Source: Candidatus Zhuqueibacterota bacterium
Lineage (GTDB): Bacteria; Zhuqueibacterota; Zhuqueibacteria; Thermofontimicrobiales; Sulfurfontimicrobiaceae
Direction: 5' to 3'
Assembly: GCA_016927835.1 (NCBI GenBank)
Contig: JAFGMA010000104.1
Location: 1-64,000 of the forward strand
DNA: 64,000 nt
The position numbers and the translations under genes are program-made. This document shows, in pieces, positions 1 to 64,000 of this stretch. The notes under the pieces were generated by a model. It saw only the letters and a program-made list of their open reading frames with translations. It was not told the DNA's origin and ran no database searches. How positions within the stretch are numbered: the first letter of the stretch is position 1; the number at the start of each line of letters is the position of its first letter.

Positions 1-2
1 AA

Positions 3-872
3 GCTTCGGAAAAGCTTGGCATTCCATTTGTATTCGAAGTGAGAGATTTATGGCCTGAGATAATTTTTGCATTAGGAGCGTTAAAAAATCCATTGATAAA
101 ATGGTATTTAAACAAAATGGAACTTTCAATTTATTTTGCTGCCAAACATATTATAGCGTTATCCCCTGGCATTGTTGACGGCATCAACAAAAGAGGCTAT
201 CCCAGGCAAAACATTACAATGATTCCGAACTTCGCAGATACCGAACTTTTTAGTCCCTCTAACAAAAAATCTTGTCATAAATCAACTTATTATTCAAAGC
301 GAAAAATTAATTTTGTTTTTGCTGGAACCCACGGCTATGCAAATGGGCTGGATGCTGTGCTTGATGGTATTCTTGTATTAAAAAATAGAAAATTCGCAGA
401 GGCTCATTTTATTTTTATTGGTGATGGTTCGCAAAAAATGCGGCTAATTGAACGCTCCAAAGCCGAATCACTTGATAAATATATTACTTGGACTGGATTG
501 TTGAAAAAAGTAATGCTCGCTAGCATATTGCCATCTATGGATGTAGGTTTAATGATCTTAGCAAACGTGCCGGGATTTTATTATGGAACATCTCCTAATA
601 AATTTTTTGATTATATAGCATGCGGATTACCGATTCTCTGCAATTATCCTGGTTGGATATCAGATATAATAACGTTCAATAAATGTGGAATTTCATGTGA
701 ACCCAACAATCCTATTGATTTTGCAGACAAAATAGAATATCTTTGTGATGCAGAACAAGCTCGCAAAGCTTTGAGTGTCGCTGCCAGAAAGCTGGCAGAA
801 AACGAATTTTCTAAAGAAATTCTCGCTCAAAAGCTTGTCGCAACTTTAGAGTTGGAGGGAGTAAGGCGCTGA
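3..872 (+). CDS. Family 4 glycosyltransferase, 5' end outside window
   Basis: This is the C-terminal part of a GT-B glycosyltransferase that would transfer a sugar from an activated donor during surface polysaccharide synthesis. The frame is open from the window edge, and the translation before the first possible start (GTG at 39) already reads like the family (FEVRDLWPE), so the gene begins upstream of base 1. The GT4 hallmarks are visible: ALSPGIVDGI, then IPNFADTELF in the linker, and the donor-binding part with YGTSPNKFFDYIACGLPI. It resembles the WcaI/WbuB group. It ends 20 bases before the convergent beta-helix gene. Donor and acceptor cannot be read from sequence. Confidence 0.85.
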   Translation, partial: ASEKLGIPFVFEVRDLWPEIIFALGALKNPLIKWYLNKMELSIYFAAKHIIALSPGIVDGINKRGYPRQNITMIPNFADTELFSPSNKKSCHKSTYYSKRKINFVFAGTHGYANGLDAVLDGILVLKNRKFAEAHFIFIGDGSQKMRLIERSKAESLDKYITWTGLLKKVMLASILPSMDVGLMILANVPGFYYGTSPNKFFDYIACGLPILCNYPGWISDIITFNKCGISCEPNNPIDFADKIEYLCDAEQARKALSVAARKLAENEFSKEILAQKLVATLELEGVRR

Positions 873-891
873 AGTCGTCAGAGAGGGGCTT

Positions 892-2205
892 TTACTTTGA
901 TAGGAAAATTGCTCTTAATCCTTTTGGGGCAGCGGGTGCTAGAGTATCTGTTGGCGGTATATATTCATAAGCTCCAATATCGTAAGATGTCCCATAATAG
1001 CGTAATGTAGCGTTTATATCTTTCATTACATTAGCCAAGATGACGCCCGCATCTATTGCAGGAGAACCGTCAGATAGTTCATAATTGTTCTTTGATGGTT
1101 CTACAAACATGGGATCTGCATAAAGATCATGGTTGCCAACAGGAGTATCGCCTTTTCCAAAGTATAAATTGTAATCAATATCATGACCGGTATTAGCATC
1201 AGGATCAAATAAAAAAACATCATAGAGAGGAGAGTAAAAAATATTATTCTTAATGCTTAAGTTATTAAAAGCAGTATTTGTTATGCAGTACTTTTGTCCA
1301 ATTATAGTATTATTGTATATTTGTGAAAAAGAATCAAAGCTAGGGGAGGAGGTGGCTCCTTCGCCTAAATGGATTCCTGAATATGTGTTATTATAAATTA
1401 CATTGCTATAAATTTGTAAATATTTATTATTTCTGAAAAACATGCCTGAAATATTTCTAGCAATAACGTTATATCTTATTATATTATTAAAATAAAACGA
1501 TGAATCACCTCCGGAATGAAAAGGAAAAATTTGTAGACCAAAATGATTGGGATTATCATGAGTATAATTGGATTCGATTATAACATTATTTCCCCCTTCG
1601 ACATCGATACCATTCCAAGTAAAGCCATAAATTTCATTGTGTTGAATTAGAGCTGAATCGCCAAAGACAAAAATTAATCCTGAGCGTTTTTCATTCGTTG
1701 TATTATGAATTAAGCAATCCCTAATAGTTGCATTTTTGCAATTGGAGCATCGAACCCCTGCTTCCGGTGTATTCATTATTTCGAATCCTTCAATAGTTAC
1801 ATAATTGGCATTTTTTATTTCAAGAAGCCCGTAAAAAGGAGGAACATCTACGCCCAATCCATCAACAATTGCTGCATGTGGTGTTCTGGCTTTGAATACA
1901 ATTCTTTGAGTATCTGAGGTGCCTGAATTTTTAATAATAATATGTTCTCGATAAATTCCATCATTGACTAATACTGTGTCTCCTGCGGTAGCTTTCTCAG
2001 CGGCGTACTTTATTGTCTTAAAAGGTCTATCTTCAGTTCCAGGATTTTGGTCGTTACCATCTGGCGAAACATGATAAATATGTGCTGCAAAAGTTCTTGT
2101 AATTATGACGAAGGAAATTATAAGCATCGTGAAATAGAGCAACGCTAATTTATTTTTCGCCTGATGCTCCCAAATAATTGGCTTTGTATATATTCGTTTA
2201 AGCAT
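892..2205 (-). CDS. Exported right-handed parallel beta-helix protein
   Basis: A 437-residue protein with an N-terminal hydrophobic segment (about residues 22-40), so probably exported. After it comes the VSPDGNDQNPGT motif typical of DUF1565/pectate-lyase-like beta-helix proteins, then many Asn-rich turns (IIESNYTHDN, IRYNVIARN, IYSNVIYNN) that mark a right-handed parallel beta-helix. Such folds bind or cleave polysaccharides, but no catalytic set is recognised. The protein stops a few residues into what looks like the first strand of an FN3 domain (APAAPKGLRAIF), so it has no sorting domain although its neighbours do. The Shine-Dalgarno AGGAG lies 8 bases upstream of the ATG, in the loop of a 7-bp hairpin at 2209-2227. 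Confidence 0.8.
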   Translation of the reverse strand: MLKRIYTKPIIWEHQAKNKLALLYFTMLIISFVIITRTFAAHIYHVSPDGNDQNPGTEDRPFKTIKYAAEKATAGDTVLVNDGIYREHIIIKNSGTSDTQRIVFKARTPHAAIVDGLGVDVPPFYGLLEIKNANYVTIEGFEIMNTPEAGVRCSNCKNATIRDCLIHNTTNEKRSGLIFVFGDSALIQHNEIYGFTWNGIDVEGGNNVIIESNYTHDNPNHFGLQIFPFHSGGDSSFYFNNIIRYNVIARNISGMFFRNNKYLQIYSNVIYNNTYSGIHLGEGATSSPSFDSFSQIYNNTIIGQKYCITNTAFNNLSIKNNIFYSPLYDVFLFDPDANTGHDIDYNLYFGKGDTPVGNHDLYADPMFVEPSKNNYELSDGSPAIDAGVILANVMKDINATLRYYGTSYDIGAYEYIPPTDTLAPAAPKGLRAIFLSK

Positions 2206-2208
2206 AAC

Positions 2209-2227
2209 ATTAATCTCCTAGATTAAT
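2209..2227 (-). promoter_or_regulatory. Hairpin presenting the ribosome binding site
   Basis: On the minus strand ATTAATC-TAGGA-GATTAAT forms a perfect 7-bp hairpin with part of the Shine-Dalgarno sequence in its loop, just before the start codon at 2205. It is AT-only apart from one pair per arm, so any effect on translation would be mild. Confidence 0.3.
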
Positions 2228-2234
2228 AGGTGAA

Positions 2235-3131
2235 TTATTTTTCCATTATAAGCTTTTTTATTCTTGCAGATTCATTGCAAAATAATGAAAATATATACAC
2301 CCCCGCACCTACCCCAATCCCCTCCCTATTTCTCCCATCCCATTTCACCTCATAAAAGCCCGCCGGCTTGCATTCATCTACCAACCGTATGACTTCTCTG
2401 CCAAGTATATCATAAATTATCAAACGCACGTGACCGTTCTCTGGGAGGGCGTATTTAATCGTCGTCTCCGGATTAAACGGATTCGGATAATTCTGGTATA
2501 ATTCGAATTTTTGAGGAACTGTAAGCTCGGTCGCTATTATCGATGAGTAGCTGAAGCTGCCGTCAGTGTCAATTTGTTTCAGGCGGTAGTAGTGTTTTCC
2601 AGGGGGTGCGTCGCGATCTGTGAATTGGTAGCGCTGTAATGTCGTCGCGGTTCCGGTGCCACGGACAAATCCGACCGTTATGAATTGAATGCTGCTTTCA
2701 GAGCGTTGAATTTCGAAACCATAATTATTGCTCTCACTCGCAGTTTCCCATTTCAATACACATTTGTTTTGAATAAATTCTACATGAAACGAAACCAGTT
2801 CAACCGGTGTCGGATCGCCGGCGAGGATGGATACTTCATCGGAAAATTCGCTTTCGTTGCCGGCTGTGTCTTCTGCTGTGACGCGGTAAGCGTATGTCTG
2901 ACCCAGGACAATGTCGTGATCTAAGTATGAGGAATCGGTTGAGGATACTTTCGCAATTTCGCTCTCAGGTCCACTAGTGGTTTTTTTGAATATACAGTAA
3001 TATTTAACATCATTTTCGGGATTTAAGTTCCATGAAATTTTTATTGTTTGTGATTTTATTTCACTATTACTAAAAATAGTTACTAAAATAATTATACTGA
3101 AATAAAATCTGTGTAGTTTTTGACACATCAT
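2235..3131 (-). CDS. Exported FN3 protein with T9SS type A sorting domain
   Basis: A 298-residue protein with a signal peptide (hydrophobic about residues 9-22, cleavage before Gln in IKSQTIK). The mature chain starts directly inside an FN3 domain (KISWNLNPENDVKYY, then YAYRVTAEDTAGNESEFS). A second beta-sandwich follows (VELVSFHVEF to YYRLKQIDTDGSFSYS). The last ~85 residues are a T9SS type A sorting domain: ELYQNYPNPFNPETTIKY, IYDILGREV, GVYIFSL. The domain directs export and surface attachment by the type IX secretion system in families where this is known. There is no enzymatic domain. The first FN3 strand is missing here and a matching strand ends the next gene. RBS AAAGGA lies upstream of the ATG. 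Confidence 0.85.
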   Translation of the reverse strand: MMCQKLHRFYFSIIILVTIFSNSEIKSQTIKISWNLNPENDVKYYCIFKKTTSGPESEIAKVSSTDSSYLDHDIVLGQTYAYRVTAEDTAGNESEFSDEVSILAGDPTPVELVSFHVEFIQNKCVLKWETASESNNYGFEIQRSESSIQFITVGFVRGTGTATTLQRYQFTDRDAPPGKHYYRLKQIDTDGSFSYSSIIATELTVPQKFELYQNYPNPFNPETTIKYALPENGHVRLIIYDILGREVIRLVDECKPAGFYEVKWDGRNREGIGVGAGVYIFSLFCNESARIKKLIMEK

Positions 3132-3774
3132 TGTACGTCCTTTATATTTTGTTTACTTCTTGATACAATATAATTTTTGTTCTTAACAATTAGTTTAAAA
3201 AATAGAATTATCAAATCTAATGCCAGCTTGTAATTATATTTCCAATCTCATGTGAATTAAAAATTTAGAAGTTTTCGCCAATATGTAGCAGATTGCACGC
3301 ATGGCAAAAATGAAATACCTTGTTTTCAATTTTGTAATATGTCGCCTGCTCGATCCTCCGGTAATGCATGAAAGCACATCGCGAAATTAGAATTCCATCT
3401 AATTGCTGTTTATTTCACGATTTTAAAAAATAGCGGGCTTGTACTTTCAATTTTGTGATCCGGTTCCAATTTTTGAAAAATAATTTGCCATTATGCATTG
3501 AAAATAAAGAACAGGCATCCTATAATTTTTAATAAGCTATTGTTATAAAATGAAATAAGCTCTAATAATTAATAATACAATCCTGTAATTGCTTATTATT
3601 CTATCGGCAGTTTGCCTGAATAAATTTAAGGCTCTTAATATCTTGGTGCGTAAGTATGAAGAAAAGACGGGAGATGGCTATGTAGTTTTCGATGGTTTGA
3701 ATTTCATAATAGCAGCCAGGATACATTTAAAAGGATTTTTGGTTGTCGGAAGAGATGGAGAGAGTGATTTCAGT
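3132..3774. other. AT-rich intergenic region
   Basis: No convincing gene was found in these ~640 bases between two minus-strand genes. A 71-codon plus-strand reading frame (3589-3804) lacks an RBS, runs into the terminator hairpin and resembles no family. The stretch should contain the promoter of the FN3 protein gene, but no clear -35/-10 pair stands out. Confidence 0.5.
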
Positions 3775-3805
3775 AAAAACTCAGGCAGCATAATCGCCGC
3801 CTGAG
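3775..3805 (-). terminator. Intrinsic terminator of the T9SS cargo gene
   Basis: On the minus strand CTCAGGCGGC-GATTAT-GCTGCCTGAG forms a 10-bp stem with one mismatch, followed directly by TTTTT. It lies 25 bases past the stop codon of the 791-aa gene, as expected for Rho-independent termination. Confidence 0.8.
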
Positions 3806-3830
3806 TCAATTTCGAATCGAATTTGAGCCA

Positions 3831-6206
3831 TCAGCGGAGCAATAACATGCGTTTCAATTCCGTGTATGATTGCGCCCGCAGTCGATACAAATAAATTCCG
3901 CTGGCGATAATTTGTCCGTAATCATCTCTGCCGTTCCATAAGATGCGAAATTTGCCGGCTTTGCTGAATCCGTTTACCAATGTAGCGACTTTCTCACCTT
4001 TCACATTGTAGACCTCGAGAATTACCTGCCCATCGCACGGAACCTGGTACGAAATCTCGGTTACCGGATTAAACGGATTCGGAAAATTCTGGCACAGCTC
4101 ATAAACCGTCGGAAGAGCATCAACCGGCGCCAGGGTAACCTCGGTGAATAGTATATTCACCTCATCGGAGAACGTGGCATTCCACGCATCATCAATCGCT
4201 TCGACGCGATAGTAATATGTAATCCCGTCGCGCACTTTCATATCTTTGAAGTGCATGTCGCCCGTTATCGCGATGAGATTCGCGGTAACATCGGGATCAA
4301 AACCTGGTGATTCGCTCCTGTAAATCTGGTATCGCACCACATCGTCGTGAGTGTTGGCATCCCAGGATAATTCGATACCGTCTTGTGCGACGTTAAGCAA
4401 TACGATTGGTGAAGGTGGTCTCAGGTTATCCACCGAGTACCCGCTGTCAATCCTCGATGCATAATTTTCAAGGGTCCAATCGGTATGGGCAACAATCTGG
4501 AAATATGACCACCAAATCCCGTGCAGTGTGGAATCACCGAGTGTCGGGGCGACATACGCGTAGCGCTCTCGTTGGGTTGCCGGGATGGTGGCGACAAAGT
4601 CCCACAACATGGGGCGCCCATCTGCCTGCAAAAATTGAGCACCGGCTTTTGCTTCCGTCAGGCGGTTTCCAAGCAGGTTCAGCGACTCAATAAGTTCAAT
4701 TTTATTTTCATCAGTGGAAACCGGAGAATTTACCGCTACACCACGCCAGACGCTGTATTGGGTTATCACCGGACCCATCCATCCTTCTTTCCTATCAAAA
4801 CTGGAGCGATTCCAGATCACTCTTACCTGCCTGCCCTGATCCATTGGAATATCCACGACATCTAATATAGATGGTGCTGTCTGCATTTCCACCAGTCTGA
4901 AAACAACATCCGTGTCACCGGAGTGCGCCATTTGATGATTGCCCCCTTCGACTTCGAAACCGGGTGGTACATTTTCAGAATTCAATTCAAGGAAATATTC
5001 ACCCGCGATGGATGCAACCGGTAACGTGAAAGAGCCGTCCGCCCGGGAATTGCCCATGCTGATGCCGGCAACCTGGCTGAAAGCGAATACCCGTACATCT
5101 CCGAGTGGTTGATCCGTCAACAGAACATGTCCGCTGATTTCGGCATCCGTGTGGTACATCTGAAAATCGATATCCTTCAGGCTGTCTCCTTCGGAAATCC
5201 ATTCATGCCTGGGCATGGGCAGCATATATTTCGGCAAACCCGATCTCACTGAGATTTCATATTCGCCGGGAACGACGTCGAATGCGTAGGCGCCATTTTC
5301 TGTTTCGGTCACCATCTCCATGCCGGTATACGACGCCGATAGCCCGATTAGGACTTCCAGCGGATTGCCGAAATCATCCTCCAAAGGCGCTCCGAACTCA
5401 TCGCGTACGGTTCCGCCAATATAAGCGTTTGCCGCGATGTACCAAAGACCAATGCCGGTGATATGACCATCAACAAATACCGGTTGCGGTTTTGGGGGAG
5501 CATATCCCTTCAGCCGTTCGAACATATCATAAGAATACACCATCCACGTCTCAGGAAATTCCGCCGGCAAGAACAGCGTAAAGGCGCCTGTGGAGTCTGT
5601 CAGAGTAAGGATTTCTCGCCACTCATCTGTTTGATTTTTCATCGCAGTAAGGATTTTCAGGCGCGGGAATTTGAATTTTGCCTGCGGCGATCCGGAGCTA
5701 TCGTCACCCATTTCAAACGCACCCACCAGTAGATGCGCCACATTTGGGGGTTCTGCAACCATGCCTTCGATTATGAAGGGCGAAGGGAGGGGCAGTTGAA
5801 TGAGATACGCTTCGGTGAATCCGCCTGAATCACTGATCCGGAAGATGAATTGTGCTGGTGCGAGTGGGTAGAAATCATCAATCGGCGTCGTGAATGAACC
5901 ATTTCGCATGCCATCCACGTCATCATAGCCACCATCGATGAGCGGTTCTCTCTGGACTGCAGAATTATAAAATTGGTAATCCAGGTCTTCATCCAGGTTG
6001 AGATTTTCGTTCAAATCAATCCAGACCTGTACGTTGGCGATGGTATCATTCGGTGCGAAATCGAACGTGAAAATGAGGGTATCTCCGACCACAGAGGTGC
6101 ACAATTGCTGACCATTTATGAGGGCATTGCTGGCGCCAAAAATGGAGAATGGAAACAGCAGCGCCATTGCAGCCGGAAGCAGATTTTTTTTGCGCAAAAA
6201 AGACAT
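3831..6206 (-). CDS. T9SS-sorted multidomain surface protein
   Basis: The start is the ATG at 6206, because GGAGGT lies four bases upstream; a longer frame reaches 6245 without an RBS. The 791-residue product has a signal peptide (LLPAAMALLFPFSIFGAS), then beta-sandwich segments like carboxypeptidase regulatory domains (IGGTVRDEFGAPLEDD, ISGHVLLTDQPLGDVRVFAF), an FN3 domain near residues 610-700 (IELSWDANTHDDVVRYQIY) and a C-terminal T9SS type A sorting domain (LCQNFPNPFNPVTEISY, GIYLYRL). It is likely exported and anchored at the cell surface. No catalytic motif is seen, so the role could be structural or binding. It is transcribed alone, with its own structured leader and terminator. Confidence 0.85.
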   Translation of the reverse strand: MSFLRKKNLLPAAMALLFPFSIFGASNALINGQQLCTSVVGDTLIFTFDFAPNDTIANVQVWIDLNENLNLDEDLDYQFYNSAVQREPLIDGGYDDVDGMRNGSFTTPIDDFYPLAPAQFIFRISDSGGFTEAYLIQLPLPSPFIIEGMVAEPPNVAHLLVGAFEMGDDSSGSPQAKFKFPRLKILTAMKNQTDEWREILTLTDSTGAFTLFLPAEFPETWMVYSYDMFERLKGYAPPKPQPVFVDGHITGIGLWYIAANAYIGGTVRDEFGAPLEDDFGNPLEVLIGLSASYTGMEMVTETENGAYAFDVVPGEYEISVRSGLPKYMLPMPRHEWISEGDSLKDIDFQMYHTDAEISGHVLLTDQPLGDVRVFAFSQVAGISMGNSRADGSFTLPVASIAGEYFLELNSENVPPGFEVEGGNHQMAHSGDTDVVFRLVEMQTAPSILDVVDIPMDQGRQVRVIWNRSSFDRKEGWMGPVITQYSVWRGVAVNSPVSTDENKIELIESLNLLGNRLTEAKAGAQFLQADGRPMLWDFVATIPATQRERYAYVAPTLGDSTLHGIWWSYFQIVAHTDWTLENYASRIDSGYSVDNLRPPSPIVLLNVAQDGIELSWDANTHDDVVRYQIYRSESPGFDPDVTANLIAITGDMHFKDMKVRDGITYYYRVEAIDDAWNATFSDEVNILFTEVTLAPVDALPTVYELCQNFPNPFNPVTEISYQVPCDGQVILEVYNVKGEKVATLVNGFSKAGKFRILWNGRDDYGQIIASGIYLYRLRAQSYTELKRMLLLR

Positions 6207-6227
6207 GGCAACCTCCATAAAAAAAAA

Positions 6228-6334
6228 TACCCAACGGATTATCAAAACTCAACATACGTCCTACTGAGCCACCCATTCCATTCCTTAGAATACCAGCTTC
6301 CCTTCCTTTGGCTCTCTGATTTATCCGTTGGGTA
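6228..6334 (-). promoter_or_regulatory. Structured 5' leader, attenuator or riboswitch candidate
   Basis: The mRNA leader of the T9SS cargo gene contains a perfect 12-bp helix (6323-6334 pairing with 6228-6239, core ACCCAACGGAT). Inside it a 6-bp helix GAGCCA/TGGCTC (6309-6314 with 6266-6271) and a small ATTC-TAAG-GAAT hairpin are nested. The outer helix is followed by nine U residues (6219-6227), then the Shine-Dalgarno. A closing stem running into a U tract just ahead of the RBS is the layout of a transcription attenuator or riboswitch. It matches no riboswitch class I know. A further CATCAAA/TTTGATG hairpin lies upstream. Confidence 0.5.
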
Positions 6335-6548
6335 AAATCTTGAAATTTTAATAGCACATCAAACTAATGACTTTGATGCCGAGAATATACAAATATAATT
6401 CCGGAAATGAAAGCTTTATGAATGAATATTAATTATTATTTCACAATATTATCAATCGGCGGCTATATCCAGCGAATATTGTTCGTATCCGATAGATTTG
6501 CATTTGTCACGATAGAATGATGCCAGGTCTGGATTCGGATTCCGTAAC

Positions 6549-8591
6549 TCATGAAATTGCGCGGAGAATTCGGTTGACTTTTTTCTCGAATGCTGCTGCT
6601 TTTTGATCGGTTTCGCGCACAAACTCGATATCATCAATTGAACTCAGCACAGCGGTCATTTCTTCTTCCGAGTCGTAAATCATTTTTCGAAACGCTGATG
6701 AAAAATCTTTTGCGCGCGATCCTCGAATTTGTTGAGCGATTTCATGTTGCAGTTGCACAGCGCGGTGAAATAATTCAGTCCATCGGGTTCGTGTCAGAGT
6801 ATGCAGCGAGACACCGAGATAAATTTCCAGCGTCTGCAGGGCGTGGGCAAGTTTGCGAGTGGGGTAAGCCGCCCATTTTTGATCATAAGCCTGGTGAATA
6901 TCATCCCAACTGCTCAGGGAACCGGTTTTGATATCGTTGAGCAGATCTTTCAGATCGCGGTCTTCCATCAACTGCCCGCCAATATTCCACCATTTCCTGT
7001 CAGCATTCGCGCCAATTTCGGCGATAAGCATTTCCGGTGATTTGTTCTGCTCATGCATCGAATCAATCAGCGTTCGGAGACAATAGAACAGAATGTAATT
7101 TTTATAGGCGATAAATGCCTGTTGTGCTTTCAGCACGAGGGCGTCGCACCGATTTACCTGATCGGGCAGCGTTATGGTCAGTTTTTTCAGCACTGGATCC
7201 TGATTATCGAGAAGTGCTTTGCCGAATTGCATGAATTCTGCGTCGCTTTCCAGGTGTTTATTCAATGTATTGGCAGCGCTTTTGCCGGCAGCCAGGGCAA
7301 GCATATCCAATGCCGCCAGCATCTCTTCAACTGTATCGGGCGCCAGGTAATCAACCTCAATGTGCTGATTTTTGATCACCCGCCTGTCGCGCTCACCAAA
7401 TTTCCAGGCATTCCTGGCGAGGGCGTACATATTATACAGGAACCAATATGCCGGAATGATCTGAATTTGATCGGTTCCGGGGACGAGGCTGATCAATGAA
7501 AATGGGAGCATTATATTCATTTCATAAGCGTAGTGACCTTTGGCGATGAGTGTGAACGATGCAAATTTACAGTTATGTTTGAGACTGGCGCACAGCCCGG
7601 GCCAAAATCCCCGTCCCGCAATGATTTCGCCCTCGGCTGCCCGTGAATTGTGATTCGAGCCAATCGTTGCACCGGCGGCAATATTGCTTTGCCCCTTCAA
7701 CGTGCAGGCGATCAGAAATGAATTGTTATGATGCTGCTCATGAAACGGAAAAATCAGGTTTGACAGCACCTCGCAGCAGGAAATGGTAGAATTGGCGCCC
7801 ATGTAACAATTGAACAAGCGGGCGCCATGATTGAGTCTGCAATTCCGCCCCGTGGCAAATTGAATCGCTTTATTTCCGTAACTGATCCGATTGCCAAAAC
7901 CGATTATCCCATGCACCAACTCACCGCCATCGATTATGTGCGTGGGTTCCGAAGCACTCGATAATACGGTTAAATTTTCCAGTCGGTTGGCGCCCGTGAT
8001 AATCGCGCTATCGCCGATTGCGGTATTGGTAATTGCGCGGCAATTGGCAATGACCGATTTTTTGCCAACGATTCCGTAACGTCCATGGTAGACTTCAGCG
8101 GTTCGATCTACAAGCGATTTCAGTGCTTCCATGAGCCGTGCATCATCGCGAAATTTTGCCCAGATAAAGGCATCGGTGGCGGTTATTTCAGGGAATGTCA
8201 GTATTCTTCGCCCACCGTTTTCATTGCAAATTTCCACCCAAATCCTTTCGGCTTCGGTTTCTCCCTTTGCGATAATGCCAATCCCGAATTTGGCGTTATC
8301 GGTGGTGAGCATTTGCTGCACATTGAAAAGCAGGCACCTATCCCCGATGCTGTAGCGCGATAGCAGGTGAACATTGCGGATAGCGACGTTGCTGCCAATA
8401 TCCGAGGAGATGATGGTCGAATGAAACAAACCGTGGCGCAGCCGTAATCCGTTGTATTTAATATATCCGGGATTCAATTCATTAATCCGAACGATACCGC
8501 CGAATTCACACGATTGGACCAAGTCGGTCTCGAACCGACCTGCAACCAGTATTTGGTTCCAGTCCTCAGCGGTGTTGTTATTTTTTATCAA
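6549..8591 (-). CDS. DUF4954-like left-handed beta-helix protein, N-terminus frameshifted
   Basis: A ~680-residue protein of the DUF4954 type, with many hexapeptide-like turns of a left-handed beta-helix (AIRNVHLLSRYSIGDRC, NTAIGDSAIITGANRL) and a helical C-terminal third. Its function is unknown; the fold is shared with acyltransferases and sugar nucleotidyltransferases. It is a paralogue of the protein at 12679-14658: both share the EDW/QDW N-terminus, ENGGRR/EGGGRE and the C-terminal helical part. The frame given begins at a TTG, but homology continues upstream (FRALSDNEISLL, compare FRKLTNSEIDVL in the paralogue) where there is no start codon. The ATG, RBS and promoter lie upstream in another frame, so a single-base shift near 8680 is likely. 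Confidence 0.8.
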   Translation of the reverse strand: MIKNNNTAEDWNQILVAGRFETDLVQSCEFGGIVRINELNPGYIKYNGLRLRHGLFHSTIISSDIGSNVAIRNVHLLSRYSIGDRCLLFNVQQMLTTDNAKFGIGIIAKGETEAERIWVEICNENGGRRILTFPEITATDAFIWAKFRDDARLMEALKSLVDRTAEVYHGRYGIVGKKSVIANCRAITNTAIGDSAIITGANRLENLTVLSSASEPTHIIDGGELVHGIIGFGNRISYGNKAIQFATGRNCRLNHGARLFNCYMGANSTISCCEVLSNLIFPFHEQHHNNSFLIACTLKGQSNIAAGATIGSNHNSRAAEGEIIAGRGFWPGLCASLKHNCKFASFTLIAKGHYAYEMNIMLPFSLISLVPGTDQIQIIPAYWFLYNMYALARNAWKFGERDRRVIKNQHIEVDYLAPDTVEEMLAALDMLALAAGKSAANTLNKHLESDAEFMQFGKALLDNQDPVLKKLTITLPDQVNRCDALVLKAQQAFIAYKNYILFYCLRTLIDSMHEQNKSPEMLIAEIGANADRKWWNIGGQLMEDRDLKDLLNDIKTGSLSSWDDIHQAYDQKWAAYPTRKLAHALQTLEIYLGVSLHTLTRTRWTELFHRAVQLQHEIAQQIRGSRAKDFSSAFRKMIYDSEEEMTAVLSSIDDIEFVRETDQKAAAFEKKVNRILRAIS

Positions 8592-8676
8592 TAAACTGAT
8601 TTCGTTGTCACTTAAAGCTCGGAATTCAGTTTTCGTTTTGCTGTTGTTGATGAATGGAGGCGTTTCTCGATTTTCG

Positions 8677-8766
8677 TCAGGCGGGTTGTGATGTCAAAAA
8701 TTCAGGGGTTAGCGCTTCAGACGGGCTCGAAGCTACGAGCAATGGTTTATTTTCAATCGGTGTCAT
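8677..8766 (-). pseudogene. Displaced N-terminal segment of the DUF4954-like gene
   Basis: This 29-codon frame (MTPIENKPLLVASS...) starts at an ATG with AAGGTG six bases upstream and a strong promoter 50 bases further up. It ends at a TGA exactly where the main DUF4954-like frame, shifted by one base, becomes open. The pair is best explained as one gene broken by an indel, an assembly error or a +1 ribosomal frameshift. Confidence 0.55.
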
Positions 8767-8817
8767 CCTGTTCACCTTCTGTGCTTAACTTATAAATTTT
8801 AAAAGCCTTAAAAGTAA

Positions 8818-8846
8818 AATATACTCATTAATAAGATAATTGTCAA
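8818..8846 (-). promoter_or_regulatory. Promoter of the DUF4954-like gene
   Basis: On the minus strand TTGACA (8841-8846) and TATATT (8818-8823) are separated by exactly 17 bases. The predicted transcript starts near 8811 and gives a ~45-base leader to the ATG at 8766, which supports that start over the downstream TTG. Confidence 0.75.
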
Positions 8847-8912
8847 GTTAAATCATATTGATATTTTTTCAAAATTATTATACTGCAAACGGTCATAAAT
8901 TAAACATTTTTT

Positions 8913-9017
8913 GAACTGTCATTGCGAGGCGTTTTTTGCCGAAGCAATCTTTTATGTGCTTAACCTCAGGGGATTGCTTCGCTGCACTCCGTTTCGCTCG
9001 CAGTAACATAAAAGTTC
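8913..9017. repeat. Palindromic interspersed repeat (TCATTGCGAGG type)
   Basis: The segment opens with TCATTGCGAGGCG and GAAGCAATCT, and closes with the inverted GATTGCTTCG and TTTCGCTCGCAGTAAC, bounded by GAACT/AGTTC. This is a degenerate copy of the TCATTGCGAGG...GAAGCAATC palindromic repeat seen between genes in many bacterial genomes. It lies between the divergent promoters of the DUF4954-like gene and the acyl carrier protein gene. Confidence 0.65.
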
Positions 9018-9053
9018 AATTTGTGCCCGTGCAAAGTATAACAAATTTTTTAA

Positions 9054-9082
9054 TTGACATTTATATTTAAATATTGTAAATT
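9054..9082 (+). promoter_or_regulatory. Promoter of the ACP-led operon
   Basis: TTGACA (9054-9059) and TAAATT (9077-9082) are separated by 17 bases. The start of transcription would leave a ~195-base leader before the acyl carrier protein gene. Confidence 0.6.
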
Positions 9083-9283
9083 TAAAATTTCATTTTAGAA
9101 TCAATAAAACATAAGACTCTATTGAATTAGATACAATGTTTTTAATAATTCTTTAAAAATTAGAAGCAAATACTTATCCAATCGCAATATCCAAAAACCT
9201 CCATCAGGTGTATCAGCGTATAAATTCGTTCGGATTCGAGGTTTTATTATATAATAATCTTAACAAAAACAAAGGAGTACGTT

Positions 9284-9526
9284 GTGGGTGCCAATGAAGT
9301 CGAAGCGAGAGTAAAGTCAGTGATAGCAACTGTTTTGAAAATCGACAGTGCCGACATTGCAAATGATGCGAATTTCATTTTCGATTTGGGTGCTGATTCC
9401 ATGCAAAGCCTGGAACTGGTTGCTGCGTTTGAAGAAGAGTTCGAAATTGAGTTGGATGAAGACAAAGCGTTGGCGGTGCAGACCGTGTCGGATGCGGTGT
9501 CGTTTATTGAGAGCTATTTGAATTAA
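9284..9526 (+). CDS. Acyl carrier protein
   Basis: An 80-residue acidic four-helix carrier protein. The motif DLGADSMQSLELV contains the Ser (about residue 39) that receives 4'-phosphopantetheine, and FEEEFEIEL follows as in fatty-acid type ACPs. It starts at GTG, with AAAGGAG six bases upstream. It is not beside fatty acid synthesis genes. The genes after it encode an ADP-forming acyl-CoA synthetase, NagB and a left-handed beta-helix protein, so it is probably a specialised carrier that delivers an acyl group to a dedicated pathway; that role is inferred. A small repeat element begins at its stop codon. Confidence 0.92.
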   Translation: MGANEVEARVKSVIATVLKIDSADIANDANFIFDLGADSMQSLELVAAFEEEFEIELDEDKALAVQTVSDAVSFIESYLN

Positions 9527-9688
9527 GATCGAAGATCTGCAAAATAGCTATTTTAAAAATTAATCATGGCTCGACTTCGCTCACCATGAAGTCCTTAGGT
9601 TATAATTATCAATTAATTAAGCGAAACTTCATCCTGGGCGAAGTCGAAGGATAAACTAGGCTCATTTTGCAGAACTCTGAATTAAGAT
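9519..9688. mobile_element. MITE-like palindromic insertion with direct repeats
   Basis: The identical 11-mer TGAATTAAGAT occurs at 9519-9529 and 9678-9688. Inside it lie perfect 10-bp inverted ends TCTGCAAAAT (9536-9545) and ATTTTGCAGA (9664-9673). Further in are longer inverted arms of the TCGACTTCGCTCA / TGGGCGAAGTCGA type (9571-9592 and 9626-9646). Direct repeats around inverted ends suggest a non-autonomous element that duplicated its target. The left direct repeat contains the ACP stop codon and the right one lies just before the RBS of the next gene. Confidence 0.6.
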
Positions 9689-9702
9689 TCGTAAGGAGAA
9701 AA

Positions 9703-11835
9703 ATGTTTGAGAGCGTAGCGAATAATCCGAAGAACCTGAAGCACATTTTCTATCCTGATTCGATTGCCGTTATTGGGGCGAATAAAATAAAGGGTACTGT
9801 CCCATGTGATATTCTGCTCAATATATTGGGTGCCAATTTTCAAGGCGTGGTGTACCCGGTCAGCCCGCGGGAAAAATATATTGCGTGCATCAAATCGTAT
9901 AAATATGTTATTGATATCGAAGATCCGGTTGAATTGGCGGTGCTGGTATTCCCCAGTTCAGTTTGTCACCTGGCATTGGAGCAATGTGGTCAAAAAGGCA
10001 TCAAAGCTGCAATAATCATTTCTGCCGGATTCAAAGAGACCGGTTCCGCCGGAATGGAACGAGAGGAAGTGCTGAAGGCGATCGCAAAGAAGTATAATAT
10101 TTCTTTTATTGGTCCCAATTGTCTTGGCGTGATCAATACCGATCCCGGGGCGATGCTCAATGCTTCATTTGCCAGAAAAATGCCGGAACAGGGTCCCATC
10201 GCCTTCCTTTCGCAGAGCGGTGCGTTGTGCACAGCAGTCCTCGACTATGCACGAACCAAGCATATCGGATTTTCCAAATTCGTCAGTTTCGGAAATAAGG
10301 CGGATATCAGCGAAATCGATCTGCTGTACTATCTAAAAGACGATCCGAAAACAAAGGTAATTTTAATTTACCTGGAAGAAATCAGCGATGGTCCTGCCCT
10401 GATGAAAGCGGCACAGGATGTGATTCGAGACAGCGGCAAACCGATTCTTGCACTAAAATCGGGGCGTACCTCCGAAGGCGCGTCGGCAGCAGCATCCCAC
10501 ACAGGATCACTTGCAGCCAGCGATGCGATCTGTGATGCAGCATTCAAGCAAGCCGGTATCATTCGCTGTGATGATATCGAAGAAATGTTTAATATTGCCA
10601 TCGCCATGACGTATCAGCCGTTACCCCGGAATAACCGAATTGCCATTGTCACCAATGCCGGCGGTCCCGGCGTTTTAACCACGGATGCAGCTATCAAGAA
10701 AGGATTGAAGCTGGCGAAGTTTTCGGAAAACACCTCACTTACGCTTAAAAAGAGCCTTCCTAAAACCGCCAATACCAAAAATCCGGTCGACGTCATCGGC
10801 GATGCCCGTGCTGACCGCTATAACGTGGCGGTATCGAGTGCGCTGAAAGATCCGAATGTGGACGGTGTGTTCGTTATTTTGACCCCGCAATCGATGACGG
10901 ATATCGAAACAATCGCTCGCGAGGTATGCAAAATCGCCGGGCAAAGCGAAAAGCCGCTTTATGCGTCTTTCATGGGCGAAGCCGATGTTGCCACCGGCAT
11001 CAAAATCCTGCAGCGAAACAAGATACCACATTATGTCCTTCCTGAATCGATGTGTCATGCCTTTGCCATTGCATACCAATTCGGGGTGCAATTGACTCAG
11101 CAGAAAAATGGTTTTCAGGAATTTTCAGATGTTGACAAATCCCGAGCGCAAGATTTCTTAAATCAAGCCTTGAATGAGGAGAAGACCTACCTGCCGGAAG
11201 ATGAAACGGTCCGCATTCTCGAAGCTTACGGGCTGCCGGTTGTACCGAATGGATTGGCTGCCACCAGCGAAGCCGCCGTGGGTATCGCCCAAAAAATCGG
11301 GTATCCGGTGGTGATGAAAATTATGTCTGAAGATATTGTGCATAAATTTGATGTTCAGGGTATTGTTCTGAATATTCAATCATCACGCGAAGCGGAAAAT
11401 GCCTTTAACACGATAATATCCAATGTACAGCAGCATCTGCCCACTGCCAGAATAAAAGGTGTTCTTGTGGAAGAAATGATTCCTTCGGGACAGGAAGTCA
11501 TACTCGGCGTAAAACGAGATCCTGCTTTCGGACCGGTGATCATGTTCGGTCTGGGCGGGATTTTCGTGGAGGTTTTCAAAGATGTCAATTTCAAAATTGC
11601 ACCGGTTGATAGAACAGCCGCACGAGCCATGATCGACGAAATCAAGGCGTCAGCTATTCTCACCGGAACTCGCGGAGTAACTCCGCGGGATATCGAAAGC
11701 CTCCAGACCTGCATTCAAAGATTATCACAACTGGCGGTTGAATGCCCTCAAATCAAAGAACTCGACATCAATCCCCTGATCGTTCTGGAAAAAGATAACG
11801 GTTGTTTTGTGGCTGATGCCAAAATAATGCTTTAG
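9703..11835 (+). CDS. ADP-forming acyl-CoA synthetase (fused alpha-beta)
   Basis: A ~710-residue NDP-forming acyl-CoA synthetase, which interconverts acyl-CoA, ADP and phosphate with acid, CoA and ATP. The N-terminal CoA-binding Rossmann domain ([15 protein letters not shown]) and ligase domains ([12 protein letters not shown], then the phospho-His loop [11 protein letters not shown]) precede a C-terminal ATP-grasp domain ([37 protein letters not shown]). All parts are present and normal in length. The ATG at 9703 is preferred, with AAGGAG 4 bases upstream; an upstream TTG at 9667 lies in the repeat element. It may serve ATP formation from acetate or another short acid, or supply acyl groups in this cluster. 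The substrate is not readable. Confidence 0.88.
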
Positions 11836-11855
11836 AAAAACAAGGAGACCTGAGA

Positions 11856-12668
11856 ATGAGAATATTAATTCACGATAATTACCAGTCTTTGAGCAAATGG
11901 GTGGCTTATTATATTTCCAGCAAAATCAAGGCTGCAAAACCAACCGCTGAAAAGCCATTCGTATTGGGGCTTCCAACGGGTTCCTCGCCTGAAGGAACCT
12001 ATCAGGAACTGGTTGAATTGTATAAGGAAGGAAAGGTATCCTTCCAAAATGTTGTCACCTTCAACATGGATGAATATGTCGGCATTCCGGAAAATCACCC
12101 GCAGAGCTATCATCATTTTATGTGGAGCCATCTTTTCAGTCACGTTGATATTCCGAGGGAAAATATTAACATCCTAGATGGCAATGCGCCTGACCTCGAT
12201 CAAGAGTGCTTGCTGTATGAAGAGAAAATTAAAAAAGTCGGTGGGATCGATCTCTTCCTGGGCGGAATTGGACCGGACGGGCATATTGCTTTCAACGAAC
12301 CCTGTTCATCGCTGTCTTCAAGGACGCGTGTAAAAACACTGACTTATGATACAATTGTCGCCAATTCACGCTTTTTCGATTCTGATATCAATAAGGTTCC
12401 CAAAACAGCGCTAACCGTTGGTGTGGGAACCGTTATGGACGCGCGCGAAGTGGTGATTATCATAAGTGGATTCAACAAAGCAAGGGCATTGCAGAAGGTT
12501 GTCGAAGAAGGTGTGAATCATATGTGGACTGTCTCCATGCTGCAACTTCATCGCCGCGGAATGATCGTTTGCGATACCGATTCAACCATGGAATTAAAAG
12601 TTGCAACCGTCAAATATTTTAAAGATATTGAGAAATATGCCCTCGATCATTTGCCAAAAATAGACTGA
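11856..12668 (+). CDS. nagB: Glucosamine-6-phosphate deaminase (NagB-like)
   Basis: A 270-residue protein matching NagB over its length. NagB converts glucosamine-6-phosphate to fructose-6-phosphate and ammonia in the cytoplasm. Visible motifs are [12 protein letters not shown] (phosphate binding), [10 protein letters not shown] with the catalytic Asp, [14 protein letters not shown] with the catalytic His region, and [22 protein letters not shown] precedes the ATG by nine bases. The 20-base spacing to the previous gene and 10 bases to the next suggest one operon with ACP, the acyl-CoA synthetase and the DUF4954-like protein, and link the cluster to amino-sugar metabolism. Confidence 0.92.
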
Positions 12669-12678
12669 GACTATAAAA

Positions 12679-14658
12679 ATGGAATTCAGAAAATTAACCA
12701 ATTCAGAAATTGATGTATTGGAAAAACAGGGATGTCGGGCGCAAGACTGGGATTCCGTCTCTGTGAAGGAAGGCTTCAAGCCCGATCCAGTCGAAAATGT
12801 CCATTTCAGCGGCAAAATTCGATTGGGAACCTTCGAGCATCCGGTGCAAATTGACGAAGGGATTTCCGTACCCGCCGGCATTTATCGCTGCACTATTCAG
12901 GATTGCACGATCGGCGATGATGTGCATATTTCTGATGTTAAGCATCTCGTGCGATATGACATTGCAGATAATGTGATTATTGAAAATATCGGTTCCATCG
13001 TCGCGGCAGGCGAAAGCGCTTTTGGCAACGGTACAGAACTGGAAATCATCAATGAAGGCGGGGGGCGAGAGCTGTGCATGTTCGACAGGATGTCTGCCCA
13101 AATTGCCTACATCATCGCCAACTACCGTCACGATGAAACACTCATCGCCAGACTGAATGAGATGATTCAATCCTACGTTGCATCTAAAAAAGCAACCCGT
13201 GGCAGACTGGATTCAGGGGTGCGGATTGAAAATTGTACTCAGATTCGCAATGTGAATATTGGTGAGGGCGCGGAAATCAGGGGGGCGCTGCGCCTGAGTG
13301 AAGGGACGATATCGAGCACCAAAGCTGATCCGGCGCGAATCGGCGAGGGCGTAATTGCCAGCGATTTCATTTTGCTTACCGGCTCCGTCGTCGATGGTGG
13401 TGCAATGCTTTCCCGCTGTTTTGTAGGGCAGGGCGTGCAAATCGGCAAGCAATATTCCGCAGAGAATTCAGCATTTTTTGCCAATAGCGAAGGTTTTCAC
13501 GGAGAAGCTTGCAGCATCTTCGCTGGTCCATACACCGTGACGCACCATAAATCGACACTCCTGATCGCCGGTCAATACTCATTTTATAACGCAGGAAGCG
13601 GCACCAATGAAAGCAATCACATGTACAAATTAGGCCCGGTGCACCAGGGGATTCTCGAACGTGGCTCCAAAACGGGTTCATTCTCCTATTTGTTATGGCC
13701 CTGCCGAATCGGTGCCTTCACTGCTGTTATTGGTAAACATACATCGAATTTTGATACGTCAAATTTGCCCTTCTCTTATATCACTGAAGAACGCGGCAAG
13801 AGCATTCTGACCCCAGCGATGAATTTGTTTACCGTGGGAATCCGCCGTGATAGCGCCAAATGGAAGGCGCGCGATCGACGCAAGGCACAGGAAAAATTCG
13901 ATTTGATCCATTTTGAATTGTTCAATCCTTACATCATGGAGAAGATTGTACAGGGAATAGAGATTTTAAAATCGCTCTATGAGAATGCCTCCAGGGAGCA
14001 GGAACTTGTCAGCTATAAAGGCATTTTCATCAAGCGACTCATGTTGAAAACCTGTGCCAAATATTACGAAATGGCGATAGCTATTTTTATCGGTACCGAA
14101 ATGATGAAGCGTCTCGGTGAAATGAAGTTTATGCCATCTCTTGAAGAAATCCGTATGAAGCTTGCACCGCGCGATGTTGCCGGAAGCGGAAGATGGGTGG
14201 ATGTCGCGGGGATGCTCGCACCATCCGGCAGCCTGGAACTGCTGTTCGACGCCGTGCGCAGTGGGAGAATCGAATCGATTGATGAAATGCAGGAGCAGTT
14301 GAAGCTGCTACATGGCGCGTACGACGATGCCGCCTGGAATTGGTGCCTGGATTTAATACACATGCACCTGGGCATCGATATTGAGCATATTACACTGGAA
14401 CACCTGCGCAAAATCATCTCCGATTGGAAAATCAATTCGCTGAAACTCAATAATATGATCCTCAAAGATGCAGAGAAGGAATTCGATTCCAGCAGTATGA
14501 TCGGATTTGGCATCGACGGAGATGATGCGATAAAAATAAAGGATTTTACCGCGGTGCGCGGCAGCTTTGAAGCGAATAAATTTGTCGCCGAACTCAAGAA
14601 GGAATCGGAAAATATCGAGCAGCGCGCGCATAGGCTGTTGACGCTGCTTGAAGGCTGA
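12679..14658 (+). CDS. DUF4954-like left-handed beta-helix protein
   Basis: A 659-residue protein of the same family as the gene at 6549-8591. An N-terminal ~50 residues (FRKLTNSEIDVLEKQGC, QDWDSV) is followed by a long hexapeptide-like left-handed beta-helix (CTIGDDVHISDVKHLVRYD, CTQIRNVNIGEGAEIRGAL), then LINEGGGRE-like and GSFSYLLWPCRIGAF segments, and a mostly helical C-terminal third. The fold is that of acyl- and nucleotidyl-transferases, but no catalytic residues are assigned and the family is uncharacterised. It follows nagB by 10 bases. With ACP and an acyl-CoA synthetase in the same operon, acyl transfer to an amino sugar is a plausible role, which is speculation. Confidence 0.8.
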   Translation: MEFRKLTNSEIDVLEKQGCRAQDWDSVSVKEGFKPDPVENVHFSGKIRLGTFEHPVQIDEGISVPAGIYRCTIQDCTIGDDVHISDVKHLVRYDIADNVIIENIGSIVAAGESAFGNGTELEIINEGGGRELCMFDRMSAQIAYIIANYRHDETLIARLNEMIQSYVASKKATRGRLDSGVRIENCTQIRNVNIGEGAEIRGALRLSEGTISSTKADPARIGEGVIASDFILLTGSVVDGGAMLSRCFVGQGVQIGKQYSAENSAFFANSEGFHGEACSIFAGPYTVTHHKSTLLIAGQYSFYNAGSGTNESNHMYKLGPVHQGILERGSKTGSFSYLLWPCRIGAFTAVIGKHTSNFDTSNLPFSYITEERGKSILTPAMNLFTVGIRRDSAKWKARDRRKAQEKFDLIHFELFNPYIMEKIVQGIEILKSLYENASREQELVSYKGIFIKRLMLKTCAKYYEMAIAIFIGTEMMKRLGEMKFMPSLEEIRMKLAPRDVAGSGRWVDVAGMLAPSGSLELLFDAVRSGRIESIDEMQEQLKLLHGAYDDAAWNWCLDLIHMHLGIDIEHITLEHLRKIISDWKINSLKLNNMILKDAEKEFDSSSMIGFGIDGDDAIKIKDFTAVRGSFEANKFVAELKKESENIEQRAHRLLTLLEG

Positions 14659-14697
14659 TTGCCAGGGATTTTTGCTTTCATTAACAGCTTTTTTTTA
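14651..14697 (+). terminator. Possible intrinsic terminator of the ACP-nagB operon
   Basis: AAGGCTG (14651-14657) can pair with CAGCTTT (14685-14691) across a 27-base loop, and a run of T follows to 14696. The stem overlaps the stop codon and is weak, so this is tentative. Confidence 0.35.
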
Positions 14698-14985
14698 CTC
14701 ACACGACCAGGAGAGCGCGCGAAAAGAGTTCGGGAAAATCGTTGCGTTTGCGCTCCTGTCCTCAATGGTCACATTCATACCATTAATAGTCATACGCCCT
14801 CAGAATTAGCAGCATCTGAACCTGCTTAATAACCGCATTATATTGATACATGTTTATTTCAAAAATGTGCGATCCGGCGCATGTTTCACCCATATCAGGT
14901 AATTCAACCGTCTGGTAGGGAGCATTTGGGCACTTGAAATGATGGTATTTTTATTGCAAGCATCTGCTGATTGATCAAATATTTA
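14698..14985. other. Intergenic region without recognised gene
   Basis: No gene is supported here. A long antisense frame that enters it from the previous gene has no RBS and is a shadow. The right end holds the promoter of the next gene. Confidence 0.5.
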
Positions 14986-15014
14986 TTGACATTAATTTCT
15001 TTTCTTTCTATATT
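14986..15014 (+). promoter_or_regulatory. Promoter of the SANT-like gene
   Basis: TTGACA (14986-14991), a 17-base spacer and TATATT (15009-15014) form a near-consensus sigma-70 promoter 36 bases before the start codon at 15051. Confidence 0.8.
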
Positions 15015-15050
15015 AAACGAACAAGTTGTTAAAACATAAGGGGGTATACT

Positions 15051-15446
15051 ATGGCAAAAGCCTGGACTCGCGAAGAAGAAGCGTATCTTTACCAGAATTA
15101 CAACGCAATGACAAACGCTCAATTGGCGGATTTATTCGGGGTTACACCCAAAGCGATCAGCCATAAGATGCGGCGTCTTCGCGATCGTGCTCGGAGAGAG
15201 GCGGAAAAACGGGAACGCGCGCGGATTGAATTCCAGCGCCAGCAGAAACAAGCAGCGCAAAAGGAAGAAGCGCTTTACCTCGAAGAAGAAGTTTGCGAGC
15301 CGCTGAATTTACCGAAAATTCGGTTATTTGAAAAGCGGATCGATATCGACGGACATGCTATCAGCCTGATTTCGACGGGTTTCTTTGTAAAAACCGAAGC
15401 CGGCTGGACACCAATCATGATGAAAAAAAGAAAGCTGTACCAGTAA
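15051..15446 (+). CDS. Small Myb/SANT-like DNA-binding protein
   Basis: A 131-residue protein. The N-terminus (residues 3-47) is a Myb/SANT-like helix-turn-helix: WTREEEAYLYQNYNAMT, then ADLFGVTPKAISHKMRRLR as a recognition-helix segment. A highly charged helical stretch (RRAEAEKRERARIEFQR-like) follows, and a C-terminal ~40-residue beta-rich part. This N-terminal pattern occurs in phage-like and chromosomal regulators that bind DNA. It has its own strong promoter and a good RBS (AAGGGGG). The target is unknown; autoregulation or a nucleoid role are possible. Confidence 0.65.
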   Translation: MAKAWTREEEAYLYQNYNAMTNAQLADLFGVTPKAISHKMRRLRDRARREAEKRERARIEFQRQQKQAAQKEEALYLEEEVCEPLNLPKIRLFEKRIDIDGHAISLISTGFFVKTEAGWTPIMMKKRKLYQ

Positions 15447-15725
15447 TTTTCCTCATTCCCCGAGTACCTGCCATAGCTTATTCTTTATTGTTGCTTCTCT
15501 GCCACAGAATCCCTCAATTACTGGTTCACGAACTCGAGTTTGGGCTCCAGGAGGTATTACAAATCAAGAAAACAACCATTAACTAAGCCATTGTGCCACA
15601 TATCTATTTTCTGATTGATTTTTAATCAGTTAGGAGAAATTGATCTACTGACGGCTCTTATACCAAATTAAATTGATACAACAAAACAATTGAATCCGGT
15701 GATACCCCTGGTAGAAAGGATATCG

Positions 15726-17447
15726 ATGAGCGCTCTATTTCAATTTTCGCAGCGAGGCAGTATCCGGTTGTTGATACTGGTGTTAGCGCTGTCACTGGCG
15801 CAGATGAATTATGCTGCTTCACCGAAGCCGGTGCGCGGTAAAAACGGAATGGTGGTCACATCTCATCCGTTAGCATCCAAAATTGGCAGCGAAATTTTGA
15901 AGGCTGGTGGAAACGCGGTTGATGCGGCGGTTGCGGTTGGGTACGCTTTGGCGGTTGTTTTTCCCACCGCAGGAAATCTCGGGGGCGGCGGATTCATGGT
16001 CATACGATTTCCGGATGGTTCGTCTACTTCAATCGATTTCCGGGAGAAAGCTCCAATGCTGGCAACGCGCGATATGTACCTCGATAGCACAGGTGAGATC
16101 ATCCCGGATAAAAGCACGCTTGGCTATTGGGCTTGCGGTGTACCCGGTTCGGTTGCCGGACTCAATTATGCGCTCGAAAAATATGGTACAATGCGTCTGA
16201 AAAAGGTGATCGCGCCGGCAATTGAGATAGCCAGCCATGGTTTTCCTGTAAGTTGTACGTTTCATAAAAACCTGGTTTTTCTGGCACCTGTATTTAAACA
16301 ATTTCCCGCATCAGCAAAAGCATTTTTGAAGCAGGGGCAACCTTATGCGGAAGGGGAGCTATTCGTACAAAAAGATCTTGCCCGCACCTTGAAGCGTATT
16401 GCCAAAAAGGGAACTGATGCTTTCTATCGGGGCAAAATCGCGGAGCTGATTGTCGCTGAAATGCAAAAACACCACGGATTGATCACCGTGGAAGATCTCG
16501 CTGCCTACGCGCCAAAAGAAAGACCAACGGTAACAGGCAGCTACCGCGATTATGAGGTGATTTCCATGGGACCACCGAGTTCCGGCGGGATCGCTATCAT
16601 CCAATTGCTGAATATTCTTGAAGCATTCGATTTGCGGCACTCAGGCTTCAATTCATCCCGCTATGTTCATGTCCTCGCTGAAGGATTGCGCAGGGTGTAC
16701 GCCGACCGGGCAACGTATCTCGGTGATCCGGATTTTTGGGATGTGCCGGTGCAAGGCTTGATTTCAAAAGCATACGCGGAGAAGCTGCGCGAAGGGATCG
16801 ATCCTTTGTGTGCCACGCCATCGTGCGATATTTCCGCAGGCTCACCGCAAATTTATGAAAGCGACCAGACCACGCATTATTCGGTTATCGATAAAAATCA
16901 TCTGGCGGTTGCAGTAACGACGACGATTAATTCAGGCTACGGCTCAAAGGTTGTTATCGAAGGCGCCGGATTTTTGATGAATAATGAAATGGATGATTTC
17001 AGCGCCAAACCGAATACACCCAATTTATACGGCCTGGTCGGAGGGGAAGCCAATGCAATTGCCCCTGAGAAACGTATGCTCTCCTCGATGAGTCCGACTA
17101 TCATCGCCAACGACGGGAAGCCATTTATGGTTCTGGGCGCAATGGGCGGCTCCGCGATCATCACGTCGGTTGCGCAATGTATTCTGAATGTTGTTGAACA
17201 TGATATGAATATTCAGGAAGCCGTGGATGCCCCGAGAATTCATGAGCAATGGCTGCCGGATGAAATTGTATATGAGGAGCGCGGTCTGGCGTTCGATGTC
17301 CTGGAAAATCTCCGGAAAATGGGACATACCCTAAGCGAAACCCACAACTACCGCGCCGAGGTAAACGCAATTCTGATATGTCCCCGTACGAGCACCCTTT
17401 ACGGCGCGGCAGATTCGCGATACGATGGCTGTGCAGAAGCATTTTAG
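15726..17447 (+). CDS. ggt: Gamma-glutamyltransferase
   Basis: A ~573-residue gamma-glutamyltransferase, which hydrolyses or transfers the gamma-glutamyl group of glutathione and related peptides in the periplasm. It has a signal peptide (LLILVLALSLAQMNYAAS). The large subunit carries GGNAVDAAVAVGYALAVV and GNLGGGGFMV. The autoprocessing site is Thr in SDQTTHYSVIDK, giving the N-terminal nucleophile of the small subunit, where MLSSMSPTI and GAMGGSAIITSV follow as in the family. The ATG at 15726 is chosen because GAAAGG lies seven bases upstream; the frame extends to a TTG at 15690 without an RBS. It may be followed by the CPBP protease gene, 84 bases on. Confidence 0.92.
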   Translation: MSALFQFSQRGSIRLLILVLALSLAQMNYAASPKPVRGKNGMVVTSHPLASKIGSEILKAGGNAVDAAVAVGYALAVVFPTAGNLGGGGFMVIRFPDGSSTSIDFREKAPMLATRDMYLDSTGEIIPDKSTLGYWACGVPGSVAGLNYALEKYGTMRLKKVIAPAIEIASHGFPVSCTFHKNLVFLAPVFKQFPASAKAFLKQGQPYAEGELFVQKDLARTLKRIAKKGTDAFYRGKIAELIVAEMQKHHGLITVEDLAAYAPKERPTVTGSYRDYEVISMGPPSSGGIAIIQLLNILEAFDLRHSGFNSSRYVHVLAEGLRRVYADRATYLGDPDFWDVPVQGLISKAYAEKLREGIDPLCATPSCDISAGSPQIYESDQTTHYSVIDKNHLAVAVTTTINSGYGSKVVIEGAGFLMNNEMDDFSAKPNTPNLYGLVGGEANAIAPEKRMLSSMSPTIIANDGKPFMVLGAMGGSAIITSVAQCILNVVEHDMNIQEAVDAPRIHEQWLPDEIVYEERGLAFDVLENLRKMGHTLSETHNYRAEVNAILICPRTSTLYGAADSRYDGCAEAF

Positions 17448-17531
17448 GATCGATGCAAAATACGTGATGTCGTGAATAGGGAATAGCAGTCATATTTTCA
17501 ATTTCAAACAGAGGTTTTAAATCAGGAAAAA

Positions 17532-18287
17532 ATGGCAAAAGGCACGAAGTTCGCATATTTTAAATCCACAAAACACCCATTTTATGGATTTCTCAGCGTG
17601 TTGCCGGTTCTGGTATTTTACGAATTGATTGCGCTCAATTTGAACCAAAACGAGCAATTCGGAATTCGGAACGCGGCTGATGTGCTGCTTAAAGAATTTG
17701 TTTTCAGGCAGCTTATGTCATGGTTCGGCATCCACAGGCTTTTTGCTTATGGATTGGTGATATTGATCGTCTTATCCATCATATTCTGGAAAAAATATAA
17801 ATCAGACGACTTGAGCATCCGTGCGGGCTATTTTATTGGGATGTTTTTGGAGAGTCTCGCCTATGCGTTTTTTCTCGGACCTGTAGTCAGCCGGCTCACT
17901 TTCATTCTTCAATTTCAGTTGCTTAACCTTTCGATTACGCCGATGCAACTGGATTTGCCGCATCAGGTTATGCTTTCACTGGGGGCAGGCTTTTATGAGG
18001 AGCTATTTTTCAGAGTGATTCTGCTGTCGGGAAGTGCTTATGTTTTTATGAAATTGCTGAATCTCAATAAAACCTCGTCTTTTATTTTGGCAGCATTAAT
18101 TTCATCGGTTGCTTTTTCATACTTTCATTACATCGGTCCTCTGGCTGATACATTAACGCTCCAATCATTCATGTTTCGATTCTTCGCGGGAATTTTCTTC
18201 GCCATCCTCTATGTTTTGCGCGGTTTCGGTATCGTTGTCTACACGCACGCGCTATACGATCTGATGCTCGTATTGTACGGTGTTTGA
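17532..18287 (+). CDS. CPBP family intramembrane metalloprotease
   Basis: A 251-residue multi-pass membrane protein of the CPBP/CAAX (Abi) protease family. The three conserved motifs are seen in order: GFYEELFFRV (EExxxR, about residue 153), FSYFHYIG (FxxxH, about 196) and YTHALYDLM (HxxxD, about 237). At least six hydrophobic segments surround them. Members cleave or process membrane-bound peptides; the substrate here is unknown. RBS AGGA lies 5 bases before the ATG. It lies between ggt and a repeat element. Confidence 0.88.
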   Translation: MAKGTKFAYFKSTKHPFYGFLSVLPVLVFYELIALNLNQNEQFGIRNAADVLLKEFVFRQLMSWFGIHRLFAYGLVILIVLSIIFWKKYKSDDLSIRAGYFIGMFLESLAYAFFLGPVVSRLTFILQFQLLNLSITPMQLDLPHQVMLSLGAGFYEELFFRVILLSGSAYVFMKLLNLNKTSSFILAALISSVAFSYFHYIGPLADTLTLQSFMFRFFAGIFFAILYVLRGFGIVVYTHALYDLMLVLYGV

Positions 18288-18320
18288 ATGTAAACCAACA
18301 TTCTATTCCATTTCAACAAA

Positions 18321-18388
18321 AGCTTCATCATGAGCGAATTCGAAGTATAGCGTAAAACAAGGAGTTGTCACCATTTCGGGATGAAGCT
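18321..18388. repeat. Degenerate palindromic repeat (GAGCGAAGTCGAAG type)
   Basis: AGCTTCATC (18321-18329) and GATGAAGCT (18380-18388) are perfect inverted arms. The left arm continues as ATGAGCGAATTCGAAG, a degraded copy of the CTTCATCCTGGGCGAAGTCGAAG arm at 9626-9650. Confidence 0.55.
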
Positions 18389-18495
18389 AAATTGATATCT
18401 AATTCAGGTGATTGCCGCCGCGTGAATCCGAATAAAAAAAACTAAGTCACCGAATATTAAATTTTATCATTGATTGCATTTCTTCGAAAAATTTC

Positions 18496-18524
18496 TTGAC
18501 ATTTTATGAAATAATATGTATATT
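18496..18524 (+). promoter_or_regulatory. Promoter of the microcompartment regulator
   Basis: TTGACA (18496-18501), a 17-base spacer and TATATT (18519-18524) make a consensus-like promoter 66 bases before the DeoR-family start codon. It may be the main promoter of the whole microcompartment operon. Confidence 0.8.
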
Positions 18525-18540
18525 TGTGCTTCATACACAT

Positions 18541-18586
18541 GAACGAAAATGAAACAAAATAACATATAAACGTTCGAATGTGAAAC
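18541..18586 (+). promoter_or_regulatory. Candidate operator repeats for the DeoR-family regulator
   Basis: GAACGAAAATGAAAC (18541-18555) and GTTCGAATGTGAAAC (18572-18586) match at 11 of 15 positions and lie just downstream of the -10 element, with 31-base (three-turn) spacing. GAACGAAA/TTCG cores are typical for some DeoR-family sites, so autorepression is plausible but inferred. Confidence 0.4.
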
Positions 18587-18589
18587 GAT

Positions 18590-19360
18590 ATGCTCCAATC
18601 CGAGCGGCATGAACAAATCCTGCATCTTCTTGCGGCGAGTAAGTTCCTCAAGGTAAAGGACCTCGAGCAACGCTTCAACATCTCTAGATCGACTGCGATC
18701 AGAGATATTGAGGAATTGGCGAATGCCGGATTGGCAGACCGAACGTATGGCGGTATCAAGCGCGCAGATTCAGTATTACCAAAGCATTTTACCTGTGAAT
18801 TATATTCGCGCGCTTTGAACAGCGCAACCTACGATGCCAAAGAGCAAATAGCCGCCGCTGCCGTCGCCCGACTCGATCCCGGTTCAACGCTATTCGTCGA
18901 TGGCGGAACCACAACCCAACAACTCTGTCATCACCTGACCGAAATTGACTTCCATATTATCACCAATTCATTAAGTATCGCCTGCTTTTTCGCTGAAAAT
19001 TCATCCAATGAGGTGCTTTTGACCGGCGGCTTATTGCATCGGCGCGGGCGAATTATGATCGGTCCGCATGCTCAAAGTATGGTTGAATCAATTCACGCCG
19101 ATTGGTTCATTGCCAGTAGCGGCGGCATCGACGAACAAGGCTTAACCAATACCGATTTGCTGACGGTTGAAATCGAGCGCAAAATGATTGAGCAGAGCAG
19201 CCAGGTGATGATTCTGGCAGATCATACAAAATTCGGACGCAAAACACTCACATATTTTGTTAATTTTGACGCTGTAGATATTCTGATCACAAATCGGCAG
19301 CCGAGAGACTCAATTGTGGAGGCAATCGGGCAGGGGGGCACAGAATTGGTGGTTGTGTGA
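18590..19360 (+). CDS. DeoR family transcriptional regulator of the microcompartment
   Basis: A 256-residue DeoR-type repressor. The N-terminal winged helix (residues 1-60: SERHEQILHLL, VKDLEQRFNISRSTAIRDI, DRTYGGI) is followed by the sugar-phosphate sensing domain with FVDGGTTTQQL, ITNSLSIA, LLTGGLLHRRGRIMIG and ADHTKFGRK, all in the usual order. Family members usually respond to phosphorylated sugars. It is the first gene of the microcompartment locus, 124 bases ahead of the first shell gene, so it probably controls that operon and itself. No Shine-Dalgarno is visible at its ATG. Confidence 0.9.
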   Translation: MLQSERHEQILHLLAASKFLKVKDLEQRFNISRSTAIRDIEELANAGLADRTYGGIKRADSVLPKHFTCELYSRALNSATYDAKEQIAAAAVARLDPGSTLFVDGGTTTQQLCHHLTEIDFHIITNSLSIACFFAENSSNEVLLTGGLLHRRGRIMIGPHAQSMVESIHADWFIASSGGIDEQGLTNTDLLTVEIERKMIEQSSQVMILADHTKFGRKTLTYFVNFDAVDILITNRQPRDSIVEAIGQGGTELVVV

Positions 19361-19484
19361 GTGAGAACTGGCTCGGAGATTCGATTTGCCAAAGCAAGCT
19401 TTGGCGCTCCTGATGCGTTTGCAGGAAAATACCAAACAAAACGAGAATGATAGCCATTGTGCACTTATAACGGAGTATGTTTAG

Positions 19485-19811
19485 ATGGAATTAGCTCGAG
19501 TAGAAGGAACGGTTGTTTCAACGGTGAAAGCCGACCGGCTGAAAGGTTATAAGCTGTTGGTTATTCACTTGTTGAAACCGGATACGACCCCCACCGGTTC
19601 CCACGTCGTAGCCGTGGATACGGTGGGCGCCGGTAATGGTGAAATCGTCATCGCAGTTCGCGGAAGCTCGGCGAGGCAAACTGCCGATCTTTCAAATGTG
19701 CCCACGGATACCAGCATTGTGGCAATCGTCGATTCAATCGAGTACCAGGGCAAAATCGTTTTCCGTAAAACACCCCTGAAAGACAAGAGCGATGAAATTA
19801 GGACGAATTGA
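19485..19811 (+). CDS. BMC vertex protein, EutN/CcmL family (first copy)
   Basis: A 108-residue pentameric shell vertex protein (BMC-P). It opens with LARVEGTVVSTVKADRLKG and has VAVDTVGAGNGEIVIAVRGSSAR, the conserved core in which the GAG(x)GE loop borders the pore, then IVAIVDSIEY. Pentamers cap the corners of the microcompartment shell. A charged ~15-residue tail follows the fold. GGAG lies nine bases before the ATG. It overlaps the next gene by 20 bases, which suggests coupled translation. Confidence 0.93.
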   Translation: MELARVEGTVVSTVKADRLKGYKLLVIHLLKPDTTPTGSHVVAVDTVGAGNGEIVIAVRGSSARQTADLSNVPTDTSIVAIVDSIEYQGKIVFRKTPLKDKSDEIRTN

Positions 19812-20067
19812 AGGTAAGGTCTGGGCAACCATAAAAGATGAAAAGCTGAAAGGCGTGAAGCTTTACATCATGCAGCCCATCGATGAATACGAGCAACCGC
19901 TTGGCGCACCCGTGATTGCCGCCGATACCATCGGAACGCGCGAGGGTGATATCGTTTATTGGGTCAGTGGTGCAGAAGGTACGTTTGTCCTGGATGCTCA
20001 CCAGATCCCTTCGGAAGCCAGCATTGTCGGTTTGGTGGATCGTCTGGATGTAGCGGATTCGCAGTAA
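19792..20067 (+). CDS. BMC vertex protein, EutN/CcmL family (second copy)
   Basis: A 91-residue BMC-P protein with KLGRIEGKVWATIKDEKLKG, VIAADTIGTREGDIVYWVSG and IVGLVDRLDV. The pore-loop Gly-Ala-Gly of the first copy is changed to GTREGD, so its pore differs. It is out of frame with, and overlaps, the first copy by 20 bases. Confidence 0.93.
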   Translation: MKLGRIEGKVWATIKDEKLKGVKLYIMQPIDEYEQPLGAPVIAADTIGTREGDIVYWVSGAEGTFVLDAHQIPSEASIVGLVDRLDVADSQ

Positions 20068-20142
20068 CCGCTTCAAATCCTGTTTCATTTTCAAAATCAT
20101 AATCCCTGAAACGTCCTCTAATAAAATGAAGAAGTGAATGTT

Positions 20143-20424
20143 ATGTATATCGGCAAAGTCGTTGGAAGCCTCGTTTCAACAATCAAACACCATGCTTATC
20201 AGGATCAGAAAATTCTGCTGGTTCGTCCCATGACGCCTGACGGTGAGTTGAAATCGGGCACAATGGTCGCTGTGGATACCGTGGATGCCGGTATCGGTGA
20301 CCATGTTCTGGTGGCTCAAGAAGGACGATCTGCAACCGAAATTCTGGGATTCAAACGGAGAATGCCGTTGAGAAGTGTCATTATAGGTGTCATTGATCGC
20401 ATTGATATGGAGTTTCAGGAGTAA
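20143..20424 (+). CDS. BMC vertex protein, EutN/CcmL family (third copy)
   Basis: A ~93-residue BMC-P protein: MYIGKVVGSLVSTIKH, MVAVDTVDAGIGDHVLVAQEG, VIGVIDRIDM. The ATG at 20143 is preferred over an in-frame GTG at 20134 because family members start with this MYIGKV-like strand. Three different vertex proteins in one locus match the PVM-type organisation. It ends four bases before the next gene. Confidence 0.93.
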   Translation: MYIGKVVGSLVSTIKHHAYQDQKILLVRPMTPDGELKSGTMVAVDTVDAGIGDHVLVAQEGRSATEILGFKRRMPLRSVIIGVIDRIDMEFQE

Positions 20425-20427
20425 TGC

Positions 20428-21159
20428 ATGGACCGAATTGAATTGGAAAAATTGGTTCGCGAAATCACCGAAAGAGTGCTGGCTGAAATTATCCGTAAGG
20501 CAGCACCCCAAATTATTCAAAAGACGTCGGTGATGACACCTGCGCCAAAGGCATCAGCGGGGCAGCCATCCGCTGCACAGCTCATTTTCGCCAGGAAAGT
20601 TCTCACCGAACGCGATATCCTGGATACCGCAGCTTCAGGGAAAACCAGCATCATCCTGAAAGGAAAGCCGATCATCACACCGCTGGCGCGGGAACGTGCA
20701 TCGGATAAAGGTATTGCGCTGGTTGCGACGGGAACCGCTCCGATTCATTCAACCATGTCGCGTCAATCGGGAGGGGGAGAGTCGCTCGCATTATTGGCGA
20801 AACGCTGCAGCCAGAGCGAGAGAAATATGGTCGTTAATGCAGTGGCATCAGCGGGATACAGCATCCAGGAAATCAAACCTGCCGGTATCACGTCGAATGC
20901 CATCGCCGAAGCAGCGCTTGATTTTTCCAAACTCATCAGCGATGGCGCTTGCTCACGCGGGATCGTCGTCGACGAAAATGTGTTTGCACTTGCCGTCCAG
21001 GCAAATAAATTTCCGAACGTTCGCGCCGCAACTTGCTGGGATGTGGCTTCGGCGGAAAAAAGCCGATCCGGCTGCGATGCCAATGTGCTCTTGCTGAATA
21101 ATCGGCTGTTGGGTTTGATGATGTTGAAACAGATCACCACAGCATGGCTCGGAAAATAG
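20428..21159 (+). CDS. BMC-associated RpiB-like protein lacking catalytic loop
   Basis: A 243-residue protein with three parts. Residues 1-30 form an amphipathic helix (LEKLVREITERVLAEIIRK) like the peptides that direct cargo into microcompartments. Residues ~50-90 have KVLTERDILDTAASG and ITPLARERASDKGIALV, a segment also seen in BMC-linked EutT-like proteins. The C-terminal ~120 residues match the ribose-5-phosphate isomerase B fold (QANKFPNVRAATCWDVASAE, DANVLLLNNRL). The isomerase phosphate and catalytic loop (CGTGIG in E. coli, GGSGNGE in mycobacteria) is replaced by DENVFAL, so isomerase activity is unlikely. RBS AGGAG is present. Confidence 0.8.
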   Translation: MDRIELEKLVREITERVLAEIIRKAAPQIIQKTSVMTPAPKASAGQPSAAQLIFARKVLTERDILDTAASGKTSIILKGKPIITPLARERASDKGIALVATGTAPIHSTMSRQSGGGESLALLAKRCSQSERNMVVNAVASAGYSIQEIKPAGITSNAIAEAALDFSKLISDGACSRGIVVDENVFALAVQANKFPNVRAATCWDVASAEKSRSGCDANVLLLNNRLLGLMMLKQITTAWLGK

Positions 21160-21329
21160 GATTTGCATGAGTGTCGAATCCACTTTGCATTGCAGCAAAT
21201 TCGAAATTTTATCAATGAAAAAAATACAGATTTAATCGAATCATCCGCGAGATCAAGTCAATGCGGCAAAGCGAAGACAGTAAAGATAACTAATAGAGCG
21301 AAAAAAGCAATTGAACCGGGATCAAATTG

Positions 21330-22646
21330 ATGTCATTGGCTGAACAAGTGAAACAATCCGGGATCGTCGGTGCTGGGGGTGCCGGATTTCCGACTCATAT
21401 CAAATTGAATGCAAAAGCCGAATGGTACCTTGCGAACGGCGCCGAGTGCGAGCCGCTGATGCACAAGGACCGCGAACTGATGCTGCATTTTGCTCCCGAA
21501 ATTATACACGGATTGAAACTCGCTGCCGAAGCAGTCGGCGCAACGAAAATGGCAATCGGCGTAAAAGCCAAAAATAAAACCGCCATTGCAGCCCTGGAAG
21601 CGGCGGCAAAAGATACGCCGGTCCAAATTGTTCAATTTGGTGACTATTATCCTGCGGGTGATGAATACGAACTCGTCTATTCAATCACTAATCGCTCGAT
21701 TCCGCCAGCCGGTATTCCGCTCGATATCGGGGTCGTTGTGAATAATGTTGAAACCCTGTACCAGATTCACCAGGCATCGAACGGTGTACCGGTTACCGAT
21801 ACCTTTTTGACCATCACCGGAATGGTTCGGCAGCCTATGACCCGGCGTGTTCCCATTGGCATGAGCGTTTCCGAATTGATCGAGCTGGCAGGGGGGAGCC
21901 TTGCCGCAGATTTCGCCGTGATGGATAGCGGATTGTTGATGGGAAAATTAATCGCCGATTTGAATCAACCGGTTACCAAGACGACCGGCGGACTCATCGT
22001 TTTGCCGGCATCGCATGAATTGATAAAACGATACAGCACCCCGGAAAAATCCATGTCCCGAATCGGCAAATCAGCATGTGACCAATGCAGTTTTTGCACC
22101 GAGCTTTGTCCGCGATATTTGCTCGGATACGATGTTCAGCCGCACAAGGTGATGCGCAGCCTGGGATTTTCGCTCACCGGAGCGCCGCTTTGGAATCGCT
22201 ATGCCCTCCTCTGCTGTGGCTGCGGCTTGTGCACGCTTTATGCCTGTCCCGAATCCCTTTTTCCGCGCGAAGCCTGCGAGAAGGGGATCGAGGATCTCCG
22301 CAATGCCGGAAATGCAAAATGGGAAGGTTCCCACAACATCAAACCGCATCCTATGCGAAATGCCCGTCGGGTTCCGCTGAAACGTTTGATGAATAAGCTC
22401 GGTATCACCCAATACGACGCCCACGCCGGCTGGATTGAGGATGAGGTTCTTCCCGGGCGCGTGGTGCTGCCGCTGCAACAGCACATCGGAAAGCCTGCGG
22501 AGCCAGTGGTTAAAATGGGAGAAGCTGTTCAAAAAGGGCAACCGATCGCACGGATGCCCGATGGTCAACTCGGGGCGACGATTCACGCCAGCATCAGCGG
22601 CAAAATCACCCAAATCGACTCCGCAATTACGATTGAAAAGGATTAA
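21330..22646 (+). CDS. pduS: PduS-like RnfC-type electron-transfer protein
   Basis: A ~438-residue protein of the PduS/RnfC type, which moves electrons from NADH or cobalamin-linked redox steps in microcompartments. The nucleotide/flavin region (GAGGAGFPTHIKL, NGAECEPLMHKDRELM) and a SLBB-like region (GMVRQPMTRRVPIGMSV) precede two Fe-S motifs, CDQCSFCTELCP and CCGCGLCTLYACP. The C-terminus is an RnfC barrel-sandwich domain (VLPLQQHIGKP, ASISGKITQID). The ATG at 21330 has no clear RBS; a TTG lies one codon earlier. No B12 enzyme is in the locus, so its likely task is recycling the NADH made by the aldehyde dehydrogenase. Confidence 0.9.
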   Translation: MSLAEQVKQSGIVGAGGAGFPTHIKLNAKAEWYLANGAECEPLMHKDRELMLHFAPEIIHGLKLAAEAVGATKMAIGVKAKNKTAIAALEAAAKDTPVQIVQFGDYYPAGDEYELVYSITNRSIPPAGIPLDIGVVVNNVETLYQIHQASNGVPVTDTFLTITGMVRQPMTRRVPIGMSVSELIELAGGSLAADFAVMDSGLLMGKLIADLNQPVTKTTGGLIVLPASHELIKRYSTPEKSMSRIGKSACDQCSFCTELCPRYLLGYDVQPHKVMRSLGFSLTGAPLWNRYALLCCGCGLCTLYACPESLFPREACEKGIEDLRNAGNAKWEGSHNIKPHPMRNARRVPLKRLMNKLGITQYDAHAGWIEDEVLPGRVVLPLQQHIGKPAEPVVKMGEAVQKGQPIARMPDGQLGATIHASISGKITQIDSAITIEKD

Positions 22647-22649
22647 GCG

Positions 22650-23201
22650 ATGAAAATGAATGCCATCGGATTGATTGAATTGAATAGCATCGCCTCCGGA
22701 TTCGAAGTCGCAGATGCCATGCTGAAAGCGGCGGAAGTTGAGCTCATTCTGGCGCGTACTATCTGTTCCGGGAAATATGTCGTAATTGTCGGCGGCGATG
22801 TGGCTACCGTGCGATCCAGCGTCGATTCCGGGCTTGGAATCTGGGAAAGCGCCATCATCGATACGATGGTGATTCCGAATGTGCACCCCTCGGTATTCCC
22901 GGCGATTGCCGGAACAAACACAGGCGATGACTCCGGTGCACTGGGCATTATCGAAGCGTTCTCTGTGGCATCGCTCATTCAAGCTGCCGATGCTGCGGTA
23001 AAAGCCGCCCGCGTGAAACTCATCGAAATCAGGCTGGCAATGGCGCTGGGAGGAAAGGCGTTTGTCACCCTGACAGGAGAGGTTGCCGCCGTCCGGGCAG
23101 CAGTCGATGCCGGTGCGCGTATCGTTGCCGATAAAGGATTGTTGGTGAATAAAGTCGTCATCGCTGCGCCGAGTCCGCAGCTCTATAAAGAATATATTTA
23201 A
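22650..23201 (+). CDS. Tandem BMC-domain shell protein (BMC-T, PduT-like)
   Basis: A 183-residue protein with two BMC domains: residues ~4-88 (AIGLIELNSIASGFEVADAM) and ~94-175 (GALGIIEAFSVASLIQAADA). Such proteins form trimers that act as pseudohexamers in the shell. The first domain has Cys in ARTICSGKYVVIVGGD; PduT uses a pore Cys to bind a 4Fe-4S cluster, and the neighbouring PduS fits that pairing, though the position should be modelled. It starts three bases after the PduS gene. Confidence 0.93.
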   Translation: MKMNAIGLIELNSIASGFEVADAMLKAAEVELILARTICSGKYVVIVGGDVATVRSSVDSGLGIWESAIIDTMVIPNVHPSVFPAIAGTNTGDDSGALGIIEAFSVASLIQAADAAVKAARVKLIEIRLAMALGGKAFVTLTGEVAAVRAAVDAGARIVADKGLLVNKVVIAAPSPQLYKEYI

Positions 23202-23225
23202 AAATTTACCTTATGCGGAGAAGTT

Positions 23226-23942
23226 TTGGAACCAAGAAGTGCTGCCTGCCTGGAATGCGGTTTATGCGATATAGAATCCGGACAAGTGACTCAAGACGTT
23301 GATATCCGGTTAATCGTTGAAAAAGTGGTACGCGATGTCGTTGAGACGATGTCACCTTCGGGTAAAGCAAACCGGATGATTCCGATTGGGGTCTCCGCCA
23401 GACATTTGCATATCACGCAAGAGCACCTCGAACAGCTTTTCGGCCCGGGCTATCAGTTGACGAAGCTCAAAGACCTGAACCAGCCAGATGAATTTGCTGC
23501 AAATGAGACGGTGTCGGTACTCGGTCCCAAACGCCGAATTTTTGAAAAAGTCAGGATACTGGGTCCGGTGCGCCCGGCAACCCAGGTTGAATTGTCATTC
23601 ACCGATGGCATCTTCCTTGGACTTGATCTGCCGTATCGGATGTCCGGAAATATCAAGGGTTCCGCGCCGGTGGCGCTAATCGGGCCCAAAGGTGTGCTCA
23701 ATCTGTCCGAAGGCGGAATCCGGGCAGCCCGGCATATTCACATCAATCCCGAAGATGCGCAACGACTGGGTGTTTCGAACGGTCAGATCGTCAGCGTTAA
23801 AACTAGCGGTTCGATGAGCGTCACGTTTAATAATGTCGTCATTCGTATGAAAGCGGGTTTGAATCTGGAAATGCATCTCGATACCGATGAAGCCAATGCC
23901 GCCGGGTTGCATTGCGGCGATCTGGTTGGATTGATGGTGTAA
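23226..23942 (+). CDS. pduL: PduL-type phosphotransacylase with N-terminal Cys motif
   Basis: A 238-residue PduL, which converts acyl-CoA and phosphate to acyl-phosphate and recycles CoA inside the shell. The core has IPIGVSARHLHIT (zinc-binding His pair), LKDLNQPDEFA, RILGPVRPATQVE, RHIHINPEDAQRLG and EMHLDTDEANAA, i.e. both beta-barrel halves with the metal-binding His residues. Before the core lie an unusual Cys triplet (CLECGLC, residues 8-14) and an amphipathic helix (IRLIVEKVVRDVVETM) that is probably the encapsulation peptide. The start is TTG with GGAGAAG upstream. Confidence 0.92.
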   Translation: MEPRSAACLECGLCDIESGQVTQDVDIRLIVEKVVRDVVETMSPSGKANRMIPIGVSARHLHITQEHLEQLFGPGYQLTKLKDLNQPDEFAANETVSVLGPKRRIFEKVRILGPVRPATQVELSFTDGIFLGLDLPYRMSGNIKGSAPVALIGPKGVLNLSEGGIRAARHIHINPEDAQRLGVSNGQIVSVKTSGSMSVTFNNVVIRMKAGLNLEMHLDTDEANAAGLHCGDLVGLMV

Positions 23943-24020
23943 ATACGCAACTGACGCTAAACTAACAATATTGTATGAATTGACATTTTTATATATAAAT
24001 TGAGATGGACGTAATCGACT

Positions 24021-25442
24021 ATGGCTCAATTAGACACTGATTTGGTGAACACAATCGTCTCCCGTGTTATTGCAGAACTTGAAAAACAAAATCTGGTAAC
24101 TTCCGGAATTTCAGGAAATACCACGGGAGTTTACGAAAATATTGACGATGCAATCGCTGCCACATTTCAGGCTCAAAAGGTATGGCTCAAAACCCCGCTG
24201 GAAACCAAAGCCAGGGTGATTGCTGCCTTGCGGCAGGCGATGCATGATAACGCCGAGGAATTTGCCCGCCGTGCCCGAGAAGAAACAGGCATGGGACGGG
24301 TTGAAGATAAAATCATCAAGCATCATAATGCAGCCGATGCCACGCCCGGGCTGGAGGATTTGCCCTCAGCATCCTGGTCGGGCGATCACGGTCTGGCGGT
24401 GGAGGAATACGCGCCGTACGGCGTAGTCGCGGCAATTACGCCGTCCACTCACCCGATTCCGGTTTTGCTGAACAGCACTATCATCATGATTGCGCCGGGA
24501 AATGGCGCGGTTTTCAACGTACATCCCGCGGCAAAAAAAGTCTCGTCTTATGCCATGGAGATATTCAATCGCGCGATTCAATCCGCCGGGGGACCCCCGA
24601 ACCTGATTTCAATGGTGCGCGAGCCGACGATGGAGACCGTGCAGAAGCTGTTTCATCACCCGGATTTACCGATTATCGCGGCTACCGGCGGACCGGGTCT
24701 GGTGGCTGCGGCGTTTCAGGCGGGTAAAAAAGTGATCGCTGCAGGTCCGGGAAATCCGTCGGTTGTTGTCGAACCCAGTGCGTGCCTGAAAAGCGCTGCT
24801 GAACATATTATCACCGGCGCCAGCTTCGATAACAATATTCTCTGTATCGCCGAAAAAGAAACCTTTGCAGTCAATTCCATTTTTGATGAATTTATGACCG
24901 AGATGGAGCGCGCCGGGGCAGTGCGCCTGAATGCCCAACAAATCGAAGCCCTCTCGAACCAGGTATTCTCGAAAAATGACAGCGGTCATTGGGTGGTGAG
25001 CCGGGACTTCATCGGCAAAAATGCGAGTGTACTGGCTGCTGCTGTGGGACTGTCGATTTCGGATAATGTGCGGCTCCTATTCGGCGAAACCAATTTTGAA
25101 CATCCTTTCGTTCAGGAAGAGCAAATGATGCCTTTCATGCCGGTGGTTCGAGCTAAAACCATTGCCGAAGCCATCACGATGGCGGTGAAAGCCGAACACG
25201 GATTTCAACACACCGCCGTTATTCATTCGAATAATTTGAAGGTGATCACCGAATTTTCAAAAGCAGTTGATACCGATATTGTTGTCGTCAATGGTCCCAG
25301 CATGGCAGGAAACGGGCCCAAAGCCGGTGAAGCCTATTTTTCACATACGATTTCCAGCCCCACCGGTGAGGGGATATGCACGCCGCGCAATTTTGCACGG
25401 ATTCGCCGAATTTGTACCTATAATTCATTGAGAATTGTTTAA
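24021..25442 (+). CDS. pduP: CoA-acylating aldehyde dehydrogenase (PduP-like)
   Basis: A 473-residue CoA-dependent aldehyde dehydrogenase, which oxidises an aldehyde to acyl-CoA with NAD+. Residues 1-22 form the encapsulation helix (LVNTIVSRVIAELEKQN). The catalytic domain has ITPSTHPIPVLLN, PLIAATGGPGLV-like nucleotide-binding (PIIAATGGPGLVAAA) and the catalytic Cys in NNILCIAEKE (about residue 273). Length and motifs fit PduP/EutE. In this locus the aldehyde most likely comes from the class II aldolase; lactaldehyde is the expected substrate if the sugar is fucose or rhamnose. Confidence 0.93.
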   Translation: MAQLDTDLVNTIVSRVIAELEKQNLVTSGISGNTTGVYENIDDAIAATFQAQKVWLKTPLETKARVIAALRQAMHDNAEEFARRAREETGMGRVEDKIIKHHNAADATPGLEDLPSASWSGDHGLAVEEYAPYGVVAAITPSTHPIPVLLNSTIIMIAPGNGAVFNVHPAAKKVSSYAMEIFNRAIQSAGGPPNLISMVREPTMETVQKLFHHPDLPIIAATGGPGLVAAAFQAGKKVIAAGPGNPSVVVEPSACLKSAAEHIITGASFDNNILCIAEKETFAVNSIFDEFMTEMERAGAVRLNAQQIEALSNQVFSKNDSGHWVVSRDFIGKNASVLAAAVGLSISDNVRLLFGETNFEHPFVQEEQMMPFMPVVRAKTIAEAITMAVKAEHGFQHTAVIHSNNLKVITEFSKAVDTDIVVVNGPSMAGNGPKAGEAYFSHTISSPTGEGICTPRNFARIRRICTYNSLRIV

Positions 25443-25549
25443 TCGAAATCACTTTTTCAAAAGTTTGAAATAAAATTAAGAACGAGTAATCAGCTTAAAA
25501 AGCAAAAAACAGAATTACATAAATCACTTATTATTTGGAGGTATTAGCA

Positions 25550-25882
25550 ATGGCTAAAGAAGCATTAGGTTTGATTGAGACGCGTGGTCTGGTTGGTTCG
25601 ATTGAAGCGGCTGATGCCATGGTCAAAGCAGCACAGGTTGAATTGATCGGCAAAGTTCAGGTTGGTGGCGGATTGGTAACAGTAATGGTTCGCGGCGATG
25701 TGGGCGCAGTCAAAGCAGCCACCGATGCCGGTGCTGCCGCAGCCGAAAAAGTTGGCGAACTTGTTTCGGTTCACGTTATTCCGCGTCCGCACTCGGATGT
25801 CGAATTGATACTGCCACAGCGTCCCCAGAGCCCCGGTACAGGCACAGGCAAAGGAATAAAAAAGGACATGAGTAATGATTAA
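25550..25882 (+). CDS. Hexameric BMC shell protein (BMC-H)
   Basis: A ~110-residue single BMC-domain protein: [22 protein letters not shown]-type opening, [37 protein letters not shown], then a flexible PQSPGTGTG-rich tail. Hexamers tile the shell facets. The ATG at 25550 is chosen since GGAGG lies ten bases upstream. It is the only BMC-H gene of the locus in the window and overlaps the aldolase gene by eight bases. Confidence 0.94.
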
Positions 25883-26744
25883 AAATTTGTATTCACTAAA
25901 AAAGGACATCGTTGAAGCCGGGCGGCGCGTGTATAACCGGGGCTATGTTGCATCGAACGATGGGAATATCAGCGCCCGAATTGATGAAAAAAGGGTAGTG
26001 ATAACCCCCACAGGCGTCAGCAAAGGATTCATGTCTCCCGATGACCTCGTAGTAGTGGATTACGAAGGCGATGTCGTCGAAGGGAAGAAAAAACCTTCGT
26101 CGGAAGTCTACATGCACCTGAGAATATTCAAAGAGCGCCCCGATGTCAACGGCATTTGTCATGCACATCCGCCGGTAGCCACCGGATTCGCAGTTGCCGG
26201 CATTCCGCTTACGCAATGCATTTTGCCAGAAGTCATCATCAGCCTGGGGGGGATTCCGCTGGCTGAATACGGAACGCCGGGCACCGATGAGTTTTACCAG
26301 CCGGTGCTGAAGTACCTGAAAGATTATGATGCGTTCCTGCTGGAAAATCATGGTGCATTGACTATTGGCAAAGATGTGATGAATGCGTATCACAAAATGG
26401 AGACCCTCGAGCATTTTGCACATATCGCTTTCGTTGCCACTCAACTGGGAAACGTGAATACCCTGAAAGGCGAAAATGTACAGAAGCTCTTAGATCTGCG
26501 AAAAAACTTCGGGATTAAAAGCAATGTAACATGCGAAACGTGTGAGAGTTCGAACGCTGCTGCCTGCTCAATTGTTGCGCCGAATCAGCCGCATGCAGCC
26601 GGAAGCGCTCCGGCATCGCCGATTGGGAATAGCCCGCCGGTTGGCAGCGCGAGCAATTCTCCGCCCGTACTCCCTGAAGGCATCGATCAGGAAGCGCTGG
26701 TGAAGCAGATAACGGCAACTATTTTGAAACGTCTGAGTGGCTGA
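25875..26744 (+). CDS. Class II aldolase with C-terminal encapsulation peptide
   Basis: A 289-residue protein. The first ~215 residues are a class II aldolase of the L-fuculose-1-phosphate family: [22 protein letters not shown], a zinc-binding [12 protein letters not shown] and ENHGALTIG. Such enzymes cleave fuculose- or rhamnulose-1-phosphate to dihydroxyacetone phosphate and lactaldehyde. Then come a Cys pair (CETCESS), a Pro/Gly/Ser-rich linker and an amphipathic end helix ([17 protein letters not shown]) typical of encapsulation peptides. It is therefore the likely signature enzyme of this microcompartment. Sugar specificity is inferred from family and context. Confidence 0.92.
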
Positions 26745-26783
26745 GAACTTGACTCTTGTAATGTATTTTCAAGGAGATAATCA

Positions 26784-27974
26784 GTGTATGTAATTGTTTG
26801 CAATATTGGTTCCAGCAGCTTCAAATTTCAGTTATTGGATATGGCGAGTGAAATCCAGATTGCGCGCGGATACATTGAACGCGTCGGATCTGATAATGCG
26901 ATTATCACCTATTGGCACAAAAATGAAGCGGTTCTTTCCGATGAATTGCCCATGCCGACGCATCGGGAAGCGGTTCAGCATAGCCTGGATTTTTTGACCG
27001 ATAAAGCGCACCATATTTTAGAGTCGCTCGATCAAATAGACGGTATCGGTTTCAAATGCATTCAAGCCGGCGAAAAAAATGGATCGGTGCTCTTGAGCCA
27101 GGACGTTCTCGACGCCATGGAATATTATCGCGAGCTGGCGCCGGCTCATAATCCGCCATACCTGACCGCGATTTATATGTTTCGCGATCTGTTGCCGAAA
27201 ACATCGCTTGTCGGAGTTTTTGAGCCCGGCTTCCATATCCACACACCCGATTATGCAAAAGTCTATGGTACGCCGTACGAGTGGATCGAGAAATACGGTA
27301 TCAAAAAATACGGCTACCACGGCGCGTCGCATCGGTTCGTCACCTGGCAAACGGTGAAAATTCTCGGCTTGCCCAAAGATAATCATAAGATCATCACCTG
27401 TCATCTCGGAGGTTCTTCGTCGCTTTGCGCTTTCAAAAATGGTATCTCAATTGATACCTCCATGGGATTCACGCCTCAGAGCGGTTTGATTCAGGGTACG
27501 CGCATCGGCGACATGGATCCGTATGTGTTGCCGTATATCATGGACAAAAAAGGCATTTCACTCGACGATGCGCTCAAAGAATGCTCGAAAAACAGCGGAT
27601 TGGCTGGGCTATCCGGGACTTCAGGGGATATGCGGGATATCAAAGAAAAAATCGAACAGGGTGATAAACGGGCGCTGCTGGCGCGCAATAAATTCATTTA
27701 TGATATCAAACGCTACATTGGTGAATTCCTGGTGATGCTGGAAGGGCTCGATGCGATTACGTTCACCGGAGGCATCGGGCAGCGGGATGCGGATTTGAGG
27801 AAGCAGGTGCTGTCTTCGCTTTCATTCCTCGGACTCCGGCTGGATCATGCGAAAAATGATGCGGGAGACCAGATCATCACAACAGAAGATTCTGCCATCC
27901 GGGCGCTGGTTCTTGAAACCAATGAGGAAATCGTTGTTGCTCGTGAAACCGTGAACGTGATCACCGGGAAGTGA
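26784..27974 (+). CDS. ackA: Acetate kinase family enzyme (BMC-type)
   Basis: A 396-residue acetokinase. It would make ATP from the acyl-phosphate released by PduL, forming lactate, propionate or acetate. N-terminal CNIGSSSFKFQ, HGASHRF, HLGGSSSLCAF, IDTSMGFTPQSGL, GTRIGDMDP and FTGGIGQRD are the family motifs, slightly diverged from the housekeeping type (HLGNG, TAGIGE). It starts at GTG with AAGGAG seven bases upstream. It is the last gene of the microcompartment operon. Confidence 0.92.
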   Translation: MYVIVCNIGSSSFKFQLLDMASEIQIARGYIERVGSDNAIITYWHKNEAVLSDELPMPTHREAVQHSLDFLTDKAHHILESLDQIDGIGFKCIQAGEKNGSVLLSQDVLDAMEYYRELAPAHNPPYLTAIYMFRDLLPKTSLVGVFEPGFHIHTPDYAKVYGTPYEWIEKYGIKKYGYHGASHRFVTWQTVKILGLPKDNHKIITCHLGGSSSLCAFKNGISIDTSMGFTPQSGLIQGTRIGDMDPYVLPYIMDKKGISLDDALKECSKNSGLAGLSGTSGDMRDIKEKIEQGDKRALLARNKFIYDIKRYIGEFLVMLEGLDAITFTGGIGQRDADLRKQVLSSLSFLGLRLDHAKNDAGDQIITTEDSAIRALVLETNEEIVVARETVNVITGK

Positions 27975-28291
27975 GCCTTGAAAGATCAGCAAGCGATCGT
28001 CAGGGATAAAACCGATGCGCGATGAAAAAATCCAGCCGACTTTGTCCGACGAAAATTTGATTTATCGCCCGTTGCTGCTGTATGATTCCGATGCGTGTGT
28101 TATGCGCCAGGGGTGTTTTCTCAGTCAATAAAGCTATGGTGGTCTCAATCTCCGAAATAAAGATAACCAACGCTGCGGCTTTGAATGAGCATGTTATGCC
28201 CGTTTAAAGGTTATCCTGCAATAACTTTGAAAAAACCTCTTGATGAAGATAATCTCATCCTTTTTCTCTGAGCGGTAATCGTATCAAGACT
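27975..28291. other. Intergenic region after the microcompartment operon
   Basis: These 317 bases contain no recognised gene. A 38-codon frame at 28015-28131 (MRDEKIQPTLSDENL...) has no good RBS and no known relative; it could be a gene remnant. No clear terminator hairpin was found. Confidence 0.45.
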
Positions 28292-29623
28292 ATGTCAAAA
28301 GCCCGAAAAGTACTAATACTCAGCTACTATTTTCCGCCGATGGGAATGGGGGGGACCCAGCGCGTGGCAAAATTTTGCAAATATTTGCCCGAATTCGGCT
28401 GGTCACCGGTGGTGGTTACTGTCAAGCCGGTAGCCTATTATGCCCACGATACGAGCCTGCTGGATAATGTGAATGCGGCAGAGATTCACCGCACGCATTC
28501 ACTGGATCCGCTGCGGATGCTGGCGTTGAGAATAAAAGATCATTCGCAGCCAGAAGCATCAGGGAATCCCCAAAGTCGGCGCAACTGGCGTGGGAACAAC
28601 CTGTTGAACCGGCTGAATGCGCTGTTGAACTGGCTGCTAGTACCCGATACAAAATTGCTCTGGCTGCCGTTTGCTATTTTTCGCGCATTAAAGATTATGC
28701 GCCGGCAACAGATTGATCTTATTTATACTACGTCGCCGCCGCATTCAATCCATCTTGCCGGGGCATTTTTGAAGCGCCGTACCGGCAAAAAATGGATCAC
28801 CGATTTCAGGGATGACTGGAGCGGCGGTGAATCGCAACCCTGCCCCACGCGGTTGCACCTGGCGCTAAATCGCTATTTAGAGAAATTAATATTAAAAGAA
28901 TCTGACGCAATTGTTGGGATTTGCCGGCAGCTTGTCGATACTCTGTATAATAAATCTATTAGCAAACATGCAACCTGCAAAGTCATTACCAATGGGTTTG
29001 ATGCGGATGATTTCAAATCCGACGCAGCAATCATTCAATCTGCCAAATTCACCATCGTCCATTGCGGATCGATAAGCAATGTCAGCACACCGGAACCTTT
29101 CCTGGCGGCACTGGACAGCGTGTTCCGGCAGCACCCCCGGTTGAGAGCAAATATCACGGTGAAGTTCATCGGCGTCGATGTATTCGGAAAGCTGACGCCG
29201 CTGCTTGAAAAATACCGGTTGCATGATGTTGTCGAATTCACGCCATACTTGCCTCACCGGATGGCGATTGAGCAAATGCTGCGAGCTCACGTTTTGCTAC
29301 TGCTGGTCACCAAAAAAACTGGGGAAGAAGTCATCACCAGCAAAGTATTTGAGTATTTAGCCAGCGGTCGCCGGATACTTGCAATTATCCCATCAGGTGA
29401 ATTAGCTGAAATTCTGACCAGTGCCCGGGCTGGAAAAATCATCGCGGATAATCAGCATGTCTATGAAATTGCAAACGCAATCCTGGCATTTTACCAGGAT
29501 TATTTGAATAAAAAATTAGACACCAAACCAACTGACTTTATAACTCGTTACGAACGGAAATACTTAACGCGGGAATTAGCTACGCTATTTGACGAACTAT
29601 GGACTTCTGGGAGCAATATTTAA
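28292..29623 (+). CDS. Family 4 glycosyltransferase
   Basis: A 443-residue GT-B glycosyltransferase. The N-terminal half has LILSYYFPPMGMGGTQRVAK, typical of WcaI-like transferases, and KKWITDFRDDWSGG. The C-terminal half has CGSISNVSTPEPFL and KVFEYLASGRRILAI with the donor-binding Glu region. It probably adds a sugar to a polysaccharide or lipid-linked glycan at the inner face of the membrane. It overlaps the M23 peptidase gene by 25 bases, hinting at joint expression. Confidence 0.88.
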   Translation: MSKARKVLILSYYFPPMGMGGTQRVAKFCKYLPEFGWSPVVVTVKPVAYYAHDTSLLDNVNAAEIHRTHSLDPLRMLALRIKDHSQPEASGNPQSRRNWRGNNLLNRLNALLNWLLVPDTKLLWLPFAIFRALKIMRRQQIDLIYTTSPPHSIHLAGAFLKRRTGKKWITDFRDDWSGGESQPCPTRLHLALNRYLEKLILKESDAIVGICRQLVDTLYNKSISKHATCKVITNGFDADDFKSDAAIIQSAKFTIVHCGSISNVSTPEPFLAALDSVFRQHPRLRANITVKFIGVDVFGKLTPLLEKYRLHDVVEFTPYLPHRMAIEQMLRAHVLLLLVTKKTGEEVITSKVFEYLASGRRILAIIPSGELAEILTSARAGKIIADNQHVYEIANAILAFYQDYLNKKLDTKPTDFITRYERKYLTRELATLFDELWTSGSNI

Positions 29624-32037
29624 ATCGCCGGATTAAAATTGCGATCTGGCTCTGTGTGCTTGTCAGCCTGGCGGGCAATGCCATATCGCAAACGTACCTC
29701 TGGCCCACCAATGCCAGTACTCTTATTTCTTCATCATTTGCTGAATGGCGTTCGGGGCATTTTCACGCCGGCATCGATATTAAAACTTTTGGCAGAAACG
29801 GATACCCGGTGTACGCCATCAGTTCAGGCTATATCTGGCGCGTGCGTGTGTCGCCTTATGGCTACGGTAAAGTGCTTTATCAAAAACTGGACACGGGCGA
29901 TATCGCGGTGTATGCGCATCTGGATGGCTTCATTGATTCAATTGAAATGATTGTCAAGAAAGAGCAGAGACGAAAAGGGCAGTATTCAGTCAACAAATAT
30001 TTTGAAGCCAATGAATTGCCGGTCGAACGCGGTCAAATCATCGCATTCACCGGGGAGAGCGGGATTGGTCCGTCGCATTTGCACTTCGAACTTCGAGATA
30101 GCAGAAACCGACCGTTCAATCCGTTTTTGAACGGATATGAATTAATTGATAATCGAAAGCCGGTTATAAGCGCAATCTCTGTATCACCCCTGAGCGCAGG
30201 CGCCTGTGTGAATGGCGAATTCGTGCCTGCCATCAAAAAGCCGATCTTCATCGGTAACGGGCGCTATAAAATTCAGCAGCCGATTCAGCTTTCGGGCATC
30301 ATTGGTTTTGGTGCAAAAACGTATGATCAAACAGGAACAACTCACAATAAACTGGGAATTCATAAAACCAAATTCTACCTGGATGATCTCCTCCTCTTCT
30401 CCGCAGTATATGACAGATTCAGCTATGCCGAAACCGGTCAAATTTTTCTCGATCGGGACTACCGGCTGCTGAAACGCGATTCAGGAATTTTTTACAAATT
30501 ATACATCGATGAAAGCAATGAGCTGGATTTTTACTCACCGCGGAAACCGGGGAGCGGACTCATCAGCGATTCGGTGCTAAGAGCACTCGCCGCGAACCAG
30601 TCGCGATCATTATATGAATCTGAGCTTCGTACAAATGGTTCAACCAACACCGAGCAGGTCAGCCGTGTGAAAGGCGCTGATGAAATTGATATTGCCGCGG
30701 AGCATCATTTCAAAATCGAAATCTCGGATTACAACAATCATACTTCCGAGGTAACCGGAACGATCATCCGGGCACACAAATGCCAATTTCGACCCAAGAT
30801 CTCAGTCGATGAATCGGGAACCGCTTATTTGCAGGATTTGGGGAATGTTACCGGCGACCAAATCAATAAGCTCGATGTGTATGTCTCTTATAACAGCGGT
30901 GCAGGCTGGAACCGGATACTGCGATGGCAGCGCACGCGATCGAATGCAGCCTCAGCTCAAAATGCGCTGATGATGCGCCGGCTGGTGAAAGCGCCTTCAT
31001 CAAAGTACGGAACATTGTTGCTGAAGGCTGTTATCGAAGATACCAATGGAATTGAAAGCTATCCATTCTTTCAGGTTATTAAAGGCAGTGACGTGCTACC
31101 CCAAAAAAAAGGCTGGATCAAGCTTGATAAAGATTTTTATAATCAATATGTTATTTTCAATCTGGACGCTTCTTTGCCATTGGAAACGCCTCCGAAGTTA
31201 ATCGTTCAACTCGATGGTCATTCACCCGCAGAGATTTCGCCATTGCAGACGGATCTGCTTGAATATATCGGCATTTATGAATTTCCGCCGGACTACTCCG
31301 GCAGGATTGACTTGCGAATAGAAGCGTACGATATCGCCTCGCGTGGTATTTTTTATGAGGAGAGTTTTTATATTACGCCTGCACCGGCGAGTATGCATTC
31401 TGAAATTCAATCGAACGACGGGCAACTTACCATTTCAATCCCTTCAAATGCGCTTTATAAACCGCTCTTTTTCAGGATAGATGAGGAGCCATTCCCCGCG
31501 GCGGATGACACCAATCAAATTGGTAATATTTACCGCATCCATCCCTTTGATGAACCGCTGAAAAAAAGCATCCGCATCTCATTGCATTACCCGGCTGAAT
31601 ATAGCTTCCCGGAAAAGCTGGGAATCTACAGCCGCAATAGCACTTCCTCGAGATGGAATTTTGAAAATAATCAATGGGATCCGAAAAGCAGAACGATCTC
31701 TGCCAAAATTGCCAGCCTGAAGGAAGTTACCTTGTTTCGCGATACGCAACCACCGGAAATTCGGATCCTTATACCTTACAATGGTTCCAGGCTGAGGAAT
31801 GAAAAATTTCAGATTAAAGCATTCATCCGCGACAGGGAGTCTGGTTTTAATACGGATAAACATGTCCAGCTTATGCTGGATGATAAAAAAATTATCGCTG
31901 AATTCGATCCCGAGAAGCACCAATTGCTTTACAGATCCGATGAATCCCTTGCCAGCGGGCAGCATCAGATTCAACTGATTGTCGCCGACAGAGCCGGCAA
32001 TCAATCCAGCGAGCGGCGAAATTTCTGGCTATATTAG
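29599..32037 (+). CDS. Exported M23 family metallopeptidase, multidomain
   Basis: An 812-residue exported protein: signal peptide (IAIWLCVLVSLAGNAIS) with mature Gln (ISQTYLWP), then an M23/LytM domain near residues 40-170. The zinc ligands are intact: HAGIDIK (HxxxD) and SHLHFELR (HxH). M23 enzymes cut peptidoglycan cross-links or act as envelope regulators. The remaining ~600 residues are beta-rich repeats (EISDYNNHTSEV, SIRISLHYPAEYSF, LIVADRAGNQSSER) resembling Ig-like domains, with no sorting domain. It may also act as a surface scaffold. Confidence 0.85.
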   Translation: MDFWEQYLNRRIKIAIWLCVLVSLAGNAISQTYLWPTNASTLISSSFAEWRSGHFHAGIDIKTFGRNGYPVYAISSGYIWRVRVSPYGYGKVLYQKLDTGDIAVYAHLDGFIDSIEMIVKKEQRRKGQYSVNKYFEANELPVERGQIIAFTGESGIGPSHLHFELRDSRNRPFNPFLNGYELIDNRKPVISAISVSPLSAGACVNGEFVPAIKKPIFIGNGRYKIQQPIQLSGIIGFGAKTYDQTGTTHNKLGIHKTKFYLDDLLLFSAVYDRFSYAETGQIFLDRDYRLLKRDSGIFYKLYIDESNELDFYSPRKPGSGLISDSVLRALAANQSRSLYESELRTNGSTNTEQVSRVKGADEIDIAAEHHFKIEISDYNNHTSEVTGTIIRAHKCQFRPKISVDESGTAYLQDLGNVTGDQINKLDVYVSYNSGAGWNRILRWQRTRSNAASAQNALMMRRLVKAPSSKYGTLLLKAVIEDTNGIESYPFFQVIKGSDVLPQKKGWIKLDKDFYNQYVIFNLDASLPLETPPKLIVQLDGHSPAEISPLQTDLLEYIGIYEFPPDYSGRIDLRIEAYDIASRGIFYEESFYITPAPASMHSEIQSNDGQLTISIPSNALYKPLFFRIDEEPFPAADDTNQIGNIYRIHPFDEPLKKSIRISLHYPAEYSFPEKLGIYSRNSTSSRWNFENNQWDPKSRTISAKIASLKEVTLFRDTQPPEIRILIPYNGSRLRNEKFQIKAFIRDRESGFNTDKHVQLMLDDKKIIAEFDPEKHQLLYRSDESLASGQHQIQLIVADRAGNQSSERRNFWLY

Positions 32038-32202
32038 CAGCGCGGTTTCTGATTGCGCCTGCTTTTACGGCATCATTTCCATGCTAATTGATATTTTTTT
32101 CGAACGATTAGAGAGTAGGTAGTTACAAAAGCCAGCACGTATTTCTGCAATCCTGCCTGCCCTATGTTCATTATTATAATGGATTTTTATTTGAGTTAAT
32201 TC

Positions 32203-32231
32203 TTGACTATTTTGCTTTTAATATTTATATT
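32203..32231 (+). promoter_or_regulatory. Promoter of the M1-like lipoprotein gene
   Basis: TTGACT (32203-32208), a 17-base spacer and TATATT (32226-32231) lie ~110 bases before the start codon at 32342. Confidence 0.7.
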
Positions 32232-32341
32232 GTGTTCGCCCGACAGGGCGTCTCGTCCCTGTGATATAATGTGCTAATGCAATGTTATCTTTTCCAATAT
32301 CACGGATGATACTTTCAAACCCGTTCTCGAGGTGTTTGCTT

Positions 32342-34501
32342 ATGCGGTCTGTCTCTGGTTTCAAGGTTTTTATTAGTGCTGCTCTTTTACTGCTGTCCTG
32401 TTCAAAAGTCGAATGGGCAACAGATTATAAAATTTTAAGACACGAGATTAATATCAAGCTGGATCCGGAATCTGATCAGCTTCTCGCAATGGATAAAATA
32501 ACGATTTTGCCGGGAGAATCCAGGGCGAGTATTCCGCTTTTTTTGAACCGGGCGCTCAAAATCGATTCGATAACATGTGAAAAAGGGCTTTGCAAATCAG
32601 CGGTCAGGAAATCTTATTTTCCTCCGAAGACGCAAGCGAAATCGGTGCAGGTCGAATTTAAAAAAAGTCAATTCATTCGATTGATGCCATCGAAAACGCA
32701 GATGCTGGATACACTGCGGATAGCTGTTTTTTATCATGGCTCGCTGACGGAAATTGCACGCATCGGCATCGATAGCGTAAGTGGCAAAAAAACAGCACTA
32801 CTTAGCCCTGAAAAGAACTGGTACCCCGCATCTCATCATAATTTTTTCCGATTCAGATTAGCCACTAAAACGCCAATGGGATATGAGGCGATTTCGCAGG
32901 GAAAGCTGATCGCGCGGGAACCGGTTGAAATGGATCAGCAGCTTACGCTATGGAAGTGCGAAAAACCCACGCCTTCGATCACGCTGCAATTGGGTCCCTA
33001 CGATTTCACACCGCTGGAATATAAAAATATCCACATCTTCACCTATCTATATCCTGCTCATAGCGTCCATGCGAAACGGCTGCTGGAACGTGCATCGCGC
33101 TATTATGATCTGTATGTGGGGCTCATCGGCGACTATCCGTATTCGAAACTGGCGATCACCGAGAATCCTTTCGCTAAAACCATTTCAGCACCATCACTGC
33201 TTTCAATCGATAGCACAAAAATTTCGCATCTGATTTTGTACGAAAAAAACCTCGGAGAATTACTTTGCGAGAATTGGTGGGGCAATGGTGTTTTCTGCCA
33301 CCCGGATTCGTCTGATTGGACCGCTGGCTTACGCGCTTATTATGCCAATCATCTTTATCATGAATTTGGCAATGATGAGAAAGCCCGTGATTACCGCCTG
33401 GAAATGAATCGATTGTACTCCGAAAAAATTGATTCTACCAACGATTTTATGCTGGCTGAAGTGCGCGATACGTCGAAAATCCCACTTGATGTCTGGTCTG
33501 GAAAATCGATGTTGTTCTTTCACCAAATCCGCCGCGGCAAGGGCAGCGAGCAGTTCAAAAACGCGCTCAGACAATTTTTTAGCAAAACCTGTTATCGCTA
33601 TGCAACCTGGTACGATTTGAAGGAAACGCTGGAAGCCTATTATAAAAATGACTTAACGCATTTTTTCAACCAATGGTTGCATCTTAAGGGCGCACCACAA
33701 TTTTACATAAAAAATGCAACCAGCCAAGCTGACCATAATCGCTACGTTATCGAAACCACGTTGAAATGCAAGATTTCCGGCGCAAATTCATCGGAACCGC
33801 CGTTCCCGTGCAAGGTGAATTTGCCGCTGGTGCTTGAAACAAACGCCGGTGTGTTGCGAAAAGAAATCGTAGTTGATTCCTCAACTGAATTCGTTCGAAT
33901 CGTCACCAAAAAGCGACCCCTTCGTCTTCAAATCGATCCCGACCACGAAGTTTTCAGGCGGCTTTTTCCGGAGGAGCAATACTGGCACCTCAGCCAGGTA
34001 CTGGATGACACCAATAAGATTTTCGTGCTCCCCGGCACTGCGCATGCATCCTTCGTTCGGGAATACCGGAAAAAAGCAACCGAATTCGCTGCCCCGGGGG
34101 AGAATCCTGAAATCATGTTTGATCGAGAACTTGATGATCAGACGCTCCAAAACCACTCCCTGGTTTTATTCGGTTCCATTCGGGAGAATTTTTTGATGCA
34201 GCGATTTTGCGAATTCGTTCCCCCGGATATTCAAATCGAGTATGATTGCACTGTTTACCAGGGAAAGAAATACTGGAAACCCGGGAGCGCAATTGCCCTG
34301 GCGATGCCGCATCCGTTGAATCCTGAAAAACAAATCCTGTTTTTCTGGGGCAACACCGACGAAGCCATTCGAACATCGGCAGTCGATTTGCGGGATTATG
34401 GAAATTATGGGTTTATCCTGTATCACGAAGGCGAGAAAAAAAGCTGGTGCCAGTGGGCGTTGAATCAGAGCCCGACGATATTCGATTTCAAAAAACGGTA
34501 G
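32342..34501 (+). CDS. Lipoprotein with degenerate M1 peptidase fold
   Basis: A ~719-residue protein; the ATG at 32342 has GAGGTG seven bases upstream, whereas the longer frame from 32282 does not. The signal peptide ends in a lipobox (ALLLLSC). The N-terminal beta domain and the middle (KLAITENPFA, ENWWGNGVFCHPDS, FFNQWLHLKGAPQF) align with M1 aminopeptidases. The catalytic HExxH is replaced: HELxHxWWGN becomes GELLCENWWGN, and the downstream NEG Glu is also lost (TAGLRAYYAN). It is thus probably not a peptidase. A C-terminal part (LFFWGNTDEAI, DYGNYGFILY) resembles domains attached to such peptidases. The role is unknown; peptide binding is possible. Confidence 0.75.
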   Translation: MRSVSGFKVFISAALLLLSCSKVEWATDYKILRHEINIKLDPESDQLLAMDKITILPGESRASIPLFLNRALKIDSITCEKGLCKSAVRKSYFPPKTQAKSVQVEFKKSQFIRLMPSKTQMLDTLRIAVFYHGSLTEIARIGIDSVSGKKTALLSPEKNWYPASHHNFFRFRLATKTPMGYEAISQGKLIAREPVEMDQQLTLWKCEKPTPSITLQLGPYDFTPLEYKNIHIFTYLYPAHSVHAKRLLERASRYYDLYVGLIGDYPYSKLAITENPFAKTISAPSLLSIDSTKISHLILYEKNLGELLCENWWGNGVFCHPDSSDWTAGLRAYYANHLYHEFGNDEKARDYRLEMNRLYSEKIDSTNDFMLAEVRDTSKIPLDVWSGKSMLFFHQIRRGKGSEQFKNALRQFFSKTCYRYATWYDLKETLEAYYKNDLTHFFNQWLHLKGAPQFYIKNATSQADHNRYVIETTLKCKISGANSSEPPFPCKVNLPLVLETNAGVLRKEIVVDSSTEFVRIVTKKRPLRLQIDPDHEVFRRLFPEEQYWHLSQVLDDTNKIFVLPGTAHASFVREYRKKATEFAAPGENPEIMFDRELDDQTLQNHSLVLFGSIRENFLMQRFCEFVPPDIQIEYDCTVYQGKKYWKPGSAIALAMPHPLNPEKQILFFWGNTDEAIRTSAVDLRDYGNYGFILYHEGEKKSWCQWALNQSPTIFDFKKR

Positions 34502-34504
34502 CTA

Positions 34505-36946
34505 ATGGCGATGCTGCGCGCTCAGATAAGCCGGCGGGAATGTTTCAAACCATTGAATTTGCCAGAGTGTTCCATTTCATTTTATTATTCAGAGACCTCA
34601 ACATTGCGATTTATTATACTCACGATTTTATGCATTCTGTTAGCTTTTTGTCCTCTGATTGGTAGCGATTCAATTACACCCATCGGGCAACTGCACACAA
34701 ATAATTCCGAAGGGTATCCTGCCGAGCCCTTTTCAATCGGAACGACAGTATCGGTGAGCGGCGTAGTGACGTTCGGATCAGGTGTCCTCTCCGCAACACA
34801 TACAGAGGCGTTCCTCGAAGATTCAACCGGCGGGATTTTGATCTATGATCCGAATACACTGCATAGCCTGCAGCGCGGTGACCGCGTTACCATTTCAGGC
34901 ACCATTGAGCATTTGATGGGCGCGACAGCGATGATGCCGGCGCAGATCGAATATCACGGAAAGGGAACAGAACCATCCCCGATCATTCTTAATTGCAGCA
35001 ATATCCGCGATGCGTTCGAGTACGATTATCGCGAACCCAATGAATCGCGGCTGGTGCAATTGAGAAATGTGAAAGGGCGCAACACTTCCCCGTATTGGAC
35101 GCTCTTCGACAGCACGGGGAGCTGCAAAATGTATCTTTATCCCGATTTCGATCTTGCCGATCCCGGTTCAGAATTCAGCGTCACCGGAATCTTGTGGCAG
35201 CGCGACGAATCGACTCCATTCACCGATGACTACGTGATCATGCCGCGCGCCATTGCGGATTTTTCGAGCAAAGAGCCTCCGAAATTCGTCATCCCGCTGC
35301 ACGAGATTCAGATTACACCCAATGAAGTGAGCCTGGAATGGGCGACCGATACCGAGGCAACCGCAGTCGTTCGGTATGGAAAAACAACCGTCCATGAAAT
35401 AGGGGAAATTGAACTCAACGTGCCGGCGAACGCGCAGCAGGTCCGAATAAGCGGGCTCCAGCCGGCAACGTATTATCATTGCCAAGCATTTATCACCAAT
35501 GATTATGGGACAAGCGCCAGCAGTGATTTGCTGTTTTGTACGGGCTCACGTCCTGAATCAACCGGTGAAATAAATGTGTATTTCAATCACTCGGTGGACA
35601 ATAGCATAGCAACCTATCAGAACGCCGAGGGATATGTAAACTTGAAAAATAAACTCAAAGATCGGCTCAGTACCGCGCGATATTCCATTGATATGTGTAT
35701 TTATAGTCTGACCCTCGGCGAAATCGTATCAGAGTTGATCGCGGCATATCAGCGCGGCGTCTCTGTGCGCGTCATCTGTGAGAATGAAAATACCAGCGAT
35801 GAAGTCTCGCGGCTGATAAATTCCGGCGTGCCCTTGATAAATGATGCGTACGGCGATAATTCCGGTGATTCATACATGCACAATAAATTTGTAATCATCG
35901 ATCATCGCGATTCCCTATCGGCGGCGGATGACTGGGTCTGGACCGGTTCGTATAATTTCAGTTATAACGCCACGTATCGGAATGCCGAGAATGTGATCGA
36001 AATTCAGGATGAAGCGCTCGCTAAATGTTTCACAACCGAATTCAATGAAATGTGGGGCAGTCCGGATGAAACGCCCGATCCCCAGAAGTCTCGCTTCAGT
36101 TATCGCAAATCCAATAATACGCCGCACACATTTTTCATCAACGGCGTTGAAATTCATCCCTACTTTAGTCCCGCCGATAAAATTGCCTATCAGCTTGAAC
36201 TGGCGCTTCGAGATGCAGACTATTCATGTTATTTCTGCATCTATTCATTCACGCAGTCCGGGCTGGCGCAGCGAATGCACGACCGAATGGAGCTTTATCC
36301 GTATTTTCGTCTCAGCGGTGTTTTCGATTGCGGGCAGCCTTCGAGTCCCAATAGCCAGTGGAGCACTATGGCAAGTTGGGAGCCGCCGGCGGATATTTGG
36401 GTGGCAAACCTGAATTCAGGCGGCATTCTCCACCACAAATATCTGATTTTGGATGGCGATCACCCCCAATCTGATCCGGTTGTTGTCACCGGTTCTTATA
36501 ATTGGTCTTCCAGCGCCGAAAGCTATAATGATGAAAATTCGCTTTTCATCGCTCATGCAAAATTTGCCAATCTCTATTATCAGGAATTCAATGCGCGGTA
36601 CACCGAAGCCGGCGGGACAGCAGTGCCTCGATTGCCGCAGGATACGCCCGAAAGCCAGGTGCCGCAGGATATTACGCTCTATCAAAATTATCCCAATCCC
36701 TTCAACGGAGCCACAGAAATTCGGTTTTTCGTGGCGCGCCAGCAAACGCGCACTCACGTGACGATTCATAATATTTCCGGACAACGGATTAAGACCCTTC
36801 ATGATGGCAGGCTGGAACCGGGAATCCATCAGATGCAGTGGCAGGGTGATTCAGATAACGGTCAACCGGTGAGTTCCGGTGTATATTTCATCAAACTCAG
36901 GGGAAACGCTGTACAGCAGTTCCGCAAGATGATTTTGATTCATTGA
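34505..36946 (+). CDS. Secreted phospholipase D-like protein with T9SS sorting domain
   Basis: An 813-residue exported protein. After a signal-type hydrophobic stretch (IILTILCILLAFCPL, residues ~36-52; the exact start is uncertain) come an OB-fold-like domain (VSVSGVVTFGSG, VTISGTIEHLMG), an FN3 domain (ITPNEVSLEWATDTEA), and two phospholipase D/nuclease domains with intact HxK(x)4D motifs (MHNKFVIIDHRD and HHKYLILDGDHP, each followed by TGSYNFS/TGSYNWS). The end is a T9SS type A sorting domain (LYQNYPNPFNGATEIRF). It probably cleaves phosphodiesters outside the cell, either nucleic acid or lipid. The start codon lies four bases past the previous stop. Confidence 0.85.
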   Translation: MAMLRAQISRRECFKPLNLPECSISFYYSETSTLRFIILTILCILLAFCPLIGSDSITPIGQLHTNNSEGYPAEPFSIGTTVSVSGVVTFGSGVLSATHTEAFLEDSTGGILIYDPNTLHSLQRGDRVTISGTIEHLMGATAMMPAQIEYHGKGTEPSPIILNCSNIRDAFEYDYREPNESRLVQLRNVKGRNTSPYWTLFDSTGSCKMYLYPDFDLADPGSEFSVTGILWQRDESTPFTDDYVIMPRAIADFSSKEPPKFVIPLHEIQITPNEVSLEWATDTEATAVVRYGKTTVHEIGEIELNVPANAQQVRISGLQPATYYHCQAFITNDYGTSASSDLLFCTGSRPESTGEINVYFNHSVDNSIATYQNAEGYVNLKNKLKDRLSTARYSIDMCIYSLTLGEIVSELIAAYQRGVSVRVICENENTSDEVSRLINSGVPLINDAYGDNSGDSYMHNKFVIIDHRDSLSAADDWVWTGSYNFSYNATYRNAENVIEIQDEALAKCFTTEFNEMWGSPDETPDPQKSRFSYRKSNNTPHTFFINGVEIHPYFSPADKIAYQLELALRDADYSCYFCIYSFTQSGLAQRMHDRMELYPYFRLSGVFDCGQPSSPNSQWSTMASWEPPADIWVANLNSGGILHHKYLILDGDHPQSDPVVVTGSYNWSSSAESYNDENSLFIAHAKFANLYYQEFNARYTEAGGTAVPRLPQDTPESQVPQDITLYQNYPNPFNGATEIRFFVARQQTRTHVTIHNISGQRIKTLHDGRLEPGIHQMQWQGDSDNGQPVSSGVYFIKLRGNAVQQFRKMILIH

Positions 36947-36967
36947 AAATTTTAATCAGAGGAGGCT

Positions 36968-39900
36968 ATGATGAAAACGTTATTGACCAGATTATGCCTG
37001 TTAGTGGGCATCATTGTATTGCTATCCGGCGCGAGCAGCAGCAGTGAACTGTTCCGCACGGTATTGTTCGATGCATCACAACTGACGATTGATCAGGTGG
37101 GTGATTATGATCGGTTCACGCTAACGGGTTGTGAGCTGTCATACGCTGTCGCGGAACCCCAACTACCGATTACCGCGCTGCAAGTGAGTTTGCCTGGGGG
37201 AGCGATCATTGAAGCTGTAGAACTCATTTCGGTTGAATCGGTCGCGCTCGAAGGGCAATATACGGTTTTTCCGGTGCAACCGCCGCGAATTCTTTCCCTG
37301 GATCAGCGGGCAGATATTTCGTTTGTAGAGCCGGATTCGAAAGTGTATTCAAGCACCGCGCTTTATCCGTTAAATCCGGTCGTATTCAGCGGGCAGGGCA
37401 GGATGAGGGGAACCACCATCGCGAATTTTATCATTCACCCTGTTCAATATATTCCTGCTGAAGGACGGGTCCAATTCAATTCTGAAATCTTTTTCAAGAT
37501 CATCTATCGAACCGAATCAGCAGAATCGCCTGCGCAAATTTATCCGGACAGGCTGTTCGATAGCTTCACGAACCGGATTACCGGCAATCAATCCGCACCG
37601 GAAACCGCGTTCCCACCTTCAACAAAAATCAGCAACACGCTGGAACCTGGATATTATCCGTATGTGATTATTACGCAGGAAAAGTATGTGCCAAATTTCC
37701 AGCCGTTGGCTGACTGGAAAACCAAAAAAGGCGTTCCGGCAAAAATCATAACTACCCAATGGTTGATCAGCAATTATCGACAGGGTTCGGATAATATTAT
37801 CAGGGCTAGGAATTTCCTTAAAGATGCCGTCAACGAGTGGGGAACGCTGTGGGTCTTGATCGGTGGGGATACGAATATTGTTCCCGTAAAAAAATGCTGG
37901 GCGATGGATTGCCAATACGGTGAGTTCAGCGAAAACTATATCCCCTGCGATCTTTATATTTCTGATCTAGATTGTACCTGGAATGCGAACAATAATGGTG
38001 TTTACGGCGAAATAGATGACGCCGTCGAGCTTTATCCTGATGTATTTGTGGGGCGGGCTTCCGCGGACAACAGCACTGAAATCGATGCATTTGTTAATAA
38101 AGTGCTTACATACGAAAAGCAGCCAAATCTGAGTTATACGTTGAACATTTTATTCCTGGCTGATATATTGTGGACAACTCCTTACACCAACACTGGCATC
38201 ACTGCCGATCGTTTGCGTGCTACTTATGTTCCCGATCACTTCAATGCCACTAAATTGTATGCCGATCTGGGCAATGAAAACCGAACCAGTGTCATCGCAG
38301 CCATCAACCGGGGAATGAATATCATCAATCATGACGGGCATGCCTGGCATACGGTTATGGGAGTTGGCGATGATCTATTGTATATTAATGATATGGATCA
38401 TTTTAGCAATCGAGATAAATACTCGATCCTGTTCTCCCTCGGGTGTTGGCCCGCTGCCATCGATTATGATTGCATTGCAGAACATTTCCTGACCAATCCG
38501 AAAGGCGGGGGTGTGGCTTTCATCGGCAACTCCCGGTACGGCTGGGGTTCCCCGGGAAATGCGGGCATGGGCTATTCATCTCGCTACAATGAAGCCTTTT
38601 TATACTATTTATTCAAAGAGAACGTTTACAATGTTGGTGCGGCATTGGCGTTGGCAAAAGCCAGGTACATTCCTTATGCACAGGCAGAGAATGTCTACCG
38701 CTGGTGTATGTATCAGACGAATCTGTTGGGTGATCCTGAAATGCCCGTCTGGACGGATATGCCCGAGAGTCTGCGAGTCGTCCATCCCGCAACGATTCCT
38801 TCCGATAGCACGCGTCTCACCATAACCGTTACCGATGATGACGGGATCCCCGTGGAGAATGCACGAGTTTGTTTGATGAATAGTGACGATATTTATTTAA
38901 TTGATTTTACGGATTACGGGGGACAGGCGATCTTTGAGCTAGCTACTGCCAACCCATCGAAAAATCTGGAACTCACCGTCACCGCGCAGAATTACCTGCC
39001 TTATGAAACCACAATCGCCTTTCAATCGGTTTCAGCCTATTTCGCGGTTGAGAAACTGCTGATTAATGATCAGGCGTCCGCGTATAGCGATTCCATGGCG
39101 AATCCTGGAGAAACCATTACATTGTCGGTGGGATTGAAGAACTACGGGAGCCAGGGTGCAACCTCGGTACAGGCGATTTTGAGAAGCAATGATCCGAGGA
39201 TTACAGTCATCGACAGCACAGCGAAGTTTGGTGACCTAAACGGCGCGGCGAGTCAAATGGTTTCAGATGCATTCGCTATTGCACTCGATAGCAGTTTTAC
39301 CAATGGCGACGGTGTGGCGCTGGCACTTGAAATTGCCTCCGCCGAAACAACCTGGCAAGATTTGGTAGGCATTTCAGTCGCCGAACCGGTTACACACACC
39401 ATAAGCATGGCTGTAGCTGATTCGGTCACCGGAAATGACAATGGGTATGCTGAGGCAGGTGAAACGGTTGAAGCGATTTTTCGAATCGTAAATCATGGCT
39501 TTACAAGCGCCCGCGATATGAATATCCGCGTCGGTGCGAATGATGAAAATATTTCGATCAGCGCCGCTGGGTTCGGACAGGAGACGCTGGTAAATATAAA
39601 ACCGCATTCCAAATTTGATCTGAAGGTTCTCCTCAGCATTGATCCGGCTTGTGCCGAACCATCATTTCCGGTAATTACGGTCCATGCCCAACCGGCGAAC
39701 GGTCCTGGCTCGATCGATAGCTTGCTCTTGACCGTCGGGCAGACCGGTTTGGATGAAGATGTGGAGAATAGTGCAAATGAATGGCGCCATGACGGAACCC
39801 CTGATTTGTGGCATATCGACAGTCTGCGCTCGCATTCTGGCAGCTATAGCTGGTATAGCGGGGACATCGAATCCAGAACCTACCCGCCCGAGATGAATGC

Positions 39901-40585
39901 GGAACTCATAAGCCCGTTTTTCACCCTGGCTCCGAATTCTGAGTTGCGTTTCTGGGCATGGTACGATGTCGCGCTTTATTCTGCATGGGGCTATGAAGGC
40001 GACGGACTTCATGTTGAAATCCAACAAGTACTCGGTGAATGGCAGCAACTCGATTTCATCGGAACCGGTGGTGCGTTGTATCCATTGCTCATGGGCAACG
40101 ATTGGCTGCCTTATACTTATGATTTATCGGAATATGCTGCCGGTACTCGGGCGCGACTCCGATTCCGTTTCGTCAGCGATGATGATTCCGAGGCTTTCGA
40201 AGGTGCTTACATCGATGATGTTTATGTCGGTTCAAAAGCGGTGGTACCGGGTGAACCTGCCGACACCACGCTAACCACGGTTGACGATCAAGTCGCCCAA
40301 CCGGTTGATTGCGCGCTCTGGCAAAATTACCCCAATCCTTTTAATCCCGAAACCACGATTCGCTACACCCTGTCAATGGATAACGCGCGGGTAACGCTGG
40401 TGATTTTCAATATTCTGGGCGAAAAAGTGCGTACCCTGGTGAAAGCACCTCAGTCAATGGGACAACATTCAATCGTGTGGGATGGCAGCGATGATGAAAA
40501 TCACATCGTAGGGTCCGGGGTGTATTTCCTGGTCCTGACCGCGGAAAATTTCAAACAAACGCGAAAGGTAGTCTTCATCCGATGA
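36968..40585 (+). CDS. C25 gingipain-like cysteine protease with T9SS sorting domain
   Basis: A 1205-residue exported protease. After the signal peptide and propeptide (~residues 25-200), the C25 domain has the catalytic His in INHDGHAWHTVMG and the Cys in ILFSLGCWPAAIDYDC, as in gingipains. Ig-like and CARDB-like domains follow (VSVGLKNYGSQGATSVQ, FRIVNHGFTSARDM), then a jelly-roll region (LISPFFTLAPNSELRFWAWYD-like), and a T9SS sorting domain (WQNYPNPFNPETTIRY). GGAGG lies ahead of the ATG. It probably degrades proteins outside the cell. Confidence 0.9.
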   Translation: MMKTLLTRLCLLVGIIVLLSGASSSSELFRTVLFDASQLTIDQVGDYDRFTLTGCELSYAVAEPQLPITALQVSLPGGAIIEAVELISVESVALEGQYTVFPVQPPRILSLDQRADISFVEPDSKVYSSTALYPLNPVVFSGQGRMRGTTIANFIIHPVQYIPAEGRVQFNSEIFFKIIYRTESAESPAQIYPDRLFDSFTNRITGNQSAPETAFPPSTKISNTLEPGYYPYVIITQEKYVPNFQPLADWKTKKGVPAKIITTQWLISNYRQGSDNIIRARNFLKDAVNEWGTLWVLIGGDTNIVPVKKCWAMDCQYGEFSENYIPCDLYISDLDCTWNANNNGVYGEIDDAVELYPDVFVGRASADNSTEIDAFVNKVLTYEKQPNLSYTLNILFLADILWTTPYTNTGITADRLRATYVPDHFNATKLYADLGNENRTSVIAAINRGMNIINHDGHAWHTVMGVGDDLLYINDMDHFSNRDKYSILFSLGCWPAAIDYDCIAEHFLTNPKGGGVAFIGNSRYGWGSPGNAGMGYSSRYNEAFLYYLFKENVYNVGAALALAKARYIPYAQAENVYRWCMYQTNLLGDPEMPVWTDMPESLRVVHPATIPSDSTRLTITVTDDDGIPVENARVCLMNSDDIYLIDFTDYGGQAIFELATANPSKNLELTVTAQNYLPYETTIAFQSVSAYFAVEKLLINDQASAYSDSMANPGETITLSVGLKNYGSQGATSVQAILRSNDPRITVIDSTAKFGDLNGAASQMVSDAFAIALDSSFTNGDGVALALEIASAETTWQDLVGISVAEPVTHTISMAVADSVTGNDNGYAEAGETVEAIFRIVNHGFTSARDMNIRVGANDENISISAAGFGQETLVNIKPHSKFDLKVLLSIDPACAEPSFPVITVHAQPANGPGSIDSLLLTVGQTGLDEDVENSANEWRHDGTPDLWHIDSLRSHSGSYSWYSGDIESRTYPPEMNAELISPFFTLAPNSELRFWAWYDVALYSAWGYEGDGLHVEIQQVLGEWQQLDFIGTGGALYPLLMGNDWLPYTYDLSEYAAGTRARLRFRFVSDDDSEAFEGAYIDDVYVGSKAVVPGEPADTTLTTVDDQVAQPVDCALWQNYPNPFNPETTIRYTLSMDNARVTLVIFNILGEKVRTLVKAPQSMGQHSIVWDGSDDENHIVGSGVYFLVLTAENFKQTRKVVFIR

Positions 40586-40627
40586 GTGCAACATTGCTGG
40601 CACCACCATCGCGCTGCAAGCTCTGTT

Positions 40628-40680
40628 GATGCGCCGGGAATAGCCGACATCCGGAACAAATCACATGTTTCCGGCGCATC
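40628..40680. repeat. Long stem-loop between C25 protease and tdh genes
   Basis: GATGCGCCGG (40628-40637) and CCGGCGCATC (40671-40680) are perfect inverted arms, extendable to 13 bp with GAA/TTT. No U tract follows on either side, so it may be a bidirectional stop or a leader element for the threonine dehydrogenase gene. Confidence 0.4.
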
Positions 40681-40750
40681 TGCTGAGAACCGAATTTGAT
40701 TGCAATTCAGTTTTACTAACGATTTCTGAGAAGTTAACGGAGGAAGAAAT

Positions 40751-41824
40751 ATGTCGCAGTCGATGAAAGCGATACTGAAAATGGATTCGCGTCCCGGATT
40801 AGTGCAAAAGAAGGACATTCCGATGCCACAAATTACAGCGCCTGATGATGTCTTAATCAAAGTAAAAGCCACGGCGATTTGCGGCACCGACCTGGCAATT
40901 TACAATTCCAGCAAAAGCCTAATGCACCGGATGGCAAATGCTTTCCCGGTGATCACGGGTCATGAATTTTGCGGGCATGTTGTCGCTTTCGGTTCAGGTG
41001 TATCCCATCTCAAAGAGGGAGAGTATGTTTCCGCTGAAATGCACATTGTTTGCGGTCAGTGCTACAATTGCCGGCATGGCAACGGACACGTTTGTCTGAA
41101 TACGGTCATCAAAGGTGTAGACGGCGATGGGTGTTTTGCCGAATATGTAAAGGTACCGGCGAGTAATATTGTTTTACTCGATAGCAGCATACCGTACGAA
41201 ATTGCAGCATACATGGATGCCCTGGGCAATGCGGTGCATACGGTTAATTCGGTTGAAATCGCTGCCAGACGCGTGGCTATACTGGGTTGCGGGTCCATCG
41301 GTTTGATGGCGATCGCGGTTGCGCGGCATTGTGGTGCTGAAGAAATATTAGCCACCGATACCAATGATAAGTACCTGGAAATGGCGAAAGCTATGGGTGC
41401 GGATCGTATTTTCAATGTTCGAAATTCTAATGAGCATCAGGAATTCATCGAAGCTGCGCGATCTGATTCTGCCAGACAGGGCGTCGATGTGGTGCTCGAA
41501 ATTTCCGGTAATCCATCCGCTCTGGCTGATGCGCTCAGCGTCGTCCGCATGGGCGGCGATATATCGCTGCTTGGATTGCCCAATACGAATATTCAGATCG
41601 ATGTTGCTGATGATATCATTTTCAAAGGCATCAATATTCACGGGATAATTGGTCGCCGAATGTTTGATACCTGGTACCGTATGATCGCATACATCAAGTC
41701 CGGGTTGCGCGAAAAATTGATGCAGTTGGTAACACATACATTTTCACTGGAAGATTTTCAGCAAGGATTTGACATCAAGAATCGCGGTGAGGCGATAAAG
41801 GTTGTTTTCTACCCAAATGGGTGA
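40751..41824 (+). CDS. tdh: L-threonine 3-dehydrogenase-like zinc alcohol dehydrogenase
   Basis: A 357-residue medium-chain zinc dehydrogenase. The catalytic-zinc motif ICGTDLAIYN and TGHEFCGHVV, the structural Cys set CGQCYNCRHGNGHVC, and the NAD-binding ILGCGSIGLMAIAVA match threonine dehydrogenase, which makes 2-amino-3-ketobutyrate from threonine. KBL, which cleaves that product, is encoded two genes downstream and supports the call. GGAGG lies upstream of the ATG. A broader polyol dehydrogenase is less likely. Confidence 0.85.
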   Translation: MSQSMKAILKMDSRPGLVQKKDIPMPQITAPDDVLIKVKATAICGTDLAIYNSSKSLMHRMANAFPVITGHEFCGHVVAFGSGVSHLKEGEYVSAEMHIVCGQCYNCRHGNGHVCLNTVIKGVDGDGCFAEYVKVPASNIVLLDSSIPYEIAAYMDALGNAVHTVNSVEIAARRVAILGCGSIGLMAIAVARHCGAEEILATDTNDKYLEMAKAMGADRIFNVRNSNEHQEFIEAARSDSARQGVDVVLEISGNPSALADALSVVRMGGDISLLGLPNTNIQIDVADDIIFKGINIHGIIGRRMFDTWYRMIAYIKSGLREKLMQLVTHTFSLEDFQQGFDIKNRGEAIKVVFYPNG

Positions 41825-41898
41825 CATATTGTTTTTGTATAGATTGAAGAGAGCATCGAGAGCGTGTAAGCGTACTGGAAGTCAAAAAGAAGGTGAAA

Positions 41899-42924
41899 AT
41901 GAGCAATGATATTCACAAGGTTGAAAGCGCATTAATCTCGCTTATACCGGATAACAAAATGAGAAAGCTTTGTTTATCGGTGTTTTTGGAAGCGCTGCTT
42001 GAAGCGAACAAATACGGGGCTAACAAATGGGGCACGTATTATGCAAAAGATAAGGATCGTTTGCGGCTTGTAGTTGGCAGCTTGATCGTCATGACCCTTC
42101 ATGCGCAAGGTATATGGATGACGCTTGATCAACAACTACTATCCGAAGAAGTGGAATTGCTTAAACTCTCCAATGATTGGAATTGGGACAGTGGTCGTTG
42201 GTCTAAATATAAAAAAGTTCCGTCGAAAAACGGTTACTACACACCTTCTGATGAGCATATACGCATTTGGCCCGTAATACGCCGATTGCATTTTTCATAT
42301 ATTGGCAAAGTAGCGAATAAATTTTCTCAATTGAGCGAAGCTAGCCAACGAACCCATATGCCGCAAGTATTGGCTTATTTGCGGCAAACATTGAATCAAT
42401 ATGTCCCTGATCCGGTTTATTCAGATTCAAAAGGCATGTTGCTGCAATACAATCCGCTTCGGGAAATAGAACAATTCCAAAATACATATCAAGAAGATTT
42501 ATCTGAAACTGAACGTGAGGCGATTGTTCAGAGCCGAATAGGACAGGGAAAATTCAGAGCTGATTTGATAAGCTATTGGAATGGTTGTGCTGTTACCGGT
42601 TGCCAAAGAATTGAACTGCTTCGAGCATCACACATCAAACCTTGGCGAGATTCAACTAATGAAGAACGGTTAGACGTATACAATGGGCTGTTGCTAATAC
42701 CAAACCTTGATGTTGCTTTCGACAACGGGATGATTAGCTTTAGCAATGATGGTAATATCATAATCAGTGCTCCTTTGTCTGAGGGAGATAAACTTAAACT
42801 TGCTATTTATCCTGATATGCAACTAGTCAGAATAAATGAACGGCATCACAAGTATTTGGAATACCATAGAAATAACGTTTTTAACACTAATATACTAAAA
42901 AAACATTTGCACGAGAAATTCTAA
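41899..42924 (+). CDS. HNH endonuclease
   Basis: A ~341-residue protein with a C-terminal HNH nuclease domain: CAVTGCQR, LRASHIKPW, then GLLLIPNLDVAFDNGMISF carry the family His-Asn-His pattern with a Cys pair for structural zinc. The N-terminal ~220 residues are helical and unassigned. The ATG at 41899 has AAGAAGG five bases before it. It separates the tdh and kbl genes, which form one pathway, and its AT-rich downstream flank (42925-43199) differs from the neighbours. This suggests a recent insertion. It could be a lone restriction-type or defence nuclease. Confidence 0.82.
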   Translation: MSNDIHKVESALISLIPDNKMRKLCLSVFLEALLEANKYGANKWGTYYAKDKDRLRLVVGSLIVMTLHAQGIWMTLDQQLLSEEVELLKLSNDWNWDSGRWSKYKKVPSKNGYYTPSDEHIRIWPVIRRLHFSYIGKVANKFSQLSEASQRTHMPQVLAYLRQTLNQYVPDPVYSDSKGMLLQYNPLREIEQFQNTYQEDLSETEREAIVQSRIGQGKFRADLISYWNGCAVTGCQRIELLRASHIKPWRDSTNEERLDVYNGLLLIPNLDVAFDNGMISFSNDGNIIISAPLSEGDKLKLAIYPDMQLVRINERHHKYLEYHRNNVFNTNILKKHLHEKF

Positions 42925-43199
42925 TCCTTTTTATTTTATTATCTGGCTGGGCTAGCAGTATTGCATTCAATACTAGATTCGTTTGAAATGGGCGTTAGCG
43001 ATTAATTAATTAGACATTATGTATAAATTTAAATTTTCATTTTAGAAAATACAATATGTGTATTTCAAAATCATTGCAGATAAAATAAATCCGCAGGTTC
43101 CAAAAACTTATCAGTGAAATCAGCAAAATCTGTGGTCGCTCTTTACATTTATTGATTCATAATGCGATATTCTTGAATTGAAACCGAGGAGGCTGATCC

Positions 43200-44390
43200 A
43201 TGTTGGGAGCAATGAAATCCTATCTTCAAAAGGAATTGCAATCAATCCGCGAAGCCGGATTGTACAAAGAGGAGCGTATCATAATGGGTGCGCAAGGTGC
43301 GGATATCAAAGTCAAAACCGGGCAAGAAGTGGTGAATTTCTGCGCCAATAATTACCTGGGTTTGTCAAGCCATCCTGCTGTAATTGAAGCTGCCCATAAG
43401 ACACTCGATCGATGGGGCTATGGCATGAGTTCGGTGCGCTTCATTTGCGGTACGCAGGAAATACACAAACAACTGGAAGAGAAGGTATCCAAGTTTTTGG
43501 GGACGGAAGATACTATTTTGTATGCTGCCTGTTTCGATGCCAATGGCGGTGTCTTCGAGCCATTTCTGGATGAAGATTGCGCGATCATAACCGACAAATT
43601 GAATCATGCGTCAATCATCGATGGTATCCGGTTAACCAAAGCCCGGCGCTATATTTACGAGCATGCGGATATGGCGAGTCTGGAAGAAAAACTCGTTGCT
43701 GCGTCTGATTGCCGTGTGAAGATGATCGCCACCGATGGCGTATTTTCTATGGATGGCGACATTGCCCCATTGAAAGAAATCTGCGATCTGGCGGAAAAAC
43801 ACGATGCCCTGGTGATGGTCGATGACAGCCATGCTACCGGTTTCGTCGGCAAAACCGGCAGGGGAACTATCGAATACCGCGATGTGATGGGGCGGGTGGA
43901 TTTAATTACGACAACCTTCGGAAAAGCACTCGGCGGCGCTTCCGGCGGTTGTACCTCGGGCAGAAAAGAATTGATCGAAATGCTGCGGCAGCGAAGTCGC
44001 CCGTACCTGTTTTCGAATACACTCGCGCCGGTTGTCGTGGGCGCCACAATTGCAGTGATCGACTTGCTTACGGAAACGACTGAATTGCGCGACAGGTTGG
44101 AGAAAAATACCACCTATTTCAGGCAAAGAATGACCGCAGCCGGCTTTGACATCAGACCGGGAATACACCCGATTGTACCGATTATGTTGTATGATGCAAA
44201 ACTTGCGCAGGATATGGCACGATTATTACTGGACGAAGGCATTTATGTAATCGGATTCAGCTATCCGGTTGTCCCGAAAGGTCAGGCGAGGATTCGCGTT
44301 CAGATTTCAGCGGCACATACCCAGGCGCATCTGGAAAAAGCAGTCAGGGCATTTCATAAAATTGGCAAGCAGTTAGGAGTGATAAAGTAA
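43200..44390 (+). CDS. kbl: Glycine C-acetyltransferase (2-amino-3-ketobutyrate CoA ligase)
   Basis: A 396-residue PLP enzyme of the alpha-oxoamine synthase family. It splits 2-amino-3-ketobutyrate with CoA to glycine and acetyl-CoA, the second step of threonine breakdown after Tdh. Visible are [26 protein letters not shown] and the PLP lysine in [13 protein letters not shown]. Length and motifs match KBL rather than 8-amino-7-oxononanoate synthase. GAGGAGG lies seven bases upstream of the ATG. Its stop overlaps the next gene's start by one base. Confidence 0.92.
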
Positions 44391-45124
44391 TGATTCTTGA
44401 ACGGTTATTTACAAGTGCCGGCAGCAAAATTGATACGGCGATATTGAAAAACCTTTCATCACAGATTAAAGCCAAAATCGAAGAGGAGCAACCAAAAGAG
44501 GAAATGACGCAAAAGGAGTTGAAGGCGTATCAACGCCGGGTCGAGAAAAAAACTGAAAAAATCAGGGGGATTTTGGGAAAGCAGATCAAACAGTTTGCTG
44601 AATTGATTGATAAACAGCGCTATCATCGCGCCATCATTGAATTATATGATGCCCGAAATGCAGTTGAAGAATTGGAGCAGAATGCGGACTATCATGCCCT
44701 GCTCTCCCTTTGCTATGTCGCGGTGTTGAAATATGATCTGGCTGATTCCGAGGAGAGATTTGCCAGAAAACTCAAAACCAATTGGGTGATATTCGATGAC
44801 ATCGTGGATAATGTGTACGAGAGCGGGAAATTTTTCATTGCCGATCAATTGGATGAATCACCCAAAAAACTAAAATTGAGCCTGAATCTCAAAGAAGATT
44901 TGAAGTGGGATGACGTGAATACTGTAGAAACAATTGAAGAATTGAGTACCATTTTAGAGCAAACCGACGAATCCAGTTGGCGTAGTCTGAAAAAGGAAAA
45001 ACCGGACTTGAACCTGGATGAACAGGCGACAGTAGATGATTTGATCGTGCAGCTTTGCGATCAATTCATCCTTCCTTTTTATGCCCGATTGGAATTGAAA
45101 AAATTAACAGCAGCATTTAAATAA
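44390..45124 (+). CDS. Uncharacterised coiled-coil protein
   Basis: A 244-residue cytoplasmic protein that I do not recognise. Residues ~28-65 are a charged coiled-coil (MTQKELKAYQRRVEKKTE-like), then IIELYDARNAVEELEQNADYH and an all-helical acidic C-terminus. No membrane segment or signal is present. The ATG overlaps the KBL stop codon by one base and AGGAG precedes it, so it is translationally coupled. Its stop is 18 bases before the PRPP synthetase-like start. The conserved placement hints at a role tied to one of these enzymes, but none can be named. Confidence 0.65.
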   Translation: MILERLFTSAGSKIDTAILKNLSSQIKAKIEEEQPKEEMTQKELKAYQRRVEKKTEKIRGILGKQIKQFAELIDKQRYHRAIIELYDARNAVEELEQNADYHALLSLCYVAVLKYDLADSEERFARKLKTNWVIFDDIVDNVYESGKFFIADQLDESPKKLKLSLNLKEDLKWDDVNTVETIEELSTILEQTDESSWRSLKKEKPDLNLDEQATVDDLIVQLCDQFILPFYARLELKKLTAAFK

Positions 45125-45142
45125 TAAGCAGGAATGAAAGAT

Positions 45143-46090
45143 ATGACTGGAGAACTCAAAATTTTTGCAGGCAGTTCGAATCCCAAATTAACGCAACTCA
45201 TCTGCCAGCATTTGAATATTCCTTTCGGAAAATCGCATTCATTCAAATTTTCTGATGGGAATATCTACGTGAAAATCGACGAAAGCGTTCGTCAGGATCA
45301 TGTATTTATCGTTCAATCCGGTTCAGTGCCGGTGAATGATAATGTGATCGAGTTATTATTTTATATCGAAGCCTTCAAGCGAGCAAGCGCCGCATCGGTC
45401 ACCGCGGTCATCCCGTTTTTTCCGTATACCAAAGGCGATAAAAAGGATGAGCCGCGGGTTTCGATTCGGGCAAAAGTGATCGCGGAAACCCTCGAATCAG
45501 TCGGTGTCGACCGGGTGTTGGTGATGGATTTGTTGCCCCCACAAATTCAGGGATTTTTCAATAAACCGGTGGATAACCTGTATGCACAATCGGTATTTAT
45601 CGATTATATTGCAGCGAAAAAAATCGAAAATCCGGTTATCGTTTCCACCGATATCGGTGGTGCAAAAATGGCGCGCAAATTCGCTCGAAAATTCAATGCG
45701 CCGGTCGCTATCGGCGATAAAGAGCGCGAAGGTCACAGCGAAAAAGCCATTACTGAAAATATTATCGGTGACGTTGCCGGCAAAACCGCGATAATTGTCG
45801 ACGACATGATCATCAGCGGCGGCTCATTGCTCGCATTGATCCAGGCGCTGAAAGAGTCGGGTGCGCCCAGGATTTATGCCTGCATTTCACACGGCTTGCT
45901 TACCGGTTCAGTCATCGAAAAAATCCAACAGAGCCCATTGGATGAACTCATCATCACCGACACCATCGCGCTGCCAGATGATAAGATAAACCAGAAAATA
46001 ATCCAGCTTTCCGTGGCGCATATTTTTGCCGAAGCCATAAAAAGCGTTTATACAGGTACATCAATGAGTTTGCTGTTTGATGAGGATTGA
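45143..46090 (+). CDS. Divergent ribose-phosphate pyrophosphokinase-like protein
   Basis: A ~315-residue PRPP synthetase-fold protein (KIFAGSSNPKLTQ, FSDGNIYVKIDESVR, VGVDRVLVMDL, IVVSTDIGG-like, AIIVDDMIISGGSLL). Prs makes PRPP from ribose-5-phosphate and ATP. Key positions differ from housekeeping Prs: the ATP-binding RQD is KGD, the His in DLHAEQIQGFF is Leu (DLLPPQIQGFF), and VDDMIDTGGT is VDDMIISGGS. It may therefore be a paralogue with other substrates or a regulatory subunit. The ATG at 45143 is preferred, as AGGA lies too near an ATG at 45134. Confidence 0.75.
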   Translation: MTGELKIFAGSSNPKLTQLICQHLNIPFGKSHSFKFSDGNIYVKIDESVRQDHVFIVQSGSVPVNDNVIELLFYIEAFKRASAASVTAVIPFFPYTKGDKKDEPRVSIRAKVIAETLESVGVDRVLVMDLLPPQIQGFFNKPVDNLYAQSVFIDYIAAKKIENPVIVSTDIGGAKMARKFARKFNAPVAIGDKEREGHSEKAITENIIGDVAGKTAIIVDDMIISGGSLLALIQALKESGAPRIYACISHGLLTGSVIEKIQQSPLDELIITDTIALPDDKINQKIIQLSVAHIFAEAIKSVYTGTSMSLLFDED

Positions 46091-46642
46091 TCTGCCTGCC
46101 TTGAATGCTGATCGAAAGTGGTTCGGATTTCTGCCCTGAGGATGCCGGCATTTATTGGTATCAGAATATATTAACGAAGTCAATCTCCAAATCCGGTGTC
46201 CCTGAAATGAGTCTCGGACGGTTGGTGGTTGTGTGGCTGTATGGAAATTCCCGCGCAAGTCGTGGCAATTTGCAGACAAAACCGCAGCTACCGATTGATC
46301 TGCCCGCTTGTTATCTATTCCAGCAATTTGAATGCACCCCATAATCTCCTCCTGTTGTATACTTCTGTTACACATTGTCCATAATAAGAACAATGTTTCA
46401 TAGTAAGACAATTCAAGTCTGGATCGGGCACTGATCGCACGATTTAACATTTAGAATAAAAGAGAGTTATGCGAATCGCACAAAAGCCCGGTTCATGGCA
46501 TAGAATTTGTCTTTTGCGCATTCAATTAAAAATTCGCTTCCCGATTGATGTCGACAAACAAACTCTTCCCACAGCATGTCGGATTTTGGTTCATGGATGG
46601 CAGCTAAAATGGATTTTAATACACAAACAACTGCAAGGAGCA
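46091..46642. other. Intergenic region before the TonB-like operon
   Basis: No gene is convincing in these ~550 bases. Frames at 46105-46344 and the extension of the next gene up to 46469 lack RBS and family-like sequence. The promoter of the next operon should lie here, but no clear -35/-10 pair was identified. Confidence 0.45.
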
Positions 46643-47614
46643 ATGTTAATACAACGAAAAAAGAGCATCCTACCACGGTTCAAACTGGCGAAGGCGATAG
46701 ATACGACCCCTCATGCGAAGAGCCGGCAAGCGTACAAGAAAACGATAGAACGAACGACTATCATAAGTTTATTATTGGTGATAATCATAATACGCATACA
46801 ATTCGAAGCAGAAAAAACTCCAACGAATGCTTTTCTGAAAACGTTACCAGCCTTTGAAGTAGTAAATCTTTCCGACCTTGAAGAGGAATTACCGCCCCCG
46901 GTACCGATAGAGGAAATTATGCCTCCGATGGAAGAGGTATTGGTGGCAGATGAGATTGAAATTGTTGAAGATTCAGTCGACATAGATCTGAATATTGCAT
47001 TTGAGGAACCTGAGTTGATCGATCTCAACAGCCAACTCGAAGATGACTTGACAACGAAAGCCAGTTCGTACCGTGAACGAAATGTGGATCGGTCGCGGCT
47101 TGCCCTTTTATATAGCGCGCGAGACTTACCTGCACTTGATAACAGCTCAATTTCCCTGGAACCAACCCGTTCATCCTACTCTGAGCGTGGGGGAGTAGAT
47201 GATGAAGTCGTTTTGAATATCTCTGCACAATCAGCGATTGAGACACCCGAAGCGGCAGATTTCTCCGAATCTTCCAAGCAGGGCAGCATTATTGAAGAGT
47301 GTGACGAGATCGGCGCTATTATCCTCAGACCCCCAAAATCAAGCCTAGCCCTGAAAGAATATCGATTATGGCACAAATTGTCAACCCAAATGGATCGGAT
47401 TGATAAAGGAAGAATCGGTGTTTCATCACCGAATGTGTCGCGCAATCGAAATGGAATAAAAATCAGCTTCGATTATCGCGATGGAACAAAACATACGATA
47501 TCCTGGCAAAAGGGCGGAAAAACATCTATCATGGTCATTGGGAAAAGAAGCAAATCTACGACTGAAGAACTTCGGCGGGCTTTGAATGCGCTCTTGCGAT
47601 TGACCCTAAATTAA
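46643..47614 (+). CDS. TonB-like single-pass membrane protein
   Basis: A ~323-residue protein with a basic N-terminus, one hydrophobic segment (TIISLLLVIIIIRI, residues ~37-51) and a Pro-rich periplasmic part (ELPPPVPIEEIMPPMEEV), an arrangement typical of TonB N-termini in this group (the YKKTIERT motif just before the membrane). The rest is Ser/acidic and ends in a ~100-residue domain (GIKISFDYRDGTKHTISWQKGG) that is not a recognised TonB domain. The ATG at 46643 is chosen, although AAGGAG is only two bases away. It leads an operon with four exported proteins and may energise or connect them across the envelope, which is inference. Confidence 0.6.
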   Translation: MLIQRKKSILPRFKLAKAIDTTPHAKSRQAYKKTIERTTIISLLLVIIIIRIQFEAEKTPTNAFLKTLPAFEVVNLSDLEEELPPPVPIEEIMPPMEEVLVADEIEIVEDSVDIDLNIAFEEPELIDLNSQLEDDLTTKASSYRERNVDRSRLALLYSARDLPALDNSSISLEPTRSSYSERGGVDDEVVLNISAQSAIETPEAADFSESSKQGSIIEECDEIGAIILRPPKSSLALKEYRLWHKLSTQMDRIDKGRIGVSSPNVSRNRNGIKISFDYRDGTKHTISWQKGGKTSIMVIGKRSKSTTEELRRALNALLRLTLN

Positions 47615-47629
47615 AAGGAGCACCTGAGA

Positions 47630-49078
47630 ATGCGATGTAAAACGATGCTGTTTCTATTTCTTATGTTGTTTAATTATTGGACCGATGTGAGCGGACAAAC
47701 TGTGCGAGGCTTGATGGATGATTTGAGCGCTGCCAGTCGGAAGAAAGACTATCGGATGGTCATCGATATTGCGCGTCAGATTATTGAACGCTGTCAGCAG
47801 AACTACCCCGATACAGAATGCCGCTACACGAACAAGATGAAGCAAGTTTACAAATTGAAAGGCAATGCGGAATACATCATCTACATGGAAGATGAAAATC
47901 CGGAATTATTGAATGATGCCATCCTGTCGCTCATGAAAAGCTACGAATTGTTTGGCGATCCGGAGGTATCGTTTAATTTCGGTTATATGCAATCGCTCAG
48001 GGCAATCAGTCAGGGGAAGGGGGATGATTTGGAAGGACTGGTGAATGCCTGGCGCGGTATTCTCGGGCTCTATGCGCAAAACGAATGGCGAATCTCTGAT
48101 GATTTATTGACAAAACTGAAAATTTTCATTCAACAAGCGGTGGAGATCACGATTGCTTCTCCGGATAGCGCCCAAACAACCGGACGATTCACAGGATTTA
48201 TGATCAGATTAGCCTGCGACCTGGCGGAAAAAGCGAATCTGAATCGACGGGACCAATTGCATTTCAGCGTTCACCGGCAGCTTACAATTAACGATGAGTA
48301 TAATTTGCGCGGAAATGAATGGCGCGCGCGCGGACTTAATGCCCAGAGAACATTCAGAGATAATCCGACCGATTCAACCTACCGTCAAACGCGCAGCTAT
48401 CTTGAATTGGCATATCGCTATGCAAAAAGCTCTGAAAGGCGGGCTGAAATCCTCAAAGAATTGAGCAAGGTTGCGCTTTACATGGAGAAAAATGGCAGGA
48501 ACAGTGATCCGGAAACAGAACTGCAATATGCCCGCGAAAAAGCCAGACAGGCGTATGAGTTATTCCGGGAAAATCGATCTGGAATCAGCGCTGAACTGGA
48601 AAATGAAATCAAGATGGTATATGGAACAGCTATCCTGCGACTGGTAGATAATTATTTTAGCGAGGCTGTGTCGAGCGATCACACCGATGCCTACAATAGG
48701 GCGCGACGCATCGGAGAAGAACTTCTCATACCGGATGGTAATGAAGGTTTCAAGCAAAAATTTGAATGGGATGGATACGAAGAGTTGTACCTGAAATTAT
48801 CCGATGTCGGATATGAATTGGGCGATGACCTGCTCGCAGTCGATATGATCGATAAAGCCTGGAAGGCGGCTCTGAAAAACTGCAATCTTGAACTAAACGA
48901 TTTGTGCAACATGGCTACACCGCTCGTTGCAAAAGATTTATTGCGCTTTGCAACCAGTTATAACCAAATCGCCGAACGGTTCGGATTGCAATCGATTTTG
49001 CAATGGCTGCGACCTATAATTAGCTGCCTTAAAAATAAGGCTTTCGGTACAACCACAGATATTGAGGAAGGTTTATGA
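47630..49078 (+). CDS. Exported helical repeat protein, unknown
   Basis: A 482-residue protein that I cannot assign. A signal peptide (LFLFLMLFNYWTDVSG) is followed by mature Gln (SGQTVRGLMDD). The body is helical with TPR-like patterns (AASRKKDYRMVIDIARQII, YLELAYRYAKSSERRAEILKE, LQYAREKARQAYELF). No catalytic motif is visible. GGAG lies upstream of the ATG, and its stop overlaps the next gene by four bases. It probably acts as a periplasmic or surface scaffold with its operon partners. Confidence 0.65.
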   Translation: MRCKTMLFLFLMLFNYWTDVSGQTVRGLMDDLSAASRKKDYRMVIDIARQIIERCQQNYPDTECRYTNKMKQVYKLKGNAEYIIYMEDENPELLNDAILSLMKSYELFGDPEVSFNFGYMQSLRAISQGKGDDLEGLVNAWRGILGLYAQNEWRISDDLLTKLKIFIQQAVEITIASPDSAQTTGRFTGFMIRLACDLAEKANLNRRDQLHFSVHRQLTINDEYNLRGNEWRARGLNAQRTFRDNPTDSTYRQTRSYLELAYRYAKSSERRAEILKELSKVALYMEKNGRNSDPETELQYAREKARQAYELFRENRSGISAELENEIKMVYGTAILRLVDNYFSEAVSSDHTDAYNRARRIGEELLIPDGNEGFKQKFEWDGYEELYLKLSDVGYELGDDLLAVDMIDKAWKAALKNCNLELNDLCNMATPLVAKDLLRFATSYNQIAERFGLQSILQWLRPIISCLKNKAFGTTTDIEEGL

Positions 49079-49656
49079 CCAGAAAATTCCTTCTTGCATC
49101 GATATGTGCGCTTGGCTTTCTCACCGGTATCGTTTCAGGACAATCTACCGAAACTCGACTTGAAAAACAAATGATTGAATATGAATATGATGTCGTGCAG
49201 GCATATCATGAAATTCAAAATTATTTGATTGAAAGTAATACCAATCAAGCCGAATTGATCGCCTTTGAAAAACTGATGTCGGTCTACGTCGAAAGAATTT
49301 TCGAAATTTACAGCACCTTGCGCCGTTTGAAGGGATACACGCTGGAAACGTATCGAGCTGTTGTTGCTCGTGCGCTGATTATCCGCGCATTAACTTATCT
49401 GGAGCGCGCCGACATTTCCCCTGAAAATTATCAGAAAGCGTGCAGGGATTATCAAAAAGCACTGACGCTGTATCAGAAGACCAATCAAATTCCGATTATG
49501 AATAAACGCCTGCCCTATGAAATATGGATCGGCGGAAAATTATATACGCGGCTGGTGGATTTGCTGGATGACAGGGGTAAAGGATTTCAACTGTATGATT
49601 GTCTGCGACAAAAAGGGATCTATCATAACATAAACAGGGAGACCAATGCAAAGTAA
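49075..49656 (+). CDS. Exported protein, short paralogue of the next gene
   Basis: A 193-residue exported protein (LLASICALGFLTGIVSG, then Gln) with a helical body. It aligns over its whole length with the N-terminal ~190 residues of the next gene: FEKLMSVYVERIFEIY versus LENIISVYVDQILEIY, YLERADISPENYQKAC versus HLEKAELNPEHYELAC, LPYEIWIGGKLYTRLV versus LPRDLWVGNRRYTRLV. This is a tandem duplication in which this copy lacks the C-terminal half. No known family is recognised. Confidence 0.7.
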   Translation: MTRKFLLASICALGFLTGIVSGQSTETRLEKQMIEYEYDVVQAYHEIQNYLIESNTNQAELIAFEKLMSVYVERIFEIYSTLRRLKGYTLETYRAVVARALIIRALTYLERADISPENYQKACRDYQKALTLYQKTNQIPIMNKRLPYEIWIGGKLYTRLVDLLDDRGKGFQLYDCLRQKGIYHNINRETNAK

Positions 49657-50899
49657 GTTATTACGTATCGTAGCCTTGTTCACATTATTCATCTGCGAAA
49701 TTGCCTTCGGACAGGGCATCGTCGAGGAATTGACGCCGAGAATTCAAGCATACGAACTGGATATTGAAAATACCTATAGTGAATATCAGAAATTATATTA
49801 CGAACAAAAATCGAGTGAAGCTGAATTAACCGCACTTGAAAATATTATTTCTGTATATGTCGATCAAATATTGGAAATTTATGAAACGCTGGTGCTTTCG
49901 GGTACATCTGAATTAAACGAAGCGCGGGATATCGCCGCCCGATCACTCATATTTCGAGCTTTGACACACCTGGAAAAGGCTGAACTAAATCCCGAACATT
50001 ATGAACTGGCATGCTACGACTATTATGAGGCACTCGATCTATACAAAGATTCAAATGCAATTCCGGTATTGTACAAAAAGTTGCCGCGCGATCTCTGGGT
50101 CGGAAACCGTCGTTATACTCGGTTGGTAACCCTTATCAATGAAAAGGGAAAGGACCTGTTCTCGTTCGGACGAGTCGAATTTTCGTTCAACAAATTCAAA
50201 ATCACTTATGATATGGACGTGGAAGCGCTCCAGTTTGTGAGGTTTAAAACCAGCACTTCCAAGCTAAAATATACCTATCATCTCGCTGAAAAACGTCTCA
50301 AAGTAGGATTTAGCGAGGCATTGAAAGAAAAAGAGGATATCACATTCTATCTGGCACTCCCCGAAGGCTCCTATCTCATCCGTTCCGATGTCAGTCCTCT
50401 CAGGTGGAGCCTGGCGTCGATTTACATCAGGGCGAATCAACAGCAAAATTATATCGTCGAACCTATTTCAGATTGGATTATCCTTTTTGAAAATCCGTCC
50501 TGCAAGCGACCGAACTTTCACCGGCTTATTCTCTCACAGGGCGCCGACAATGACAAATCTGTAACCGCAGCCGCCAAATACCGCGAATTGCCTGAAAACA
50601 GTGAAAAACGCCGGCAAGTTCTGGTCAGCCTGGTGGGTGAATTGGTAAAAAACTGTATGGAAGATGTCGAGTTGAATTTGATGCTCGATCTTTCTGACCC
50701 GTGGATTAAGTCCAGAATTATTGAATATGCATCCGGGATCATTGTGGATTACATTCAATGCGAAAAATTTTATCGCGGCTGGAGCAACTGGAGTCTGGCG
50801 TGGGCCATCGCTTCACAAATTACCGCAGCCGTCAGCCCCGGGCAGGAAGTGTCTATGGAAATGATTAAACTCGTTCATCTGGTGCTAACAAAATTATAA
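49646..50899 (+). CDS. Exported protein, long paralogue with beta C-terminus
   Basis: A 417-residue exported protein with signal peptide (LFTLFICEIAFG) and mature Gln. Residues ~20-190 are the helical domain shared with the preceding gene; residues ~190-290 look beta-rich (GRVEFSFNKFKITYDMD, GSYLIRSDVSPLRWSLASIYI), like a PEGA- or beta-sandwich-type module; the last ~100 residues are helical. No enzyme motif is seen. It overlaps the previous gene by 11 bases, so the operon is tightly packed. Confidence 0.7.
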   Translation: MQSKLLRIVALFTLFICEIAFGQGIVEELTPRIQAYELDIENTYSEYQKLYYEQKSSEAELTALENIISVYVDQILEIYETLVLSGTSELNEARDIAARSLIFRALTHLEKAELNPEHYELACYDYYEALDLYKDSNAIPVLYKKLPRDLWVGNRRYTRLVTLINEKGKDLFSFGRVEFSFNKFKITYDMDVEALQFVRFKTSTSKLKYTYHLAEKRLKVGFSEALKEKEDITFYLALPEGSYLIRSDVSPLRWSLASIYIRANQQQNYIVEPISDWIILFENPSCKRPNFHRLILSQGADNDKSVTAAAKYRELPENSEKRRQVLVSLVGELVKNCMEDVELNLMLDLSDPWIKSRIIEYASGIIVDYIQCEKFYRGWSNWSLAWAIASQITAAVSPGQEVSMEMIKLVHLVLTKL

Positions 50900-50940
50900 A
50901 CCTGAAATTTTATCGATAATCGGAGAATCAAGAGGCTTGT

Positions 50941-51957
50941 ATGCATTCTATAAACGTGAAACCTGTGGTTATCAAGAGCGTTCTGGCAGTATCGCTGCTC
51001 GTACTCATCCTGTCGCAATCACTCCTTTTTTCCCAGCAACATTCGGGGAATACTCAGCAGCGCCGCATCAGAAAAGAATGTTGGGAAAGCGAAAATACCG
51101 TATCTTTACTCGACACCATGAAAAGCGCAATGAACCGTGGACTGGAAGCGGATTATGATCACCACGATTTTATCCAGACATTCGGGTGCGCGTATGAAGA
51201 AGATGATATCGAGCAGAATTCCATAAAAGCGGTTTATCGGGCAGTTTTGCAGTCCATTCGCAACCGCAAGATAACCTTCCGGGATGATGTAATGACTCTC
51301 CTGAAAGCAAAACCACCGCGTCCCGATAATTTGACACGGGAGTATGTCATTTACGTCAATCTGGTCGAAGACACCGAAATTCGTGCTGCCCGCTATGAAA
51401 TCCAGATTCTCAACTTGGAAGCTATCCCGACCATCGAATCCGAAATGGCAGTTTGGACGCGCATCATCACCAGGTTCGCTTACAAAGACGATTATAATCG
51501 AGCCGCCAAACCAGTCGAGCAGAAATCCGAATTTGTAAATGTCATGGATCAGGCTCAAAAAATTATGCAAGCTGCCGAATTTCGTAAATTTTCTGAGATT
51601 GAAGAACTTGTCGGACTTAAATCAACGCCAATCGCCTATCCCGCCAGAATCATCGATTTGCTGTTTGGTGATACATTAAAACTTTTTTTCATCGAAAAAC
51701 CCGAGCGCTCCTACCCGGCGGTCTTCCTGGGCAGGGGAATGTACGTGACGGATATCCCCAAAACCGGCGTGGTCGTCTGCAAATTTGGAGAAGAGCGGCT
51801 GTTCGGAATGCAAATAGATGCCGATTCTTTCCAGCGCAATTTGTCGATATTCGAAGTGCTGGATTATGAAGCCCCGGAATCGATCCTGCAGTGCCTGTTC
51901 CTCAAATTTAATAGCCTCAAGCCGGCAGAGCTGCCACATATTTCTGAATCAGATTAA
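50941..51957 (+). CDS. Exported protein, unknown, last of the TonB-like operon
   Basis: A 338-residue exported protein with a long hydrophobic signal (VLAVSLLVLILSQSLLFSQ; mature Gln). It is mixed alpha/beta, with EYVIYVNLVEDTEIRAARY and LFFIEKPERSYPAVFLGRGMY. No family is recognised. AGAGG lies ahead of the ATG, and a strong intrinsic terminator follows at 51986-52025, closing the operon that begins at 46643. Confidence 0.65.
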   Translation: MHSINVKPVVIKSVLAVSLLVLILSQSLLFSQQHSGNTQQRRIRKECWESENTVSLLDTMKSAMNRGLEADYDHHDFIQTFGCAYEEDDIEQNSIKAVYRAVLQSIRNRKITFRDDVMTLLKAKPPRPDNLTREYVIYVNLVEDTEIRAARYEIQILNLEAIPTIESEMAVWTRIITRFAYKDDYNRAAKPVEQKSEFVNVMDQAQKIMQAAEFRKFSEIEELVGLKSTPIAYPARIIDLLFGDTLKLFFIEKPERSYPAVFLGRGMYVTDIPKTGVVVCKFGEERLFGMQIDADSFQRNLSIFEVLDYEAPESILQCLFLKFNSLKPAELPHISESD

Positions 51958-51985
51958 CTCATTGCAACTAACTCGGGGGAACGAG

Positions 51986-52025
51986 AAAAGCAAGCGCTGA
52001 TATTCTTTCAATGCTTGCTTTTTTT
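51986..52025 (+). terminator. Intrinsic terminator of the TonB-like operon
   Basis: AAAAGCAAGC (51986-51995) pairs perfectly with GCTTGCTTTT (52013-52022) across a 17-base loop, and the T run continues to 52025. Confidence 0.85.
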
Positions 52026-52374
52026 GTTTGGATTGAGCTCTTTGCTCATCCGGAAACCTTTTGCACCAATGAATTGGTTCAGGGAAAAACTCTCGTTCCC
52101 GCACGTTTTAAGCGGCGCGCCGCCCGGCGAGAATCCTCCAATCCTCTTTATAAATGAATTTCCGTGGTCGGCACCCCGATCAACGGATATCGGGAATGAT
52201 AACGATGGTTCTCGGATAACCTCTTAATCGATTCCTATCATCCGGGATAATTTTCTTGAATTTGACGATTAATTTTAGTATACTTCCAAAGCGCTCAACC
52301 GAAAAGATTTTCAAAAACGGCGGATTGAACGACCAATTGAATTCCAGGAAATTTAACGATTCGGAAATTTTGAC
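52026..52374. other. Intergenic region before the TatT-like gene
   Basis: No gene is supported. It holds the TTGAAT-N17-TATACT promoter of the next gene at its right end. Confidence 0.5.
52256..52284 (+). promoter_or_regulatory. Promoter of the TatT-like lipoprotein gene
   Basis: TTGAAT (52256-52261), a 17-base spacer and TATACT (52279-52284) lie ~90 bases upstream of the ATG. Confidence 0.6.
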
Positions 52375-53256
52375 ATGGCAAAGTCAACTACTATCATGAA
52401 AATTAAACTGATACCGTGGATTCTAGCCATTTTATTCAGCGCGTGCAGCATGCAAAAATTGACACTTCGCGCGATGGATCCGGTGATAGATGGCACAATG
52501 CAGGCGCTGTTTGAGGAAGCCGATCTCGAGCTGGCAAAAACGGCTATCGAATCCAATTTGAAGCTGATCGAGGGGATGCTGAGAGACCATCCGAAAAATC
52601 AAAAGCTCCTATTTCTGCTGATCCAGGGCTATTCGGCTTACGCGCTCGGATTTGTCGAAGATGAGCAGCCGGAACGCGCGCAAAAATTGTATCTCCGCGC
52701 AAGGGAATATGGGTTCCGATGCCTGAAGCAAATCAAACACCTCAAATTCGATGAACGACTGCCTTTGGCGCAATTCATGCAATCGCTGGCGCAGTTTTCG
52801 AAAGATGATGTCCCCGCGCTTTTCTGGACGGCAAATGCCTGGAGCAATTATATCAACCTGAATATGGGCGATCCCGGGGCGCTGATCGACTTGCCGAAAG
52901 TCCAGGCAATGATGCAGCGCGTATTGGAACTGGATGAACGCTATTTTTTCGGTGGCGCGCATCTCTTCTTCGGTATCATTTATTCCTTCAAGCCAGTCAT
53001 GCTCGGAGGCGATCCCGAAAAAGCCAGGCAACATTTTGAAGCCTGCCTGGAGATATGCGACGGAAAATTTTTATTGCCTTATACGTATTATGCAAAATTT
53101 TATGCTGTAAATACGCTGGATCAGGATTTGTTTCGTCGGTTGTTGGAAAAAGTCCAGTCAACGCCCATCGACATCCTGCCCGAACAACGCCTGCCAAATG
53201 CAATCGCAAAAATGAAAGCTAAAAAGCTGATGGTTCTCGAGGCTGATCTTTTCTAA
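52375..53256 (+). CDS. TatT-like TPR lipoprotein
   Basis: A 293-residue protein with a lipobox (AILFSACS) and TPR-like helices, matching the TatT (TRAP-transporter T-component) family: ALFWTANAWSNYIN, DLPKVQAMMQRVLELDERY, AHLFFGIIYSFKPVMLGGD. TatT proteins are periplasmic trimeric lipoproteins thought to bind ligands with a partner solute-binding protein. Here no TRAP genes follow; an ABC sugar importer does, so a helper role in carbohydrate uptake is possible but unproven. The RBS is weak. Confidence 0.78.
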   Translation: MAKSTTIMKIKLIPWILAILFSACSMQKLTLRAMDPVIDGTMQALFEEADLELAKTAIESNLKLIEGMLRDHPKNQKLLFLLIQGYSAYALGFVEDEQPERAQKLYLRAREYGFRCLKQIKHLKFDERLPLAQFMQSLAQFSKDDVPALFWTANAWSNYINLNMGDPGALIDLPKVQAMMQRVLELDERYFFGGAHLFFGIIYSFKPVMLGGDPEKARQHFEACLEICDGKFLLPYTYYAKFYAVNTLDQDLFRRLLEKVQSTPIDILPEQRLPNAIAKMKAKKLMVLEADLF

Positions 53257-53392
53257 ATCAAATCGACGGCTTGGCAAAAGCTTGAATTCGCATTGGCGTG
53301 CCGCGAAGAAAAGTATTGCATCGCAGGCAAATATTAATTATATTAGTCACCTTCAAATAACTCAACCTGTTCAAATTATTCAGGATAAATAG

Positions 53393-54694
53393 ATGAGAAA
53401 TTACGCACTTATAATTTGGATCATCCTTTTTCTGGCGATCCTATGGTTCCTGTTCGTTCAACCCGCAGAAGAAGAAAAACCACCCGAAGGAAAAGTTCAG
53501 GTTAAAATGGCAATCTGGGGTGGTGTGGCTGAAACAGAAGCCTGGGCTGCACGGGAGAAGGATTTTGAATCGAAGAATCCTGATATCGATGTGAAAATAG
53601 AATTGGTTCCCGCCAATTATGAGTATAAAATGCTCGCCATGCTGGCAGCCGGCACAGCACCGGATATTATCACCCTCAATCTGGCGGATTTTGCCTCAAA
53701 AGATGTATTTTTACCTTTAGATCCATTTCTTGAAAAAGACTCAACATTTGATAAAGACGCGTTTTTGCCAGGCATGTGGGAATTGGGTGAATGGCGAGGG
53801 CAACGCTTGACGGTTCCCGCAGGGATTACAACGCAAGTATTATTCTATAAAAAAGCCCATTTTGCCGAAGCCGGTCTGCCCACACCCAATGAATATGCCG
53901 AACGCGGTGAATGGAATTGGGAAACATTCCGAAAGGTATGCAAAAAACTGGTCAAAAAAAATAAGGATGGCAGGATTCAACGGTACGCGTATGTGCATTA
54001 CCCGCCCTTGTGGACGTATGTTTATATGTTCGGCGGAGAGCCGTTCAAAAATGATTACACTGAATGCAATTTCGAAGATCCAAAAGTTTATGGCGCATAT
54101 CAGGCAGTAGCTGACCTGGCGCTCGTTGACAGCGTCGCGCCTCCGATTGAAGTCACAACGCAAGTTGGCTCAGCCTGGCAGGCATTTCTTCACGATCGAT
54201 CATCAATGCTCATCAGCGGACCCTGGATGGTCAGACGGTTTGCCTCAATCGCAGGCACGTACGATATCGCCCCTCCACCGATGGAGCCGGGCGGCAAAGC
54301 CATGCAAATTATCGGCAATCGAATTGGCGGGATATGGCGCGGGTCAAAAAATCCTGAAGCAGCCTATAAATGGTTTGCGTATCAGATCAGTGAAGATGGG
54401 ATGAGAATATGGTCGAGGCTGGGTTTCGATTTGCCTGCCTTAAAATCATTGGCAGCGCATCCGGAAGCCTGGATGGACACCACGATTGTTCCCGAACATT
54501 TTCATTTATTTTATGATTTATTGGATGAAAGCGTCAAGCCGCCAGCAGCAATCACGCCTCCGATTCCAGCTAAGCTACAGCAACAAATCGATGGAACCGT
54601 ATGGGACGAGATTCGCAGGGGAAAGAAAACAGCGAAGCAGGCTTTTGAAGACTTTTTACCCAAAGCTCAAAAGATTATGAAAAGAGGATTTTAA
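53393..54694 (+). CDS. ABC transporter sugar-binding protein (family 1)
   Basis: A 433-residue extracellular solute-binding protein for a carbohydrate importer. Instead of a lipobox it has an N-terminal membrane anchor (LIIWIILFLAILWFLFV). The binding fold shows VKMAIWGGVAETEAW, LAAGTAPDIITLNLAD, VPAGITTQVLFYKKAHFAEAG and WQAFLHDRSSMLISGPW, as in maltose/oligosaccharide binding proteins. AGGAT lies before the ATG. The two permease genes follow directly. The ligand is unknown; the downstream lyase and epimerase suggest an oligosaccharide. Confidence 0.9.
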   Translation: MRNYALIIWIILFLAILWFLFVQPAEEEKPPEGKVQVKMAIWGGVAETEAWAAREKDFESKNPDIDVKIELVPANYEYKMLAMLAAGTAPDIITLNLADFASKDVFLPLDPFLEKDSTFDKDAFLPGMWELGEWRGQRLTVPAGITTQVLFYKKAHFAEAGLPTPNEYAERGEWNWETFRKVCKKLVKKNKDGRIQRYAYVHYPPLWTYVYMFGGEPFKNDYTECNFEDPKVYGAYQAVADLALVDSVAPPIEVTTQVGSAWQAFLHDRSSMLISGPWMVRRFASIAGTYDIAPPPMEPGGKAMQIIGNRIGGIWRGSKNPEAAYKWFAYQISEDGMRIWSRLGFDLPALKSLAAHPEAWMDTTIVPEHFHLFYDLLDESVKPPAAITPPIPAKLQQQIDGTVWDEIRRGKKTAKQAFEDFLPKAQKIMKRGF

Positions 54695-54702
54695 GGAGAC
54701 GT

Positions 54703-55599
54703 ATGAAAAAGACTATCAGTTTTCGAAAAAAGGAAGCGCGAGAATTTTACCTTTATATTTCGCCCTGGTTATGCGGACTCGTTCTGTTCACAATCGGGGC
54801 GAAAGTGGCTTCAATTTTCATAAGTTTCACGCGCTGGGATATTATAACAGCTCCGAAATGGGTTGGACTGGAAAATTATTGGGAAATCTTTTTTGACGAT
54901 CCGCTCTTCTGGCAATCCCTCAAAGTCACCGTAACTTATTCACTGGTATCGGTTCCCCTTCTGCTGACCTCTTCTTTATTAGTTGCCATTTTATTGAATC
55001 AAAAAATTAAAGCGCTGGGCACATACCGAACCATCTTTTACCTGCCCACCGTCCTGCCCGCCGTCGCCAGCACCATGCTCTGGATGATGCTTTTGCTGCG
55101 CGATGGCTTAATCAACGAATTCCTCGGGCTGTTTGGTATCCCGCCGACAGCGTGGTTGAGCAACGAAAATACCGCTCTCTGGGCGATCATCGGAATGTCC
55201 CTGTGGGGATTCGGAACCGGCATGATTATCTTTCTGGCGGGCTTGCAGGGTATTCCCGACCAGTTATATGAAGCTTGTACCATTGACGGCGCTAATTGGT
55301 GGCATAAATTCTGGCATGTCACTGTTCCGATGATTTCGCCGATTATATTTTTCAATTTCATCATGGGCGTCATTGGAACCTTCCAGGTATTCACCCAGGG
55401 CTACATCATGACCAATGGCGGTCCGAACAATGCGACCTTGTTTTATGTGTTGTATTTATACCGTAATGCATTCGAGTATTTCCGGATGGGCTATGCATCC
55501 GCCCTGGCATGGGTATTGTTTTTCATATTGGTTATCCTGACATTGATCATTTTCAAATCATCTTCTGCCTGGGTTTACTACGAAGGTCAACGTAATTAA
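54703..55599 (+). CDS. ABC sugar permease (MalF type)
   Basis: A 298-residue inner-membrane permease with six predicted transmembrane segments and the EAA loop (LYEACTIDGANWWHKF) that contacts the ATPase. It pairs with the next permease. The gene has AAGGAG upstream and lies 8 bases from the binding-protein gene. Confidence 0.92.
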   Translation: MKKTISFRKKEAREFYLYISPWLCGLVLFTIGAKVASIFISFTRWDIITAPKWVGLENYWEIFFDDPLFWQSLKVTVTYSLVSVPLLLTSSLLVAILLNQKIKALGTYRTIFYLPTVLPAVASTMLWMMLLLRDGLINEFLGLFGIPPTAWLSNENTALWAIIGMSLWGFGTGMIIFLAGLQGIPDQLYEACTIDGANWWHKFWHVTVPMISPIIFFNFIMGVIGTFQVFTQGYIMTNGGPNNATLFYVLYLYRNAFEYFRMGYASALAWVLFFILVILTLIIFKSSSAWVYYEGQRN

Positions 55600-55605
55600 G
55601 GAGTT

Positions 55606-56766
55606 ATGATGACGAACGTCAAAGATATTGCTTACGATCTATTGATCCTCTCTGTGAAACTGGACATTATTTTATTTATAATATTTGCTCTCTCGTGGTA
55701 TATTCTAAGGCGGATTTTTAAATCTCAGCGGGAAGTGGTACACGTTGCCAAATTGATCTTTTTTTCAACAATAGCACTTGCCGGCATCGGTTTGCTGGGC
55801 TATACCTACCTTGCCGATTTTTCCGGGGCAGAATCCAGTCTCATCGAACGGATTCCGATTACATTGCTTGTTTTTGATATTTTAATCATCTTTCAGTTCC
55901 CTGTGCTCTGCCTGATCGCGAAAGCGCTTTTCAATACATCCCGCATGATACGAAGAGCATACATCTATGTGTTTATTACGAATGCTTCGATAATTCTGAT
56001 GATCCCCCTGTTCTGGCTCATCTCCAGCTCGCTTAAAGCGGAAACTGATATTATTGTTTTCCCGCCGCAGTGGCTTCCGGACACACCACACTGGGAAAAT
56101 TATACGAATGCCTGGCACTCATTGCCATTCGGCACTTTCCTGAAAAACACGCTGTTTATTACGCTGGGCAGACTTGTCGGTGAGCTTTTCGCTTGCTCCC
56201 TGGTCGCGTTCGGATTCGCCAGGCTGCGCGCCAAAGGGAAAAATATCCTGTTTTTTATTCTATTGTCAACCATGATGTTGCCCGGACAGGTTTCGATGAT
56301 TCCGGTCTACATTTTATATAGCAAAATCGGGTGGGTGAATACGTTCAAGCCTATGATTCTGCCGGCGTTTTTCGGCGGAGCATTTTTCATTTTCATGATG
56401 CGGCAGTTCTTCATGACAATTCCGATTGCCCTGGACGAAGCCGCTCGAATCGACGGTGCGTCAACCTTCACCATTTATCACACCATTTTTCTGCCCCTGG
56501 CAAAAGCACCGCTCATCGCAATGTCGATATTTGTCTTCATGGGATCCTGGAACGATTTCCTGGGACCATTGATTTACTTGCAGGAGATGCACAAATTTAC
56601 CCTCGCCCTGGGATTGCAAATGTTCAGGTCCTACGGCGAATTTGCAACCCGCTGGGACTTGATCATGGCAGCCTCTACAGTGATGGCGATGCCACCGATT
56701 TTGGTGTTCTTTTTCAGTCAGCGCTATTTTATTAAGGGCGTGGCATTGACCGGGATAAAAACCTGA
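55606..56766 (+). CDS. ABC sugar permease (MalG type) with long N-terminus
   Basis: A 386-residue permease. The C-terminal ~270 residues are a normal MalG-type permease with EAA loop ALDEAARIDGASTFTIYH. About 110 extra N-terminal residues add three hydrophobic segments (IILFIIFALSWYILRRIF, IFFSTIALAGIGLLGY), longer than usual. Start is at the first of two ATGs after GGAG; the second (55609) fits the spacing better. No ATPase gene is nearby, so a shared MsmK-like subunit is probably encoded elsewhere. Confidence 0.9.
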   Translation: MMTNVKDIAYDLLILSVKLDIILFIIFALSWYILRRIFKSQREVVHVAKLIFFSTIALAGIGLLGYTYLADFSGAESSLIERIPITLLVFDILIIFQFPVLCLIAKALFNTSRMIRRAYIYVFITNASIILMIPLFWLISSSLKAETDIIVFPPQWLPDTPHWENYTNAWHSLPFGTFLKNTLFITLGRLVGELFACSLVAFGFARLRAKGKNILFFILLSTMMLPGQVSMIPVYILYSKIGWVNTFKPMILPAFFGGAFFIFMMRQFFMTIPIALDEAARIDGASTFTIYHTIFLPLAKAPLIAMSIFVFMGSWNDFLGPLIYLQEMHKFTLALGLQMFRSYGEFATRWDLIMAASTVMAMPPILVFFFSQRYFIKGVALTGIKT

Positions 56767-57045
56767 TTCGCCGCGATTTAATCCCAGGCATAGAGGTTTG
56801 GCTTCAACAGATAGATAGCATTCGTTTATCAATAATGTGAAGCTTGATTGGCTGTCATTCAGGAGGAACTTCTTACGGAGACAAAGCTGCCCGTTTTCTT
56901 GACAGGATTTTTCCCGAATGACAAAATTTATTCGCCGGTGGCATTCGGTATAGAATCTCATAACCTGCTTATGCTTTTAAATGTTACACCATGCCCGGCA
57001 ATCAGCCTGATTTTGCCAGGCAAATGCTTCAAAAGAGGATGAAAA

Positions 57046-58230
57046 ATGAAATTTAATCCCGATAAACAGACTCCCCAATCGCTCGCAAAAATTCTCAAAA
57101 ATCACCTGGAAAAAGACATTCTTGATTTTTGGCTCGAGCACGGCATCGATCGAGTCGATGGTGGTTTCCTCACCAGTCTGAGCCGCCAGGGAGAGGTTTA
57201 TAACACGGATAAACATTCATATACGCAAACGCGCATGGTCTATGCCTTTTCCGAAGGCTATCGCATGTTCGGCAAAGCAAGCTATAAATCCGCTGCGCAG
57301 GCTGGATTTGAATATTATTCGCGCGTGTTCCGGGATCAACAATACGACGGCTGGTACAACGTACTCAACCGGGCTGGAACGCCAATCGATATAGATAAGC
57401 GCACGTATAATTTCGCCTTCGTCGTCTATTGCTTTTCCGAATATTTCGGTGCGACTGGCGATCGGCGCGCGCTGGAGACGGTGGATTACACCTTGAATTT
57501 GCTGGATAATCGGCTCGCGGACAAAGCCTCCGGCGGTTGGTACGAACTCATGCGCCGCGACTGGTGCGAAATACTCAATCCCGGCAAAACCTTCAATTCG
57601 CCCATGCATTTGATGGAAGCCATGCTTTCGGGATATGAAAATATCGACCGGGACCAGTTTTATCCCCGGCTCAAAAATGTGGTTGAATTGATTCGGCAAC
57701 GCTGTATTCTGCCCCCCGAGAATCTCTGCATCGAGTATTTCGATCCACAATGGCAGCCCACATTGCGCAACGGGAAACCGGTTATCAACTATGGGCATGT
57801 GGTCGAGACGGCATTCTTTTTTCTGAAATTGGCAGACATCCTGAATAACCCGGGGTTGCATGCACAAGCGCTGCAATTCATTGATTTTTCGATGACGCAC
57901 GGCTGGGATGAAAAGGTCGGCATGGCATGCTTCGGTACGCCGGATGGCGAACACGATTTGATATACTGTTATTGGTGCCAGTCCGAGACGCTGGCTGTGC
58001 TGGCGCGTGCATTTTGCGTCACGCGGGAAGAAAAATATTGGAAATGGCTGTTGAAACACGTGAACGTCATTTTCACGCAATTCGCCGATCCAGAATATGG
58101 TGAATGGTTCATTCGATGCGATCCGGACGGACGCGTTTCGGAGAACTGCAAAGGAGCGAGTCACAAAGCCTGTTACCACCTGACCCAGGCGCTTGCGGCA
58201 GCAGTCAACCAGTTGGAATCGCTTTCCTAG
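57046..58230 (+). CDS. AGE family epimerase/isomerase
   Basis: A 394-residue (alpha/alpha)6-barrel protein of the N-acylglucosamine 2-epimerase family, which epimerises or isomerises free sugars at C2. Recognisable parts are GIDRVDGGFLTSLSRQG, TQTRMVYAFSEGYRMFG, FNSPMHLMEAML, NYGHVVETAFFFLKLAD and GASHKACYHLTQAL; the conserved His residues (HVVE, HK) fit the family's general acid/base pair. It resembles cellobiose or mannose epimerases. AGAGG lies upstream of the ATG. It belongs with the importer and the lyase. No signal peptide, so cytoplasmic. Confidence 0.88.
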   Translation: MKFNPDKQTPQSLAKILKNHLEKDILDFWLEHGIDRVDGGFLTSLSRQGEVYNTDKHSYTQTRMVYAFSEGYRMFGKASYKSAAQAGFEYYSRVFRDQQYDGWYNVLNRAGTPIDIDKRTYNFAFVVYCFSEYFGATGDRRALETVDYTLNLLDNRLADKASGGWYELMRRDWCEILNPGKTFNSPMHLMEAMLSGYENIDRDQFYPRLKNVVELIRQRCILPPENLCIEYFDPQWQPTLRNGKPVINYGHVVETAFFFLKLADILNNPGLHAQALQFIDFSMTHGWDEKVGMACFGTPDGEHDLIYCYWCQSETLAVLARAFCVTREEKYWKWLLKHVNVIFTQFADPEYGEWFIRCDPDGRVSENCKGASHKACYHLTQALAAAVNQLESLS

Positions 58231-58530
58231 CGCCCTGTCTCTTTGAATATTGCCTTCAATCAGCGCAGTCGTGCCGCTCTCCAGCCAATCCCTGCCCAAT
58301 TACTCATCTAACAAAAACATGCGAGGTTCTGCTGCATTCCGAAAAATACTTTTACGCAAATCAATGAATTGCAGTTATATACACCAATTCGTGGTTTAAA
58401 TCTTTAAATTGCAGCTAAATTTAAAGCTACTTTTTCCCGCCGAAGAATTGACAATAACAGCTTTAAATGCTCATCTTCGAGTGGAATGGACGAAGAATAT
58501 TGAAAACTGAATTTTAACCGGAGTTGAAAA
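58231..58530. other. Intergenic region between epimerase and lyase genes
   Basis: No gene is seen. A TTGACA occurs at about 58448, but no good -10 lies 17 bases on, so a promoter is uncertain. Confidence 0.4.
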
Positions 58531-60744
58531 ATGGAAACCCTGACGCGAGTGAACCTTCTCAAACAGATAAAGGGCGGCTACCGCCGGATGATAGCGAATT
58601 ATGATACTCAATTCGAAACGTGGAAAAAATCAATTCAGCCCGATCACGCCTGGGGCTATTGCCCCTTCATGCTGCCCGTTTCATGCGCATTCGCCGAGGC
58701 ATTCCTGTACCACATTGAAACCAATGAAAAAATGGCATCCCTGGCAAGAGAGCACCTGCTTTCGATGAATGATTTCATGAAATATTTTCCTGAGAATTAT
58801 CAAAAAACCCGACCGGAATATGAAACCGGACTCCCGCCGGTGGGAAATATTTTCTATTTGTGGCAATTCGCCCAGGCGTATCTCTGGCTGCGCGAAAGCC
58901 CGCACCTGTCTTCTGCCGATCATCGATTATTGGAAAAAATGGCTGCGGATAGCATGCCGTTTATGTATGCTTTTCCAGAATGGGGCGCACATAATCGAAC
59001 CATCCTGAGGGCGCTTTGTATGGCGCTTTGCGCAAAAGCATTCCCGAAAAATGCGGCAGCGCCCGAATGGTCGAAGATGGGGCGAATTTTCGCCGGGGAT
59101 AGTCTCAGGCAGTGGAATATCGAAGACGCCATGCTGTACCACGCCACCTGGATGCACGCGCTGCTGTGGTACGTTGATGCGGCAGCCGGCGCTGCGGCAG
59201 CCGTAGATGATTTTTTTGATTTCACGAATACGCGCTATTATTTTGAGTATTTCAAGCAATTGCTTGCGCCATCGGGTGCGCTGGCGGATTTCGGCGATTC
59301 GAACTGGCAATCCAATTCAGAGCTCTATGTGGCATGCTTCGCTCGCGGTGCCCGCCAATATCGCGACCCTGAACTGGCTTACGCGGCGGAAACGGTATTC
59401 AATCGATTGCAGGCGCTCTCGAATCCCATGCCTTACAGTGAAGCGTTGATTGCGGCTTACCTCTGGCTTGATGACACGCTGGAAATCCGCAAGCCCGTTA
59501 ATGGAAGCGGCGATGTGCTGGATGAACTAGTAGGTAAAAAGATCGTTTTCAGAAGTGGCTGGGAACACGATTCAACATTTTTGCTGCTGAATTACAAACC
59601 GGAGACCGATTTCGGCATCACCCAGCGCGAGTATCTCAAACAGACACTCTCGGTGGAAGCCGAAAAAGCGCATCACGGTCATTCGGATGAAAATTCAATC
59701 TGCCTGCTGATGCACAACCAATCCGTACTGCTGCACGATGGCGGCTACCGTGAAACACTGCCCAACGGGAAATATCGAGCAGATTACTACCACAACCGAA
59801 TTGTCGTCAGAAATAAAGCGCTGACTCCCGGCACACCGATCATGGATTTTCTGCAATACGATGGCAAGCACCAACCGGTGGAAACGCATAAAATCGATTT
59901 TCAATCATTCGCAGAAGTCGATATGAGCCGCACGCGCGTGACCGACCGCGCAAACGGCTACCAGTGGGATCGCTGCTTGACCTATTTGAAGCAGCGGCAA
60001 TGGTTCGTGATCATCGACGGCATCCGCTTGCTCGAAAGCACGGCGGCGACCCGGGAACGCACAACCTCGCTGTCCAATCTCTTTTTCACGCGGCAGATTC
60101 TGCAACAGGCTGCCAACTACGCGGATACGCGCATCGATAAATTGCAGCAGGTGGATCTGCCGGATAACTCGCGCCTGCTGGTCTGTTTCCCGCAAGCCGG
60201 TCAGGAAAGATTCTGGATTGGCTCCCAGTCCACGCGGCGCTATTATCAGGATGAAATGGTGCTGCACCAGTCGCTATCCCGAAGCGTGCTGCCGGGGGAG
60301 ATCATCGCATTCATCACCGTACTGATTCCGCATGCCCCGAACGCGGATGTGGAACACCTCGCCCGTTCCGTTTCCGTGCCGCATGTCAGCCGCTATCCCG
60401 GAGCCGCTGCCGTGCAAATCGCGGATGACGCCGGCAAAATCACTATTGGGGTGAAATTGGATCGCGACGCCGAAATCCTGAAACAGAATATCAGACCGCG
60501 CTACAACTGGGACTCCGGGCGCACCGTATATGGCGAAGCTGAAACCGATGCGCGCTTTATCTACTGCCGGGAAAATGAGGGCACGCTTTCCTACGCCTTC
60601 ACCGAAGCCGTCGGATTGACGTACCGGGGACAGCCAATTTTCCGCGCCAAACCGTTCGCATTCGGATTGCAATACGAAGGCGCTGATATTCAGGTTGGTG
60701 TTTCCAAATGGCGCGCGTGGGAGGATAGGGTAGCGCTGGCATAG
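58531..60744 (+). CDS. Heparinase II/III-like polysaccharide lyase, cytoplasmic
   Basis: A 737-residue protein with an N-terminal (alpha/alpha) barrel (residues ~50-330) and a C-terminal beta-sheet domain of the heparinase II/III type. The active-site region has EKAHHGHSDENSICLLMHNQ and LLHDGGYRETLPNGKYRADYYHN, like the His/Tyr set in that fold. Such lyases cut uronic-acid glycosidic bonds by beta-elimination. No signal peptide is present, so it probably acts on imported oligosaccharides in the cytoplasm. GGAG is upstream. The substrate is unknown; oligo-alginate-like and glycosaminoglycan-like chains are possible. Confidence 0.82.
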   Translation: METLTRVNLLKQIKGGYRRMIANYDTQFETWKKSIQPDHAWGYCPFMLPVSCAFAEAFLYHIETNEKMASLAREHLLSMNDFMKYFPENYQKTRPEYETGLPPVGNIFYLWQFAQAYLWLRESPHLSSADHRLLEKMAADSMPFMYAFPEWGAHNRTILRALCMALCAKAFPKNAAAPEWSKMGRIFAGDSLRQWNIEDAMLYHATWMHALLWYVDAAAGAAAAVDDFFDFTNTRYYFEYFKQLLAPSGALADFGDSNWQSNSELYVACFARGARQYRDPELAYAAETVFNRLQALSNPMPYSEALIAAYLWLDDTLEIRKPVNGSGDVLDELVGKKIVFRSGWEHDSTFLLLNYKPETDFGITQREYLKQTLSVEAEKAHHGHSDENSICLLMHNQSVLLHDGGYRETLPNGKYRADYYHNRIVVRNKALTPGTPIMDFLQYDGKHQPVETHKIDFQSFAEVDMSRTRVTDRANGYQWDRCLTYLKQRQWFVIIDGIRLLESTAATRERTTSLSNLFFTRQILQQAANYADTRIDKLQQVDLPDNSRLLVCFPQAGQERFWIGSQSTRRYYQDEMVLHQSLSRSVLPGEIIAFITVLIPHAPNADVEHLARSVSVPHVSRYPGAAAVQIADDAGKITIGVKLDRDAEILKQNIRPRYNWDSGRTVYGEAETDARFIYCRENEGTLSYAFTEAVGLTYRGQPIFRAKPFAFGLQYEGADIQVGVSKWRAWEDRVALA

Positions 60745-60920
60745 GTGCACATTCTCAGCGCAGATGAAAGTACTTCCTCGTTTCCTCACGGGCAATAGCT
60801 TATCCAACCGGAACACATTTCCAGCCAGCATACACCCTTTTCAAAGCGATATTTTAGTGGCGTAAAATAAACTTCCCGTATTTATTTGGCTGGAAAATTA
60901 TTTGCTCTTTCATTTTTTAC

Positions 60921-60948
60921 TTGACAATTAAAAAATTACTTTTATATT
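60921..60948 (+). promoter_or_regulatory. Promoter in front of a non-coding stretch
   Basis: TTGACA (60921-60926), a 16-base spacer and TATATT (60943-60948) form a strong promoter with no coding gene within the next ~850 bases on this strand. Confidence 0.6.
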
Positions 60949-60955
60949 ACCATTG

Positions 60956-61140
60956 TAACATTTTTCACCTGAAAATAATTTATTATCGGCGCTGTCCCGC
61001 GGCGCGACATTCCGCAGGGAAGCAGCCGGACAGGGAGAAATGCACATCACACCCGGTCGTCTCCTATCCTTGATTCTGACACCTACTCCCTTAACTGAAA
61101 CTGAACCGCGTGGCGCAAGATGCTTCTTGCGCAGTTGTTT
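60956..61140 (+). ncRNA. Candidate small RNA, possible SRP-RNA-like hairpin
   Basis: Downstream of a consensus promoter and with no open reading frame, a hairpin CTGTCC/GGACAG (60992-60997, 61028-61033) encloses TCCGCAGGGAAGCAGCC (61011-61027), matching 15 of 17 bases of the SRP RNA domain IV core TCCGGAAGGAAGCAGCC, with a GCAG loop fitting GNAR. The 5' side of the symmetric loop does not match, and no long closing helix was found. A GCGCAAG/CTTGCGC hairpin with a weak T tract ends the stretch at 61113-61140. Extent is approximate. Confidence 0.3.
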
Positions 61141-61492
61141 AATCAGAGCGATGCAAATCAAAAACGAAAACCAAGCTAGATCGAAAGCGTAACCTGAAGA
61201 AAACAATAAAAGTGGAAAATCGCGTCAATCATTTCGCGGGAACGCTATATTGGTTCAGATAGCTGGATTTGTCAAAGAACAGACAAATTTTCGGAAAATA
61301 TGCTGGATTGAATATTAATAGGGGACGTGGCATCGTTCAAAACAGAATTTTTCCATCCTTGAGCTTCGAAACCAACACCGTGGTTTTTCTGAATCGCCTA
61401 AGGTGTTTAAACACGTTATGTGTTTCTTTTTAGGATTCAACGATCTATAAAATTCCGTACTTTGTACGTAACGTCTGAAAGAAAACTAGCGT

Positions 61493-61566
61493 CTTCATGC
61501 AGAGCGGAGTCAAAGCGTAATGTAAGAATCAATGAATTATCACTCTTAGACTTTACTCAGGGCGAA
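61493..61566. repeat. Degraded palindromic repeat (GAGCGAAGTC type)
   Basis: CTTCATGCAGAGCGGAGTC (61493-61511) and GACTTTACTCAGGGCGAA (~61549-61566) are degraded inverted versions of the arms at 9571-9650 and 18321-18388. Confidence 0.4.
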
Positions 61567-61814
61567 AAAATCTGGGCTTTTCGTTCAAGCACTGTATAAA
61601 TTGTTTTGAAATGCAACGGAAAATTCATTGCTTAAAAAATTCTAACGCGTTCAGGGATGCAAAGTATGCAATTTTATGGCAAAAAGTCGCAAAATTGCAG
61701 AATAGTTTATTTTTTGTTATATGTTACTCAAATTTAATATGGTTGAATAGATTTTTCAAATAACTGTTATCTAGAACTATATCAATAAATTAATCTATGT
61801 GGAGGTAAGATCGA

Positions 61815-62381
61815 ATGCATATTATTGAAATGATTAATAAAAAATCTCCTTTTACTAATTGTAATATTGTATTTAACCTTATATTTGTTATACTTGGTGC
61901 ATTTTCATGGTTTGCACCGGATATATTTATCGATTTACGATATAAATATACGTGGTATTTCATTATTGCAGTATTTGCACTGATGTATATTATCATATTT
62001 TTGCTATTTACAATACTAGCATATATTGCTCAAAAAAGAAAGCAGACAGCCAAAATAATCACATATCTGGTAGTAACGATATGTTGCATTTTTTGCTTCT
62101 TCATTTTTTTCAACACTTATTCTTCAGTAAGTTTTGCATCTTACAACAACATAACCAAAGCGACATTCTCAAATGATGAGGATACAGGCTATCCCAAGAT
62201 TTTTGAGCAAAAGCGGGATGAAATAAAAGAAGTATTTAGAGGCAAATATCAAATTAAGAATCTGATTAGAGCAGGTGATTACAAAATCAAAATTGAATTT
62301 GATGATCGGGAGCCTCTTGAAATTCGTCGCAAAATAGCAGGTTTCAAATACAATATTAATGTCAAACATCTTGGGAGGTAA
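61815..62381 (+). CDS. Membrane protein, unknown, three predicted helices
   Basis: A 188-residue protein with hydrophobic segments at about residues 19-38, 47-68 and 82-101, followed by a ~85-residue soluble tail (KIFEQKRDEIKEVFRG, YKIKIEFDDREPLEIRRK). No family is recognised. GGAGG precedes the ATG by nine bases. Base composition is clearly more AT-rich than the rest of the window, as is the next gene, which starts one base after this stop. The two are probably cotranscribed. Confidence 0.65.
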   Translation: MHIIEMINKKSPFTNCNIVFNLIFVILGAFSWFAPDIFIDLRYKYTWYFIIAVFALMYIIIFLLFTILAYIAQKRKQTAKIITYLVVTICCIFCFFIFFNTYSSVSFASYNNITKATFSNDEDTGYPKIFEQKRDEIKEVFRGKYQIKNLIRAGDYKIKIEFDDREPLEIRRKIAGFKYNINVKHLGR

Positions 62382-62382
62382 T

Positions 62383-64000
62383 GTGATACGATATTTATGG
62401 ATTTTATTGTTTCTTCTTGCTTCGTCTTCATCAGAACTGCATTCGCAATCTAAATCCTTTAAAGAGTTTTTGGAATTGGCAAATGAATTTTTAATAAAAT
62501 TTAAAACTGCAATTGCGATTAAGGATTCAAATGATGCAATAGTACGAAAGAGTATTAGTGAACATAACAAAAAATATACTTTGCCGGATTATCGTCCCCC
62601 GAGCCCTACCCGACCGCAAGAAGCAATTGATTTACCATATAGGCTGAGAGCGCTTACTTTATTGCAGGAAGAAAATTACAAAGGTATTGTTAAAAATTTA
62701 AAAAATGTTTCAGCTTTAAACGATACTGACCGACAGTATTTGGCGTATGCGTATACGAAATTAGGAAATCACGAGCGGTCTAACAAATATTTAAGTGAAA
62801 TCGATAGTCTGTCTTTTGAATTAGTCCTGTTTTCTACGATAAGTGCCTTATTGGCAAATGATTGTAAAACCGCTGCTCAAAATTGCTTAAATTACTTGAA
62901 TCAACCCAATATTCCCTCAGCAAATAAGCTAGATATTCATGAACTCTTAGGTAAAGTATATTTTTTAAATCGAGAGTTTAAGCACGCTCTTGAAGAATGG
63001 AAAAAATCCATTGTTGGCAAAAAGGAAATTCCACCTTTTATTACGTACTTTATGGGTGTTTCTGAATTTTATAATCTAAACTTTGAAGAAGCCAGAAAAC
63101 ACTTTCTTAGAGCATCTGAAAATATTATTCAATTTGGCTCGAAGGACTCTGCACTTTATTTGAATTACTACTTGGCAAGCATGGCATCAGAAACCGGAGA
63201 TTTTTCGAAGGCGCGTGAAATTATAGTAGATACTGATATTAATGAGGAATCGCCTAATCCCGTTGAATGCGATATATTAAAAAAACTTACATTTTGCAAT
63301 TTTCAACTGGTTTTAAAGGAATTAGAAGAAAATGAATATAAGAAAACGGTATACCACCATTTGACAAATGCTGCCGACGACCTGAAAAACATCCCCTTAA
63401 ATAACCGGGAGTTGATATCAATCAGTGTTGCATATATTTTACTTAAAGGATTAAATGAAAAAGTGAATACAGCCAGCAGTTCCTCTTTGAGTAGTAATCC
63501 GGCAAGTGAGGCCGTTTATAGATTGCTTTCTGGATTGGATGGGGAAATTAGCACTAATGAAAAGGCGCTGCTTAAATTTCTTGGTTTTGTTAGTTATTCA
63601 TTTTTTGGAGAAATGAGTTTGTCATCGAAAATTTTTGGTAAATTTGCCGATCAGGATTTGATTGCTGAAAACAATTATAATTGTCTAAATCAGGATAGTT
63701 TCAGGGTATCGAATTTTGCCAAATATTTTAATAAATCAATTCGGGCAAAAAAAAGCTACTTTGGATATCTGCTATTCAACTATTGCCAGTTCTTTATCAA
63801 AAAGAAAGATATGAATCAAGTTTGGAAATTACATTACAAGTTTGAAAGTATTGGGAAAAAATATCAAAAACAGAAATTTATGTATCGTTTATTGAGAGAT
63901 CATTACAGGAGTATGATTGAAGTTACTTCAAATAAAGCACAGAAAAAAGAGTTTGCAGGATTAGCTAAATACTATACTCAAAAAATTCCACAGGATGAGA
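62383..64000 (+). CDS. Exported TPR-like protein, 3' end outside window
   Basis: An open frame of at least 539 residues from a GTG at 62383 (GGGAGG four bases before it) to the window edge. The N-terminus (LWILLFLLASSSSELHSQ) is a signal peptide. The rest is helical with tetratricopeptide-like repeats: YLAYAYTKLGNHERSNKYL, LLGKVYFLNREFKHALEEW, YNLNFEEARKHFLRASENI. TPR proteins of this sort usually scaffold envelope complexes. It starts one base after the membrane protein gene, so a functional pair is likely. The end and any C-terminal domain lie beyond base 64000. Confidence 0.75.
   Translation, partial: MIRYLWILLFLLASSSSELHSQSKSFKEFLELANEFLIKFKTAIAIKDSNDAIVRKSISEHNKKYTLPDYRPPSPTRPQEAIDLPYRLRALTLLQEENYKGIVKNLKNVSALNDTDRQYLAYAYTKLGNHERSNKYLSEIDSLSFELVLFSTISALLANDCKTAAQNCLNYLNQPNIPSANKLDIHELLGKVYFLNREFKHALEEWKKSIVGKKEIPPFITYFMGVSEFYNLNFEEARKHFLRASENIIQFGSKDSALYLNYYLASMASETGDFSKAREIIVDTDINEESPNPVECDILKKLTFCNFQLVLKELEENEYKKTVYHHLTNAADDLKNIPLNNRELISISVAYILLKGLNEKVNTASSSSLSSNPASEAVYRLLSGLDGEISTNEKALLKFLGFVSYSFFGEMSLSSKIFGKFADQDLIAENNYNCLNQDSFRVSNFAKYFNKSIRAKKSYFGYLLFNYCQFFIKKKDMNQVWKLHYKFESIGKKYQKQKFMYRLLRDHYRSMIEVTSNKAQKKEFAGLAKYYTQKIPQDE

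Follow-up and report, generated by a model that had tools for sequence, protein, structure and literature searches.

Microcompartments of the sugar phosphate utilization (SPU) type encapsulate an RpiB (Axen 2014, PMC4207490; Sutter 2021, PMC8217296), and in SPU-like loci of Latescibacteria an RpiB-like protein is encoded beside a class II aldolase (Axen 2014, PMC4207490). Shell loci may also host dead enzymes, such as the second aldehyde dehydrogenase (AldDH) of GRM1 loci and carboxysome proteins (Axen 2014, PMC4207490). Another relevant system is PduM, a structural protein located in the core, whose first 23 residues direct cargo into the core and whose loss partly detaches the core from the shell; the two studies that report this disagree on whether PduM links core and shell directly (PMC9132943, PMC12108088). 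PduM has been described as lacking known sequence homologues beyond Pdu compartments (PMC12108088).

Here, we analyzed a window of 64,000 nucleotides from a Candidatus Zhuqueibacterota bacterium, in which a gene at 20428-21159 encodes a protein of 243 amino acids, hereafter X, that consists of a helix, a mini-module, and a degenerate RpiB domain. X occupies a slot with the third BMC-P gene on one side and pduS on the other. Its locus encodes a class II aldolase (fuculose/rhamnulose type), and PF00936 shell domains occur nowhere else in the 7.6-Mb assembly. On the forward strand throughout, this locus comprises a DeoR-family regulator (18590-19360), three BMC-P (EutN/CcmL-like) genes (19485-19811, 19792-20067, and 20134-20424), X, a PduS/RnfC-like electron-transfer protein (21327-22646), a PduT-like BMC-T (22650-23201), a PduL phosphotransacylase (23226-23942) and a CoA-acylating AldDH (24021-25442), each with an N-terminal amphipathic helix, a BMC-H (25535-25882), a class II aldolase of the fuculose/rhamnulose phosphate type (25875-26744), and an AckA-like acetate/propionate kinase (26784-27974). 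The second BMC-P was recognized because it resembles both of the others as well as its syntenic counterparts, and the kinase, named by reading its sequence, is kept in syntenic loci. The aldolase carries a helix-like C-terminal tail, the hydrophobic moment of which is not unusual. The inventory of a fucose/rhamnose (PVM-like or SPU-like) locus is complete (class II aldolase, AldDH, PduL, AckA, DeoR regulator, BMC-H, BMC-T, and BMC-P). It equals that of the Latescibacteria SPU-like locus (AldDH, PduL, PduS, RpiB-like protein, class II aldolase, and acetate kinase), for which the catalytic state of the RpiB-like protein was not discussed (Axen 2014, PMC4207490). The SPU locus, in contrast, has a DeoC aldolase in place of the class II enzyme.

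Both L-rhamnose isomerase (RhaA) and L-fucose isomerase (FucI) are encoded in the same genome. A rhamnulokinase-like gene adjoins the syntenic locus of genome G050, and a look-alike, judged by its first residues, adjoins that of G015. The DeoC family is represented in the genome by one weak match, outside the X locus. Given the aldolase, the isomerases, the rhamnulokinase-like neighbors, and the scarcity of DeoC, the pathway is most likely one in which fuculose/rhamnulose-1-phosphate is cleaved to lactaldehyde, and the aldolase, AldDH, PduL, RhaA, and FucI outline it without a ribose-5-phosphate isomerase step. Elsewhere in the genome we found two intact RpiBs, one of the canonical Cys type (contig C205) and one that carries the same LTE mini-module as X (an LTE-RpiB, contig C380). 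The Cys-type RpiB and FucI lie 14 kb apart on C205 (17989-18399 and 32173-32661).

The X gene begins with an ATG 3 bases past the stop of the third BMC-P gene, with AGGAG 6 bases upstream of the ATG. The initial annotation had assigned the protein to the RpiB fold, and profile searches bear this out: PF02502 (LacAB_rpiB) matched aa 133-242 with E=5.1e-18 and 65.8 bits (cut-off, 24.7). A chance similarity to RpiB is ruled out at an E value of 5e-18. In the profile search X fell far below every NCBIfam isomerase equivalog cut-off. The cited motifs QANKFPNVRAA, DANVLLLNNR, and DENVFAL are all found in X. A structure prediction, which the initial annotation had suggested as a check, gave a mean pLDDT of 87 when AF2 was supplied with 41 intact relatives, and Foldseek placed E. 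coli RpiB first among solved structures, followed by Trypanosoma, C. thermocellum, and other RpiBs (best E, 7.6e-9). From the single sequence the pLDDT was only 37; the model depends on the intact relatives, its input alignment is biased towards RpiB, and it supports the fold assignment, not fine detail.

More specifically, the model comprises a helix at aa 3-30 (20434-20517), a low-confidence linker, an alpha/beta mini-module at aa 51-101 (LTERDI...ITPLARE; 20578-20730), a second linker, and a Rossmann-like, RpiB-derived domain at aa 119-242 (20782-21153). The helix is amphipathic and resembles an encapsulation peptide, as had been proposed. AF2 predicted aa 1-20 as helical with pLDDT >90, and the hydrophobic moment exceeds that of 96% of background 18-mers, although shuffles of the same residues match it in 22% of cases. 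Similar helices are also present in the syntenic copies and in RpiBs of microcompartment loci, and the helix, which lies where a targeting helix would be expected, may direct X to the compartment. The mini-module, which the initial annotation missed, appears to be shared with the PduM C-terminus, TIGR02536, the EutQ N-terminus, and the LTE-RpiBs.

Encapsulated RpiBs of the SPU type share with X the combination of helix, LTE mini-module, and RpiB within a shell locus (e.g., Chloroflexi loci L122, L123, and L128), but they keep all catalytic motifs, including a DGAGIGS loop, whereas X has lost them. The loop of X reads DENVFAL (aa 182-188; 20971-20991), as the initial annotation had noted, with VICGTGLG of C. 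thermocellum RpiB aligned to VVDENVFA; Asp182 stands at the Cys site and the glycines are replaced. The initial annotation had taken the loss of both Cys and Glu, the bases of two known enzyme types, as a sign of lost activity. Both residues are indeed missing, yet their absence is not diagnostic. The alignment of RpiBs from other microcompartment loci, also suggested as a check, confirmed that the loop differs in X but revealed that its relatives carry DGAGIGS, likewise without Cys or Glu. A third, Asp-type group, to which the closest relatives of X belong, was therefore missing from the count of two. D-G-x-G-I-G-S or a close variant was present in nearly all of 80 related RpiBs, with Asp at the Cys site, and Asp182 of X corresponds to this Asp. 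The Asp-for-Cys group (mostly DGAGIGS) is large, spans many phyla, and is found both in and out of microcompartment loci with the other motifs intact (L100-L179, with L002 being the C380 protein of the same genome).

The damage reaches well beyond the loop. As a yardstick we took 41 intact homologues, among which 44 columns show conservation of 95% or more; X differs at 26 of these columns and retains 18. Changed positions include the DHGG motif, the YP of DYPD, the glycine and serine of the loop, EHN, and the C-terminal RHxxR. Indeed, the glycine-rich anion loop, DH, DYPD, (R)EHN, and RHxxR are each substituted or not encoded, RHxxR and the helix that follows it being absent altogether from the coding sequence. 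Asp182 is the sole recognizable active-site motif residue among the 18 retained columns, and others that remain (N193, K194, R199, A200, C203, R213, A218, and N219) are presumably mostly structural. Because motifs beyond the Cys/Glu loop are gone, X is, as far as its sequence can tell, very probably catalytically dead. An X that still works as an isomerase, or has gained a new activity, with Asp182 as the base would agree with the significant PF02502 score and with the retention of Asp at the presumed base position of Asp-type RpiBs. We consider it highly improbable, since the remaining substrate-binding motifs (at least 95% conserved in the 41 homologues) have disappeared and Asp182 is not universal among the long forms described below, being His in that of G001.

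Whole-genome searches uncovered X-type loci in many genomes of the phylum. A long degenerate form lies between BMC-P 3 and PduS in eight genomes, including the source (G000, G001, G015, G029, G049, G050, G056, and G057), and the open frames in these divergent genomes rule out that X is a simple pseudogene. A short form of 104-125 aa, composed of helix and module only, occupies the same slot in five genomes (G019, G043, G051, G058, and G081). Further short proteins of the same plan are encoded after the first BMC-P gene in G002, G006, G009, G063, and G072, in each case in a class II aldolase locus, and the X of G035 runs off its contig. PF02502 E values among the long forms were 5e-18 (X), 9e-13, 4e-6, 0.0015, and 0.0055; the RpiB domain is sub-threshold in some syntenic copies and absent in others, with the helix and the PduM/EutQ-type module kept. 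This decay and absence imply that the role of the slot is independent of an isomerase. Like X, the dead enzymes of GRM1 loci and carboxysomes present an enzyme fold without catalytic residues in a shell locus, but their fold is not that of RpiB, and the dead domain of X is, in addition, dispensable in syntenic copies.

In a tree of RpiB domains, the degenerate copies formed one clade (100/99) within the Asp-type RpiBs, on extreme branches that make its sister group unreliable. A PduS tree did not separate a long-first from a short-first order of the X forms. A single-protein scan of named genomes found nothing, and the alignment of degenerate copies was too divergent to serve as a scan profile. 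Degenerate copies were also sought in the 27 genomes behind the named loci and in 40 genomes from one additional phylum, to which a locus labelled Calditrichota belongs; the best-scoring hits that were read had intact motifs.

Pairwise identity among the long forms is 23-31%, compared with 46-82% for neighboring proteins, whose averages are 51-81%, and 51% for five intact LTE-RpiBs of the phylum. In G049/G056, the only close pair available for dN/dS, X gave 0.37 overall and 0.49 in its RpiB part, whereas three neighbors gave 0.05-0.13. Selection on X is relaxed, though dN/dS remains below 1, and given the value of 0.49 much of the RpiB part may be under little selection. At the same time, F186, L188, W204, D205, N224, and W240 are invariant across five long forms, and the RpiB-derived domain therefore has a constraint of its own. 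The main rival to an assembly role is a neutral relic in decay, in which the RpiB domain would be a nonfunctional leftover in the process of being lost, carried by a helix and module that do little or nothing else. The very low identity between syntenic copies, the dN/dS values relative to those of the neighbors, the PF02502 scores that sink below threshold, and the lack of the domain in five genomes would all be expected of such a relic. Nonetheless, we regard it as unlikely, because frames stay open in eight genomes at 23-31% identity, dN/dS is below 1, some positions are invariant in a family-specific manner, and genomes that lack the RpiB domain still conserve the helix and module.

Most long forms also share the remodelled loop x-E-x-x-F-x-L and a CWD motif, a conservation that could reflect a ligand sensor or allosteric element, with the altered pocket holding a sugar phosphate of the pathway or an aldehyde adduct but not turning it over. 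The loss of the phosphate-binding parts (glycine loop, DH, and RHxxR), the more hydrophobic loop, and the dispensability of the domain in syntenic loci render this quite improbable. Enzymes of the RpiB fold form dimers, and LacAB is a hetero-oligomer; in the style of LacA-LacB, X could accordingly be envisaged as joining a mixed oligomer of RpiB chains in a targeting or regulatory capacity and recruiting the intact C380 RpiB to the compartment. That protein is indeed an intact LTE-RpiB of the same genome, and X keeps both the fold and Asp182. However, the short forms offer no RpiB domain for pairing, a pentose isomerase would serve no evident purpose in the pathway, and motifs have been lost from several parts of the active site, which leaves such a pairing very doubtful.

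Comparison of the mini-module with known families revealed that the short forms match PduM C-termini down to E 1e-5 (others 2e-5), TIGR02536 (4e-9), the EutQ N-terminus (1e-6), and PF15953 PDU_like (4e-5), all of these matches being partial and below curated cut-offs. X itself reached E 0.008 and 16 bits against the PduM model, short of the curated cut-offs (TIGR04493, 50 bits; NF011957, 179 bits), and is not filed as PduM. Using hhalign against Salmonella PduM, the short-form alignment gave E 2e-5 over 27 columns (probability 76%) and the X alignment E 5e-5 over 42 columns (67%). These short, weak matches weakly suggest that the module of X is homologous to the PduM C-terminus. PduM has an N-terminal targeting helix, and X a predicted helix at its N-terminus, but the PduM module is C-terminal and preceded by another domain, whereas that of X is internal; in addition, PduM has no RpiB domain, its gene lies between those for PduL and PduN, and it is not as poorly conserved inside pdu operons as X is in its loci.

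Two plasmid-encoded proteins have related layouts. On an Ilyobacter polytropus plasmid (L271:4670-5374), a gene between those for PduL and EutN/CcmL encodes a helix, a CoaC/Dfp-like flavoprotein domain (PF02441), and an X-type module, and on an E. coli plasmid (L273:2761-3423), the protein encoded after PduL has a helix, a Rossmann-like middle, and a PduM-like tail. Both hint at a possible flavoprotein ancestry of PduM itself. The LTE/ITPAAR mini-module also occurs at the C-terminus of PduLs in at least three genomes of the phylum (L201, L204, and L206, from G031, G032, and G014).

Collectively, we propose that X is a catalytically dead relative of Asp-type RpiB that is kept as a core-assembly or core-shell linker protein, a sequence-based reading to which we assign a probability of roughly 0.58. 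It draws on the 26 of 44 changed columns, the two intact RpiBs elsewhere, a pathway without an isomerase step, and an RpiB domain that is dispensable at the slot. A PduM-like role is suggested by the match of the X module to PduM C-termini, given that PduM loss partly separates core and shell. The initial annotation had left scaffold, sensor, and repurposed enzyme side by side; the structural option is favored by the syntenic copies, in some of which the RpiB domain is decayed and in others missing, while helix and module persist. We infer that X is encapsulated, inactive, dimeric, and engaged in assembly. Its helix would dock into the enzyme core along with those of AldDH and PduL, the PduM/EutQ-type mini-module would provide a second contact, to core or shell, and the RpiB-fold domain, perhaps still a dimer, would act as a rigid multivalent spacer. 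X most likely originated from an encapsulated Asp-type RpiB, or from a short X fused with one, its chemistry being lost where the compartment had no need of it. Against an assembly role stand the short, weak PduM match (27-42 columns; E 0.008 for X), a domain order (module before large domain) and operon position unlike those of PduM, the dN/dS of 0.49 in the RpiB part of the close pair, and the conflicting PduM reports.

Tentatively, proteins built from a helix and mini-module might form a general metabolosome core-assembly class, with PduM as a member and short X as its minimal form, whose members have repeatedly carried Rossmann-type enzymes retired from catalysis, with RpiB in X and a CoaC/Dfp-like flavoprotein in the PduM slot of Ilyobacter. 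X would then be a cargo enzyme in transition to an assembly protein, and PduM would gain relatives beyond Pdu compartments. We found no report in the open-licence literature of the loss of an RpiB active site, of the short X forms, or of the shared module. Its occurrence in PduM, EutQ, RpiB, some PduLs, and short X would offer a testable handle on core-shell attachment across metabolosome types. X itself would clearly exemplify an enzyme domain that stays in an organelle without its chemistry, and it cautions against reading an isomerase step into every "RpiB-like" gene of a microcompartment locus.

Intact RpiBs with the LTE module occur without the helix outside microcompartment loci in G044, G016, and the source genome (L041, L042, and L043, the last on C380). 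Judging from names read from sequence, they adjoin a histone-deacetylase-like gene and, in G044 and G016, also an L-isoaspartate methyltransferase-like gene. RpiB-DeoC fusions of ~470 aa with intact DGAGIGS loops were seen in G008, G011, and G004 (L031, L033, and L215); in G008 (L049) and G004 (L215), microcompartment genes, a class II aldolase gene among them, are located nearby. Finally, the loci of G080, G041, G032, and G014 (L080, L082, L083, and L084) begin at pduS, with no BMC-P, X, or PduL in place, and the compartment genes of these genomes seem to be split.
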